Below, in pieces: positions 1-64,000 of a DNA stretch of 64,000 nucleotides. The notes below the pieces were generated by a model. The model was not told the DNA's origin. It did not search any database and was given only the letters and a program-made list of their open reading frames with translations. The position numbers and the translations under genes were made by a program. This stretch comes from Paramecium tetraurelia. Taxonomy: Eukaryota; Ciliophora; Oligohymenophorea; Peniculida; Parameciidae. Numbering within the stretch: position 1 is the first letter of the stretch; every line of letters begins with the position of its first letter. Location of the stretch: contig NW_001799200.1 of the NCBI RefSeq assembly GCF_000165425.1, positions 109,784-173,783 of the forward strand, in the 5' to 3' direction.

Positions 1-966
1 ATCTCTTTGAAGGATCCTTATCGAGTAAAATCTTGATGAGATCCAAGGCATCATTGGGTATGCTTTATTCTTGTGACCATGAACATTGACTTATGTTATT
101 AAACAATTCAAATTCATTTTCTGAATAGAATGGAGTTTTATTTGTATATAATTGATAAATGAAACATCCTAAAGCCCATAAATCAGCTTATGGACCAATT
201 ACATTGTAATCAACTAGTTCAGGACACAAGTATTCGGATGTGCCCACAAAACTAGAATCTCTGCAATACTTAATTGTGGGTTTCTCAAAATCATTTAAAG
301 AGGGAGACCTTTGTTTTTGATATTAAATTCTTATATCTTCTAGTTTATTTCCGATATCAATTTTAGTATGATCATAAACAAATACTGTTCCAAAATCAAT
401 AAGTTTTAAATGTTTATCCTTGGTCAATAGAATATTCTCTGGCTTAACATCTCGATGGACCAACCCATTCTGGTGCAAATACTCAAGAATTAGCAACAAT
501 TCAGCTGCATAGAATTTTATTATTGAATCATTTAAAACATGCCCTAAGCATTATAAATATGAATTACTGTTCATGTATTCCAACAAATTACCATCAGTTA
601 ACACCTCAAGCGAGTAATATAATTTATCTTGTTCTTCAAATGCGTTGAACAGTTTAATGATTCCTTTGTGTCTCAAATTACTCAGCACTTCTCTCTCAAT
701 ACATGCATGATGCATCTTTTTCTCCTACACTATTGATGGGAATTGCTTACTTTAAGGAGGAAATTCTTGTCCACAATTTTGAGTGCTGATTCATGTCCAG
801 TGAGTTTGTTCTTAGCCAACACTACTTCACTATAGGCCCCTTTTCCTAAAGGCTTTATGATGTCAAAGTCTTCATATTTGAGATCTACGAAACAATATGG
901 AATTTTTGAGTTACTTTGCACATGGACAGGCATATCTGGATTCATAAATATTATTATTTTATTCAA
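1..966 (-). CDS. PDK1-like AGC protein kinase (3' end outside window)
   Basis: Serine/threonine kinase of the 3-phosphoinositide-dependent kinase type, which activates other AGC kinases. About 313 residues are visible after removing a 26-nt intron at 725-750. The order is glycine loop [13 protein letters not shown]-like lysine in [19 protein letters not shown], the activation segment [13 protein letters not shown], then [12 protein letters not shown] and a pre-C-terminal PF motif. DFGT followed by FVGTxEYxxPEL and the ALGC motif is typical of PDK1 rather than of PKA or NEK. I took the first in-frame ATG (966); a second Met nine codons later is also possible. The C-terminus, where a PH domain would be, lies outside the window. 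Confidence 0.8.
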
Positions 967-1040
967 CTTTTCACATATAAATTTATAACAATGTACTAAT
1001 AATCAGTATTAATTAAATAAAATTCGCCATATAATGAACA

Positions 1041-3340
1041 TCATCTTTCGATTCGTAATTTTTTAATTACAACCAAAATTTTACTCATGAACATTTTCAA
1101 TCTTTACGTGTTTCCCAATACATTTTCGTGATTGCAAATCGAATCAATAATGTAAACCAGCACTAAACCGCCATGAGTGATATCTTGAGCATATTCGTTC
1201 TGAAATTCCACAAATTCTTTCAAATGTTATCAATACTAAAAATACTCCAATTTAAAATATTAAACGATTTCATGACCTTAACATTGTATTCATTTTTTAT
1301 AAATTTTACAATAAATTACATTATGGGCATATCTAATATTTCTACGCGCAATGGATACTTCCCTAAAATTATAAATTAATGCTCTACTCTCAGTTCTCTC
1401 CAACGTGTTAATGTAATACATTATTTTATAATTGAAATCTATGTACACGCCGACATACTCATTCTTAGTTAACTAGATCGGAATGAAAATCTAATCAAAT
1501 AAATCAAATATAGTGTTGTTTCTCCCTTAATATCGATCCGTAAAACTCCTTGCCCTAACTATTTATTGATGTTTAGTTACTTGACCACATTCTAGCTCAA
1601 AACCTAATAAAATTCTAAAGGCAGTATTAGAACTCTCTAAAATGTTTCCTACAAATACTTGAAATAAATGTCCATTATGTTCTAAGATAGAATTAAGGAG
1701 TCTTTCAGCTGATTATATTCCGTCAAATAGATCTTTTGATTGAATTTCAGATCAATGACTGGATCCTGATCCATCTTCATATCTCTCCCTATAGATTTGG
1801 AGGTTGGGATTGGAGAAGACTAAAATGTTTTGTGAGTATTCTATACAGCCCTTGGTAATCCTATGTTCTCTAATAGCTTAAATAATAGAAAGTAATACTT
1901 TATCTTGAATGAAATCAGAATATTGATTAACAATTATTTCATATTGATAGGGATTGTATTTTGAATAATATTTTAAGAGGTGCAGTAGTTTCTCGATTGG
2001 CTTCGTGTAATTCATACTGTTTTTATTCCCTTTTACTTGATCCTATAACATACCTTCTAAATCATCAAACTTCAATTTGAGTACTTATTCAGGACTGTAA
2101 TAGGGATAGGTTGTTGCAATATTCTAATCCTTAGGATCCTTTTTTACAATGTGCTGTTTTAAATTATTCATACCATCAAGAAAGTCTTTTACTGAAATGG
2201 ATTCTTTAATAAAATCTATATTATCATTTGAGGGTTCTTGTATATTTATTTAATAAGCCTTTGGAGTTTTATTAAGTGAAAGTGTCTAATTTTATTTATA
2301 ATTTTAGTTTTATTATTTTTATTCTTATTCCTATTGTTATATTTATATTTATTTTTATTTATATTGGTATTCCTATTTTTACATAAATTCTAATTATTTT
2401 TTTTAGTATTCCTATTGTTATCCGTAAACCTATTTTTATGCTTATGCTTATTTTTATCCATGTTCCTAATTTTATACTAATTCTTATTTTTATACTTATC
2501 CTAAATTAGGGTGGTTATCAATTTTGATTAAGGATCTGTGTCTTGATTGGGATGAAGGTTGTCTCCTTTTATTTTCAAGTTGATTGTCTGCTTAAGCCAA
2601 TTCAGAGAAGGATTTAGATTGATTATTCATTTCGGTCAAAGGTAATAAATAAGTTTACTTTTTTGACTTTAAATTCGAATGACTTTATGATGAATTAATA
2701 TCCTTTAAGAAATTGTCATCTAAAATTCTTGAATATGACTCGCCCTTTTATTTCATCTATTTGATTCTATACTATTTTAGTAAAACCCATTTTATCAAAG
2801 CATGATCTAGACATTCTTGAAAGATTGAATCAATCTTTGATAAATCTTTATTCTTGTCGTTTAGGATTCGAATGAATACGGCAGCAATAACAGAAAGAAG
2901 ATCTTTGGAATAGGATTTAATATGGTATATCTGTTAATCTGTAAAAGCATCTTCAAGTTAGGAATTTCCATTGATAAGGAATATCTGCTCATTCAAAGTA
3001 TCCCAAAGCATCCCTCCGTATTTCATTCCTTTAAAAGTAATAACAATGGCATATTGTGGAATTCTGGTTCTAATTTCTTCAAATTGGGAGGGATGCTAAA
3101 CTATGTAGGTTTCAAGAGTGATGTTCTTATGGATTTGGCTTTGGATGTACTTGAAGGTGTAATTGATGAGATTGGTGGTGATGATGTTGTGCTATGATAT
3201 ATTATTGATGTTAATACATATAAGTAAGACTCTGCTTCATCCATGGAGATTTGGTCTAAGAAGGGCCCTTTGGTGAGTTTCTGATAGTGTCTTTCATAGT
3301 CATCTTCATAGTCCAAGTAATTGGGATATTGTAAAGACAT
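1041..3340 (-). CDS. Ulp1/SENP-fold (C48) protein, predicted catalytically inactive
   Basis: About 739 residues once introns at 3192-3217 (26 nt), 1363-1387 (25 nt) and 1217-1245 (29 nt, ends AAG) are removed; the frame then closes. The N-terminal half is unfamiliar. The middle (about 2280-2530) is a Gln/Lys-rich low-complexity tract. The C-terminal ~200 residues resemble the SUMO protease fold: FDLFDQIFIPIQL, then NEYVGVYIDFNYKIMYYI, then QDITHGGLVLVYIIDSI. In active Ulp1 these places hold the HW pair, the catalytic Asp of Y-x-D-S, and DCG. Here His reads Glu, Asp reads Asn and Cys reads Gly, so all three catalytic residues appear lost. Family assignment is by motif pattern only, and the last two introns are my choice. 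Confidence 0.6.
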
Positions 3341-3481
3341 TTAATAAAAATTACAATTATTTTATAAGAGTAGGAAGTTATGCAGGAAGTCGATGATTGT
3401 AGTTTTATTTAGTAATTAAAGAAATGATGAATGTATTAAAATGAGTATACTGGTGTTCGACAATTAAATAATTAATTAAAA

Positions 3482-4428
3482 ATGTCAAACGCTAATAAGC
3501 CACCTCTTGTAATTATCCATCCCCTTGTGTTGATCTCAGTAGTAGATCACTATAATCGTATCATTTCCAAAACGCAACAACCCAGAGTAGTTGGTGCATT
3601 GTTGGGTATATAATCCAATTTGAATCTTAGGTGAAAGAAAGGCTGATGGTGTGATTGATATCACTAACAGTTATGCTCTCCCATTTGAGGAGGATCCAAA
3701 GGATTAGAATATTTGGTATTTGGATCACATTTACAATGAAACACTATTTGAATTACATAGAAAAGTAATGATCATCATCTCATAATGCTCTAGATTAACA
3801 TAAATGAGAAGATAGTTGGATGGTATTCTACAGGATCCAGATTCAAACCCAATGACATTCAAATCAATCAAATATTTTACAAGTACACATCTACTCCAAT
3901 TTTTGTGATCATCGATGTTCATCAATTTGATCCATTATCACTTCCAACTGAAGCCTATACATCAGTTGATGAGATCTCTAAATCAGGAGAAATAATCTAA
4001 AACTTTGTGCACATCCCCTCCACTGTATAAGCATTTGAACCTGAAGAAATCGGAGTTGAATAACTTTTAAGAGAAATCAATAATGTAGACACTCAATCAC
4101 TTTCAGCCAAAGCAGAACAAAAAATCAATGGAGTCAAAGGAATGAATAAGAAGATTGCTCAAATTTAATAATACTTAACTCTCATTTAATAAGGCAAAGT
4201 CAAACCTAATTAACTCATTATCAACAATCTACAAGTATCTACTCATAATAACTCTAGGAAATCCTTAATTACTTGCCAAATTTAGGCTCATAAGACGTAG
4301 TTCAAGCATTCACTACCAAAAACAATGACAATATGTTGACAATATATTTGGCCTCTTTAATGAGAAGCATCATTGCCTATCACAACTTAATCAATAATTA
4401 AGCTTAATAAGAGAAAAAAGTAAAGTGA
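3482..4428 (+). CDS. RPN8: 26S proteasome regulatory subunit RPN8 (PSMD7)
   Basis: Non-catalytic MPN-domain partner of RPN11 in the proteasome lid. Three introns (25 nt at 3606-3630, then 29 and 23 nt) give 289 residues in one frame. Diagnostic segments are [61 protein letters not shown] and, near the end, VEQLLREINN followed by the C-terminal helices that dimerise with RPN11. The zinc-binding His-x-His of the active JAMM motif is absent, as expected for RPN8. Length is slightly below animal and yeast RPN8. The gene is flanked by short AT-rich gaps. Confidence 0.93.
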
Positions 4429-4818
4429 TATTTAGTTCATATATCTATATATTTATTCCCATAAATCAATAAGATTTAACAATATTTTAAAATAGTTGTG
4501 TATAATATATATCCTATAATTGTCTTTATTTTTCTAAACGTCATTAACATATATTCATAATAATTATATTTATGTATAAGGTTTATCTTTCATAATAATT
4601 CATTATCAGTATAGAGTAAATTATTAAGAAAAGAATAATTGAAATAAAACTCAATAAATTCAAATTTCTATTTTATCCAGTGATTCAATTGAGTTTTCTT
4701 CAATTAGATCGTATCTACTCTAAAATAAGTGAATAGAAAATTTATGGTATGTGATAGCATTTATTAGATTTAATTAGAGAGTAGTTATGATAATAACTGA
4801 TAATATTTTATTAATTAA

Positions 4819-6140
4819 ATGTCGTTACTTTAAAAGTTTACAAAGTTATTCAAATCGAAGGATGAAATGCTAGAATCATTGGGAATTTTATTGAAACCTA
4901 AGTCTCAAAAGGATTTTGATGTGGCTTGTGAATATTTTGGATCTTTAATGAAGAGATACCCAGCAGTTGTTTTCAATCTCTTAAGATCAAAAGAAAATGT
5001 GGAGAGTTACTAACCTAAGGCAGAGCATCTATTGAATTTATTATTCGTAATTCATGCCAACATTTCTGATGATTCAGTGTGTGGATAGTTAAGAGGACCT
5101 CCAATTTATTGGTTAGATAAACTAATAGACTGAGAACAAGGAAAGCTTCATTCTTATCGAAAGAATGATATGTGAAGCCAGTACATCTAGTTTCTTTCCA
5201 CAATAATCCCCCATTACTTAACCCTCCTAATTTCAGGGAAAGACTGAGTAAGTGAAAGAGAAGAGGAGAACAAGAATAGAAATGAACGAGTAACTTAAGA
5301 ACCCTGTTTAAAAGACAGAAGCCCAATTAGTTTCATGTTAGTTAAAGGCTAAGATTTTTTGTATTATTTACTACTCGTTCCTCTAGAAATTATCAGTTAA
5401 TTAATTGGTCTATTAATCTTGTAAGGATTTGCAATATCCATTTGAAGAACCAGAAGATGTCAAATTGAGATATATTTGGATCTATAAGATTTAGAATGTA
5501 ATGTTAATGGGTTTGAAATTGTTGGAATGCAAGAATATTAAATATAAGATCCATTAGGATTTAGTATATCAGGATTTACTTAGATTCCAGGTATTTGTCA
5601 GGTAGGAGATAGAATAATTGATTGATCAATATGCTACAATACCAAATTTAGATTGCTTGTCATTATATGAGATTTTTTCGGAATTTCAAAGAGCAAGGAC
5701 TGTATTAGAAAATTACAATGATGAAATCGATCTCAAATTAAGAGTCAGTACAAGACAGATTGAAGAATTTTTGAGTTTTTCAGTTAGAATTAAGGTTCTG
5801 AATCAATTTGCATTCAAGAAAAGCATAAAGGTTCCAAATAGACAATAGCCAAACATTTCTATTGCTTAACAATCCTAGTCTGATCGTAAAGTGAGATATA
5901 TTAAATATTCTTTTGTAGCATCATAAGGCAGTGAGTGATATCAATAAAGAAAATTTGGAGCCTCTGAACTTTTAGGATTTGCAATATGAATAAACTTATG
6001 AAAGAGGAGTGATGGAGAAGAAATTTTACAATTAGTCTACTGAAAACAGTATGGATGACATTGGAGAGAACATTTAATTGGATGTTGTTTAGCATAGACC
6101 TTAGCATCTCAAGGGATTAAGCACATTTCAATAATATTGA
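4819..6140 (+). CDS. Unknown helical protein
   Basis: I do not recognise this family. Removing a 31-nt intron (GTA...CAG, about 5047-5077) and a 28-nt intron starting GTG near 5890 gives about 420 residues in a closed frame. It begins MSLLQKFTKLFKSKDEM and is rich in predicted helix (for example LLECKNIKYKI, then EFQRARTVLENYNDEIDLKL), with a Gln/Pro/Ser-rich linker around 5200-5240. No signal peptide, membrane span or catalytic motif is obvious. The second intron has an atypical 5' end, so the final ~80 residues are less certain. The stop lies 34 bp before the next start. Confidence 0.7.
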
Positions 6141-6174
6141 CTAGTTTATTATTATCACAATTATAATTTATTAA

Positions 6175-7507
6175 ATGATTATTGCTGCATAGCCAAATCG
6201 TTTCCAAGAGTATGAAGATTAAGCCAAGAAGATTTTCTATTAGGATTATTTTGAAAATAGGATGAAGACATTTCCAATCATTTGTAGATTCAAAAAGAGA
6301 GAATATCAATCGCAATTTATAAATTACACTACAATATTTCATGATCTCAAACATCATGTAGAAATAGGAAATTAAATAAGAATTTGGAAGGAAAATAAAT
6401 AAAAATTATAATATTGCTGCAGTTTCTAATATATTTACACTTTGATCCCATAATTGCATTTAGGAATTCGATTGAATAGGAAAGTCAAAGACTCCAATTT
6501 AGATTTCTCAGTCTATAAATACATTAATAATTTCTCATCACTTACCTATTGCTACAACCTTGATTCAAAATATCGAACCTAATAAAAGTTTATTTTTAAT
6601 TTCAAAGAATCCACTCTGACTATCAATAAAGAGAAACTGAAACTAGCATTACAATTCGGTGATATTATCAAACCATATGTCAAGACTGATTTGAGAACTT
6701 TCTCGTATATATTTATTTAAATCAAGAAAAGTTACTTTTGGTGTGAAGGCCAAGTTAAAGGACTTTGAACTATTTGCATACAAGGAGATTTCAAAAAAGG
6801 AATAAAATAGCACTGTTTCATTGGGAGTGATGCTTAATATTTTTGATTGGAAAGTGGGATTGAAGATGAATTTCAAGGATTTGTCTAGTTCTTTTGCTAT
6901 TTTGTATCATTTAAAACTCATTATCAAATTAGTATTTAGAAATATGGGCTTGCGATTTAATTGCCTATTTATAGTTTTGATTGCGAAGATCTTTTAGAGA
7001 AGTATACGATAGCAGCATTTGGATTTATGATTGCATGTTCAATTCTAAAATGTTTTTAACAACCTAAAGTATTGCCTCTGAGCAAATAACAAAGAATTGA
7101 TCAATCAAGAAATCAATTAAATTTATTAGAACACAAAACTAAATAGAATTTTAGATATGAAAAAGAAAACAATGGATTACTGATTCTATTTGCTTATTAT
7201 GGTAATGCAGAACATATTCAATTGTTGAATCAACAGCAAAATAAACAAAAGTATCACTTGCAAAATGATGTAACACATATGATTACTATTATTTTAGTTA
7301 GAAATCATTGATGTGACATTGTCATGCTAATTCAATGTGAAGAATTCTAAGTTGCATTTACCCAAGTATTCCAAATCTTGTCTGTTTGGTTTCTGTGATC
7401 CTTGCGAAAATGTAAATACTCATAAACTCTTGTTATTCGAATACACATACAAATAGCAAAAATTTGATAAAATATTCGATGACTTGGATGAGGTGATCTT
7501 GCCCTGA
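6175..7507 (+). CDS. DNAJC11-type (DUF3395) mitochondrial protein lacking a J domain
   Basis: DNAJC11 is a mitochondrial outer-membrane protein linked to cristae organisation. Introns of 22, 29 and 28 nt give 417 residues in one frame. The match is in the C-terminal two thirds: a beta-rich section (VKAKLKDFELFAYKEIS, VSLGVMLNIFDWKVGLKMNF), an LPIYSFDCEDLLEKY segment followed by a hydrophobic helix, then GLLILFAYYGN, LEIIDVTLSCQFNVKNSKL and FGFCDPC. The last element corresponds to GFYDPC of animal DNAJC11. The animal protein starts with a J domain (HPD motif). Here the ORF starts after the J-domain position, and no HPD is seen upstream, where a different gene ends 34 bp away. Confidence 0.75.
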
Positions 7508-7536
7508 TTTATTATATAATATTAATAATAAATAAA

Positions 7537-8123
7537 ATGGAAGAATTAGGTATGCGTCCTGAAACATCTAAATGCTCACGAATGGAAAAGCGTAGATTAG
7601 TATCACAAAGTCATCAAAGACAAGAATCAAGTCAAGCTCCAAGAATCAATGGAATTACTTTATAACAATACTTCAGGGGAAGCAACTTTAGAGTACTGGA
7701 AATCAACGAAGATGAATGGGACAATCACTAAGTTGGATAGCCACGTGCTCCTCCTCTTTAAAATACCAATTTTCGTATTAAAACAGATAAGAAAATAAAC
7801 AATAAAAAACTACTAGAACGATCGCCTGCTTAAAACCTAACTACGAGCAAAGACTTTAATCAACGTAAAATTAATAGAGTAAGTAGAATCATTGATTATT
7901 TTGCTAGCCTCACATTACATCAAATGAATTCTTTCAAAACGAAGATGAACTCAGAAAAACCAGAATAGAACTCAAATACGGACGCATGAAAGAGGATGTG
8001 AACAATCGCTTTGGGAATCCTGACCAGGATCTTATCAATAAATATGCAGAAAAATTTAATATAAATAGGGAACCTCCAAAATTGACATTAGCTCCCAGAG
8101 AACTCTATGCAAAAATCAAGTGA
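7537..8123 (+). CDS. Small basic protein, unknown
   Basis: Removing one 29-nt intron (GTAAG...CTAG, about 7879-7907) gives 185 residues. The protein is rich in Lys, Arg, Asn and Gln, with no hydrophobic segment. Recognisable patches are LQQYFRGSNFRVLEINEDEW, then NEFFQNEDELRKTRIELKYG, and the C-terminal EPPKLTLAPRELYAKIK. I cannot place it in a family. The start is the first ATG after the TGA of the upstream gene, 29 bp away. Disordered N-terminus and helical C-terminus are inference from composition. Confidence 0.7.
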
Positions 8124-8832
8124 ATATTAATTCTTTTTTTTCATTGCCACTGCAAATTAAAAATACTCCTTTTCATTAATTATCTTAAATTATTCACTAT
8201 ATCCAAAATAATATTATATTATTAATTCTACCAATCAATTAAAGTAATAAATAATGTTCCAATCTTCTTTTTCTCACATTAATCAAATTCATTGCTGGGT
8301 TTCATCATATGCTTTTTGAATTTCAATTAATTTAATATTTAGTCATGAAATAATTTTAAATTTTAAAATAATCTCTTCATTTTAGATTATTCTTTCCCCT
8401 AAATTATTTCTCAATCCCATTTTACCAGAATTTCAATTTCCTTAAGATATTAAGTTTTAATGCAGAATAGATTATAATATCTTAACAATTATGAATAATT
8501 GAACTATAATCTAATTTTAGGTTAGAATTGCCTAAAATTTAGGCTATTTTTAAAGAGAATAATTTATTTGATTTTAATTATATTTTTTTATTAACTAAAA
8601 TAAAACCTTAGTATAATTTATAATGGGTTAATTTGAATTTGTATTATTAAGAACAATTCCTGCTTTTATATTTCTGATTCCCTCATTGAGTTGAAAATAA
8701 ACATTAAAGTAGAATCACCAAATAGGTGGATGCATATTCAATGATATTCCTCGTGAATTACATTATTTCATTAATAGTGAATAACAGAAGTAGTCAATGA
8801 GGATTAATAGATTTAAATTTCTACTTAATAAA
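8124..8832. other. AT-rich intergenic, no gene seen
   Basis: About 700 bp between a plus-strand stop and a minus-strand stop. Both strands are broken by TGA, no GTA...TAG exon pattern emerges, and no tRNA fold was found. It is long for a convergent gap in this window, so an unrecognised non-coding RNA cannot be excluded. Confidence 0.5.
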
Positions 8833-9329
8833 TCAATTTTATCTAATTAATTCCTGCTTTTCATCTTCTAGTTTATGCTTTTCGAAAATGGGCATTTTAG
8901 GATAGAATATAAAATTTCCTATTCCGAAACCTAAGGCCATCATCAAAAACACCCAACCTTTCATTTTTTCATTAATAATTACCATTCACTGTCATTAATA
9001 GAAACATTGTTATTGCAGACTGTGTTGCAGCTAGTAATTACCATACAATCTTCAAAAATAGAGATCTAATTATGTGAATGCATACTTTTATCTATCTGCA
9101 AACCCTTTGAGAACTGGAAGTAAACATAGGAAGGCACAGAAAAACATCGTTACAAATAGTCCAGCCACAAATTCACCTTGTGTAGTTGATTTCCAACTAA
9201 AAGCAATTTATTAAGCGTTTACGTATTAAATACAAATCGAACCTTATAGTCCCAATTTATAATCATATACATCCTCATATCCATCATATGCATTGCAGGA
9301 GTCATTTCTGATTATTCCGTATGCTACAT
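8833..9329 (-). CDS. Ctr-type copper transporter
   Basis: High-affinity Cu(I) importer of the CTR/SLC31 family, working as a trimer in plasma or vacuolar membrane. Introns of 26, 20 and 25 nt (the last ends AAG) yield 141 residues in a closed frame. The N-terminus is Met-rich (MTPAMHMMDMRMYM), as in copper-binding Ctr ectodomains. TM1 follows a WKSTTQGEFVAG segment and runs GLFVTMFFCAFLCLLPVL. TM2 is LLAATQSAITMFLLMTVN and TM3 WVFLMMALGFGIGNFIF. TM3 keeps the GxGxxxF packing pattern, but the MxxxM of TM2 is loosely kept. The short tail ends in charged residues without the His-Cys-His end. The start at 9329 adds eight residues before the Met-rich run. Confidence 0.87.
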
Positions 9330-9415
9330 AAAATAAAAAATTAATTAAAATTTTATAGATTACAAAATCCAATAGACTGAGTATTATTAAATATTTCTGA
9401 AAATATACATTAATT

Positions 9416-11356
9416 TCATTGCTGATTATATGTTTTATCTCTTAGACCAACTATATAGTTTCTTGGTCTTAATGGATTTAATCCTTTATTTTATCCTGTT
9501 GAAGTTTATTGATCCTTCATTTCGTATACTTGTGCCTATCAACATAAAATGAATAGAAATACTTCACTATCAACTTTGAAATTACTTAAAATAGTCTAGG
9601 ATGCCTTAGTCTATCTTTTTCTTATATTTGCCATTTATATAGCCTAATAATTATGAGAATAAATACTTTTCTTCTCAATTCCCATTCATTCCAACAATAA
9701 TTTGGGTCAAGATTCTTTTCTATAAAATGAACTGGTGTTTGCACATCCTTATCCACCATCAATTTATTAGATAATAAACTTCCGCTTTCGAATGTTAGTT
9801 TCAAATTGAGATTCTTGAAATTCTCTTCCACTCTAAATAATCTGATTAGATGAGGTTTCTGTCTACATATATCAATCACTCCTGTTAAATATCTTTGTGG
9901 TTCTGACAAGAATTCATTGATAGCTATCTCATTGCTAAAAACACAATTCTTGTCTCTGTATCTGAACACCCCCAAAGATGGTTTTCCAGGGATTAATAGC
10001 CCATTCTTTTTTACAACTGACCAAATACAGAAACCGAAATAATCTAGTTGTGTTTGCATAAAATCAGGGGTATTTTAAGGTAATAGTCTTTATACTCCTG
10101 ATTCTGGTTGATAATTAATTAACGCTAGATTATCGGGTTAGGTTGATTCCATTTATTTGCATTGTTTTTAGATTGCTAAGGGCATTGAGAGTTTCATCAT
10201 TTTCCTTAGATCAACCAACAGTCGAAAGAGTTCCACTCTCTCAATTGATATTTGCTTATCTTCAAATAGACCTATGTGACTTTGAGCTAGCAATGCAAAT
10301 TTAGGATAGACTTATTCTTTGGGAGCAGAGGATTTATGTTCCAATAATTTCTTTAGGTCTTCCATTTCCTTAATGAATCTAATTCTATTTTACTCAATCA
10401 TGGCTTCGCTTTACTCGATATCCTCTTGTAATGACAGGATGTAAGATAAATATTATCTAAGGAAGGCCAATTCATCCTTATATTTTTCGATGTCTTCATT
10501 GTTCATTTGAAATTTGTCTTAATTGATGAAGAAAGTAGTGTAGATTTCGCATTGTTCTATTGTTTCCAGGGCGATTTGTTTAATTTAATCGGATAATTCT
10601 CTAGCATTATATTTAGTAAGATCTTCTAAGGAACTTAATGAAACTCCACCCTTTCCAATTTTCTTATTGAACAATCTAATGCCAATGACTAGGTTTGCCA
10701 ATTCGACGAGTTGGGTTACTTTTTCGGAGGGATTCAATGAGACAAAGGGTCCTAGGGCGGCTCTTGGGATGACACTTTCTAGAGCAGCTCCAACTTCTAA
10801 TGGGAATAGTGATAAAATGAGGAATACCTTTGTCCATGTTGAATTGACCTAGAGCATCAAAATTAATGGGATCTTCAATCAATTCTTTGTTCTTGTATAT
10901 CAAATAATGAAACATTTTAGTATATAAGGTGGTCAAGCCTTCAAAATCTTTGGCATTCTTAATTTCGAGAGTCACGACATCATCAATGTATTTGCCAGTC
11001 TCGTTGGATTGCTTTTTGATTTTTTCTTGTCTTTGCAATTCCATTTCGACATAGGCACTATCATATTCTTGATTATAATGATAGATTGTTACATATTTGT
11101 AATTGGATAGTTTTGAGATCTGGGGCATTTTAATTGCTGAGTTTGTTCAGTGTCTCATTTTTCAATTCGTTCAATTCGCTTTCATTGAGTTTTTCTTCAA
11201 GGTAAAATTTATTTGTTCCTTTGAGAGATAATTTGAAAATATACTTTTGTTGAGAATGGTCTATGCAACGTAGGATGCAAGAGTTTCAGTAATGGGGTTG
11301 TTTCTAGCTCTACATTAATAGAGGGCGAACTTGACTACCTCATCCAATTAATTCAT
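9416..11356 (-). CDS. CFAP206: Cilia- and flagella-associated protein 206
   Basis: Component at the base of radial spoke 2 of motile axonemes. Five introns (26, 25, 31, 23 and 27 nt) give 602 residues in one frame, close to the animal protein. Matching blocks include PDLKTIQLQI, the segment LESVIPRAALGPF, LANLVIGIRLFNKKIGKGG, DYFGFCIWSVVKKNGLLIPG, LGVFRYRDK, NYCWNEWELRRKAIQMANI and the C-terminal RPRNYIVGLRD. Two introns end AAG rather than TAG. Without splicing the gene appears as two unrelated fragments. The start codon lies 33 bp from the start of the divergent anoctamin. Confidence 0.93.
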
Positions 11357-11389
11357 TTTGGTTATTGGTGCTTATAATTAATTTAATTG
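11357..11389. promoter_or_regulatory. Shared divergent promoter, CFAP206 / anoctamin
   Basis: Only 33 bp of AT-rich DNA separate the two start codons on opposite strands. Both transcription starts and both 5' UTRs must fit here or overlap the coding regions. Promoter function is inferred from position; no specific element was recognised. Confidence 0.45.
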
Positions 11390-13513
11390 ATGAAATAAGT
11401 TTTGCATTAACTAGCCAGACAACACACTATAACGAATAATAAGAGCTTTAGTTTGCCCACCAAACAATCATTGGAGCAATCCTACTAGGACGTGAAGTTT
11501 CAGTTCGTGATGCAATTCTCAAAAAACACGACTCAAGAATAGTTGGAATAGATTGTTAATATATTGTTCAATCATGGATTCTAATCTTATAAGACTAGGA
11601 ATCTGCAAAATGACAAGATTTTACTATTCATTTGTATATGGGATCCGAAGATCATATTGGAATAGGCGGAGTAAATGCAGCTGTACAAAGTACGTACAAA
11701 AACATTAAATAGTTAGTAATTGACCGTTCGCACTCTTAAATGCACGAAGTATATAGAAAGATAGCTGAGAAGATAAATGTAAAGAAAGTGTTAGATGAGA
11801 GATTAATCCTCACTTTAAATTAGATTGATAAGAGGATAGTGGAATTTGAAAATTATTAAAAATTTAAATATGACTTAAAAAGTGATTTCTGTTTACACAA
11901 TGATGACGCAGAAGTCATAAAAATATTTAGTCCTTCAGAGACTTTGCTCATAATTTACAATTACTTACACACTATTAAAATAGGAGATTTGGATATGATT
12001 CATTTTCTAAAAACGGAAGAATATTTATTACAAGTAACTCCGATTCACGATGAAATAGTCTCACTCAATACAGTATCAGACATAGAGAGATATTTTGGAG
12101 GCAACTTAGCAGTTTACTTCGAGTTCATGAACTTCTATTAATCTATGCTTAAGTATTTGGCAGTTGCAGCAATCATCACTTTAGTAATCGATCATCAAAG
12201 TAGTCTCTTCAAAATCACAAATGTGGCTAGTTTTTATGCAGTACTAACCATGGTATGGTCAACATTCTTCATCATTGCCTGGCGTAGAAAGGAGAATGAA
12301 TTAAGTATTGAATGGGGTGTTTTTGGTTAATAACACATCAAGAGATTAGATCTGAATCCAGAATATAAAGGCAATCCAAAAATGAATTACATCACAGGAT
12401 TGATCAAGAATAGCTATCCAACAAGCAGTAGGATATTCTATTATATGATATCATTATTCGAAGCCATTCCCATACTCATTATTGCTGGGTTGATTAAGAT
12501 TGTGGTATTTAATATCAATGGACTCATACGGAATGAAGATAGTATCTTTTATATCAGAGTGGCTGCTAAACTCAATCAAGCAGGAGGTCTCTTATATTAC
12601 AAATACACTACCAATATATTAGATATTTTCACTATCTTGTTAATATTCTATATCAACACTCTGTATACAAAGGTTTGCATCAATTCAACCAAACGAGAAA
12701 ATCATAGAACCAACTTGAGGTTTTATAACTCTTTGATCCTTAAACGATTCATATTTGAATTAATCAATAGATTCTTTCACTTATTTTACATAGCCTTCGT
12801 TGAATTCGATATCCCAACTCTAAGGAGTCTCTTGATTAAGTTGTTTGTTATGGATTAAATAAGAAGAGTTCTATTGGAATCTCTATTGCCCATGTTGATG
12901 AAGTAGCAGTATGAAAAATAGAAGGAATAGTATCGATTGAATCTGTAAAAGAAGGAAGACATCAATGAAAAAATTGTAGATAGAATTGTATATCTTAATT
13001 ATTAATTATTATAGGCAGAACTTGAACTCTGGGAATATGATGATTTTGATGATTACATTGAAGTCATATTTCAATATGGATACATAGTATTGTTCGCAGC
13101 TATTTTTCCTCTGGCTGCTGCTCTCACATATATTTTCAACTTTATTGAAATATGGAGTGATAAATTCAAACTAGCGTACAAATTTATTAATTACAACTAG
13201 AAATAAATTATACTAAAGGAATTTACCTAAGAAAGCACATAGCATTGGCGAATGGAGAACTGTTTTGATGACCTTATCAGTGTTATCAATATACACTAAT
13301 ACAGCATTTATTGCCTTTGCTTATTTCAATGTATTTGACACTTGTTAGAAGACAGGTTGCGATTGGGAAAATATTCTCATTCTACTATTTATCATTGAAC
13401 ATTTTTCATTAGGTTTAAAGTATATTGTACAATAAACGATCAATTCAAAACCAAAATGGGTTAGGATTGTTATGAGAAGAATGAAAAGGAAGAGAAGAAA
13501 TTTTCATAATTGA
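11390..13513 (+). CDS. Anoctamin / TMEM16-family membrane protein
   Basis: Calcium-gated chloride channel or lipid scramblase family. Introns of 23 nt (GTACGT...ATAG) and 25 nt (GTACAA...CTAG) give 691 residues in one frame. Family hallmarks are ERYFGGNLAVYFEFMNFYQS before TM1, ELWEYDDFDDYIEVIFQYGY leading into LFAAIFPLAAALTYIFNFIE, then SIGEWRTVLMTLSVLSIYTN and IIEHFSLGLKYIVQ near the end. Hydrophobic stretches fit the usual ten-helix plan. Acidic residues sit in the helix 7-8 region, but I could not confirm each calcium ligand. The lysine/arginine-rich C-terminus is short. Which activity it has cannot be read from sequence. Confidence 0.9.
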
Positions 13514-14365
13514 AATATTTTATATAATATAATTATTAATGATAAACGGATGATCACTAATATTATGGCAAAGGATCATTATCTCTTATAAAAATATAGC
13601 ATAATTCAGCCTTGTCCAATGCATAATTTTGAAGATGATTTTTTAATTATAAGGAATTTGAATACCAAAAAATAAATAAATCCAATTTCAAGAAGAACAA
13701 CAAATATAATCTAGAATTAAATAGTAGTATGAATATGAGAAATATTTATTAATCCAAAGAAATCTTAATCTTAAATTTTAAATGACAGTTCCAATCATAA
13801 AAAATTATTAGTTACTTTCTCAACCATGATGTATTGAAAAATATGAAAATTGCAGAATATCTTTCTTAAAGACTGAATAATACTAAAGATCCTTGATTTT
13901 GATGTCAAAATCAAATAAAAGATTAATAACTTCAAAACTCTTAGTTAAGATAAATTTAAATCTTTCAAATTAATTAAAGAAACTACTATATGACCAATCT
14001 GAGGAATTATTGGGGTTCAATAATTTTAAATAAAGCAAAGAGATGGAGAAAATTAAGAAAAATAACATTTAAATTTACATTTATTAACTACTCTGATGAA
14101 AAATTGAGTATAAGAAAGGAGATGATATTGGGATCTAAAAAATTGATGTATGAGTGTATTAATTAGATGAATGTGGTGTCTTTTCGATGAAAATTAAAAT
14201 AATTTATTGGATGAGAATGAAATTATATTTAAATATCTGAAAAGGATTTGAAGGAACTACAGAAACAGAACTTAGGATTGATTTATTTAGTAATTATAAT
14301 TATTCCAATTATATTAAACTAACTTTTATAGAGCATTTCATTTAATTATTGAAGATATTAATATT
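13514..14365. other. Gene-poor AT-rich region
   Basis: Short open stretches exist (one of about 60 codons begins at 13566 with MAKDHYLLQKYSIIQPC), but none extends convincingly through Paramecium-type introns. It may contain a decayed gene or a long 5' region for the small gene at 14366. I see no tRNA. Confidence 0.4.
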
Positions 14366-14711
14366 ATGAATAAATTTTTAATTACATTAGCAAGAATTCC
14401 AAAGTGTCAACCAAGATTTGGATTCGCTGACATTTTGAAGGACAAAGATAAAGGAGATGAGAAAGTATTTTTCACAAGAGAAGATTGTATACTATCAACA
14501 TAATTAATTAGAAAAGTTGATGTAAAAATTACTCAAGAAAATGAAAGAAAATAATGAAAAGCCTAAATCATCAGGAAGCAATGATAAAGAGGACAAGGAA
14601 GATTTGCAAGTATTGATATGAAATTAATTATAGAAAATATTTTCCAGATATAAGATTAATTATACTGATGCATTGGTTGAGGAAGTCTTAAATTGGAAGA
14701 GAGGAGATTGA
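14366..14711 (+). CDS. Small mitochondrial-type protein, possible ATPase inhibitor IF1
   Basis: Introns at 14487-14511 (25 nt) and 14610-14633 (24 nt) give 98 residues in a closed frame, which supports a real gene in an otherwise empty stretch. The N-terminus MNKFLITLARIPKCQPRFG looks like a mitochondrial presequence. The following section, DEKVFFTREDQKLMQKLLKK, has the spacing of the inhibitory helix of F1-ATPase inhibitor IF1 (a charged residue, an aromatic, then a lysine-rich amphipathic helix). A Ser/Gly/Asp linker and a last helix ending in NWKRGD have no clear counterpart in animal IF1. The IF1 label is inference from pattern; other small mitochondrial proteins fit too. Confidence 0.55.
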
Positions 14712-16015
14712 TATATAATAAAAATATAAATAAAAAGAAGAATTATCATCATTTTTGTATCTAAATATTGAAGATTGAAAATTATGTTTTAACATCAATT
14801 TCCACATCTCTTTGATTGGAGAGTCAAAATTGAAAATATTTCTAACTATTATGATTTATTTAAAATAACAATGCTCTCATATCTGATATTTAAATATTTT
14901 TATAAGTTATAATTATTATGCTTAAGTGTGATCCATTGTTTGCGTTGATGAACCTTTCATTAAAATTGATTCCTAAATGAACTACTTTTCAGAATTAGAA
15001 AAGAATTAAACAAATAAATGTAATAAACTAGATATCAACGTAATTATTTAACAGTTCAAATATTATCTATATATTCAAACTATAACTAGAAACTTGAATT
15101 AAAATGCGATACAATATATTAATAAATTCAAGCAGAAGGAAAGCTACATTATTATTGTATTAAATTAAAAGAGAGAGAGAGTATACGCATATGTAATCTA
15201 AGATTAAAGAAGTTATTTTATTATTTCAGATTTAGAATATTATAACTTGAGATAATAGAAATAACTAGATCGATTGCTTGTATTTTAAATTCATTAAGCA
15301 AGTTAAAAGAGTATATTTAGATTTCTACTTGTATAGATCATCTATATGTAAAAGTAAGCCAACTGAAAATAATTGTCAATAAAATTCTATCAACAAATCT
15401 TAATTCTTTAATGCATGTAAATAATATATGGACTTGTTTAACATATTTATAAAATAAAAGATATTTTGATACATGAATTTTTAGATTCAATTTATAAATC
15501 TCGATTAAAAATTTTTATTCTTTTACTTGCATTAAACAGTGTTTCTTCAACTTATATTTAATTTATAACTATAAACAATTTAAATTCTCAAAATTTCTTA
15601 AAATTTTTATTCCTTCATGAAAGTTATGTAATTCCTAAGATCTTTTGATTAAAATCAATAAGCGCCTTAAATTTTCATCTATTCAGTGATAAAATAACCA
15701 GACTGACCCTAAAGTAAAATAGGCTTGCGGATAGGATATTTAATTGATTTCTATTAACTTAATAAGTAAACATCATAATTATTGATTCTTTAAACAATTA
15801 TGTTCCATTTGTGATGATATTTGTTCGGCGACAACAAAACCGCACATTGCTATTAAATTTGGTTAAGTCAAAGCAAATAATTTCGATTTATAAGATCAAA
15901 GTTAGTCGATCTACTATTTAAAAAGTAAAAGAATGTGATAACGTAGTGATATACAAAATCAGTTAGGGCTAATCATTTTGATTAAATATTTCACCAAGAT
16001 CAATATCTATTAATT
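14712..16015. other. Long AT-rich region without recognisable genes
   Basis: About 1.3 kb, very large for this genome, with frequent TGA in all frames. A locally more GC-rich patch near 15820-15865 (containing ttcggcgacaacaaaaccgc) stands out and could be part of a non-coding RNA or the 5' region of the next gene. No tRNA fold found. Confidence 0.4.
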
Positions 16016-18006
16016 ATGTATTAATAATAATTATAATAGGAGAGCATTGAATTAGGTAATAAACGAAACTAGACGAGACTACTTGAGTCAATAAATGATC
16101 TTAGTTTGCAACAGAAATAACAGCTCTTGATAAATATTTTACAAATCCCAAGACAAGAGAGAAAGGCAGAGATTTTATAGTTAATGAGAATCATAGTAAT
16201 GAAAGTGGATTTTTTCCATCAATTTTAAGTGGAGAATATTGATAATGAGGCGTATGATTATTGTTTGAGGCATCTGACATTTGAAGCCTTTTCCAAAGTA
16301 TGAATCTCATTTACTATGGTTTTTTAGAATACAGTTATATTTGAGAAGGGTGATTACCCTCACAATATGTATGTAGTATTGCGTGGATAAGTGTCCATAT
16401 ACTAGAATGATTATTAGTTGGATTAAAAAATGACAAAAAAGCATTCATTACCCGTAGATTAGGCTAGAGAATGCTCACCTACCAATAGAACCAAGTTTTC
16501 TGATTTTACGATGAAAAGGTATATAGACATATATCGTTAACTAGTTTGGTTCGTTTGACAGAATTCAAAGATTGGAAGACTTTTGGTGAGTAAGCAATTT
16601 TAGATTAGAGAATGAGAACTAATTTTGCAGTTTGTGATGTTGATTCAACTTTGGCAATCTTGAGCAAAGAGAATTATACAATTGCTGTATAAATCTTGGA
16701 GAAGAAAAAAGAACTGTATCGTATGAATAATTTTAAGTTGAATCCTAGTTTTTAAGGTTTAAATAGGAAATTAATCAATATAATGCTCTTTACCTATTAG
16801 TCATCAGATTACAAATTTAGAGATATAGTTTATAAGTAGGGTTAGACTGACTCTGATATAATATACATTATCAAATAAGGAGAATTCTTAGTGTATTAGG
16901 ATTAAAGGTTGAATGAGTACCAGCAGATGAAAGTGAGAAAACAAATTGCAATAATGACAACAGGGGAAATATTCGGAGATTACGAAGCATTCGAAAGAAT
17001 CACACGACAGTTTAATGTTTAGTGTAATTCTCACACTGGAAGCCTAATCATTATTCCCTTATAATCATTATCATAGAAGTTATCACAATTTAATGAATAA
17101 CACTACATATAATAATTAAAATCTTTATGTTTGAAAAAGAACAAATGGTATCATGATTTCAAAACTAATATAGAACAGACTCAAGGGAAATATTCGCATT
17201 TCTTTACTATATAAGAGTAGAAATCTAATAATGCCAATGGATCATCTAATTTTTTAGATTCACCTAGTAAAATTATTAATGATAATAAACAATTCAATGA
17301 TGCATCAAAATCAATAAGCCCTATACAAGAATTAAAAAATACTTTGAATTATCTGACATCAATAGATGATCAAACAAGTGAACAATTAACAGAAATAAAT
17401 CAAAGCATTAATCTTTAAAAAATAAAAAATAAAAATACTATATATGTTGTATCTCCAGATAAATTGTAACCATTACCTAAAGTGTAATTAGTTTCTAGTA
17501 GATAAAAAGAGAGAAGCTAGTTATCAACGCCAGATCGATTCAAATAGGTTATCAAACATAAAATGACAATTTTAAAAAGAATGCACAATCTTTCACCTGA
17601 GGACTCTGTAAATATGAACACTTTGTAACAGAAGACTATTTATGTCCAATTACCAAAATAAGTGAAGTTGGAATAAAACATTGAGAAGCATTGGCCAATC
17701 AAGGCTACACTTTATTTGAATGATTTGGATAATCGGATTAGATATCATAGCAATAATTAAAAGATGTAGAATTGCAACAGCAGCAGAGACTCCAGTGTGG
17801 TTTATGAACAATTTAGCATGAGAATGGATGGGAGTGAGTAAAATTCACAAAGGACTAGCAGAATGGGAATATTGAATAACATACTATAACACTCAGTAAC
17901 AAAGAGAGGCAAGAACAAAAAGAAAAGAGCTTTGACTTTAAAATATAGGGAGTACTTGGAGTCACAATTCTAAGAAAAAACTTAAAACTCTTTGCATTAT
18001 TCTTGA
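16016..18006 (+). CDS. Protein with two cyclic-nucleotide-binding domains
   Basis: 644 residues after introns of 30 nt (GTATGA...TTAG) and 26 nt; the frame closes. The first cNMP-binding domain includes NTVIFEKGDYPHNMYVVLRG and a phosphate-cassette-like FGEQAILDQRMRTNF; the second includes DIIYIIKQGEFLVYQ and FGDYEAFERITRQF. The cassettes depart from the canonical FGE-LAL-PRAA, so real cAMP or cGMP binding is uncertain. There is no kinase, channel or GEF domain. The C-terminal third is a Ser/Asn/Gln-rich, basic tail with possible phosphorylation sites (RTSRMGI). The start MYQQQLQQESIELGNKRN is the first ATG in the open frame. It could be a cAMP sensor or scaffold of ciliary signalling. Confidence 0.8.
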
Positions 18007-18014
18007 TGATTGTA

Positions 18015-20711
18015 TCATGATTCATTTTAAATAATTGATGATATAACGTTTGCTTTTTTTTCTGCTATTTCCTTTCTGGTCTTAATATTAATTAAAGCAC
18101 TAACTGGTCTATGATCACTATAAGTGACATTATGAGATTTGTAATATTGATATGAGTGTTCGCAATGTTCATTCTATGCCACTAAGATTCTGTCATTCCA
18201 AGATGGGGTTCTTGATTCATCATATCTTTCTGAAAAGGGATCAAATTTATACGTAGGGAGAAAGTTAATATCAGACTCTTAGTACTAATTTAAATATTAA
18301 TTTTCTTCTCTATTGATTTTAATTTCATCATATTTTTTCAAAGTTCTAATGTTAAATTAATAATATACTAAAATATTTCCTTGGCTTCTGCCATCTGATT
18401 TCTTTCTACAAACTATTAGTATCTTTTAATGGATGTGATAACCTTGTCTTTTTCAAGGTTGATTCTGAAATTTAGATTTCCAAGTAAGATTCGATAATCA
18501 CATTATTCAATTTTCTCTTCTTTCTTCTTTCCTATCCCTGTTTGATTAAATAGAGTTTGATGAATGTCATTGAGATTCTACAATCTTGTATCCAGACTTT
18601 TCTCTCCATATTCCAAATTACAATTAATAAAACATACCAAAGTATCATCAATAAACATTTTAATTGCTACAGCACCTTTGTTTGTAAAAGGATTGCCCCA
18701 CATACTAAGTTTGATTTTATCATAACTAACTTTTGTGATTCTGTCTTGAAATCTCTCCTTAGCATAAATAAACAAACCTATTCCTTATAATTCCTTGGAT
18801 TTAATATAGATATACTTATCCCTCTATCTTAGATTATTGGCAATCAACTTATCCCAATTTTTTAGATACTAAGATGATCCACCCACCAGTCCAGTTGCAG
18901 AATTAACCATTTCTTGTAATCCAATTACAATAATGTCAGCTTAGTAATCAAGAATCTATCTATTTAGATCATACTACTATTGAACAGTTTCTCCTCCCAC
19001 ATTCCAAGTTGCCACCAGAATCGTGCGTTCAGAAAAGCTGCAGAACTCCTAACATCTTGATTTTAACTTTTCTACTATCTATTTACTGTATGAGGCAGTA
19101 ATATCAGCATGATTGCCCAATAAAATATCTATTGCCTCTTATTTAAAATTATCCCAAATAGTCGACTCACCTACTCTCCCTATTGTTTTTTTTCCATGAT
19201 CTAAAATACCATCGAGATCTCTCTTTCCAGTTCTTGTAATATTGGTATGAGTTGATCCAGTACCTGTATATTGATTTGACAACATGTCGCCATTGTCAGC
19301 CCAAATGTTCTTGAAATACTAAACAAAATAATTTGTAATATGGCTTGAATTTTCATCTAAGGCTTCGATGGGTGACATTTTTAACAAGTTTTAGAAATCC
19401 ACTCCTAATTTTTTAATTTATATATCAAAAACACTCATGGCTATCTTGGTCTATATGAAATTGGTTCTATCAAGACAGTCCATACAATTAGTCCTAAAGA
19501 TTCCATGTTGAACAGACACTACTTTTTTTGTTTTTAATTCTACCAAAAAGAATCCAAAGTTTTAGATATGATCCATCAATTTCCTTATCAATGGATTAGA
19601 TAATGAGAAATCATTGTTTTTACATTCATGATGAAAGTCAAACCACTCATATTTGATATTTTCATTTAATTCAGTAGAATTTGCTTTTATTTGTTCTTCA
19701 AATCCTTGTGTAACCATCTACTCGTCCTTTTTCTTTTTAGCCATTAAATTCAAACAAATAACCCTTGAATAATCTTCAAAAAGACTTGCGAAATGTTTCT
19801 TAAATGCCCTTTTGGTTAATTCTGCTGATCTCATTATTTTAGTCTCAATCAACCATCCTCTTTGACTCCAAAATATAGGAACACTCCCTCTCACTTAAAG
19901 ATGAGAACAGCAATGATTATTATAATATATGATCTATTCTGTTTCCACAAAGTTAGCAACATTGCCATCGTCATCTATACCTCTGGCGTTATACCTGGTA
20001 CCTGCTCTTTGACTTGATCTCCTGCTCATCAAATAGAAATCTAGTTTTTTTCCATTGATGTACAAATAAAAATAATTTATGAATCCTTGTATGATAGTAG
20101 TCAACCATTTTCTATCAATTTATTATTTAAGATGATTTTTAATCAAATTCAGATTCCACAAGAACCTCTCATCAGTCTTCTCCTCAATATGTTGCTTTAC
20201 TTTTGATAATGTCAAATCATATCCATAAGAAAAATAGAAACCCATAACCAATAATTTCCTTAGCTCTGCAATCGTTTTCAAAATCGTATTAGCCTTAGCA
20301 GATTACATTATATTCGGCATATATGATAAGAATGAGACCGAAGCAATCTAAAATATATCTTATTCGTCTATTGTACAAATTAATTCTGCTTCATCTACAA
20401 ATAATAAGAAAGGTTCATTTAGAATATAAATTGTGCCTAAGAAAGCAGAAAAAGCCATTTATTCGTGTTTGCTCTATGGTGGTGCTCCAGCTACATATAT
20501 ACTCAAACAAAATACATTTTTCATACAGATTTCCATTGTCCCTATCAATAATCAAATGTTTATCCAGTGTTATGGCTTTCTGATTTGTCTCTATTATATA
20601 TTGCTTAGGATATAAATGAACTTTGAATATTTGCGTATTTTGCTTCTTAGTTGAATTAGTTTAAGCGTTTTTACTATCATTGTTGATAGTTAAAGATGTG
20701 AATAATTACAT
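18015..20711 (-). CDS. Synaptojanin-like inositol phosphatase (SAC + 5-phosphatase)
   Basis: Removes phosphates from PI(4,5)P2 and other phosphoinositides. The N-terminal SAC domain contains the CX5R(T/S) catalytic motif in [14 protein letters not shown] and an [16 protein letters not shown] segment. The C-terminal endonuclease-fold 5-phosphatase domain has [19 protein letters not shown] (the Cys of the usual PAWCDRIL is Asn) and [11 protein letters not shown] 25-nt intron near 20480 joins the first exon. At least one further intron must exist, since the remaining length is not a multiple of three, so exact length (about 880 residues) is unresolved. No proline-rich synaptojanin tail is present. 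The stop is 8 bp from the stop of the convergent gene. Confidence 0.88.
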
Positions 20712-20721
20712 TATTTTATAA

Positions 20722-23700
20722 TCAATTTAATAATTCCTATAATTGGAGTAATGAGGATCTACTTGAGTATTCTTGTGTCGCTCCTATATAGAATGCCTCA
20801 GGACAATTCTCTACTAATTCCTTTCCTATGATACCCAAAGAATAGATATCTATTTTATCTTATTCAATGTCATTTGCTGGGTAATATTTAGTCGTCAGTC
20901 CCTTTCCTCTTAGCCATTGTTACAAGTTAGGTTCCCAATAATAAGAACAGTCGAAATCGATTATAACAGGATTCCCATTCTTCATTAAAATATTGTTAGG
21001 CTTTAGATCTCTATGAAAAATCATATTTTAATTGAGTATTTAAATCGATAGAGTCAAATCTTTTAATTATTAGATATCCATTTTAACCATAGGTTCATAA
21101 TAAGGGAAGATCAAATAAAATTTTAAGCTACTTGCATAAGATTAGCTGATGTTTATTTGATATTACAAGGAAATTAACTGAGCAAATCCTCGATAATTAC
21201 ATTTGTTTACAAGTACCTATGCTAAAATTTCAATTAATAAATCTTTGAGTTTATTCTTCATTTTTTCAAATTGCATCTCCGTTATTTGTTTTGTTTTCAT
21301 TACAATTGTCTCATTATCATTACTGAAAACAGTCACATCTGGAGTTATCTCTTTGTAATTTGTATATTTGTCCTAAAAGCTCTGCTAATTCAATTATTAA
21401 ACATTCGCAAATTCTTACTCTATTCTGTCTATTAAGTCAACAATTTCTTAATCCATGAGGAAATACTTTAATTACCATAACGTATAATAGACAGAATCTT
21501 GAACTAAGGAATTGCTTCTAGAAATCTGAGATAAAGCCTGAGATTCTACTAAATAATTCATACTCCTTCTAGATTCTGCTTAAAAGGACTATCTCTGATA
21601 TTCCATATAGTATGAAGTTCTTCGACTCTATGTAGATTATAATCTATCAAAATCAATTTATTTGAAAATGTCACCAATATTTTCTCGTAGATTTGAATTG
21701 CCTATTTCCAAATCTTCTCTTGATTATTAGACTACTTTTAATAGATGAGCAGTACACAAATCCTTAAAAGCAGGATTGCATGAAGCTCTCTTCAAATACT
21801 CTACTCCTTCTCTGTATCTCCTATCTTTCAAATATCGAACACCAATTGAGTATTATATTTCTGCATAATCAGAAGTAGGTAAGCACTATTCCTAAAACGG
21901 TTCTTCTCGACTGTATCGTATTAAGGATTTACAATTATCCACTATCTTTTTAAAGAGTTGGCCTTCCTGAACAGTATATTTTTTTTTATTATCTTGTTTT
22001 GATTTTTCGAATTAAACTAAACGATTCATACTTAAATCTTGCATTGAAATATACTGATAAACATAACTTAGTAGCAAATTCTCAATGCAGTCTTATGAGA
22101 ATTAGAATTGTTCAATTACACTTTGTAAAGTAATATACAATCTGCAATCTATATTTTACAAAAATCTTTCCATGATTTCCTACTTTTCATAATAGTGTTT
22201 GGTGGTCATTTAATCATTTCTCATGTGACATACCAGGATTAAATAGAATTGTAGAATAGAGAAATAGGAATTCAGTTTGAATTCAAATTCTATCTTCTAT
22301 TTTAGAATAACTTTTTGTATGTCTTTATCTTTTAATTCTATAACATTTGCCAATTGTTTAATGTCATCATTTGGAATTTAAATATTGTTCAGATTACTTC
22401 TGACTACTTTATATAGATTTTTTAAAAACAATTCACATTTTCTATATTTATAAGTCTCATTAAATTATTTAGCATCTTACAAATACTGATTACAAAAATT
22501 AGTGAAAATACTAATGTGATATGGCATACTGCTACCATCAGTTAATAATTCATTAACCATTTCAACTGCCTTAACTGACTTTTATAAGTACAATGATAAA
22601 ATCATTATTTTATACTTTATTTTGTAACAGAATAGTCTTGAATCCTTAATTTCTATGTACAAATTCTTATAATTCAATTGCTTGGACTTTTCATATGCTT
22701 TTAAATACAATTAATAGGCTTCATTGAATTAACCCAAATAAAGACATATCTTGGCGATTTGATAGTATAAATAGGGAAGATAGCAATTAAAATTGAATTG
22801 CTTTTAAAATACTATTGAGACTTTTCTAAAGAAACTATAAATGACGAGGGACAACCAATATTCCTTGAACCTTTTTAAATGTTTCCCTAGCTTAAGTAAA
22901 CAAATGATGTATGAATCGTCATATTATTTATTAAGAAAGAAAATAAGGCTAGTAATATGAGAAAGACGTTATTCTCCATTTAATTTAACAAAATATATTT
23001 CCCAAAGCTTCTCAGTATTGATTAATCCAGTAAACAAAATGGCTCCTATTTGGTTGATGTGAGTAGTATCTTATAGGTATGTCTGATATGTTTTAGTATG
23101 TATAGCATCTTCAGTAATAGTCCTACTTAAACAGGCTAATTAAACCTAGCATCTATGCAGTTTCTTTTTTCTTTCGAGTACTAATTGGAATGAATTCTCA
23201 TGGATTGTTTATGCAGGAAATTAAAGATTTTCAATTCCCTAGAGTATGGATTAGCAATTTCTAAGCAGAAACGATTTAACATTGGGATTTTCGATGGTTT
23301 CCAATTTTTGATAGCACGACTTTATTATGTTAAGAACCTCTTCGCATACATCATTAAAATATTTGTTATGAAATCTGTAATATTCAGGTATCTGCCTTTT
23401 AAATATGTTGCGAGTAAACTAATTGATCTTCTCAAACATTTAAAAATGTTCATTTGCTATTTGTTATTAGTTTTAGATCAAAAATTAGCAACCTTAGATA
23501 AAAAAATCAAATCCATAGAGAACATCCATCTCAACAGGAAATGCTTAATTATAAAAGTCATAGTGGTGAAACTGAAGATTTGAAATTCCTTAGTGTTTCA
23601 TCATAAATTTTTCATCCTCATTCGTGAATTTCGAAACATATATGATAGGATTGAGTACATATTCTAAAAAACTAAAAGATAGATTAGAATCTGCAAAATC

Positions 23701-23769
23701 AATATTGTTGATAGTCTGTATATACTGTGATTAGTCGCATATTGGACAGAGAGAGTGAAATTATTACAT
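20722..23769 (-). CDS. Large protein with C-terminal atypical kinase domain (DFD)
   Basis: Start and stop are in one frame, about 1,015 codons with little or no splicing. The N-terminus (MQQFHSLCPICDQ) carries a single CxxC that may be half of a zinc site. A long helical section of unknown type follows, ending in a kinase-like domain: candidate lysine in IVMKTKQIT, a hydrophobic hinge FYLIFPYYEPM, the catalytic loop FHRDLKPNNILMKN, and VIIDFDCSYYW where DFG would be. After that come an unusual activation segment and IDIYSLGIIGKEL. The HRD Asp and magnesium Asp are present, so activity is possible despite DFD. The family is not identifiable by eye. The start is only 10 bp downstream of the next gene in tandem. 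Confidence 0.7.
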
Positions 23770-23827
23770 TTATTTATATTAATAGTGACTTAAAATTAAA
23801 ACACATTACCTATGAAAGAAAATATAA

Positions 23828-24182
23828 TCATTTTTATGTAAGTTGAAAAGAGATTCTATTTTTTTAGATGATTTCCTTATCTTGACTTTCTTAATTGACT
23901 TACTATTCAATTAGATGAATCAATGCCTCTTGATCCATTTAACTCAATCGCAAATCTTCATTCTCCTTAACCAAACTCTTATCCCTTTTCCAGAAAGAAA
24001 CTCTGAATAATAAAAAAGAATTATGATTATGTTATAATTAAAATATGAGGGTATCTAATAGGTAAAATTGTATTCAGAAGATTAATTAAATAAATACTTT
24101 ACCAAAATATGGCAGATTTCTCTTTAAATTATTCAAGAATAACCAATTCTTATTTGATGGAAGAGTGATACTATATGTTCAT
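23828..24182 (-). CDS. Possible small coiled-coil protein
   Basis: A convincing last exon reads RVSFWKRDKSLVKENEDLRL and continues as a charged, Gln-rich helix to a TGA at 23828-23830. Joining it to an ATG at 24182 requires a 43-nt intron, longer than any other in this window, giving about 100 residues. The exon is protein-like in composition but the 5' part is doubtful. The real first exon may be elsewhere, or this may be a fragment. Confidence 0.35.
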
Positions 24183-25182
24183 ATTTCTTTTAGAGAATCT
24201 GTATCCTGCAAAAGGATGATGAATTATGCAAACTAGATTACATTTCACCTATGTTTGGTTTCTATTTTGTAAATTTATAGCATCCAAAGCAATTTTTAAT
24301 TTATTGTTATTCTCAATTTAGAAATAATTAAAGTAAAAGTAATTTTCATATTAAATTATTTTGTACTCATTCTTGTAATCGCAAATTTATTTATGAAATC
24401 TCACGTTATTTATTTAATTAATTATCTATCGCTGGGTTTTTAAGAGCATCTTTCTTTAATAATAATTAGTTTTTTAATCAAGGATTTAATAAAAATGGAT
24501 ATAGTATTTCTTCAAAATGATGGATTTTAATGTTGCTAATAATAATATTTCTAAAGTAATTAGATTTTGCATTTTTTACAAATTTAATAACCTCATTTTC
24601 AAAATATCCTTGAATTCAATATATCTTAGTTATAGATTTTACCTTCTTCATATTGTAATCTTTCCTTATTCTTTTATTTAAAAGTATGAAGAATAATAGT
24701 TTTATATTTTTTATCCATTCACACAAAATGTATAAATATATATATTAAAATTAAATCTACAGTCATTATTTGGATTTAAATTAGAAACATTTTTTTGAAA
24801 ATTCTGATTTGAAGTAGAACTAGCGCTATCTTTCTTAATAGTCTGGATATAAGAATAATAGTAAATAGTAGTGTTAAATTACATCAATTTATTTGTAAAG
24901 ATAAGATTCCCTTGAAACATCACTTTTACATTTTCAAATTTAATTTCTTTCTCTGTTCTTTGAAAATCAATCATATTCCAAATAGATTTATATTAAATAT
25001 TAAAACATGAATATGGTTTTGGATTAACAAAATTATAAAAAATTAATACTGTTTTGGTTAAGTAAGAATAATTTACATGATAATTCCTTGCTAAATAGTA
25101 TTATTACTATAGATTTCAAATAAACTTACTTATTTGTATCGATAATTATAATGCTATATTTAATTAATTATTTAATTTTAGA
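24183..25182. other. AT-rich intergenic, no gene seen
   Basis: One kilobase with TGA in all frames on both strands and no intron-exon pattern. It probably includes the promoter of the potassium channel gene downstream. Confidence 0.5.
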
Positions 25183-26652
25183 ATGAAAGGAAGGAAGCAC
25201 TCTTAAAGCGGAAAAGTGAGCGTAAGTATAACAAATAAGCTAGGAAAGAAGCAGTAGAAGATAATTGGAAAATGAATAATTGGTCAATAAACCTGATTTT
25301 TTAAAAGCAGCAACTTTAGGATAAATATTTGTAGTTTGCACTTAATAATTGGGAGGATTAGAGGATGGTATTTGAAATTAGTAATATATAGGAAAAATAA
25401 CTAAGTTACAATTTAGAAAGTTTTTGATGACAGAATAGATTTGTTTTGTTTTCAATTTAATGGGTTTGGGTTTGAGTGTTATGCAATATGATTTAGAATT
25501 TGAGGAAGAGGATGAGAATGTAATAAGTATAAGATAGTAATTAGATATCCAATTGGTTATTGTGGATCATATTTATCTCTACATTGGCTTTATTAGTTTT
25601 AACAGTCTTACGTTATTAATAACATATGAATTGGTTGAAATCAAGAAAGTAAATTAGTTAAAATGATAAAATATGGTAAACAGAATAATGGTACCCAATG
25701 CTTATAGAATTGATAATTTATTGTGTGGTTCCTTATCCTTTCACAATTGGGATGAGAGTGTACTTTTACAATAGTTTTCAAGATGCAACAGCCTACTATC
25801 ATGTCAATGAAATTCTTGCTTTATTTATGATAACCAGAACTGTGTTTATCTTCAGAACTATTTTGGCATAGACATTTTGGTACAGCAACAGAACTCAAAG
25901 AGTTTGCAATCTTTATGCCTGTGAAGGCAATTATATGTTTGTGGCAAAATCTTTAATGAGAACTTCCCCATACACTTCATAATTCATAGCTCTTGTGTCT
26001 TTGATAGGCATCTTTGGATATGGAGTAAGAATATGTGAGAACCCATTGGCTAGGAATGACCCTGCTAATAATAATTTAGGTAGATATGCAAATGCTTTAT
26101 GGAATATCATCATTACAATTACAACAGTGGGATATGGAGATTTCTATACAAGAACAGATTTAGGAAGATTTGTTATCTTTGTTGTTTGTATTTTGGGAAT
26201 ATTTGTTATTTCTGTTATGGTGGTCACTCTTATCAACTCTTTGGTGATTTCAACTTTAGAATCCCATGCAATAACCGTATTAGAGAGAATTCAATTAAGA
26301 TCTAATTTAACTAAATCAGCCTCATAGGTAGTGCTCTACTCACTCAAAATCCATGTTGCACTCAAGTACAACTATATCATTATTATTTAGAAAGGGAAAT
26401 CTAAGTAAAGTCTAACTCAAAATATTGCTGATTAAATTAAGAAAGAATTTGAATGATTTCAAAATTGCTAGGAGAAAATACAGGAATAAACAAGATGTAG
26501 GCAACATGAATGAAGAAATTACTAATTAATTTAGTTTATTAAAATCAGATTTTAGTGAAGTAATTGAAAAATAGAAAGGATTATTGTTATAAAATTAAGA
26601 TATCATGAATAAATTAGGAGTAGAAGCCAAACCCTACATATCAAGTCCTTGA
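25183..26652 (+). CDS. SK-type calcium-activated potassium channel
   Basis: Introns of 22, 24, 25 and 25 nt give 457 residues in a closed frame. Six hydrophobic segments can be followed, with the pore helix and filter TTVGYGD in NIIITITTVGYGDFYTRTDL. Segments matching small-conductance (SK/KCNN) channels are LMRTSPYTSQFIALVSLIGI (S5) and, after S6, AITVLERIQLRSNLTKSASQ, corresponding to the start of the calmodulin-binding domain. A second basic helix (LIKLRKNLNDFKIARRKYRN) and a coiled-coil tail follow. S4 has few arginines, as in SK channels. Calmodulin gating and a role in ciliary or somatic excitability are inference from the family. Confidence 0.85.
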
Positions 26653-26685
26653 TTGTGATATATATATATAATCATTATTATTTCT

Positions 26686-28160
26686 ATGCAAAATAAAATA
26701 TTCTTACAACTCCCAACAATTTCATAAAACTATTTTTAATTACAATCCAAATTCTTAAACAAAAACAACAATCAAATTGAATTGCTCTGTTATGAAAATC
26801 AATTATATAGGAAGGTATTTTCAAACTATATACTAAGTCGTAAAAATCCCTTAAATTTACAATTTTGAACAGCACTCTTAGATTCTCAATCAAACATGAA
26901 CAGGCTTCCATCATCTTAAGATTAGAGAAAGATGAATGCAATTTTAAAGAATATGTATTTCTTGATAAAGCTGATCCTTGGGAAAAGAAATTAAAATCTA
27001 AAATACCTTAATTGGATTATCAAACATATTATGAATTGGAAAAGTTAGTTGGAAATGGTAGTTTTGCTTCTGTGTACATAGCTAAGAAGAAATCAGATGG
27101 GTCCAAAGTTGCGATTAAGGCATTTCTTAAGAAAATGTTAATATAAAATAATCCTAATTCATGGAGAGTAGTATTTTCATTGTGATTTAGTTAACCATAG
27201 AAAATGAGATAAAGGTCATGAAGTGTTTAGATCACCCAAGCCTCTTAAAGTTTTATGATCACTTTGAAAATAGAGCTTAATCCTATATTGTTATGAGTTT
27301 GGCAAGGGGAGGAACCCTAGAATAAGGATTAAAAAAATTAGAAGAGCCTTTGCCGTTTTTAAGTGTTAAAGTTATTTTTAGATAAATCGTAGATGCAATT
27401 AAATATCTACATGAACGAGGATTTATGCATAGAGATTTAAAGCCAAGCAATATTTTGTTAAAGAAACCAATGTCATTGAAGCAGTTTTCACTTGTAGCCT
27501 AATAAGATCCAAATATAGTTGTTAGTGATTTTGGGGTGAGTTCAGAAATAAAAGACGATATGGACATTGGAAATTATTGTGGTTCTATTGGATTCATGGC
27601 ACCTGAAATAATTAGTTGTGAAGATGATAAGAACTTTACCTATAATGAAAAATGTGACATCTTTAGTCTTGGTTGCATTTTCTATAGATTGTAATTAATG
27701 AATATATGCTAGAATCACTAATAAACCTTTGTTTAATGCATAAAATTAGATAGCTTTGAAATAGTTGAACAAGGAATGTCATTTTGATTGGATCAAAATT
27801 AGCGAAGAGTTGTATAATAGTAAATAGTTGACACAATTATTGATGAAGATGTTGTCTGTAGATCCAACCAAAAGGCCTTCTTGTTCAGATATTCTCAAGG
27901 CCAAGATTTTAGAAGTAGAATATGATAATGAGGGATGTCCCTTATTTATCAATTACAAGAAGCCAAAATCTTAATCTATTTAATAAGCTAAAACCTCGAG
28001 ACCTTCAATTAAATCGATAAGTAACAACCGATTACCGTTTGTATCTCCTAATCTTTATTACAACATCCAAAACAACAGTAAACCTTCAAATGTAAGATCG
28101 GGTAATCTTCTATTACCTCCTATCAATAAGAAATTGCAAACAGAATAATGTTAATATTGA
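26686..28160 (+). CDS. Serine/threonine kinase with N-terminal beta-rich leader domain
   Basis: Introns of 23, 23 and 22 nt give 468 residues in one frame. Residues 1-100 look like a PH-type fold ([20 protein letters not shown], then [15 protein letters not shown]); the label is tentative. The kinase starts [20 protein letters not shown], with lysine in [32 protein letters not shown], a [11 protein letters not shown] activation end and SLGCIFYRL. All catalytic residues are present. The arrangement resembles the CaMK-like kinases of ciliates. A Ser/Asn-rich tail closes the protein. It starts 33 bp after the potassium channel stop. Confidence 0.83.
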
Positions 28161-28298
28161 TGATACTCTATATTGTAACAAAATTTTCAACAATGAAAGT
28201 ATAAAATCACTTAACTGTTGTTGTAGTTGGTCTATCTAATTATTTATACAATCCTTATTATTATAGTCTGACCTCCTTATTTTTGATGCTATTATATT

Positions 28299-31200
28299 TC
28301 AATTTCTAATGATATTATTTTAAAAGATTACTTAATTTTCATTGATTAAAAGAGTCTCTGATCCAATGATACTCTCTCTAATTTCCACAGTTCCGATTTA
28401 ATCGATCAATCGTTCATCTCTTGTAAACAAAACAGTAGTTTTATTATTGCCCATTATTCCTCTTACAGTTTGGGTCAAGGTTGATAAATTCAAATAGCCC
28501 TAAAAATAAGAGAATAAAATACTTAATAAATAATATTATCATCAATTGAGATTTCGCATTCCTTAACTCCTCTGACAGGTGTTTTACTATAGTTGTAAAA
28601 GGATATGGCAGATATTTATTAAGGAGTGTCAAATAGCAAAATTAATTTATTGACTTGGTAACTAATCTGATCAAAAACACTCGAATTGATATTCGTTTTT
28701 AATCTATCTGTATATGTATTAACGAAAGGAGATAACCACATTTACTTAGCATCTAAGGTGATATTCACATTGTTTAATAACTTATCTGGAGTTCTGACAT
28801 CCATCTCCATTTGTGGAAGCTCTTTCACTGAGAATGGTTTTGCAAATAATTTAGGTTAAATCTATTCACCATTTGGATCAAATATCTCAATCCCATTCAA
28901 TCCAATATAGTGTAAGTCCCCCCAAGTAGATAAAAGTTTGATAACTATCTTGGTGCCTTATGGTAATTGGGTCGTTTCATAATCTTAGTATATGTTTCTT
29001 TCGAATTAGTAATTTACCTTCATTATTTCAATCTTTTTCTAATAAGGCAACTCAATCAATTGAGGTTCATTTACGTCACTCAATCCATGTCCTTTTCTCA
29101 AATAGATGCCTTACTTGGTATTTAGAATTTGATTATCCCCTTTGATATTAATCATTTACACTCCCTTCTCTAATTCATCCTCCTTATTATAATTCCAAAT
29201 TGCAACTCTACTAATTTGAGTTGGTTAAATAAATACAAATTGGATCTTGATTTTCCCATTAGCCAATTACCATCTTTCATCACTATTGACAACAGTCTCA
29301 GATTAAGATGTGATTACTTTATACTTTTTGATTTTCATTGACTATCCAAATTTATCATGAATATCAATCTTATCCAATCCAACAAATTTATCACCCCAAT
29401 TTCTTATTATATACAACGTTAATACTTTCACAGCAACTGTTGGTAAAACCTTAACATTAATCTAATTTTGAGATGAGAACAATCTTTTAGGAAATTATTG
29501 TAATTTGGATTCAGATTCCTATCTAACGATTTAAGGAATAGAATCTGATTTTTAATGTTAATAATCTTTGTTAAATTAAGAGTTAAGATTATTATTTGCA
29601 AACTTTTAAGCTGTAATCTCACCTTTTGGCTTATTAAATGTGGCTGTATCAGGCCTACTCAATTTGACAGTATTCTCTAGAATGTGCTTTTACTATTGTA
29701 TTTAACTTTCATGTAATGTATTAAGCCAATCCTACTCTTAAATCTTCTCCATTATTTAAGGGTTATTAGTAAACATTATGTATTCAGCATTATCTATGCC
29801 ACATGTTCCATTGGCTTACTTGATTTCTCCACTAAAGATTGAATCTGTATCCAATACTATTTCAATGTTACGAACACATTTAGCTCTGTAGGTTCTGCCT
29901 TTGTTGTAATTCCAGATTCTAATCATGGATAACTTAGTGTCATTAAACTTAATTGTAATTTCCATATTTTTATCTATTCTTTCAATGCACATATTTTTGT
30001 CGTCCTGAGTTAAATAATTGTCATCAAATAAAACAGCAGCATTTCTGAAAAATCCAGATACTGAATTAATTTTTACTTTTTTGCCTTTATAATCAAATAT
30101 TTCAATTCCAGTTAATCCAATTGAGTAGAGATCTCCCCAATTTTTAAGAAATTTGATTGTCAACGTAGATCCGAAAGGACATTCAGGTATTGAGATATTT
30201 TTAGTACGAGTGGATACTGTTCCTGCTGCGATGTGAGCAACTCCTCTTTTAAAATTGAGTTATGGACTAGTGGAATCCTCTTCGGTTAATTATTTCTAGG
30301 AGAATAAGTTAATAGATTTCTTGAAGAATCTCTATTAATGAATTGTCTATTTGGTTTTGACTGAGGAGGGTTCCTATTTTTATTCAAGTTTTTTGAATTT
30401 CTTATCATCATCAAAAGGATCAAATATTAATTTAGGTTTTGCATGCTTTTATTGACTGGAGGCTTTGGATAGGTTAATTCTAAATAGAAATATAATTAAT
30501 ATTACTCTTTATTTTCATCAGATTTCTTGGAATTAATGGATTGTAATGATTAATTAAATGGTTGAGTAGAATCATTTTAATTCTTATTTCGAGTTTCGCT
30601 TTCCTTTATTGTGTTAATACTTTGTTATGGTAATGGTTCTAATTCGATTGTTTGGGCATATTCTGAAAATGTATTGGCTACTCCTCTGGCTATTTGACCT
30701 GACCATAGTACAGTGTCATTCTGTAAGATTTCCAAGTCACAAACACACTTATCCAATTCTTTTCTATTTTTATTAAAATTCCATATTTTAACAGATGTAA
30801 GAAATTCGGATTCTTCCTAAAGTAGATAGCACACTGTGATGGTAATTGGGAATTATTTAAAGTTGGTAATCCACATTTATTCAGGATATATAGTAAGATT
30901 GTGACCATTGATCAGATTATTAATAGTATTATGGGAATCATCATCAGAATATATGCAGTTGATTTTGACATATTTTCTGTTATTATTCAACAATTCAATA
31001 CTAGTCAATCCAACCTGAGTTTTGTTGCCATAATTCGAGTGGATTTTGAGGTGTATTCGTTTGCTTTTGAAGAAGGAGATGAGTTCTTCATGTTTAGGTT
31101 AACCAATTTCGATGGATGCTAGAATTTGTAGTACCAATTCTTATTCATATTGCGGGAGCTTTTGTATTCTATTAAGTTCTTGTTAGTATGAAAAAAGAAT

Positions 31201-31546
31201 ACCTTGTTTCCAGATTATTTAAAATTTATCTCTCTACGTTAGATGTTGGAATTGATTTTTATTGAGGAATGTAGGTTCTTGGTTTGATTAGAGGTTTCTA
31301 ATTGAAATATCAAGTAGTTCTTACGTGTAGTTTTTCTCCATCTCTAATGGATCGATTGAGAATGCCTGCTTATTTGCCATCTAAAGATTTCATGAATGAC
31401 AGGATTGTATTGTCAGGATTCATCTCTTGTTGAACCTGAGGCGGCTTAGTAATTGTTCTTGCAGTACTTGAGACCTGTTGGATTGGTTTGGAACTGTAAT
31501 GACGTGGAGTAGCCTATTTTTCGAGAGGCAGTCTTTAAACACTCAT
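28299..31546 (-). CDS. KATNIP: Katanin-interacting protein KATNIP (DUF4457 repeats)
   Basis: Large ciliary-base and microtubule-associated protein, about 1,060 residues. The repeated DUF4457 units are easy to see: GLTGIEIFDYKGKKV, STWGDLHYIGLNGIEIFDP, and KIDIHDKFGQ, each followed by a strand-rich section ending in WNYNK (for example IRIWNYNKGRTYRAK). The N-terminus (MSVQRLPLEKQATPRHY) is disordered and precedes a 27-nt intron. I did not place every intron, so internal splice sites are approximate. KATNIP is found in ciliated organisms, where it binds katanin and decorates microtubules at the ciliary base. Confidence 0.88.
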
Positions 31547-31601
31547 ATTTTATTATTTATTAACTAAGTATAGGGATTTTTAGATTAGCAAATTTTAATT
31601 A

Positions 31602-32240
31602 ATGGGTGAGATTGTGTCTAATCAGCTTTTCGTAGCTGGATATAGTCGCAGCAAAGTGACTGACGAGAGAGATGTGAGAGAAATCTTTAGAAAGTATGGG
31701 TCACTCAAGGAAGTGGCATACAAGGGCTCCTACTCTTTTATAGTAACTCTTTTGAATTTAAGTTCACAAAGACTTTCAGCAATGAGGATGAAGCTAAAGA
31801 GGCTCTTACAGAGATGAATGGAACAACACACAATGGCCAGAAATTAAAAGTGGATGTTGTCGACAATCGCAAGGGGAGAAGAACTGGACCCAATGAAAGT
31901 GACGAATGTTTCAAATGTGGCAGAGGAGGTCACTGGTATTAAATTCATTCATTCTCAATAGGGCCAGAGATTGTCCCAAGGGCAGATCACCTCACAGAAG
32001 CAGAAGATACTCAAATTCCAAATCCAGGTTGTTAAGACATTCTATCATAGACATCACAGGAGAAGATCCGGTTCAAGATCCCGTTCATCTTACTCGTCTT
32101 CCCGTTCCAGAAGAAGAAATAGAGATCACCGCAATAGACGCAGATATAGCAACAGTCCAAAGAGAGGCGAAGAGCAAAAAAAGGGGAATTACAACAAGAG
32201 AAGGTCGCCTTCAGACTCTTAGCATCATTCCTCGTCTTGA
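31602..32240 (+). CDS. SR splicing factor with RRM, CCHC knuckle and RS tail
   Basis: Introns of 20 nt (ends AAG), 26 nt and 23 nt (starts GTT) give 189 residues in a closed frame. The order is an RRM (NQLFVAGYSRSKVT, REIFRKYGSLKEVAYKG, YSFIFTKTFSNEDEAKEAL), a CCHC zinc knuckle ECFKCGRGGHWARDCP, then an RS domain rich in SRSRS, RRR and SP. This matches the plan of SRSF7 (9G8) and plant RSZ proteins, which select splice sites and help export mRNA. The unusual introns within a splicing factor raise the possibility of regulated splicing, but that is inference. The stop TGA follows DSQHHSSS. Confidence 0.9.
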
Positions 32241-32360
32241 ATAAGCATGGGCAAAACAAAAACACATTTTATTATTCAACATTATTCTAATTTAAAAAAT
32301 AAGCTCTTTTCCCGAATTGATTTACAATATTCCCTGAACATATATAATAATAATCATTCA

Positions 32361-32693
32361 TCAAATTTTGCTCACTAATTTTATTGTTAATTCTCTTACT
32401 TTCTTAAGCACCCATTCTTGATATCTATGATAATTCCTCGCTAACTTCCAAAAAGTGTGAAAATGCAAATGGAGCAATCAAAAATATTAATCCTTTTTTC
32501 TTTATCACAATTTCATACCTGTTGTTCCAACCCACAACAACCTTCTTGACTGTCTATATAAAGTTCTTGGATTCAACCATCCTGTTTAGAAAAATCTAAT
32601 CAACTTTCCCCACAACCCTTTGGCAGGCTTCAATTAGTTTTGGCTTTATGAAGCACCTGATCGATTTCCCACTCCATATCTTGATGAATTCAT
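32361..32693 (-). CDS. Small single-span membrane protein, possible TOM22
   Basis: Introns of 26 and 25 nt give 93 residues with the frame closed. After a disordered N-terminus come a basic stretch (NPRTLYRQSRRLLW), one membrane span (VGTTGLIFLIAPFAFSHF) and a short acidic tail. A basic run with Trp, then Gly-Thr-Thr, then a hydrophobic span containing a central Pro is the pattern of mitochondrial import receptor TOM22. The cytosolic acidic domain is short compared with fungal TOM22. Family is inferred from this pattern only. The gene sits between the SR factor and a tRNA. Confidence 0.5.
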
Positions 32694-32769
32694 TAAAATA
32701 TTTAATTATTTATTGCCTTAATTATTTTTAATTAATCTTTACTAAATGCAAAAAAAATAACAAAAAATC

Positions 32770-32854
32770 TCCGAAAAGGCGGATTTGAACCACCGACCTG
32801 GGGATAACTGGATAACACTACAGTCCCTCGCTCTACCAACTGAGCTATTTTCGG
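32770..32854 (-). tRNA. tRNA-Tyr (GUA) with a 12-nt intron
   Basis: Cloverleaf read on the minus strand: acceptor CCGAAAA pairs with TTTTCGG, D arm GCTC/GAGC with AGTTGGTA loop, anticodon loop CTGTAG then A, T arm GGTGG-TTCAAAT-CCGCC, discriminator A. Exons sum to 73 nt. The intron (32806-32817) follows position 37, the standard place for nuclear tRNA introns, and tRNA-Tyr genes usually have one. The base pair at 27-43 appears mismatched. Position 26 is G. Confidence 0.92.
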
Positions 32855-33151
32855 ATGATAACATTTCCATAGCATATCTCCTTTTATTTCCATCAATAAC
32901 ATATTTACATAATTATTAGTTACTAAAACCACTCATTTCGTTTTTCTAGGAATTATCAAAAATCAATATTAATTAATTTCTATTAGCATTAATAAGATAA
33001 ATGATTATTTATATATCAAGACAATCACGATTGTTTAAAAGCATCATGGCAATTTTATAAATTTTTAAACGAAATCTCAAACACTGAATTCTAAGAGTGC
33101 TCCGCATTTTATAATAGATCAGATTCCTTAATCAGATCGATCAATGACTAA

Positions 33152-34895
33152 TCATTATGATTATATTGTTAAAATGATTGGCTACTTTTAGTTCTCGTAT
33201 GTTAGGCTTAAGGAGTGATTGAACTACTGATCAGAACTTTAAAAATCTACAATAAGAATTATCAATACTTTGATGCACTCCATGTTTTCTTCTCCCAATA
33301 TTTCACTAACCAACTCTTTCTCTTAATCCAACATCTTCATAGGATTATTGGATGATTCCAAAAGAGTCTTCATCTATTGGAATCTCTCTTCTCCTATCTT
33401 CCTCTTTAGAAAATCTGTCAATAAAATGGATCTCTGGGGAGAAGTGGGAGCATTAGGATTTAAGAACTAGCCTGCAAATGAAAAGGTCTTAGGATTCTTT
33501 AGGAGAGTTGGTTGATTTTCATTTTCGTATTCATTTGTGCCTCGTTTCGTTGCGTCATCAATTTGAGTATTGATGGAGATCGATTTCTAATATCTTAATT
33601 ATCTTTAAGCCATAACAGCTGAATTCTATTAGATGGATTCATTGATGACGTCAGGAAGAGTATGCAGATTAAATGATAAGGGCTTATTCTTATTGGCGTT
33701 ATCAGCAGTGGCTAATTATTTGAATGTAGGTGAGTTCTAGTTTGAAGAATCTTAAATTAATTATTGTAAAGAAACTTTTCTTCTCTTCTACTTGCAAACC
33801 TATGGTGATTGTTATTGTTATTATTATTGCTATTACTGTAATTATTTGGATTACTCAACAAGAAAATGAATAGAATTTTTGTGCATTTTCTTCTAAGAAG
33901 ATTTATTGGACTGCATCGGTGAAACTGGTAATATGTAATTAAATTAGGTCTTATAAAGTCCTTGCAGCTTGTACAATTCTGATTGAATTTGTGGATATTA
34001 GATAATAGTCGAGATATCTGGTCTTTTTTCTGGGTTCTTTTCTAGCATTTCATCTATCAGTTGTGAGATGAAATCTGAATAATTTCTGTGGATCTTGGGA
34101 TGAGGTTCATTGATGATCTTAAAAGCAATTTCACTGATGGATTCCCCTTTAAATGGCTTTTGAAGTGAACATAATTCATATAGAGTGCATCCCAACATCC
34201 AGATATCTATCTTATGATTGTACTGTTGATTTTAACAGATTTCAGGAGAGAGATAGAATGGAGTTCCTTCGATATTAAAATAGCATAGTACCGATTGACG
34301 TTTAGGCCAGATCCAAGGTGTTGTCCAAAGTTCTAGATATTCCAAAATCTCCCAATTTGACCTTTAAATTTAATAAGGACTGTTACAATTCCGTTGGTGC
34401 AGAGGAAGATGTTTTGTAATTTGATGTCTCTGTGGATTATCTTCAACTAGTGGAGGTATTAGATGGCAATGGAGATCTAGGAAAACCAGCCAAGAATCTA
34501 TAATATTGCATAAATCAAATACTAAACTGTATTTTCATCAATGTATGTTTATGTTTGTTTGGCTTGGTTGGTCATCATACTTAGATCGGCTAGGAGAATT
34601 GAATAAGAATTTGATACCATTTTCAGCATATTCCATAACAATACACAATTTATTATTATGGGTGAAGGAGTCATAATGCGAAATAATGTTGGGGTGATCC
34701 AGACTGCGTAACAATTTGACTTCATTGAGTGGATCAACCACATAGCTTTCTCTAAAACTCAAATCTACTCTCTTTATAGCGAATAACTGAAAGGATAAAT
34801 AAAAACAGTACTTTGTCATCTGATTTTCTTTGCACCAACAACACATCTCCATAATTGCCTTTGCCTATTTTCTTGATTCTTTTAAATTGGTCCAT
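33152..34895 (-). CDS. NEK-family protein kinase
   Basis: NIMA-related kinase, a family expanded in ciliates and tied to cilia and cell cycle. The domain runs FKRIKKIGKGNYGDVLLVQR, AIKRVDL, HPNIISHYDSF, IVMEYAENADL, IIHRDIKLQNIFL, LGDFGISR, TSIGTPFYLSPEIC and GCTLYELCSLQKPF, with KRPDISTII closing it. Introns of 25 and 28 nt interrupt the N-lobe and at least two more (ending AAAG and GAAG) the activation region. A Gln/Asn/Ser-rich tail of some 250 residues follows; its last ~30 residues depend on an unplaced splice. Catalytic Lys, HRD and DFG are all present. Confidence 0.85.
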
Positions 34896-35001
34896 AGACT
34901 ATGAAAAATTCGTTAATTATAATAATTATTCAATTTCCCACAAAATTTATATTTAACATAAATGTCAATTATATAGTTTATGTAGATATCAAATGTAATC
35001 T

Positions 35002-35985
35002 TCAACCTAACTATTATCTGCAAATAGGACAACTATTCGATATCTATACACTTAAGAACACTCACTTACATTGAACCAATTCCTGACACAATTCTCATGA
35101 AATTAGTGTTATCCACTGCAAGGTAATTGCAGAATACTTTCATTGTGAGCATATTCCTGCATACAAATACAACAATTCTTGTCCTCCTTCACCCAAGTGT
35201 CATCTAATCCTGTGTATTTATGTGGGGGAATCGACTCCAAGTACCTCTTCAATCGTTGAATCGAATACAATTATTTCCCTTTTCTGTAGATCGATAAACA
35301 ACAAAGCAATCTAAAATATTAACTATTGTGTTACGGCAATGCAATCACTAGAACAAACACTAAACAATACAGAAAGATGAACTCTAAAAACATTGATAAT
35401 ACTATTATGAATATTACATTCAATAAATGCGCATCACAAGTTTCTTAGTAGAATTCAAACATATTGAAATTAAATGGAGAATCCAACATCAAAATAAAAA
35501 ATCGAATTATAATCACTTAAGCCAAAAAGTTCAAAAATTTCGATTCTCTCTATTTAAATATTACAACCAATTACATTCAAATCAGGACATTATGAAAATA
35601 TTGATTTCTTTACTGTCATCGTCAGTTTATTAAAGGATTATCTATCAGGAATCTGCTCTAAATTCATTCCTTGCTATTCCAACACTTATTGAATTAAGTT
35701 CAATTTCTCAATGTTTTCGAGTTCCATCTTGTACTTGAACTCGTGGTATAATAGGAAAATGCTATGCAATATCAATGTTGTGGCTGTCGAATGCGATTCT
35801 GAAAGCTCACATTTTAAAGCCTCTCCAAAAAAGATTAGAGTTATGAGCAATTTTGAGATTGTAAAATAAATGTAAATCTAAACACCCCTTGATAATTAAC
35901 TAAACACTTCTTTCAAAACACTTGGGTAAATTCCATATCTTTCCCTGGGTTGAGGAATCAATAATTATTTAATATTTTCCAACAT
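35002..35985 (-). CDS. Membrane RING-H2 E3 ubiquitin ligase
   Basis: Introns of 25 nt (GTAATT...ATAG) and 26 nt (GTAAGT...ATAG) give 310 residues with a closed frame. Several hydrophobic spans come first (KLLITLIFFGEA, TTLILHSIFLLYH, then VIIIRFFILML and VIFIIVLSMFLEFIFLYCLV). The cytosolic C-terminus follows, with the zinc finger CCICMQEYAHNESILQLPC, then HQFHENCVRNWF and SCPICRQQLG at the very end. Cys and His spacing is that of RING-H2. Such proteins transfer ubiquitin from an E2 to membrane substrates; the substrate here is unknown. The start MLENIKQLLIPQPRERYG is the first ATG of the open frame. Confidence 0.85.
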
Positions 35986-36521
35986 TTTATATATAATTAA
36001 CAATCATTTATATTATTTATTAAAATCCAATGTCCATGCTTTTAATTCATTTAATGGTTATAAATTTATCAATAATTTTTATAAAGATTCTTTTATGATA
36101 TTTGATAATATTATGCAATAACTAATTAGCAGATATACAAATGTAATTTCTATGAGTAAATCAAACAAAGTAAGTGTTTCTTTTTACAAACAACTTTTAT
36201 ATCAACTTTACTCATTTCATAAGTTTATATATATCACTTATTAAATTAGCTTAAATCTCTTTAGACAAGCATTTTTAGGATAATTTAAATTGCCATTACC
36301 TATATTTACTTGATTGATAATATTCAAATACTGTAAGAATTAACAAGGAGAACTACAATTGAAAACTAGTAAATAATTAATGATATTAAATTTATAAAAT
36401 ATTCTTAAATGATGATGTTGATAGATTGAACATTTTATTGATTCTATAAATTTTAGATAATTTAGTTTATTATTATTAACATTCATATACTGATAATTTC
36501 TAAAATATAAATAATTTAAAA
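35986..36521. other. AT-rich intergenic between divergent genes
   Basis: About 540 bp between the RING ligase and Rab start codons, presumably carrying both promoters. No ORF, tRNA or repeat recognised. Confidence 0.5.
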
Positions 36522-37177
36522 ATGGAGGAGTAAATTTTCAAGATAGTGATTATAGGGAATAGTGCTGTAGGGAAATCATCTTTATTGATTCGATATTGTG
36601 ATGATACTTTTCGAGATATTTATTTAAGCACAATAGGAGTTGACTTCAGATTTAAAACAATAAAGCTAGATGGACAAGGAATTAAGTTGCAGATATGGGA
36701 TACTGCAGGTCAGGAGAGATTCAGAAACATCACAAACTCATATTACAAAGGTATGGAGACAATGTTAAGGTCTAGGGGCTTAAGGGATTGTGATTGTGTA
36801 TGATGTGACAAATGCAAAATCGTTTGAGGATGTAACTAAATATTGGATGGCAGAATTATCTCATTATGCAGACTAGAATGTGAAGTTGATGTTGCTTGGA
36901 AATAAGATAGATATGGCTACAGAAGAGACTAGATAAGTTAGTGAGGAGATGGCTGAGCAATTATCAAAAGAATTTAATATGCAGCATCACGTTGTGAGTG
37001 CCAAAACAGCTGAGCAAGTATGAATATGATAGCAATATTTAACAGGTTGAGAATGCTTTTATCAATTTGGCAAGATCAATATATAATGAGAAATCTTTGA
37101 GGGAGATGGTGCATCCATAACAATAATAGTTGACTAGTAAAAAAAATAAAGATGAAAAGTAAAAGGTGTGTTGTTGA
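36522..37177 (+). CDS. Rab-family small GTPase
   Basis: Introns of 25 and 28 nt give 200 residues in a closed frame. The G motifs are GNSAVGKSS (P-loop), the effector [37 protein letters not shown] and VSAKTA. The C-terminus KQKVCC is a double-cysteine prenylation signal. [10 protein letters not shown] with TIGVDF places it near Rab1/Rab8/Rab35, which control ER-Golgi or post-Golgi and ciliary traffic. The exact subfamily cannot be fixed by eye. The unspliced reading loses frame just after the YYKG motif, where the first intron lies. Confidence 0.92.
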
Positions 37178-37220
37178 TTTATCTTTATTTCGTTTTTGTT
37201 TTAAGGATATTTATTAATTA

Positions 37221-40200
37221 ATGTCATATACATCAAGATATTCATCAGCAAGACCATAGACTGTAAAAAGTTCAATAGAAACTAAACCAACAACTACTCC
37301 TGCTGCTTAAGTTAATAAGCCAGCAGAGTAATCGCCTTAACCAGTTTAAAGATCAGATGTGAGAAGATCGAGTCAACTCAGAGCAAGTGGATAGCCTACT
37401 GTAATTAATGTGTAAATGTATTTCATAAAACCTTTAGACCTCCTCCTACTACTGAAAGAAAGTGGTTGGGCAAGAATCCAGAAGTTGTATGTTTTTTATT
37501 GGCTTTGGAAAATGATAGAATGATGAGGGAGAACAATGCATAATTCAATAGAATAAAGGAATTAGAAGGTGTCAACGAATAACAAGAGATAAGAATTAGA
37601 GAACTTTAGACTAAGTTGGAATCGTAAACTACAGAAATATCTAATTACAAGTTAAAGTATTTATATTTATTAGATCTGAAATCGAAAAGCATATTATTAG
37701 AATTAAATAATTAGAATCTGAATTGAACGAATATAAATCCAAGTTGGGAAGTGTAGATTAAAGTCTTGCTGGTAGATTGAAGGAGGCAGAAAGGAAATTA
37801 TAAGACAGTGATAAAGAATTGACTAATTGGAAAAATAAATATAACACAGATAAAACTAATTGGGATAATGAGATCAGAAGATTGAATGACTTGCTCACTT
37901 AGAAACAGAAAGAATTGGATGATTATAAAAATAATTAAGGTAAAAATTATGAACAATTGTAATAACAATTGAGACAGTATGAAACCAAAATAAGAGAGTA
38001 TGAAAGTTAAATAAGTACCTACAAAAGTGATATTGATCGTTTGAATAAGTTGTTATTGGAGAGGAACTCAGAAATTGATAGATTGAAGAATGAATTGAAA
38101 ACAAGATTATAAGAATTAGATGATTGGAGAAGTAAATTCACAAATCTATAAAATCAATTCAATACAATGAAATCATAATATGAATCTAAAATTAATGATT
38201 TAACTAACACACTCTAAAATAGAGATAGAGATTTAAATGATTGGAAAAATAAATACGCTAAGTTGGAAGGCCAATTCAACAATCTTGGAAGTCTTCAATC
38301 AGGAAGTGAATCTAAAATAACTGATTTATAAAATAGACTTTCACAATTGCAATCCGATTTCGATAGATAGGCCACTTAATTAAGGGATAGGGATGCTTAG
38401 ATTTAGGCATTAAAAGAAAAGTTACAGAGATTAGAATAAGACAACTTTAACTTAAATAATCAATTATAAGACTTGTAATCCAGATATAACAATTTGTTGA
38501 AGGAAAATGAGAAATTGTAAAATGAATTAAGGAACAGAAAGAATGAATTGGATTTCATGAAATAGTAATTGCAATAAGCCAATGATCAACTTAAGAGATA
38601 TGAAGATTAAATCAATTAATTAAATGAATAAATTATGGAATGCAAGGATCAGATCATGGCACTCTAAAATTCTAAGGAAATGTTGGAAAGACAACTCTAA
38701 GATTTATATTCTAAATCCAATGATAATGTAGGCGAACTTAAAAGTGCAAATGATCAGTTGGAAGGAAAGGATAAGGACATTGCTGATCTCAGAGATCAAT
38801 TAAACTAATTCTAAGTAGATAGATAAATTATGGAATCCATGATCAGCTCTTTGAATAATCAATTAGCTAATAAAAATGATGAAATTCAAAGATTATTAGC
38901 TTAGAACAAATTGAGATTACAATAATTATTAGAATTGCAAAGTAGATATGCTTAACTAGATTATCTTCTAAGTGACCTCAAGGGAGTTGAATTACAAAAT
39001 AAATAACTAATAGCTAGAATCAGTGAATTACAGTAATTGGTGGATGATCTCAAGAGAAAACTTGCATAATAGGAATTACAACTATTATAGTCTAAATCAA
39101 ATGAATTTAAGATCTAAGAATTAGAAAATATCATCAAAGAGTTGGCTAAGGAAATTTAAAGATTAAATGAATTCTTGAATTAGAAATTATCTGAAAATGA
39201 TAAATTGAATATGTAGATTATTTCAATGGAGAATGAAATCAATAAACTTAAGAATCTAGAACCTTTATTAAGAGAATTGGAAAAGAAATTATAAACTCAT
39301 TTGGATGATATTGCTAGATTAAAGTAGTTGTTGGATTCAAGAACAAACGAATTGAATGAATGGAGATTGAAATACTCAAAACTTGAACCAGTCATTGATG
39401 AGAAAAGATAATTAGAGGAGAAGAACAGGTTGTTTGAAAATAGGATTTAAGGATTGCATTAGGATATTGAAAGATTGACTAAGCAATTGAGACAGAAACA
39501 ATTAGATATCGATTAATTGAACTGGATATTGAATCAGACTGAAGGGTTGTTGAGAAATAGAGATGATAGCATTAATTCACTTGAAACTAGATTGAATAAT
39601 CTCTAAAGATCTTATGATAATGAGAGATAGAAAACTCTTAACTTTGAGTAGATTTAAAGTTAATTATAATAAGCAGTCGATAAGATCAATCAATTAGAAA
39701 CTTAAATCAAAGGATTGTAGAATGATTTAAATAGAGCCAAGAAGGAAGTAACTTATTAATAGAATGAAAATGATTAGATGAGACAATAGATTGCTAAATC
39801 AGAAATCACAATTTTGGATTTGAAGTAAAACGAAGCCAGATTCAAAGAAGTTGAAAATAGGTTGAATCAAAGTCAAAAAGAAGTTGAAAAGTTAACAAGA
39901 TAATTCAACGATAAATTGTAGGCTTATGAGGAATTGAAATAAAATAATGGTTTATTGGATACTAAGTACAAGAATCTATAACAATAATATTAAGAATTAT
40001 TATAGAGATTAAATTAATTGGAACAAATCAACAATTAATACTAAATCTTGAAGGCCAAGAATTTGGAATTAGAAAATAACAATAAACAATATAAAATCGA
40101 TTAAGATAGATTGAATTCTACTTTGAATCAGAAACTCTAAGAATTGAATGAATTATAAAATCTACTTCCATAATTAGAGGACAAGATCCATCAATTGACT

Positions 40201-40427
40201 CCATTTGAAGAGAAAGTATTAATTATTTTAATATATTCTAGTACGCAATTGTGTAGCCCAAATATGAACAGGAGTTGAATAAATCAGATGAATTACAAAG
40301 GAAGATCAGAGGTTAAGAGCAACAGTTACAAGAGTTAGAGAAAGTGAAGAAAATGTAAGAGTGTATAATTATAATATAGAGTACAAGATCAGACTGTGAT
40401 GTTGACTGTACTTTTTGGAGAATGTGA
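37221..40427 (+). CDS. Giant coiled-coil protein
   Basis: About 1,045 residues. After a disordered Ser/Thr/Pro N-terminus (MSYTSRYSSARPQTVKSS) and the conserved-looking TTERKWLGKNPEVVCFLL, nearly everything is a continuous heptad coiled coil rich in Gln, Lys, Glu and Leu. A Trp-centred unit recurs (NWKNKYN, DWRSKFT, DWKNKYAKLE, EWRLKYSKLEP), suggesting internal duplication. Introns are 26 nt near 37410, 23 nt (GTT start) or 17 nt near 37652-37674, and 26 nt near 40220. The end is uncertain: TGA at 40425-40427 closes the frame, while splicing a 19-nt intron would end at 40399. It is probably a cytoskeletal or basal-body scaffold, by composition only. Confidence 0.75.
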
Positions 40428-40609
40428 AGGATTACGACAATAATGCACGGACAAAGATGGAGAGATCCAGGATCTAAGGTTTAATGTAGCCTAATTATCA
40501 GATTAGTGATATAATATAAATAATAAATAGTATTGAACTAAGATTAAATATTTCTATAATAACTTAACAATTAATTATACGAGTTTAATTTAAATTCAAA
40601 AAATAAATA

Positions 40610-43057
40610 ATGTCATAGAATGAAAATGAGATTTATAGGAGAATCAAATTACTGGGAGAAGGGTCTTTTGGAAAGGCATATTTGGTGGAAGTGCATCCAA
40701 GATGGAACTCTTTGTGTAATCAAACAAGTAGATTTAAATTAAATGAAAGAAGATGAAAGAAGAGAAACAATCAAAGAAGCAAGAATTTTAGAAGCTCTGA
40801 GACATCCTAACATAGTTAAATTTAGGGAAGTCTATAAAACAAAAAAGGGTAGGTTATGCATTGTAATGGATTATGCAGATGGTGGTGATTTAAGTAATAA
40901 AATCAAACAGACAGGATCGTGTCTCTTTAGTGAAGTATAGATCCTTGATTGGTTCACATAAATATGTTTAGCAATTAAACATGTTCATGATAGAAAAATC
41001 ATACACAGAGATTTAAAAACCTAAAATATATTTCTGACTCAAGATGGAATAATCAAACTTGGAGATTTTGGAATTGCCAGAGTTTTGAATCACACCAGAG
41101 AAAAGTGCAAGACAATTGTAGGAACTCCCTATTATTTGTCCCCTGAAATCATTGAAAGTAGGGATTACTCATTCAAAACCGATATCTGGTCTTTGGGCAT
41201 TATACTGTATGAACTCTGCGCGCTCAAACCTCCATTTAATGCAGAATCCTTGCATGGATTAGCCCTTAAAATTGTTAGAGGCCAATACAACCCCATTCCT
41301 GACAAATTCTCCACCAACATGAGGTAATTAATCTCTTCCTTGCTCCAAGTTGATCCCAATCGAAGACCCAATATTCATGAAGTCTTGAAGATGTAATTTA
41401 TATTTATCAATTCAGGCCAATCATAGTCAATAGAATCAGAAGTGTCTTATCAGAAAGTATAAGGAATGCAGAGTTTTCCCATACTATTCTTCACAAACAG
41501 AACTTTGTTAATCATAATTTGATAGTCCCATACGATACTGAGTTGAGAAGTGTATGTTCGTAGCCAAACCTTGGTAAAATTTAATAGCAATAACCATTAC
41601 AATAATAATATTAATAATAACAATAGCCAAGCAATTATTTATTGGCATTTAATGCAAGAGGCTAGCCATAAAATAATTTATTAAAACAGAAACAATTATA
41701 TCAATAGCATCTACCATAAGTAAATATCTTATTTAATTTATATTAGAACTATGACTACATATCTAAACCAACTCAACAAAATTATAATCCATATATGAAT
41801 TATCAAAAATACCAATAAAACAAATAATAATAACAACAACCATAATAAATATAACCTTTATAAGTTAATAATAATAGACCTAATATCTCACCATTAAATC
41901 CATAAAGGAATGAAAAATCACCTTATTATGATGATAGATCGCCATTAAGCAAATCACCATTTAATAAAGATGTTAGAGACAAATCTCCCTTTGAAATTTA
42001 AAGAGAATAAGTCAGATAATAAATTAAAAGAAATGAAGAAAAATTTCAATAACTTTAAGAAAATAAAATAAAATACTTATAACCTGATAAGTATGAATTA
42101 CCTAAGCTATCAAGGGAACCATATTCATAACCATAAATCCAATATAAATATTAAAAATAATAATCTGATCCTGTGTCAGTCAAAGACCCAGTTAGATTGG
42201 AACCAATCAATAATAATTAATAACAATAAAAGTCAGAATAATAATAATAGCAAAAAATTGATTTGCAATAAAAAATAGAGCAACAATTACAATCTCAATA
42301 TCCTTCATCTTCTAGAGAACAAAAAGAATAAAGAGATAGTGTGTATCAAGCACCTCAGACTGAAAGAGTATAAGTAGCTCAATACATTTCCCAACCCCCT
42401 CCAACTCAATAATAATAATAAGTTGATCCTATCTAAAAAACTGAATCAGTAAAACCAAGCAAACTACAATTAAAAGAAAGTCAACTAATCCTTTAAGAAA
42501 TAAGAGAAATAAAAAATGATACTAAGGATGATAGAGAAAAGATGAAATAACTAATGGAAATCAAAAGATAAAGAAATAGTAACACATAATCAGAAATCTA
42601 AGAAGTTATTAAGGAAGCATCCAAGAATTCAGACGAATAAGAAGATGAAGCATCTTAATTACTAGCAGAGTTAGAAGATATAGTTATAGCTGCTGAGGGT
42701 GGGGATGTGAAACATTCATAAGTAATTAATGTAGGTGATGGTGATTTAATCAATATGTAACAATCAGTTAGGGAAAGTGTGGACAGAGAGGATGATGAGA
42801 GTTTGGAATAGAAATCAAATGCATCAAATGAAAACGGAGAAAGAGAAAGCTTTTAAGATGATGAAGACATCGTTTGTGAAACTCCTAAAGAATTGCTTTA
42901 TCAATTACTCTTAAGACAAATTGGTTAGGAATAATTGACCAAAGCTTTAAATAAAATATAAAATGCTTATTCCTAGGATTATGTCAATCTAATGCAAAAC
43001 GGCCTAGATGAGTTGTAATAATATAAGGCACTTATATTCATGTATGAATGCATGTGA
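40610..43057 (+). CDS. NEK-family kinase with Gln-rich tail and a +1 frameshift
   Basis: The kinase domain is nearly complete: IKLLGEGSFGKAYLVE, then CIQDGTLCVIKQVDL in another frame, HPNIVKFREVY, IVMDYADGGDLS, IIHRDLKTQNIFL, LGDFGIARVL, TIVGTPYYLSPEII and SLGIILYELCALKPPF. A 23-nt intron near 41396 leads to MPIIVNRIRSVLSESIRNAE and FSHTILHKQ, the usual NEK1/5-type continuation. A Gln/Asn/Pro-rich tail of roughly 500 residues follows, ending in acidic and helical segments. After that intron the span is one nucleotide too long, agreeing with a single extra base near 40690. Either a sequencing error, a programmed shift or recent damage is possible. The rest of the gene looks well kept. Confidence 0.82.
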
Positions 43058-43184
43058 TTTTAAATTTAATCATATTTTATATCTACAATTATCATATAAA
43101 TTAATATTCATTTAAGAATTATTACATTTAGTATTCAAAAACTTATTTTTGATTCAAAATTCGATAAGATTCGACTTTCATGCA

Positions 43185-45685
43185 TCAAAGTATCACAAAA
43201 CATCTAAAATTATAAAATTTATAAATTACCTCCAAGTTTTATATTTATTAATCTTTATCATTTAATTAATGTATATATTAATTTTTAGATTATTTACTTT
43301 AATTTTAAATTTTATTAGCTTATTGTAAAAATACTTATTAACTCTCTTTAATTTCTTATTCTTAATTCTATGCTTTTTGATTCACAATGATATCATTTAA
43401 TTCATACGATGATTATTATGATATAATATAATCGTTTTATTATTATTATTTCTCGTTTTCATCATGTACAAATGTATAAATAGAAAAATGATCAACTCTA
43501 ACAATAAACTATTACTTTATTTGATCTATTTCTATCAACTCAATATTCTGCTCTTTACATTTTTATTGTAGAAATTTATGTTCAGTCTCGTAATTATCTT
43601 TGTTTATTGTGATTGGAACCTTCAAAGTAATCAAACAGGATTTATTAAGTTTTTTATTAACTTTTGGTTTAAGATATTCATGAATTTGATCTAAATCATA
43701 CACTTCGACCTTTGAATCTTATATATCAACAATTCTATCTAAATTGATATACAATAAGTTTGTTGGAGAATCCCATCTCAATGAACCAAATTCATTAAAG
43801 ATTGTAAAATCTTCAACATTTTTTAATTAATTAATTGTCAATTGATTGATATCTGGTAATGTGTAATATCCTTATTTTGTTAAGATGGGTCTATAAGTTT
43901 ATAGGATTCTAAATGATAGAGTTTGATGATTATCCTAATTATTATTTTCATCAATTATAAATTCACTTTTTTCAAAATAAGCTGCTTTATCACTCTTAAA
44001 GACTTGCATTTAATCTATTTTTTGAAGTATTTTATCTTTAAAATCGATTTTTGATTTAATATCATTAAATTCTTCATTGAATGTTATAAAATTCTCACTT
44101 TCTTCGAAATAGATTTCAATTATATATTCTCTTTTAGATTTAGTTGACTTTTATGAGATTCTGCTTGTAGTAAATCCGCAATTAGATTATGATTAATGTT
44201 GAATACTAATTCTTGAGCTTTTTTAACTGTTGGCTAGATTCAGATTGCTAGAGGAGGGCATTGTTCTAAAGAGAGTGTGAGAATCATTTTTCTTTTTTGG
44301 TAACAAATTGATTTCTTACTACTTCTTTTGTCTTTCAATTCTTTTTTTTTATTCTAGCTAATTGATTAGGTATTCTTGCTCCAAATATTTTTCTTCTTCT
44401 AATTTGTACAATTTTTCCATTTCTTAGATAGAATTATTTAATGTGGTTGTGAAATTGTTAATCATATCTACTGATTGTTTAATAAATTAAATAGGATTCA
44501 TTTAATTTTGGTATTAAATCATTTGCAAATCATTCGATAACATGTTGATAGTATTAACATTTTAAAATGGTTGAAATGGTTATTAAGGCATTTGTAATGG
44601 GTACATTTGTTGTGGTTATTAAAATTATTATTATTAGAACATTAATTATTAAGAATTTTATTATTGTTATTATTAAAATGGTTATTACATGTTATTCATG
44701 AATTATTGTTATGGTTACGAAAAGATTGAAAGAATGTTAGGATTATTATTATTATGATTATTATTACTTTAATTATTGAATAAGTTAGTATCATTATTGG
44801 ACTAGTGTTGATTTGGAATTTAGATTTGCAATTAGGGTTTGTTTTATTAAAATATGTTTCCAGTTTGTGATTATTATTAAGCCCAAGGGAGATTTAAATC
44901 CTTTGACTGATAGTTATTAAATTCAGATTGAGGTTTGTTATTATTAAAAGAACTTTAATTGAAGATGTTTTATGGTTGCTGATCCTATCTAGGATTAGGA
45001 TTTGAGAATATATTGACTGAATTATTAGTGTTCATACTATTGTTTATTGGAGGGGCATTAAAAATATTTCCATATTACTACTTTTATTATTATTACTAAT
45101 TATTTTAATTGTTCATTGAACTGAAAAAATTATTTTATTGTCTATTATCAGTAAGAGAGGAGGAGGCATTTGAATTAAATATATTTTGTTATTGTTAATT
45201 CTAGTTGTTAGATTCCCAAATGGAATTTGAACTTTTTTAAATGGGAAACATAGGTACATTAATGGCTAAAATAACATTTAGATTTACGTTGTCCAGCCAC
45301 TTTCGAAATCAAAGAAGGATTGAATCTTTTGCATTGGATTGCATTTTGAATAGTTGATATATGGAAATCATCAATTTGTTATGCTCTAACCAAATAATAA
45401 TCCTCTAATCTAATCATTATCATTGACTATTATTGTAAGAAATGTTTACCATTTTATCATATTGAGGTTAGAAGATAATTGAAGTAGACAATACGTTTTT
45501 ATCGTCCACAACTTGAATTTTGATTTGTTCAAACTTAGCTCTATATGAACCTTGGACATCACGTTTTCTTTGTGTTCTTAAAATTAACATAAAAAATACT
45601 AAGGAATAGTCCAGGAATTAGAATTGGATTGACTAGTTTAAAATATATTGGAACTGCCATTTCTTTGAAAGAGAGTGTTTGCCAT
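43185..45685 (-). CDS. Nup98-type nucleoporin with NIFN-like repeats
   Basis: Introns of 23, 23 and 22 nt give about 810 residues with a closed frame. The N-terminal part has a GLEBS-like Gle2-binding stretch (MIMIRLEDYYLVRAQQID). The middle is Asn/Gln-rich with SNIFQ, QNIFNS, GNIFNA, VNIFSN, QNIFNQ and GNIFQQ; no GLFG was seen. A helical section follows, then the autoproteolytic domain: RPILTKQGYYTLPD, VEDFTIFNEFGSLRW, NLDRIVDIQDSKVEVYD, LNKSCLITL, and VDHFSIYTF with the HF-S cleavage site near 43483-43488. A Gln-rich tail of about 65 residues follows the site. The C-terminal domain binds the Nup107/Nup96 side of the pore. Confidence 0.87.
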
Positions 45686-45803
45686 TATTTTTGTTTAAAA
45701 ATTATTTCCATTATATTGTTAATTATTAATGGTTTAAGTGAATATTGAGTAACAAAAATTAATATAATTCTGGAAATATTAATTATTATAATTTAATGAT
45801 AGA

Positions 45804-46256
45804 TCAATATGAGGATTGGGATAAATTCTCATCTAAGGAAGACTTTCTTTTTCTTCCTTTCTTGTTGATATCATTAATATTCAACTTCTTGAAATTCTCT
45901 TCCTTTCTCTTCTATTTTACTAGTTCATTTTTCTTCTTTTTCTCCTATTTCATGGCCTAAAAACTTGATTCAAAATTTCTAATTTCCAACTTATTGTTTT
46001 TCTTATAGGTGTGTACTTTGTTCTAGCTCTCATCAAAAGAGACTTTCCTTTGAAAACCTTCGCTTGCAATTGAATTAGATCTCTTCCGTAGACTAGATGT
46101 CATAGATACTTAATCAAAATCTTATTAACTTTGAGTAGACCTTAATTTCAATGATTCGCCCATGTCAGCACAAGAATCTTCCTTGCTTAATGTAGGTTGT
46201 TCGTCCATTAAAGCAGCTTCCTTTCTTGGCCGCATGGGCGAATCTATATCTTTCAT
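45804..46256 (-). CDS. Basic, phosphosite-rich small protein
   Basis: An uninterrupted ORF of 150 residues starting MKDIDSPMRPRKEAALMDE. It is rich in Lys, Ser and Arg, with RKRSNS, QRKVSFDE and GRKRKSSLDE, which look like basophilic kinase targets, and a Lys/Glu helix (KQEKKKKNELVKQKRKEE). A nuclear protein is plausible from the basic clusters. I do not recognise a family. A longer overlapping reading starting at 46353 (MDFDFPHFSCYL) ends in TGA and cannot be spliced in cleanly, so I start at the later ATG. Confidence 0.65.
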
Positions 46257-46527
46257 TTTCTCTTAGATTGTTTCTTATTGAGGCTGCGAAGGAATCTTTC
46301 TTCTTGTGTATAGATGTTAAATAACAACTAAAATGAGGGAAATCAAAATCCATGACATTGTTGATAATGTTAATTTAATATTAACAGTACCTTCATTTGC
46401 ATCAAATTTTGAACTAAACCTATTAAATAGATGAGTAAATCATACAACAACGATAATAGGACTCCTATCGTCAAAATTACTGAATGTTATTTTTCCATTT
46501 GATTTATATTATTAATATCAATAATAG

Positions 46528-48702
46528 ATGAGCAGAAGAAAAACTAATACTAAGGTGGTTCTCAATGATAATGATGATGAAATCGCATAGAAAGAGCTGA
46601 TGTATGCAGTAATTATATTACTCATAATCTTAGCCTGTCATTTAGATATACACAGATAATCAATACTTGACAGAAATGCAAGTGGATTCTATAACAGGAA
46701 TAATGTAAAATATAGAAATATTTAAAACTTGGTGTCCAGAAACAAGCGCACTATCTGAATTCACAAGGTTAATATCTTAGAATTTATAATATGAGCGATT
46801 TCAAAAATAAAATGCTGTATTTAATTTAGGTATACGAATAATCCATTTTAGGTGATCAAGGAGATAAATTCTATATTATTCTGACAGGAACAGCTGCAGT
46901 CTACATCAAAAGACAGCCTCAACAAATTGAAACTGAAGAATAGGAGATCTTACCTAAAATTGAATAATATTTAGATAAAATGCAACTTAATTCGATAACA
47001 GAAATTGAATCTGACTCAAAATTCTCCTTTTTTGAAAAATTAATTAAAAAGTAAACTAAACCACTTAAATAAATTGAATCAGAATTGCTCTTATTAAATA
47101 CTGGTAATTTTGATATGTATTTTACAAAATATGGAATTTGTAAATTCTAATAAATCTCTTAATTACATTCTGGACAATACTTTGGTGATATGGCATTAAC
47201 TACTGATAAGCCTAGAGCTGCCAGCATTGTTACTATAACAGAACTCTAAGTACTTTCACTTAATAAAACGAATTTTAAAGTAAATTCTTTATTATCATAT
47301 AGAAAATATTTGAAAAATAAATCAAGGCATAATAAGAGAAAATAGAATATTTTTTAAAGATGTTTCCTTCAATGACTAAATTTAAAATCAGCAAATTGAT
47401 AATGTATTTTTCTCAATACAAATATCCTCCAAATTATAAGATTTGGAAATAAAATGATATAGTAGATGGTCTGTTCTTACTGAAAGAAGGAGAAATCTAA
47501 TTATAAAAAACAGTTGATTTCCATCCTTTTCTTAAATCCGAATAAAATCAAATACCTAGTGAAACTAAAAGAGAGAAGACTTCACAAATGGATCTTATTA
47601 CTGTAAAATAGAAATTCTAATAATTAGTTAGCTAATTTGACTGATGGTTGCTTTATTGGGGAAACAGACATCTTTCTCAAAAATGAAAGAAGGGATTACA
47701 CAGTTAAAACAGTTACTCAATGTAATGTGTATGTCTTGCATATGGATAATTATTTGATAGTTAAAAGATAATTTCCTGAATTCATTAACCCTCTTTAATT
47801 GCTCTCTTAGAAAAATATCAATCTATACAAGAAAAGATTGGATGAAATTGTACAGACCAAAGTTATAAGCCTCAATTTCCAAAAAAAAGAAGAATCTAAT
47901 GTCATTGAAAGAAGATACTTAAATGACATTGAAATTAATTAATAGCCTAATTTCGTTCATTAACATCAAATATCTTCTCCTATTTTAAGATCTTCGATTC
48001 ATCCAAAAATGACAAAACAGCAAATGGTTGAGTAAAATCAATCAATTGCTTTTTAACATTAAAAGAATGAGAAAATGTCTAATAAGTAAGAAGAATTCAA
48101 TATGTTAAAAATGGCTGGTGATAATTTCTAAAAATGCTTATTTATTCGAGTTGAAAAATAGTTTGAGTAATTCTAACCAACAAAACCTAAGTATACATAT
48201 TTTGATTAAACTTAGAGGCAAGACCCCTTTTTTTAGTAAACATCAAAAAGACATTAAAGACTTACTTAATTAAATTAAACGTAATTAGATAACATAAGAA
48301 ACTACTATCAATCAATATGAAGAATCAGATCAACATAGTCTACCATTTCTTACTTTGAGTAAAAGATAATTAAAAAATATAAATCCTTAAGTTTAATAGA
48401 AAATGGAAATTTTAAAATAATGTTTAACTAGTCCGACTAGTTGTCATTCTAATTCAGTTTCTTAAACAATAGATTAATTTTATAAAATTAAAGCATAATA
48501 AGGATTTGTATTATGTGATTCTCTTCATCCAATACAAGATCGAGGTCATACTCAATCAAGATTCAATAAACATTTGGCTAATGTCAAACTTACCTAAAGA
48601 AATTAAAAAACTATTTAATAATGTTTGAATTCTCAAAAAGTATCAATTGATAATTTGGATACTAATATTTTTAGTTCTTAACCTACATTACAATACTTAT
48701 GA
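46528..48702 (+). CDS. Second protein with two cyclic-nucleotide-binding domains
   Basis: Five introns (25, 22, 23, 25 and 25 nt) give 684 residues with the frame closed. The first domain is close to canonical: GDQGDKFYIILTGTAAVYIK, an insert of about 60 residues, then SGQYFGDMALTTDKPRAASI, whose Arg-Ala-Ala matches the phosphate cassette of PKA and PKG. The second domain (KIWKQNDIVDGLFLLKEGEI, then GCFIGETDIFLKNERRDYTV) is less regular. No catalytic domain follows; the C-terminal 200 residues are Gln/Ser-rich. Overall plan equals that of the gene at 16016-18006, so they may be distant paralogues. A cAMP sensor role is inferred. Confidence 0.83.
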
Positions 48703-48818
48703 ATTTTTATTGAAAACAGCGATAATAATAAAATGAATATAATCAATTTAAACAATCTTTATTATTTTGAGATTCCTCCTTTAGACACTCATTCTTAGGC
48801 TATTATATATCAATGGCT

Positions 48819-51800
48819 TCATTAAGGGTTCTTGTTTTAAATATATTTATACTTTTTTAAATTTTATTCTATTTACTTATTTTGTATTTCAACCTATCTT
48901 TGTATATCGAAATTGTCATCCTGCTTTTTTTCCAATTGCTATTAATCTGCAGTTTCTTTTTCATTATCAGAACCAAAACTATTACTATAATTAGATTTAT
49001 TTATTATATGATCTTTTTATTAATAATATCTATTTAACTCTTCTTTTAAATCTTGAATCTCCTTTTCTTTTTACTCTAATATTTTGAATTGATTAGAATT
49101 CAAAGTGTTCAATTCTTCAATAACTTTATTTTAATTGTTCAATTAAATTTACAAATTTGATAATTCCTAGTTAATCTTTGTTTTTGCAAATTTTTAAGTT
49201 TATTCCAATTAGATTTCCATTCGTCTAATTTTTTCATCATTTTCTTGAAGAACTTTTTGTAATTTTAATTTTTCTTTCATTATTTCTTCTTCCTCATCTG
49301 ATTATTCATTAATATCATTTTCATCAATATCAGCAAACTCTTCAAATTTGACAATATTTTAACTCTTTTTAGAGTGATTACTAATCACAGACTTATTCAT
49401 TCTTTATTCTATATGCTAATGAATAATTTTTAATTCCTCTTACAAATTCTATATTTCTTAATCTTTTTAATTTATCAGTTCTTAAAATGTATGCTATTCA
49501 TGAGTTGATTATTATAGAATTCCTGCCATTTTTGATTTAAATTCATATTCTTATGGTTCTGCTTGCAGCTCCTCTCTAAAAAGGGGTAAACTTTCTATAT
49601 GCTTTTATGGATTAGATACCCTTCCAGCACCCCGGCGGCNNNNNNNNNNNNNNNNNNNNNNNNNNNNNNNNNNNNNNNNNNNNNNNNNNNNNNNNNNNNN
49701 NNNNNNNNNNNNNNNNNNNNTAAACTTTTATTTTTTTTTTTTCAAATTAAAGATTTAATTTCCAAATTATTTAATCTGCTCAATAGCTTAATCCCGACTA
49801 CTCTATATTTATGATTTTTATTGCAATGCACTCTCATTCTGTTCTTTTAATTGTTATAATAATATTTAGAGCTGCTCTTCAGATTAATTTGATTCAGGCA
49901 ATAATATAGTTTCTATATGTTGACCTCTTGAAGATGTTTAAACATCAAATAAATCCATAATATCTTAATTTTGTTGAATAGAACTCTTGTTTTCAGATAT
50001 GCTCTGTAATTATTTCATAAGATTAAGTGATTTAAGCTATTCTTCTTGTAATTACAACTAAATTTGTTCCAATTTTTTTAATGCCTCCTGTAATTTTTAA
50101 TTGAGCTATTTCTATTAATTTTCATTTTCCTTTGATTCATTTTGATATTATTTTATTTTGAATTAGAGTTATTCTATTTCTTAAATTTAAGCACTTTATT
50201 ATGAATCATTTAATAGGGTTGCTTTTTACTCCTACTTATCTCTTTCTATATTATTAAGTTATAGAGTTAGTCTTTATATTTGGGATTTGCTTTCAGATAT
50301 CTAGATCTCCTTTTGCTTTGAATCAATTAAATATTTTTTTATTTCTTCGACCAACTTTTGATTTCTATCTATTTCTTCTTCTAATTTGTATTCCAGTTCT
50401 GATATCCTTACTCTTAGCTTCTCATTTTCGCTAAATGCACTCTCTAAATGCTTTTCAGATTACACCTATTTTTTAGTTAGCATCTTTTACTGGTTTTGCC
50501 ATTCATTAGTTTGTTATTCTTATTAATTTAAATTATTCTAAATTACCTCCTCCATTTATTTGAGTAACTCTTAATTATGCTTTTATTGCTTATCTAATTA
50601 TTACTCAATCTATGCTTTTTATTATTGATATTATAATCTATCATTTTATAGGTTTGTAATCAAAGTTTTAGTTTATAATTAATTTACTTATTCTTATTTA
50701 ATTTATTTCTATAATTCAAAATTATCTGCTTATAGAATTTTAATTTCCGATTATTTATCTTCATAATTCTTCTAGAGTTTATAGATTTTTTAATTCAAAC
50801 TCTCTCTTTCTTAAGGCTATTATTGCAATTAAATTTACTAATTCTTTCTTTGTAATTCAACAATTTTCTACTCAAACAAATTTTATTCAGATTAATAATT
50901 ATTAATCATGTTTTCTTATGATTAATTCTATTCTATTAAATTTTAAATTGTATAATTCTGTTTATTAATTTTAGTTTATAATTATTATATTTAATCCATT
51001 TAATCTTTGAATTTATTTGCTTCATTTCTAGATTGTTTAAGTAGATTTTCTAATTCTTATTTATACCTTTATAATGTATTATAGTTTTCTTAAAATTACG
51101 TTAACTTTTAATCTTTAGTTCTTATTTATTCTTATAATCTATTAGTTTAATATTACCATTCTTATTTCAATTTATCAATTTACAGTTATTGATTTTCATT
51201 TAGTAGTTATTAATGCTTAATCAAATCCACGTTCTCAATTTGGTATTTCTCAAATTACATTTGAAAGTATTATTTCTCTTTTTATAATGTTGATAAATCC
51301 ATTTGATTTTTCTCGAAATCATTTAAAAGACTATTATTATTCTTCTTCAATAATACTATCTAGTCATTTAGATTAATTTAGCTATTGTTACTTTCTGATA
51401 ATTTAGCTTTTAGTTACTATATTTCTTCTTGTTATTAGATCTAAATATCATGATTAAATTACTTGAAGCACTTTCAATTGATTAAAGTCATTTAAATCAG
51501 ATATAATTAATTCCTTTTTCTGATTTTCACCTAATAAGATGCTGATTTATTATTCCAACTATTGAATTCTTGCTTGGAATTCCCTCTTAAGTGATTATTC
51601 TTATTAATATGCAATTAACTTTTCTTATTCAAAATTATTAATAATATATTAATGATGTTTTTTTAATTCATTAAATTGTTTCTCCAGTCCCTAATTTTAA
51701 TTCATAATAAAGTCTGCTTATTTTTTGTAACTAGGTTTAGATTGACCAACTGTGGATTTACTAATAGAATTGTAATTTGTTTGATTATGATTTTTTATTG

Positions 51801-52518
51801 AATTCAACTTAATAATGATTTTGTTGAGTTGCTATTGTTTCAATTGTATTTTTTAATTTATTTAACTTTAATACAAATAAATGAATTGGAAGATTTCTGA
51901 TTAAAATTAGTAGAAAGCCTATTGGATGTTTGGATGATGATTGGAATCAATCTAAATGGAATTAGTAAATTCATCCAAATCTGTTTATTGATATATTTTA
52001 TGCATATTGTATCTAGCATCTTAAAGTTATTAAGTTAATCCTTTTAAAGAATTTGATAAGCTGATATTTTCAATTGTTAATTAGTCCTAAGTATTTTAGA
52101 GATTGATAATTTAGGATTAATAAAACTATTTAGCTTTTTCATTTTGTTGCTTAATCTCAGAAATTTCTAACAATAGTGAATCAACTCTTGATGGTGTATC
52201 TAACTTGGAAGAATTAAATGGACTTTATTATTTAGGATTTTATATCGAAAATTTTGATGTTAATGTTGACAATTTCAAAGTATTTATCTATTTTTCAGTA
52301 CTTTCATTATCATTTTGGTTAGGATCATGTTAAGAAGAGTGGCTTGTGTATTACACAATAGATTCATATATCTTTGTAGAGTTATTAGGTTATTGCGAGA
52401 ACCATTATGTTTCTGGTTTATTTATATAATGCGTATTCTACATCTCTGATTTTGTATTTGCACTTCCTCTACTAGGTCTGTCTAATTAGAGAATCTTAGG
52501 ATTTCTATAAGAATGCAT
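48819..52518 (-). CDS. Long coiled-coil protein, interrupted by assembly gap
   Basis: Reads MHSYRNPKILQLDRPSRGSA at the N-terminus, then a Ser/Asn-rich leader (SKLDTPSRVDSLLLEISEIK) followed by roughly 1,000 residues of Gln/Leu/Lys/Glu coiled coil, ending LKKYKYIQNKNPQ before TGA. Introns were not all placed. A run of 81 Ns sits at 49640-49720. On either side the coil can be rejoined if the segment between two TAAACTTT repeats is omitted (LKKKNKSLPLFREELQAE), so the gap segment is probably spurious. The function is likely structural; no motor or enzyme motif was seen. Confidence 0.65.
49587..49720. other. Assembly gap with probable chimeric flank
   Basis: Holds 81 Ns (49640-49720) preceded by a piece that ends in unusually GC-rich DNA (cagcaccccggcggc). 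It contains ggattagataccct, the same string as the universal small-subunit rRNA motif. The octamer TAAACTTT occurs at 49587 and again at 49721, right after the gap. Removing one repeat and all between restores a coiled-coil frame. Confidence 0.7.
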
Positions 52519-52565
52519 GAATTGTTAAATTTTATTAATAAAATAAAATAAGAATTCATTGATTT

Positions 52566-53094
52566 TCACCAATATCCTCTTCTATAATAGCCATCGTAAT
52601 ATTTATTAGCATAATAAGATGAATATTATGTTGGATAATCTAAGATCTTGGATTGAGCTGATTGTTAGCTACAGTAAAGGAGATAATTACAATTAAACAG
52701 GTTTAGAAGCATGTAAGGGGTGACTCAATGTTCTACTTAATGGTACAACCTAAGGATCAGGGATCAATGGAGGAGGAGTATAAGAGGGAGGTAACAAATA
52801 GGCAAGAATATGATGTTCAGGAGATCTCAATTCTAATAAAAAATCGTCAGCATATAAAAATGAATGAGACACAAATGAACCTATTGAATATATGATTATC
52901 GAAAAACATCGACCTAGATTATAGAATTATTAATTACCATATTTTTCTTCCAGATTATGTCTAATGTAATCGGTTTTATGTGCATAGTGTTCTTGATGTA
53001 ATGATCGATTATAAAAGTCCATAATATCTATTTTCATTTCATTACTTATTTAATATCCTTATTTGATGCATTCTATTTTAACTTTTGATGCCAT
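52566..53094 (-). CDS. LC8-like dynein light chain domain with C-terminal tail
   Basis: Introns of 24 and 22 nt give 160 residues with a closed frame. Residues 1-85 follow the LC8 fold: KIDIMDFYNRSLHQEHYAHK, TDYIRHNLEEKYG, then RCFSIIIYSIGSFVSHSF, where LC8 has WHCIVGRNFGSYVTHE. Unlike real LC8 (about 90 residues), it continues with a Pro-rich section (LLPPSYTPPPLIPDP) and a Tyr-rich end (YYANKYYDGYYRRGYW). Divergence in the binding groove suggests a specialised axonemal light chain or an LC8-like adaptor. It lies head to head with enkurin, 77 bp apart. Confidence 0.7.
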
Positions 53095-53171
53095 GGAACT
53101 GTTAAATATTATTAAATAAATTTATTTATTTTCTAAAAGCAATCATTTTCAATAAATTTTATTATAATCAT

Positions 53172-54049
53172 ATGCAAGAAAGCATTTATAACTTAATTCC
53201 CAAAGAGAAAACTCCTCCAAAGAAGGTTACTAAATTATATAAGTCAACAATCCCAGGAACCATAGCTCCTACTGGTAGTACATTTGGAACTCAATCCTTA
53301 ATCATTCCAGTCACGAATCTAAATGGATCATATATTATACAACAAAATAGATTCAGATCAGAGAGTGGCATCTTGGGTAAATCCAAAAATTGTACTAATC
53401 AATCTAAATTCTAGAAAAATTGGCCCCAATCAAACATAGACATATGGGAAATAATAGTCTAGATATTTGGGCTGAAAAGGGGTCAATTCATAGAAGTGTT
53501 GATCTTGGACATTAACATTCTGCTACTAAACCTTAAATACCAAAATTAGATGATAAACCAATCATGGGATTAAAATAACATAAAAATTTTATTGCCACTA
53601 ATGCAATAGATGTCATCTTAGCTAGTTATATTTTATAATATTTTATTACTACTTAGATCCTAAAAGAAAACAATCAGAACCAGATTGGACAAAGAAATCT
53701 GCTTATGGAAAAGTTCCTCCTTATCTAACCTAAATCAAAGATACCCTTAAAGAACAATTTTATGAGGAACAATATAGAAAATAATTAGAATAACAAGAAT
53801 AGGATAATAAATTGTATATCATTCCTTTCTAATAGATAATAAATGGCTGAGGATGAATTAGAATAAATAAGACAAGGTTTAAAGAAGAAGTATGATGAAT
53901 TGAATTATTAATACTAACAATAAACACATTGTCGAGTATTTGGAACTATTGGAGTCAAAAGAAGAAAAGAAAATTATGAGAAAGAGTTGATATAATTGGA
54001 ACAAGACATTGAGAAATTGAATAAGAAATATGTTTTTATTTAGCATTGA
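53172..54049 (+). CDS. ENKUR: Enkurin (FAP106-type) ciliary protein
   Basis: Microtubule inner protein of motile cilia located at the inner junction of the doublet. Introns of 23, 32 and 22 nt give about 266 residues. The N-terminus MQESIYNLIPKEKTPPKKV is the enkurin signature (ESIYNLIP). A middle basic section contains DIWAEKGSIHRSVDLGH and PDWTKKSAYGKVPPYL. The C-terminal enkurin domain runs LEQIRQGLKKKYDELNYQYQ and KRRKENYEKELIQLEQDIEK. The 32-nt intron starts GTT and is less certain. Animal enkurins carry an IQ motif at the end, which I do not see here. Confidence 0.9.
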
Positions 54050-54392
54050 TTTCAGAATGTTTAAATCCTAAATTCTATTCAAAAAGGATATCTAGTAATA
54101 TTAAACTGTTTTATATTTGATTTCCATTCGAACATTGAAATCAAATTAATTCTAAGGTATTCTTAATAATGTGTAATGATAATTTAATTTCATAAACTAT
54201 TTAACGTATATAAACCACATGGGATTTCGAGACCTATCAAAATCTAAGATGCATCTCTTTATGGATCCATATATTCGAAGGGATTTCTTAAAAATTAAAT
54301 GTCTTAGTTTTATTATATTATATAATTATATCTTAAGAAAAGAAGATGATGATAAGAAGAGGATCTCATGTTTAATAATAATATTATATCTA

Positions 54393-54713
54393 TCAACCCA
54401 TCTTATAAAGTAAAATTGCCATCTATCCTTCATAAAAAAACATATAACGTTTGCTTTCATATGAAGAGTATGAATTGAAATGCTTTCCTTAAATTTTATT
54501 TAATGAAGATACCAACAACACAATGCCAATTAGGACCATATTTCTCATCAAAAAACTTCTTGATATAATTAGAGATTTAAGATTCAACTTTAAAATGTTC
54601 TACTGCATATCTGGCCTTGAAGTTTATTTATTAAATACTTAAGTTCTAGCATCATTGATCATGTCAGATTATTCTGGCATATCAATTATTTAGTCCAAAT
54701 TTTCCTCTGCCAT
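54393..54713 (-). CDS. Dynein light chain LC8 (DYNLL)
   Basis: Introns of 23 nt and 25 nt (both end AAG) give 90 residues, the normal LC8 length. The protein starts MAEENLDQIIDMPEQSDMIN, continues SNYIKKFFDEKYGPNWHCVV, and ends GKHFNSYSSYESKRYMFFYE then GQMAILLYKMG. WHCVVG and the FYxGxxAILLxK ending are diagnostic. LC8 homodimers serve dynein arms, radial spokes and many other complexes. The usual GSYVTHE is altered to NSYSSYE. Confidence 0.92.
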
Positions 54714-55596
54714 TTGAAACTGTTATTAATTATATTATTATATATTGATTAAAAAAAAGAATTCAATCAAAAATTTATATTTATTAAGCTAATATAGTAA
54801 TAAAGACTAAGTACATTATTACATTTATAATTGCAATTAGAATATTGAGGATTCAAATACATTAAATTAGGAATTAGTTTATTCTTATTCAATTTTTATT
54901 AACTAAATAAATTACTTGATAAGCTTGAAATTAAAAGAGAAAATCTTTTAATATAATTTTACTTAGTTACCTGGATAGATTTTATAATGCGAAATATGAT
55001 TTTTATTATATAAATTAACATTATCTTAATCTTTCTAATTTTATGAAATGTTATTTTCATTTGTAAATTTTTAAATGATGTAATCAGATCTTTAAGGTAT
55101 TAATAATTAACATTGATGTTCTGGGGTAAAAAAATATAGAAGAAATGTTTCATATTAGACAATCAATTTGAATAGTATCGTTTTTATGATGTGAATTTTA
55201 TGTTGTTTTTTTTAAGATAATATGAACTGATGTATCAGAGTTTAAAATTTATAAATATCAAATTTTTAATAATAAATGAAGAAAAACTTTTCATTTCTAT
55301 AAAATTTAAATCAGAAGGGAAAAAAGAACTCTATGGGAAAAGAATATAAAAACTACCAACTAGAGTATTTAATTATTTCTAATAAATACACTATATTGTT
55401 ATTTAATTACGTTTTATAAAAATACCTAAATTTCTTTGATTTATATTTACTGGTTAAAGAATAAAAATCAACTAATTATGTAAAACATGCAAACTTGTTC
55501 TTTAATTTAATAAATTAAATCTATAAATTCATAAAGAACAAACAACTTTAAATTATAAAACTTGTAAAATTATCTGAATAAATTATATAATCTTCT
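54714..55596. other. AT-rich intergenic, no gene seen
   Basis: Nearly 900 bp, extremely AT-rich with frequent stops in every frame. No RNA gene recognised. Confidence 0.5.
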
Positions 55597-57312
55597 TCAA
55601 TTTATTTTACTTTTTGTGGCATGTTATTTCTATTAATTTGTTTTGCTAGTTGTTTTTTTGCTAGTTGTTTTTTTGCTAGTTGTCTTTTTGCCATTTTTAT
55701 CTTTTTTTTATTGTTATTTCAATCTGCTAGTAGCTGATTAAGATCCACATATAAGGGAGTTCCTCCATTGAGAATTATTAGCATTTTCTATTTATAATCT
55801 TAGGTTTCTTTATTCTAAATCATGCTACAACATCATTTGTTATTTTTCTTTTTCTAAATTTTACATTTATAGCCTAACAGTTTCTTATTTCATTTTTTCT
55901 ATTTCTACTTAATGTTGTATTTTAAGATTCTCTACTTCAGCTTATCTTTTTTCTTCTTCAGCTTATCTCTTTTCTTCTTCAGCTTATCTTTTTTCTTCTT
56001 CTGCTCTTCTTTTATCTTCTTCAGCTTATCTTTTTTCCTCTTCAGCTTATCTTTTTTCCTCTTCTGCTATTCTTTTTTCTTCTTCTGCTCTTCTTTTTTC
56101 CTCTTCTGCTCTTCTTTTTTCCTCTTCTGCTTTTTAAATTTTTTCTTAATACTATATTCTGATATTAAATAATTTTTGGACTTATTCTAGATTTTATTAT
56201 GCTAGTTGGTTTATGTTTTCCAATTGCTAATATCCATCTATGAATTACTCGAATTATTCAAAATATTAGAATATTTTTAAAAAATCGTTGCTGGCTGATT
56301 TAAATTTATACTATGTCAATACTTCACATATTTGTATAAAATTTAAAAACCATTAAGAAGGCGAATAATTATTTGAATTATTCAATAGGCTCTAAAATTA
56401 TACCAATTATAGATGTAGCTCTGAATCGTATTTTCCATCGTTTTGATTCTCATCTGAATTGAAAATAGATATAAGCTATTTTCCATATTCTTGAATTATT
56501 GTAGTTGCTTTAGAGATGATATATTTACTAATGATTTCACTTTTAGGTATTATTCTAGGCTTGATTTGAGTTTTAGTCAATTCTTCAATTTCATTCCAAA
56601 AGATATTTCGTTATTCATCACTAAAAAATATATCTAAGTCTTCCTAATGAGCAGCTCTTCTTTTTATAAGAATCTTATCAATTAATGATATTAAGTTAGG
56701 TTTATCTTTTTCTAGTGATTTAACACTTTCTAAATCTTCTTTTATTTTATTTCTTAATTTATCATCTGGCCATTTAGCCATATAACAATTTAAGATTAGA
56801 TTGATTTTTGGATTATCCAATTATTTAAGAAATTCTTAAAGGTCAGCCCCTCTGTTTTGAAGAGTATTTTGAGGATTATTTATAACATAAATAACTTTTA
56901 ATGCACCTAAAGAAACAATCTTGTTAAATAAAAGTTCAATTAATAATTGATCCCAATCCCCATTTGTATCCAAAAACCCAGGAAAATCAATAATGAGATG
57001 ATTATTATTCTTATTGTGAAAAAAATTTGGCTGTTTCGTAACAGATATCACCCCAGCATTCATTTTAGAAAAGATATTTGAATGATTCTTTAATTCCAAT
57101 TCTTCATTATGATCAAGTTTAAATTCTGCTCCACTTAGGAAATTGAAGGTTGTACTTTTCCCAGACCCTGTTGATCCAACAAACAAAACTACAGATCCTT
57201 AATTTTTTGTATTTCTTGTAAATTCTTCTACTAATTGTTAAATGACTGGTATCATGTCTAATAACATCTCTTCCTATGGCATATTATGAGTTTTCTCTTT
57301 TGGGTTATCCAT
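55597..57312 (-). CDS. P-loop GTPase with repetitive coiled-coil tail
   Basis: One uninterrupted frame of 571 residues. The N-terminal domain has GSTGSGKST (Walker A), NAGVISVTKQPNFF as a possible switch I, and LIIDFPGFLDTNGDW (Walker B, DxPG) with LKVIYVINNPQ after it. This is a TRAFAC-type fold similar in outline to AIG1/septin-like GTPases, but I see no clear NKxD. The second half is coiled coil made of seven-residue units AEEEKRR/Q repeated about ten times, then a Gln-rich helix. The tail ends in three tandem KKTTS units. It probably assembles on membranes or filaments, by analogy only. Confidence 0.78.
55640..55691. repeat. Tandem 15-bp repeat coding for KKTTS units
   Basis: Three to four copies of a unit containing gctagttgttttttt on the plus strand, in frame with the GTPase on the minus strand, giving a basic Lys-Thr-Thr-Ser tail. 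Confidence 0.8.
55930..56133. repeat. 21-bp tandem repeat coding for AEEEKRR/Q
   Basis: About ten near-copies of a 21-bp unit (plus strand: ttcttcagcttatcttttttc and variants). Alternation of ctc and tta at one codon gives Arg or Gln. The repeat stays in frame, so copy number can vary without breaking the GTPase gene. Confidence 0.85.
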
Positions 57313-57797
57313 GACTAAAAAATAATATGCTTTAAGTTGATTCAATACTAACTTTATATTTATAGGTAATAGAATTAGCTGAAAATTCAAATTTTATGGA
57401 ATGAGGATTTTAATTAAAAATTAAATGAATATTAAAAACGATTGCATTATTCTTATTTGATTACAATAATATTAAATTAATTTGTAAATTCAATCACAAA
57501 AAACTACTACTGAATTATGACTAATAGTTTATTGAATAATACGAATTTTCGCAAAAATATTATCTTCTTAGTTTCATCTATTGAATAGTAGAAATTAAAA
57601 ACAATTCCTAAATTCTTCTTTAATTTAAAATATTAGACCTAAATAATATGAATGGATAAATTCTTCGATATATTAATTATATAAAATTATATTATAATAA
57701 AATAATAATCTTTATAAATTTAATAAATAACACATAAGTTCTGAATAAATCCTATTATATTAATCTTAAGGTAATAAATATTCTCAATATTCCAGAA
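57313..57797. other. Divergent intergenic region
   Basis: About 480 bp of AT-rich DNA between the GTPase start and the repeat-gene start, likely holding both promoters. No other feature seen. Confidence 0.5.
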
Positions 57798-60751
57798 ATG
57801 TAAGAAGAGAAGTAGTAAAAAATCTCTGAGATATTAATAAAAGCATTTGTTGAAAAATCAAATTTGTAAAAAAATATAATGATAGTTCAAAGGGAATAAA
57901 ATTATTCCTAACTAGTGGAAGCGGGGCTACAAACAGAAGAATTTGGATTAGAATTGGATAATGATCTTACTATTTTTTCAGAAAAAATTTCTTAATATTC
58001 TGTTAGACGATGTTGCAGTACTGATGATTTATTTATTATCTTGTATATCAAAGGACAAATTGCATATATTTTTAATGAAGCTATTTAGAGATTGTAAATG
58101 ATTTATCCAATTAGTGATAAATTAATAGATTATCCGAAAAGATAGTGGATTTTTAGAAATATATAATAATAAAATATCTAAAATGGGAATATACAGTTGG
58201 AAGTGACAACCATTGTAATTGGAATGTCTTTTGGAAGGGAGAAAGAGTAGGAGGAGGCATCTAAGATTAGAATAGCTAAAAGTAGGGTAAATGGATAGAA
58301 TTATACGAAAATTATAGTGAGTAAGTAAGCCTTGCTTGTGTTTTCTTTGTTGGAGAGTATGCGGATGGAAAGAGGAAATTGGTTGACTTTGTTTGATGGC
58401 AAAATCCTGTAATTAAATCTAATCTAATTTAATTGCAATGGGTTGTATGATGAGTATGGACTTAAAACAGGAAATTGGGTTGAATTAAATTCAAATTTTT
58501 CAATGTTTCATATTTTGTAATTTTCGTTCAATTAGTTACAACAAACTATGGTTAAGAGGAGAATATTAAAAAGGACTAAAAATAAATTAATGGGATGCAA
58601 TTTAAAACTATTAAAAATTGTATGTATTTTACATGAAATAGTCCAATTGGATGCTACAATGCAATGCTAAAGGCCTTAAATAAGGATCTTGGAATGACTT
58701 GAGTGAAAAATTCATATAGTATTATATATTCGCTTATCCAGTTATAAGAAACTTTACGAAAAGGGAGAATACGAAAATGGAAGGAGAATAGGGAAATGAT
58801 AGATCATAATAAATGATTAAGTAGTGTAAGAAATTTTATAGTTTTTTAGTGGTAAAACATTCTATGACTAAAATGGGTTAATATAAGGTAAGTAAATAGA
58901 GTTGCTCTAAGATTCAACAAGGTATATACAAATATGTTTTAGGTTTTAGAGAAATTGGCTTTATGTAAGAAGGTGAATATTTAAATGGGAAAAGGGTTGG
59001 ACAATGGTTCATAGTTTTAGATGAAAAAAAATGTATTTTATTATTGATCGAAATAATTTTAGAGTTGGAGGTGGTTTTTATGATGCTGATGGGTTAAAAA
59101 TTGGGAAATGGGTTGAAATTCTAAAAAAAATGAATTAAATTCCAAGTTTTACATAATAATCGGGCATTATAGTTAAATTTGAAGGGGAATACTTTAAAGG
59201 AAAGAGAGTTGGGAATTGGAAATTGAAATAAAATTAAAAAGCAATGTATAAAATGAGAAATTTAACTATTAGTGGCAGTGGCACATTCAATGAAAATGGT
59301 GACAAAAAAGGAAGATTTATTGAGTTGCACAAGCAAGAAGATTTTTCTGAGTAAATCTATAAATAATTCTAAAATTAGATTCAAGTAAATTTTAAATGTA
59401 ACAGAATATAAAAATGGTCAAATAATACGATAATTAGAAACTCAATTATGGGGAAAATGATGTAAAGAGTATGTAGTTATAAAAGTGCTGGAGGTTTTTA
59501 TGATCTTGATAACCATAAAACTGGAAAGTGGATTGAGTTAGGAGAAAGATCTGATGGGTAATTATTGATGATTATATAAATGAAGAGTCTCAGATGTGAA
59601 ATACATAGGATATTACATTAATGCAAAAAAAGTGGAAGATGGGAGATTCAATATGATAATAGTATAAGGTAAAAGAGATCTTGAATTCAAAATAGAGGAG
59701 GCGGGACTTATGATGAAAAGAACGAGAAAAATGGTGTATGGGATGAACTTCATTCTAACTTCTAAAGGTTCTCATTATATATCATCCTTTTTATAGTAAT
59801 AAAGCAATTTAAACTGGAAATTACCAACATGAAACTAAAGTTGGAAAATGGGAAATAAAATAAAATGGCTATATAATGTATTAAGACAATCTATATTAGT
59901 GGAAGTGGGCAAATTGATGAAAATGGTTTGAAAAACTCCGAATGGATAGATTTACACATGGATTATTCAGAGTAAGGATCTAAATAATTTAAGATTTACC
60001 AAAATCTTCAACATAGAATAGTATTAATCTGGTCAATAAATGGGCATAAATTAGAGAATTCACAATAGAAATGTGATGTAATAATCAATGGATAATTAAT
60101 AGGCAATTAAACTAGAATGGATTGAAACATGGAAAATGGATGGAATAACACGAGTTCTACATCCAATAGTAACAAAAATATTAAATATTAGCTAGTAGAT
60201 AATATTTAATGGAGATTATAATAATGGTAGTAAAACTGGAAAATGGGAACTGTGTTTAAAAATAAATTATGTAGATTTTTTGATTTATCCAAAAGTAGTG
60301 GGGGTTTTTATGATGATAATGGTCTGAAAGTTGGGTTCTGGATTGACTTATGCTAAAATTTCATTAAGTAATATTAATATAATTTATGTAGTGTTCGATA
60401 AGTTACTTTTGCAGGGAAGTACAATCATGGAAATAGAATTGGAAAATGGGATTTGATTTTCAAAGATAACATTATGTAATAAATTCATGTAATTTAGTGG
60501 AAGTGGTGAATATTTAGAATTTGATACTAAATAGGGTGATTGGATAGAATTGGAAAGTTCTTTTTAAGATTATAAATTGAAATTAATAGTTAATTAGTGG
60601 TAGATAACGTTTGGAATTAGGGAAATACGAAGATGGCAATAAAATTGGAAAATGGATTATAGTGAAAGATTAAGCAAAATTGTAATGCGTTTGATTAACA
60701 GTATTTAGAGCTGAAAAAGAATATGATCTAAATGGATATCAAATTAAATGA
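57798..60751 (+). pseudogene. Degenerate repeat-family gene (GxYxxGxKxGKW repeats)
   Basis: Starts like a gene (MQEEKQQKISEILIKAFVEK) and contains some 15 copies of a unit alternating GEYxNGxKxGxW and GGGFYDxxGLKxGKWIEL, for example GGGFYDADGLKIGKWVEI, GGGTYDEKNEKNGVWDEL and SGSGQIDENGLKNSEWIDL. This is a Paramecium-type repeat family reminiscent of MORN units. The copies sit in different frames. At least three changes leave no room for an intron: near 58365 (GK then GNW out of frame), near 58797 (GKW reads GK-stop) and near 59630 (KKVGRW split). I therefore favour a decayed gene, although unplaced introns explain some of the shifts. Confidence 0.55.
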
Positions 60752-62154
60752 AAATTTAATAATATCATGATATCAATAATCCAACTTATTTATATTATAA
60801 ATTTCGATACTTCAAATAAATTATCTTATCAAACTTATAATGATTAAAATAGTATTTATACATTCTTACTTTATTATTCGATGAACTACTGTATTAACTG
60901 CATTATAGAAAAATTTTCATTAAGTATTCGAATATATTCACAAATATCTTTAAATGGGATTGTGTATATCATTTAAGCAAATAGTTGGAATCTAATTTTC
61001 AAGACTTGGTTGTATCTCAAATCTCAAAAGGAGAAGAATTTTAGAGATTAATTCTACAATATATGCATGCTCTTTTTTAATTTGTATTTTAGTATTGCTC
61101 TTTTCTATTTTTTCATTAAGAAGTCTAACATGAAAAAAGTAAAGAAAAATGCATCTTAATGAAGGGTTGATATTTGCGAAAAAGGTTTTTTTTCTTTTAG
61201 TTTGAGTTGGATTCCAAAAAAATTGACTTACATAGTCAGTTTTACCTTGATTGATAAATACTTTCTACATAACAATTATTATCCTTGGTTAAATTTTCTC
61301 TGAAAATATTGATTTAATTTTGATTTTTATGTTTGAAGTGCCAGTTACATTATTTACTTTGCTTAAAATTGCAAATGAACAATCTTATGCAAATTTCTTG
61401 GGCTTTAAATGTCAAGTTTTTATTGAATTTGGGTAGATAGGACTTCTATCTTTTGGGATAATGGCACCATTAATAAAATATATATATCAAATCAATACTA
61501 AATTAAAAAGACTAATTTAAAAATGGATTCAATAAAAAGTAAATAAAAAATAACCTGCAAGTACCTCTCTTTTTTTATGAAATAAATTTTCGTTAAATAT
61601 AACTTAATGTATATATTAATATTCTTAAGTTAAAATATTGGCAATAAAACATTAAATTAAAATTAATTCACAATCTCTCTTATATATTTATAGATAACTT
61701 TAATAAACTAGTAGGAGTTGAAAGTATTCATTGGGAAAAGAAAGTAAATTTTCAAAATATATGTTTAAGAAAAATAATTTTTTTTTTCAATATTATAAAA
61801 TAAAAAATTGAATAGGTATTATCAGTTCAAGAATTAAGAAACTCCTAAATCAATTTGAAATACATCCAAAATTTTGACCTAGATAAATTTAATTTCGTTT
61901 CAAAACTTAAGTAAAAGTAGATAAATAAATAATATTAAATGTGAGGATGGTTTTATATTCTAAACTGAAAATGAATTGTTTTAATGTAAGATAGATCTAG
62001 CAAAAAACATGGGTATTATATGAAATAATATTTTTTAATTTATATAATGATAGATTTAAACATAACAAATAGATATGAGAGATATAAAATTTGAGAATAC
62101 GATGAGAAATTATTCAATTATATTGAAAAACCATCTTACAAAGAGTTAATGATT
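60752..62154. other. AT-rich spacer between inverted paralogues
   Basis: About 1.4 kb without recognisable exons on either strand, between the ends of the two repeat-family copies, which point towards each other. Confidence 0.5.
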
Positions 62155-64000
62155 TCATATTATTTATTAAATTTTAAAACCACCTGGTTTTTCCCCGTTA
62201 ACATATTCACCGACTAGGACTTTCTCCTGCCATGACTAACTAGAAAAGTTTTCAACCAAGTCTGTCCATAATCCATTTTTTAATCCTTTTACATAAGTAC
62301 CACCCCCACTAAGAATAGTGATTAAAGGAAAATTACATAATCTTTTCTTAATTATCATTAGATTTGTTTCTCCAAATTATATCCCACCAACCATTCTTAT
62401 TTCCTTTTGTATATTCACCAGTCCAAACAAATTAATAATTACTAGAATTGTAGTTATAATATTGAAATACATACTTAAAATATATTTAATGCAACTCACA
62501 AGACTTTCCTATTTACAAACCATTTTCATAATATCCTGTTCCTCTTTAATTTTGATTTATTATTTACATATTTTAATGATTCTCTTAATTATTTATTCTA
62601 AAAAGGATTTTCCACTATCCTTATTTTAAACCCTCTTCATATACACCAGTCTGAAAAACCTAACATTAACTTAAATAGGATAAAGCTACAATACTTTTGG
62701 AAATTAGTATGTAGATCTACCCATTATTTTATTTTTTTTCCATTAAAATATTGGCCTCCTCCTCTATTAAGATGGTGATCATTATATAATACATATTTAT
62801 ATATTCATCTTATCTGATTCCTTTATACAATGTATTCCATTATCCAATTTTTACTCCATTAAAATATTCTCCAGCATAGATTACTTAACATTAACTAAAA
62901 TATAAATCAATAAATTTAACTTATGAAAATTATCATGTATTTCCTTCCATCTTCCTATCTTTTTATCATTTAAGTATGAACCTCCACCTCTATTATATTT
63001 TAAGAAGTTTTTATACATATCTTGATAATCAAATAGTTCAGTCATTTTGAACTAAATCTTCCAAAAACCAATCTTAATTCCATTTTAATAGTCTCCAATC
63101 TAAATTACTTAATTTTATCTAATAACTCTTAATTGAAAATACTTCCAAAAATTTGATTCTAACTCCACCCATCTTCCATCTTTCAAACCTTTTTAATTAT
63201 AATTTCCTCCACCCCTAAAATTTCACAATATTATTACAGTATAATCGATTATTTGCTTTAAATTTCCCATCTCCCAACCTTCTTACCATCTCTATATACT
63301 CCAAATTCAAAAACTTAACAAAGACTTTAAAATCTATAATTTAATACTCCCAAAATTGTTCAGACACTTCAAATGACCTTCCTTATTATAATCCATCTTT
63401 GTCATAAGTGCATAAACCTCTTTAAATTAGTTTTTGTAAAATAGCTTAAATTACATTATTTAAAATAATTCCCTTTGTTGGTGTCGATACTATGTTTCCC
63501 AAATACCGAATTTCTTTCCATTTTTGTATTCTCCTATGAGAATAACTTAACACCGACTTATAAAATAGAAAGAGTAATTTACTCCCAATATTAATTGAAA
63601 AACTCAACCCATTTCCCTGTTTTTAAATTACATTAATCATAATATCCTCCAATACCCAACTTTTTACCTTTCCAAAAAGCCTACCAATTTCCACATTTCA
63701 TATTTTGATTGTTCAGTTCTCCATCCCATTTAGCATATTTGATCATTTCGATATTCTTGTTTATTTCAATTTTGTCAGTCTTTTTCTCTCTTAAGATTTG
63801 TTGATAAAATCAATACTTTTTTAATATTTCTCCATCCTATAAATAAAATTATTTCATTCTTGCTACTATGCTAAATGATAATTTTAATTTTTCTTAATTG
63901 CCAAAAACCGCCAATTATTTGATAACCTTATATTGTTTCTACAATTTCCTCTTTAATTATATAAGAAATTTTGATGCATTGTTGTAATAAATTAAAGAAG
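62155..64000 (-). CDS. Intact-looking repeat-family gene, start outside window
   Basis: Same repeat family as the gene at 57798-60751, but here ordinary introns restore every shift I tested: a 29-nt intron near 62770 joins YINI to GGGQYFNGKK, a 26-nt intron joins HN to QCQVIYAGEYFNGVKIGQW, and another (ending AAG) joins QYWD to RCQVILIGEYKNGKKFG. Further units include GGGSYLNDKKIGRWKEI, GGGNYNQKGLKDGRWVEL and GDYQNGIKIGFW. The protein ends near VLVGEYVNGEKPGGFKI before TGA at 62155-62157. The repeats form short beta hairpins in similar proteins. The function is unknown. The N-terminus continues past base 64000. Confidence 0.65.

Follow-up and report, generated by a model that had tools for sequence, protein, structure and literature searches.

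A gene on the minus strand of the window (i.e. the whole stretch of 64,000 nucleotides of Paramecium tetraurelia DNA analyzed here) encodes a Nup98 nucleoporin of a class with NIF repeats. We put at about 0.6 the probability that its product is located in the pores of the germline micronucleus and that the gene lost its Nup96-position segment after a duplication. The tail deletion is directly visible in this assembly, and the gene apart from its leftover tail is under purifying selection. Micronuclear location, autocleavage and Rae1 binding of the protein are predictions from its sequence.

The gene extends from an ATG at 45685 to a stop codon ending at 43185, exactly the limits (43185..45685) given in the preliminary description. 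It is readable solely when TAA and TAG are translated as glutamine (code 6) and three introns of 22-23 nt are removed, which yields four exons and a product of 810 aa. Introns of 22-28 nt occur in the models of the window gene and its three NIF paralogues C228, C2, and C153. Both the code and the introns point to Paramecium, as does a calmodulin gene that matches Paramecium calmodulin at 97%, four TAA codons being counted as stops. From the N to the C terminus, the protein comprises a NIFQ unit, a GLEBS-like motif, a Q/N-rich NIF region, a charged stretch, a conserved segment, the autoproteolytic domain (APD) with HFS, and a short tail. The features are as follows:

45600..45685, minus strand: exon 1, with the ATG at 45685 and the first NIF unit (NIFQ, 45641-45649); conserved in C228
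45577..45599, minus strand: intron 1, 23 nt, ending in AAG; position shared with C228
45568-45599, minus strand: alternative form of intron 1, 32 nt, frame unchanged
45450..45576, minus strand: exon 2 of the gene model
45427..45449, minus strand: intron 2, 23 nt, GTA..TAG, interrupting the GLEBS-like motif
45388..45479, minus strand: GLEBS-like motif IIFQPQYDKM/SMIMIRLEDYYLV, split by intron 2; predicted Rae1/Gle2-binding site
45288..45426, minus strand: exon 3 of the gene model
45266..45287, minus strand: intron 3, 22 nt, GTA..TAG
44463..45265, minus strand: first part of exon 4, holding the NIF repeats and rich in Q/N
45185, 45068, 45014, 44969, and 44858 (NIF), 44786 (NLF), and 44729 (SIF), minus strand: high ends of the exon 4 units
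44208..44450, minus strand: charged stretch EMEKLYKLEEEKYLEQEYLINQLEQKKRIERQ, helix or coil by eye; conserved in C228
43905..44135, minus strand: conserved segment of ~77 aa preceding the APD, shared by the four NIF paralogues
43473..43874, minus strand: APD (Nucleoporin2, PF04096), a profile match
43482..43490, minus strand: predicted HF/S autocleavage triplet (H710, F711, S712)
43185..43484, minus strand: leftover tail of 99 aa, starting at S712 and ending CFVIL

The protein contains six NIF triplets in its 810 residues (three NIFN, two NIFQ, and one NIFS), together with one NLFN and one SIFS unit. Five of the triplets lie in the repeat region (residues 113-385), more than in any of 2,000 shuffles of that region (mean 0.25, maximum 4). 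GLFG and LFG do not occur anywhere in the protein; FG is absent from residues 113-385, and its single occurrence is located in the APD. These counts bear out the six NIF-type repeats and the lack of GLFG from which the preliminary description had started. Its second element, a GLEBS-like motif, has the pattern Q-QYDKMS-RLEDYY. A profile of the four NIF paralogues aligned with the human GLEBS peptide (hhalign E 7.3e-5, probability 62%, 23 columns), and the match of single N-termini was equalled per 1,000 shuffles by one for the window protein, two for C228, none for C2, two for C153, and 499 for C206, the remaining APD gene of the genome. Querying the PDB with this profile returned no match up to E 10. 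The APD, also claimed beforehand, was confirmed by PF04096 (80.9 bits at a cut-off of 28.4, E 1.3e-22); it ends in HFS, a triplet kept in four of four NIF genes and missing from C206. The segment of 77 aa preceding it has a beta-alpha-beta look by eye, and a beta-grasp fold is possible; a PDB profile search with this segment gave nothing convincing (best E 0.27), and it was not seen in the C206 model.

Searching the 69-Mb genome with PF04096 revealed five APD genes, four of the NIF type and one glycine-rich (C206). The models have lengths of 810 aa (window), 1,223 aa (C228), 1,180 aa (C2), 1,152 aa (C153), and 594 aa (C206); those of C2 and C153 rely on introns beginning with GTT and are less certain than those of the window gene and C228. 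Per whole protein, NIF triplets number six, six, 11, eight, and zero, respectively, and the NIF repeat regions consist of 45-47% N+Q. The repeat region of C206 (L008, minus strand) is 26% glycine, with six FG in 272 residues, three [ST]LFG, and three GLLG; its motifs comprise GLG, GLLG, four LFG, and many GLGTG units, with no strict GLFG and no NIF. The C206 frame stops at FELDQL-stop, short of HFS, and is without a tail. As the presumed macronuclear Nup98, C206 is nearly FG-free and would be an odd barrier protein if it served the macronucleus.

The search for a GLFG-bearing sister, suggested in the preliminary description, thus turned up a NIF-free, glycine-rich gene but no exact GLFG. That description had also taken the window gene for "the" micronucleus-type Nup98 of Paramecium; the gene does belong to a NIF class with a NIF-free sister in the genome, but three further NIF genes exist, and it alone of the four lacks a tail. 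A GLFG pattern at the DNA level, restricted to few codons, had no matches in the genome. With the C206 APD as query, C206, C2, C228, and the window gene were listed, and a second gene of the C206 class was not among them. The C206 repeat matched C206 alone; the same type of search with the C2 NIF repeat matched C2 alone, missing the three known NIF paralogues, and both searches are therefore insensitive. A NIF pattern at the DNA level gave 13 matches vs five for the reversed control, with none of the five Nup98 genes among them, and is therefore uninformative. By chance, this pattern search also turned up a tandem array repeating every 42 bases at C96:36351-36530 of G000 (L022-L025).

An APD tree was constructed from the five APDs of the genome, with three APDs from PDB alignments as the outgroup. 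The four NIF APDs were placed on one side of a branch with UFBoot/SH-aLRT values of 91/89, which is below the starred level of the tree tool, and in 92% of 200 bootstrap trees. The branch leading to the C206 APD is long (~4 changes per column), and its placement is unsure. Identity between the NIF and C206 APDs (17-28%) is below that between the NIF and human APDs (25-34%), indicating that the split between the two classes is old. As the tree covers APDs of this genome and outgroups, the timing of the split relative to Tetrahymena is not readable from it. An alignment-based search for APD relatives reduced 196 pattern matches in genome contigs and 60 in viral contigs to zero in both cases; a PDB profile search listed 31 chains, among which no ciliate was recognized in a table naming molecules, not organisms. 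The distinction between NIF and glycine-rich repeats may be older than both Paramecium and Tetrahymena, a reading that draws on the gene architecture common to both and not on phylogeny.

In animals and fungi, Nup96 follows the cleavage site of Nup98. Tails in the Nup96 position, counted from the S of HFS, are present in three of the four NIF genes (519 aa in C228, 511 aa in C2, and 477 aa in C153) and absent from C206 and the window gene. The three tails have positions in common, e.g. FN-LFG and WW. Pfam and PDB profile searches with the tails returned no Nup96 match; the PF12110 profile had no matches in the genome and likewise none in 14 controls, which makes its result uninformative, and comparison of the tails with two animal Nup96 gave an hhalign E of 0.34 (probability 0.2%). 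Their position, together with the Tetrahymena case, makes the tails candidate Nup96 segments.

In the published Tetrahymena work, MacNup98A and MacNup98B carry GLFG repeats and reside in the macronucleus; MicNup98A and MicNup98B carry NIFN repeats and reside in the micronucleus, and the repeat type affects import of linker histones (PMC4432229, PMC5450191, PMC8421043, PMC4283134). The same sources report that repeat type helps to determine entry to the germline or somatic nucleus (PMC5450191), that no earlier indication of somatic fate than the acquisition of MAC-type pores is known (PMC4432229), and that TtNup96 and MicNup98B form a single transcription unit (PMC5450191). It is conceivable, although we consider it rather unlikely, that the NIF repeats of Paramecium and Tetrahymena have independent origins and do not reflect shared descent: the APD tree spans this genome and outgroups, the gene pairs of each genus could be later duplicates, and the identity between classes is too low for certainty. 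Independent origin would, however, have to repeat the pairing of NIF repeats with Nup96, which adjoins MicNup98B in Tetrahymena and has its counterpart in the Nup96-position tails of Paramecium.

The window gene and C228 are duplicates within one collinear block, since the DNA on both sides aligns, neighbours included, with 82% identity for 48000-43410 and 86% for 43252-41000. Neither this duplicate nor the long tail that the window copy has lost featured in the preliminary description. Upstream of the Nup98 gene lies an open frame of 211 aa (45804-46439, minus strand) ending SSLDENLSQSSY, which is also found beside C228; downstream, a Q-rich open frame (558 aa; 41381-43057, plus strand) runs convergently, and its DNA is likewise kept beside C228. 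Comparison of the two Nup98 genes gave dN/dS values of 0.117 for the whole gene, 0.088 for the GLEBS exons, 0.123 for the NIF region, 0.053 for the 77-aa segment, and 0.048 for the APD; as pairwise values they are means of both branches, at a dS of ~1.2 that is beyond measure in the charged stretch. For the leftover tail, the corresponding value was 0.77 (96 codons, aligned in two pieces). The low values outside the tail and the high one within it indicate that the window gene has been kept, with the stub after HFS nearly free of constraint.

Codons for Asn, Ile, and Phe are AT-rich, and those for Gly are not. NIF might accordingly be a general repeat style of Paramecium produced by AT-rich drift, with NIF proteins in both nuclei and the glycine-rich gene as a side branch, but we regard this as unlikely. 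The excess of NIF genes, four to one, fits such drift and counts against the micronuclear reading, being lopsided if NIF proteins serve small micronuclei only; strict NIFN in just three of the six NIF triplets counts against that reading as well. Drift would also be in line with the N+Q content of the NIF regions (45-47%) and with the six FG in the repeat region of C206, so that the barrier may depend mainly on another protein. NIF-type triplets were conserved between the window gene and C228 at 18 of 21 positions vs 181 of 252 other positions, a difference that is not significant (Fisher p 0.21), so that triplets and spacers are not distinguished in this respect, as drift would have it. Against drift, C206 has retained a repeat region with 26% glycine in the same genome, the whole NIF region is constrained (dN/dS 0.123), and the same split has a known nuclear meaning in Tetrahymena. 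We retain the assignment of the NIF class, and of the window gene with it, to the micronucleus as the most probable one.

Between the two aligned stretches, C228 contains ~1.4 kb and the window ~0.16 kb. Relative to C228, the window gene has lost ~1.25 kb of its tail in frame, with the junction at about 43230-43245, and its frame reaches the same end as that of C228 (LEVIYKFYNFRCFVIL vs SEVIHMIYNYRCFVEL; CFVIL/CFVEL). With the C228 tail as query, C228 and C153 alone were listed; C2 was missed, and the search is thus insensitive to distant copies, but it revealed no other place in the assembly with a close copy of the missing piece. Paramecium removes DNA during macronucleus formation. Both this removal and the use of a single assembly leave room for the missing tail to be an artefact of assembly or genome rearrangement, with an intact Nup96 part residing in the micronuclear genome or lost in assembly; we consider this very unlikely given that the frame continues to the C228 end, that both flanks are collinear, and that the C228 tail search, within its sensitivity, yielded C228 and C153 alone. 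That tail loss left the window copy as a decaying duplicate with little or no function is highly improbable, since the in-frame loss of ~1.25 kb and the near-free leftover tail (dN/dS 0.77, 96 codons) stand against an open frame of 810 codons, a dN/dS of 0.117 (0.048 in the APD), and a kept HFS, even if recent decay would still be compatible with a pairwise dN/dS averaged over both branches at a high dS (1.2).

Under the preferred reading of a micronuclear NIF-class Nup98, the GLEBS of the window protein would hold Rae1/Gle2, and the Q/N-rich NIF region would substitute for cohesive GLFG repeats, altering which receptors the pore favours. The APD would serve as the anchor in the pore scaffold and cut itself at HF/S. 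In C228, C2, and C153, this cut would release Nup96; the window protein, whose gene lost the Nup96-position segment to an in-frame internal deletion after the duplication, would release just a short tail under weak constraint. The window copy would thus be a source of Nup98 but not of Nup96.

More tentatively, the history of these genes could go back to one duplication before the split of the two genera. From a Nup98-Nup96 ancestor, one copy would have become the NIF germline form, and the other, shortened and devoid of the cleavage site, the glycine-rich somatic form. A later NIF duplicate in Paramecium would have dropped Nup96 by internal deletion, possibly allowing separate dosing of germline Nup98 and the scaffold protein Nup96. 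If Paramecium shares both classes, the pore code has an old origin, and five named genes are at hand for testing it in another model ciliate. The link between NIF repeats and Nup96, lost in one duplicate, also offers a natural experiment on the reason why Nup98 and Nup96 share one chain.

A literature search, in which few subscription papers were covered, found no study of Paramecium Nup98, and comparison was made with animal and Tetrahymena proteins. With human and other animal Nup98-Nup96, the window protein shares GLEBS and an APD with HF/S, and C228, C2, and C153 additionally share a tail beyond HFS; unlike the animal proteins, which carry GLFG repeats, the window protein carries NIF. The human GLEBS (residues 159-215 of chain 7f60_C) lies inside the FG domain, whereas the GLEBS-like motif of the window protein precedes nearly all NIF units.

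Among the Tetrahymena proteins, both MicNup98s depart from GLFG/FG repeats as the window protein does. The likeness to MicNup98A lies in the NIFN repeats of the micronuclear class and is one of description, not of sequence. MicNup98B has an APD, with NIF(N) in place of GLFG, and the Nup96-position tails of C228, C2, and C153 match its union with Nup96; the window gene differs in being without a tail and in having strict NIFN in three of six units. C206 resembles MacNup98A and MacNup98B as the NIF-free, glycine-rich class, but the FG domain of MacNup98A contains 42 FG motifs in 666 residues (PMC4283134), as compared with C206, in which strict GLFG is absent and FG occurs six times in 272 residues. 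The best support here for treating the NIF genes of both genera as one class is the link between NIF repeats and Nup96, which is independent of repeat type.
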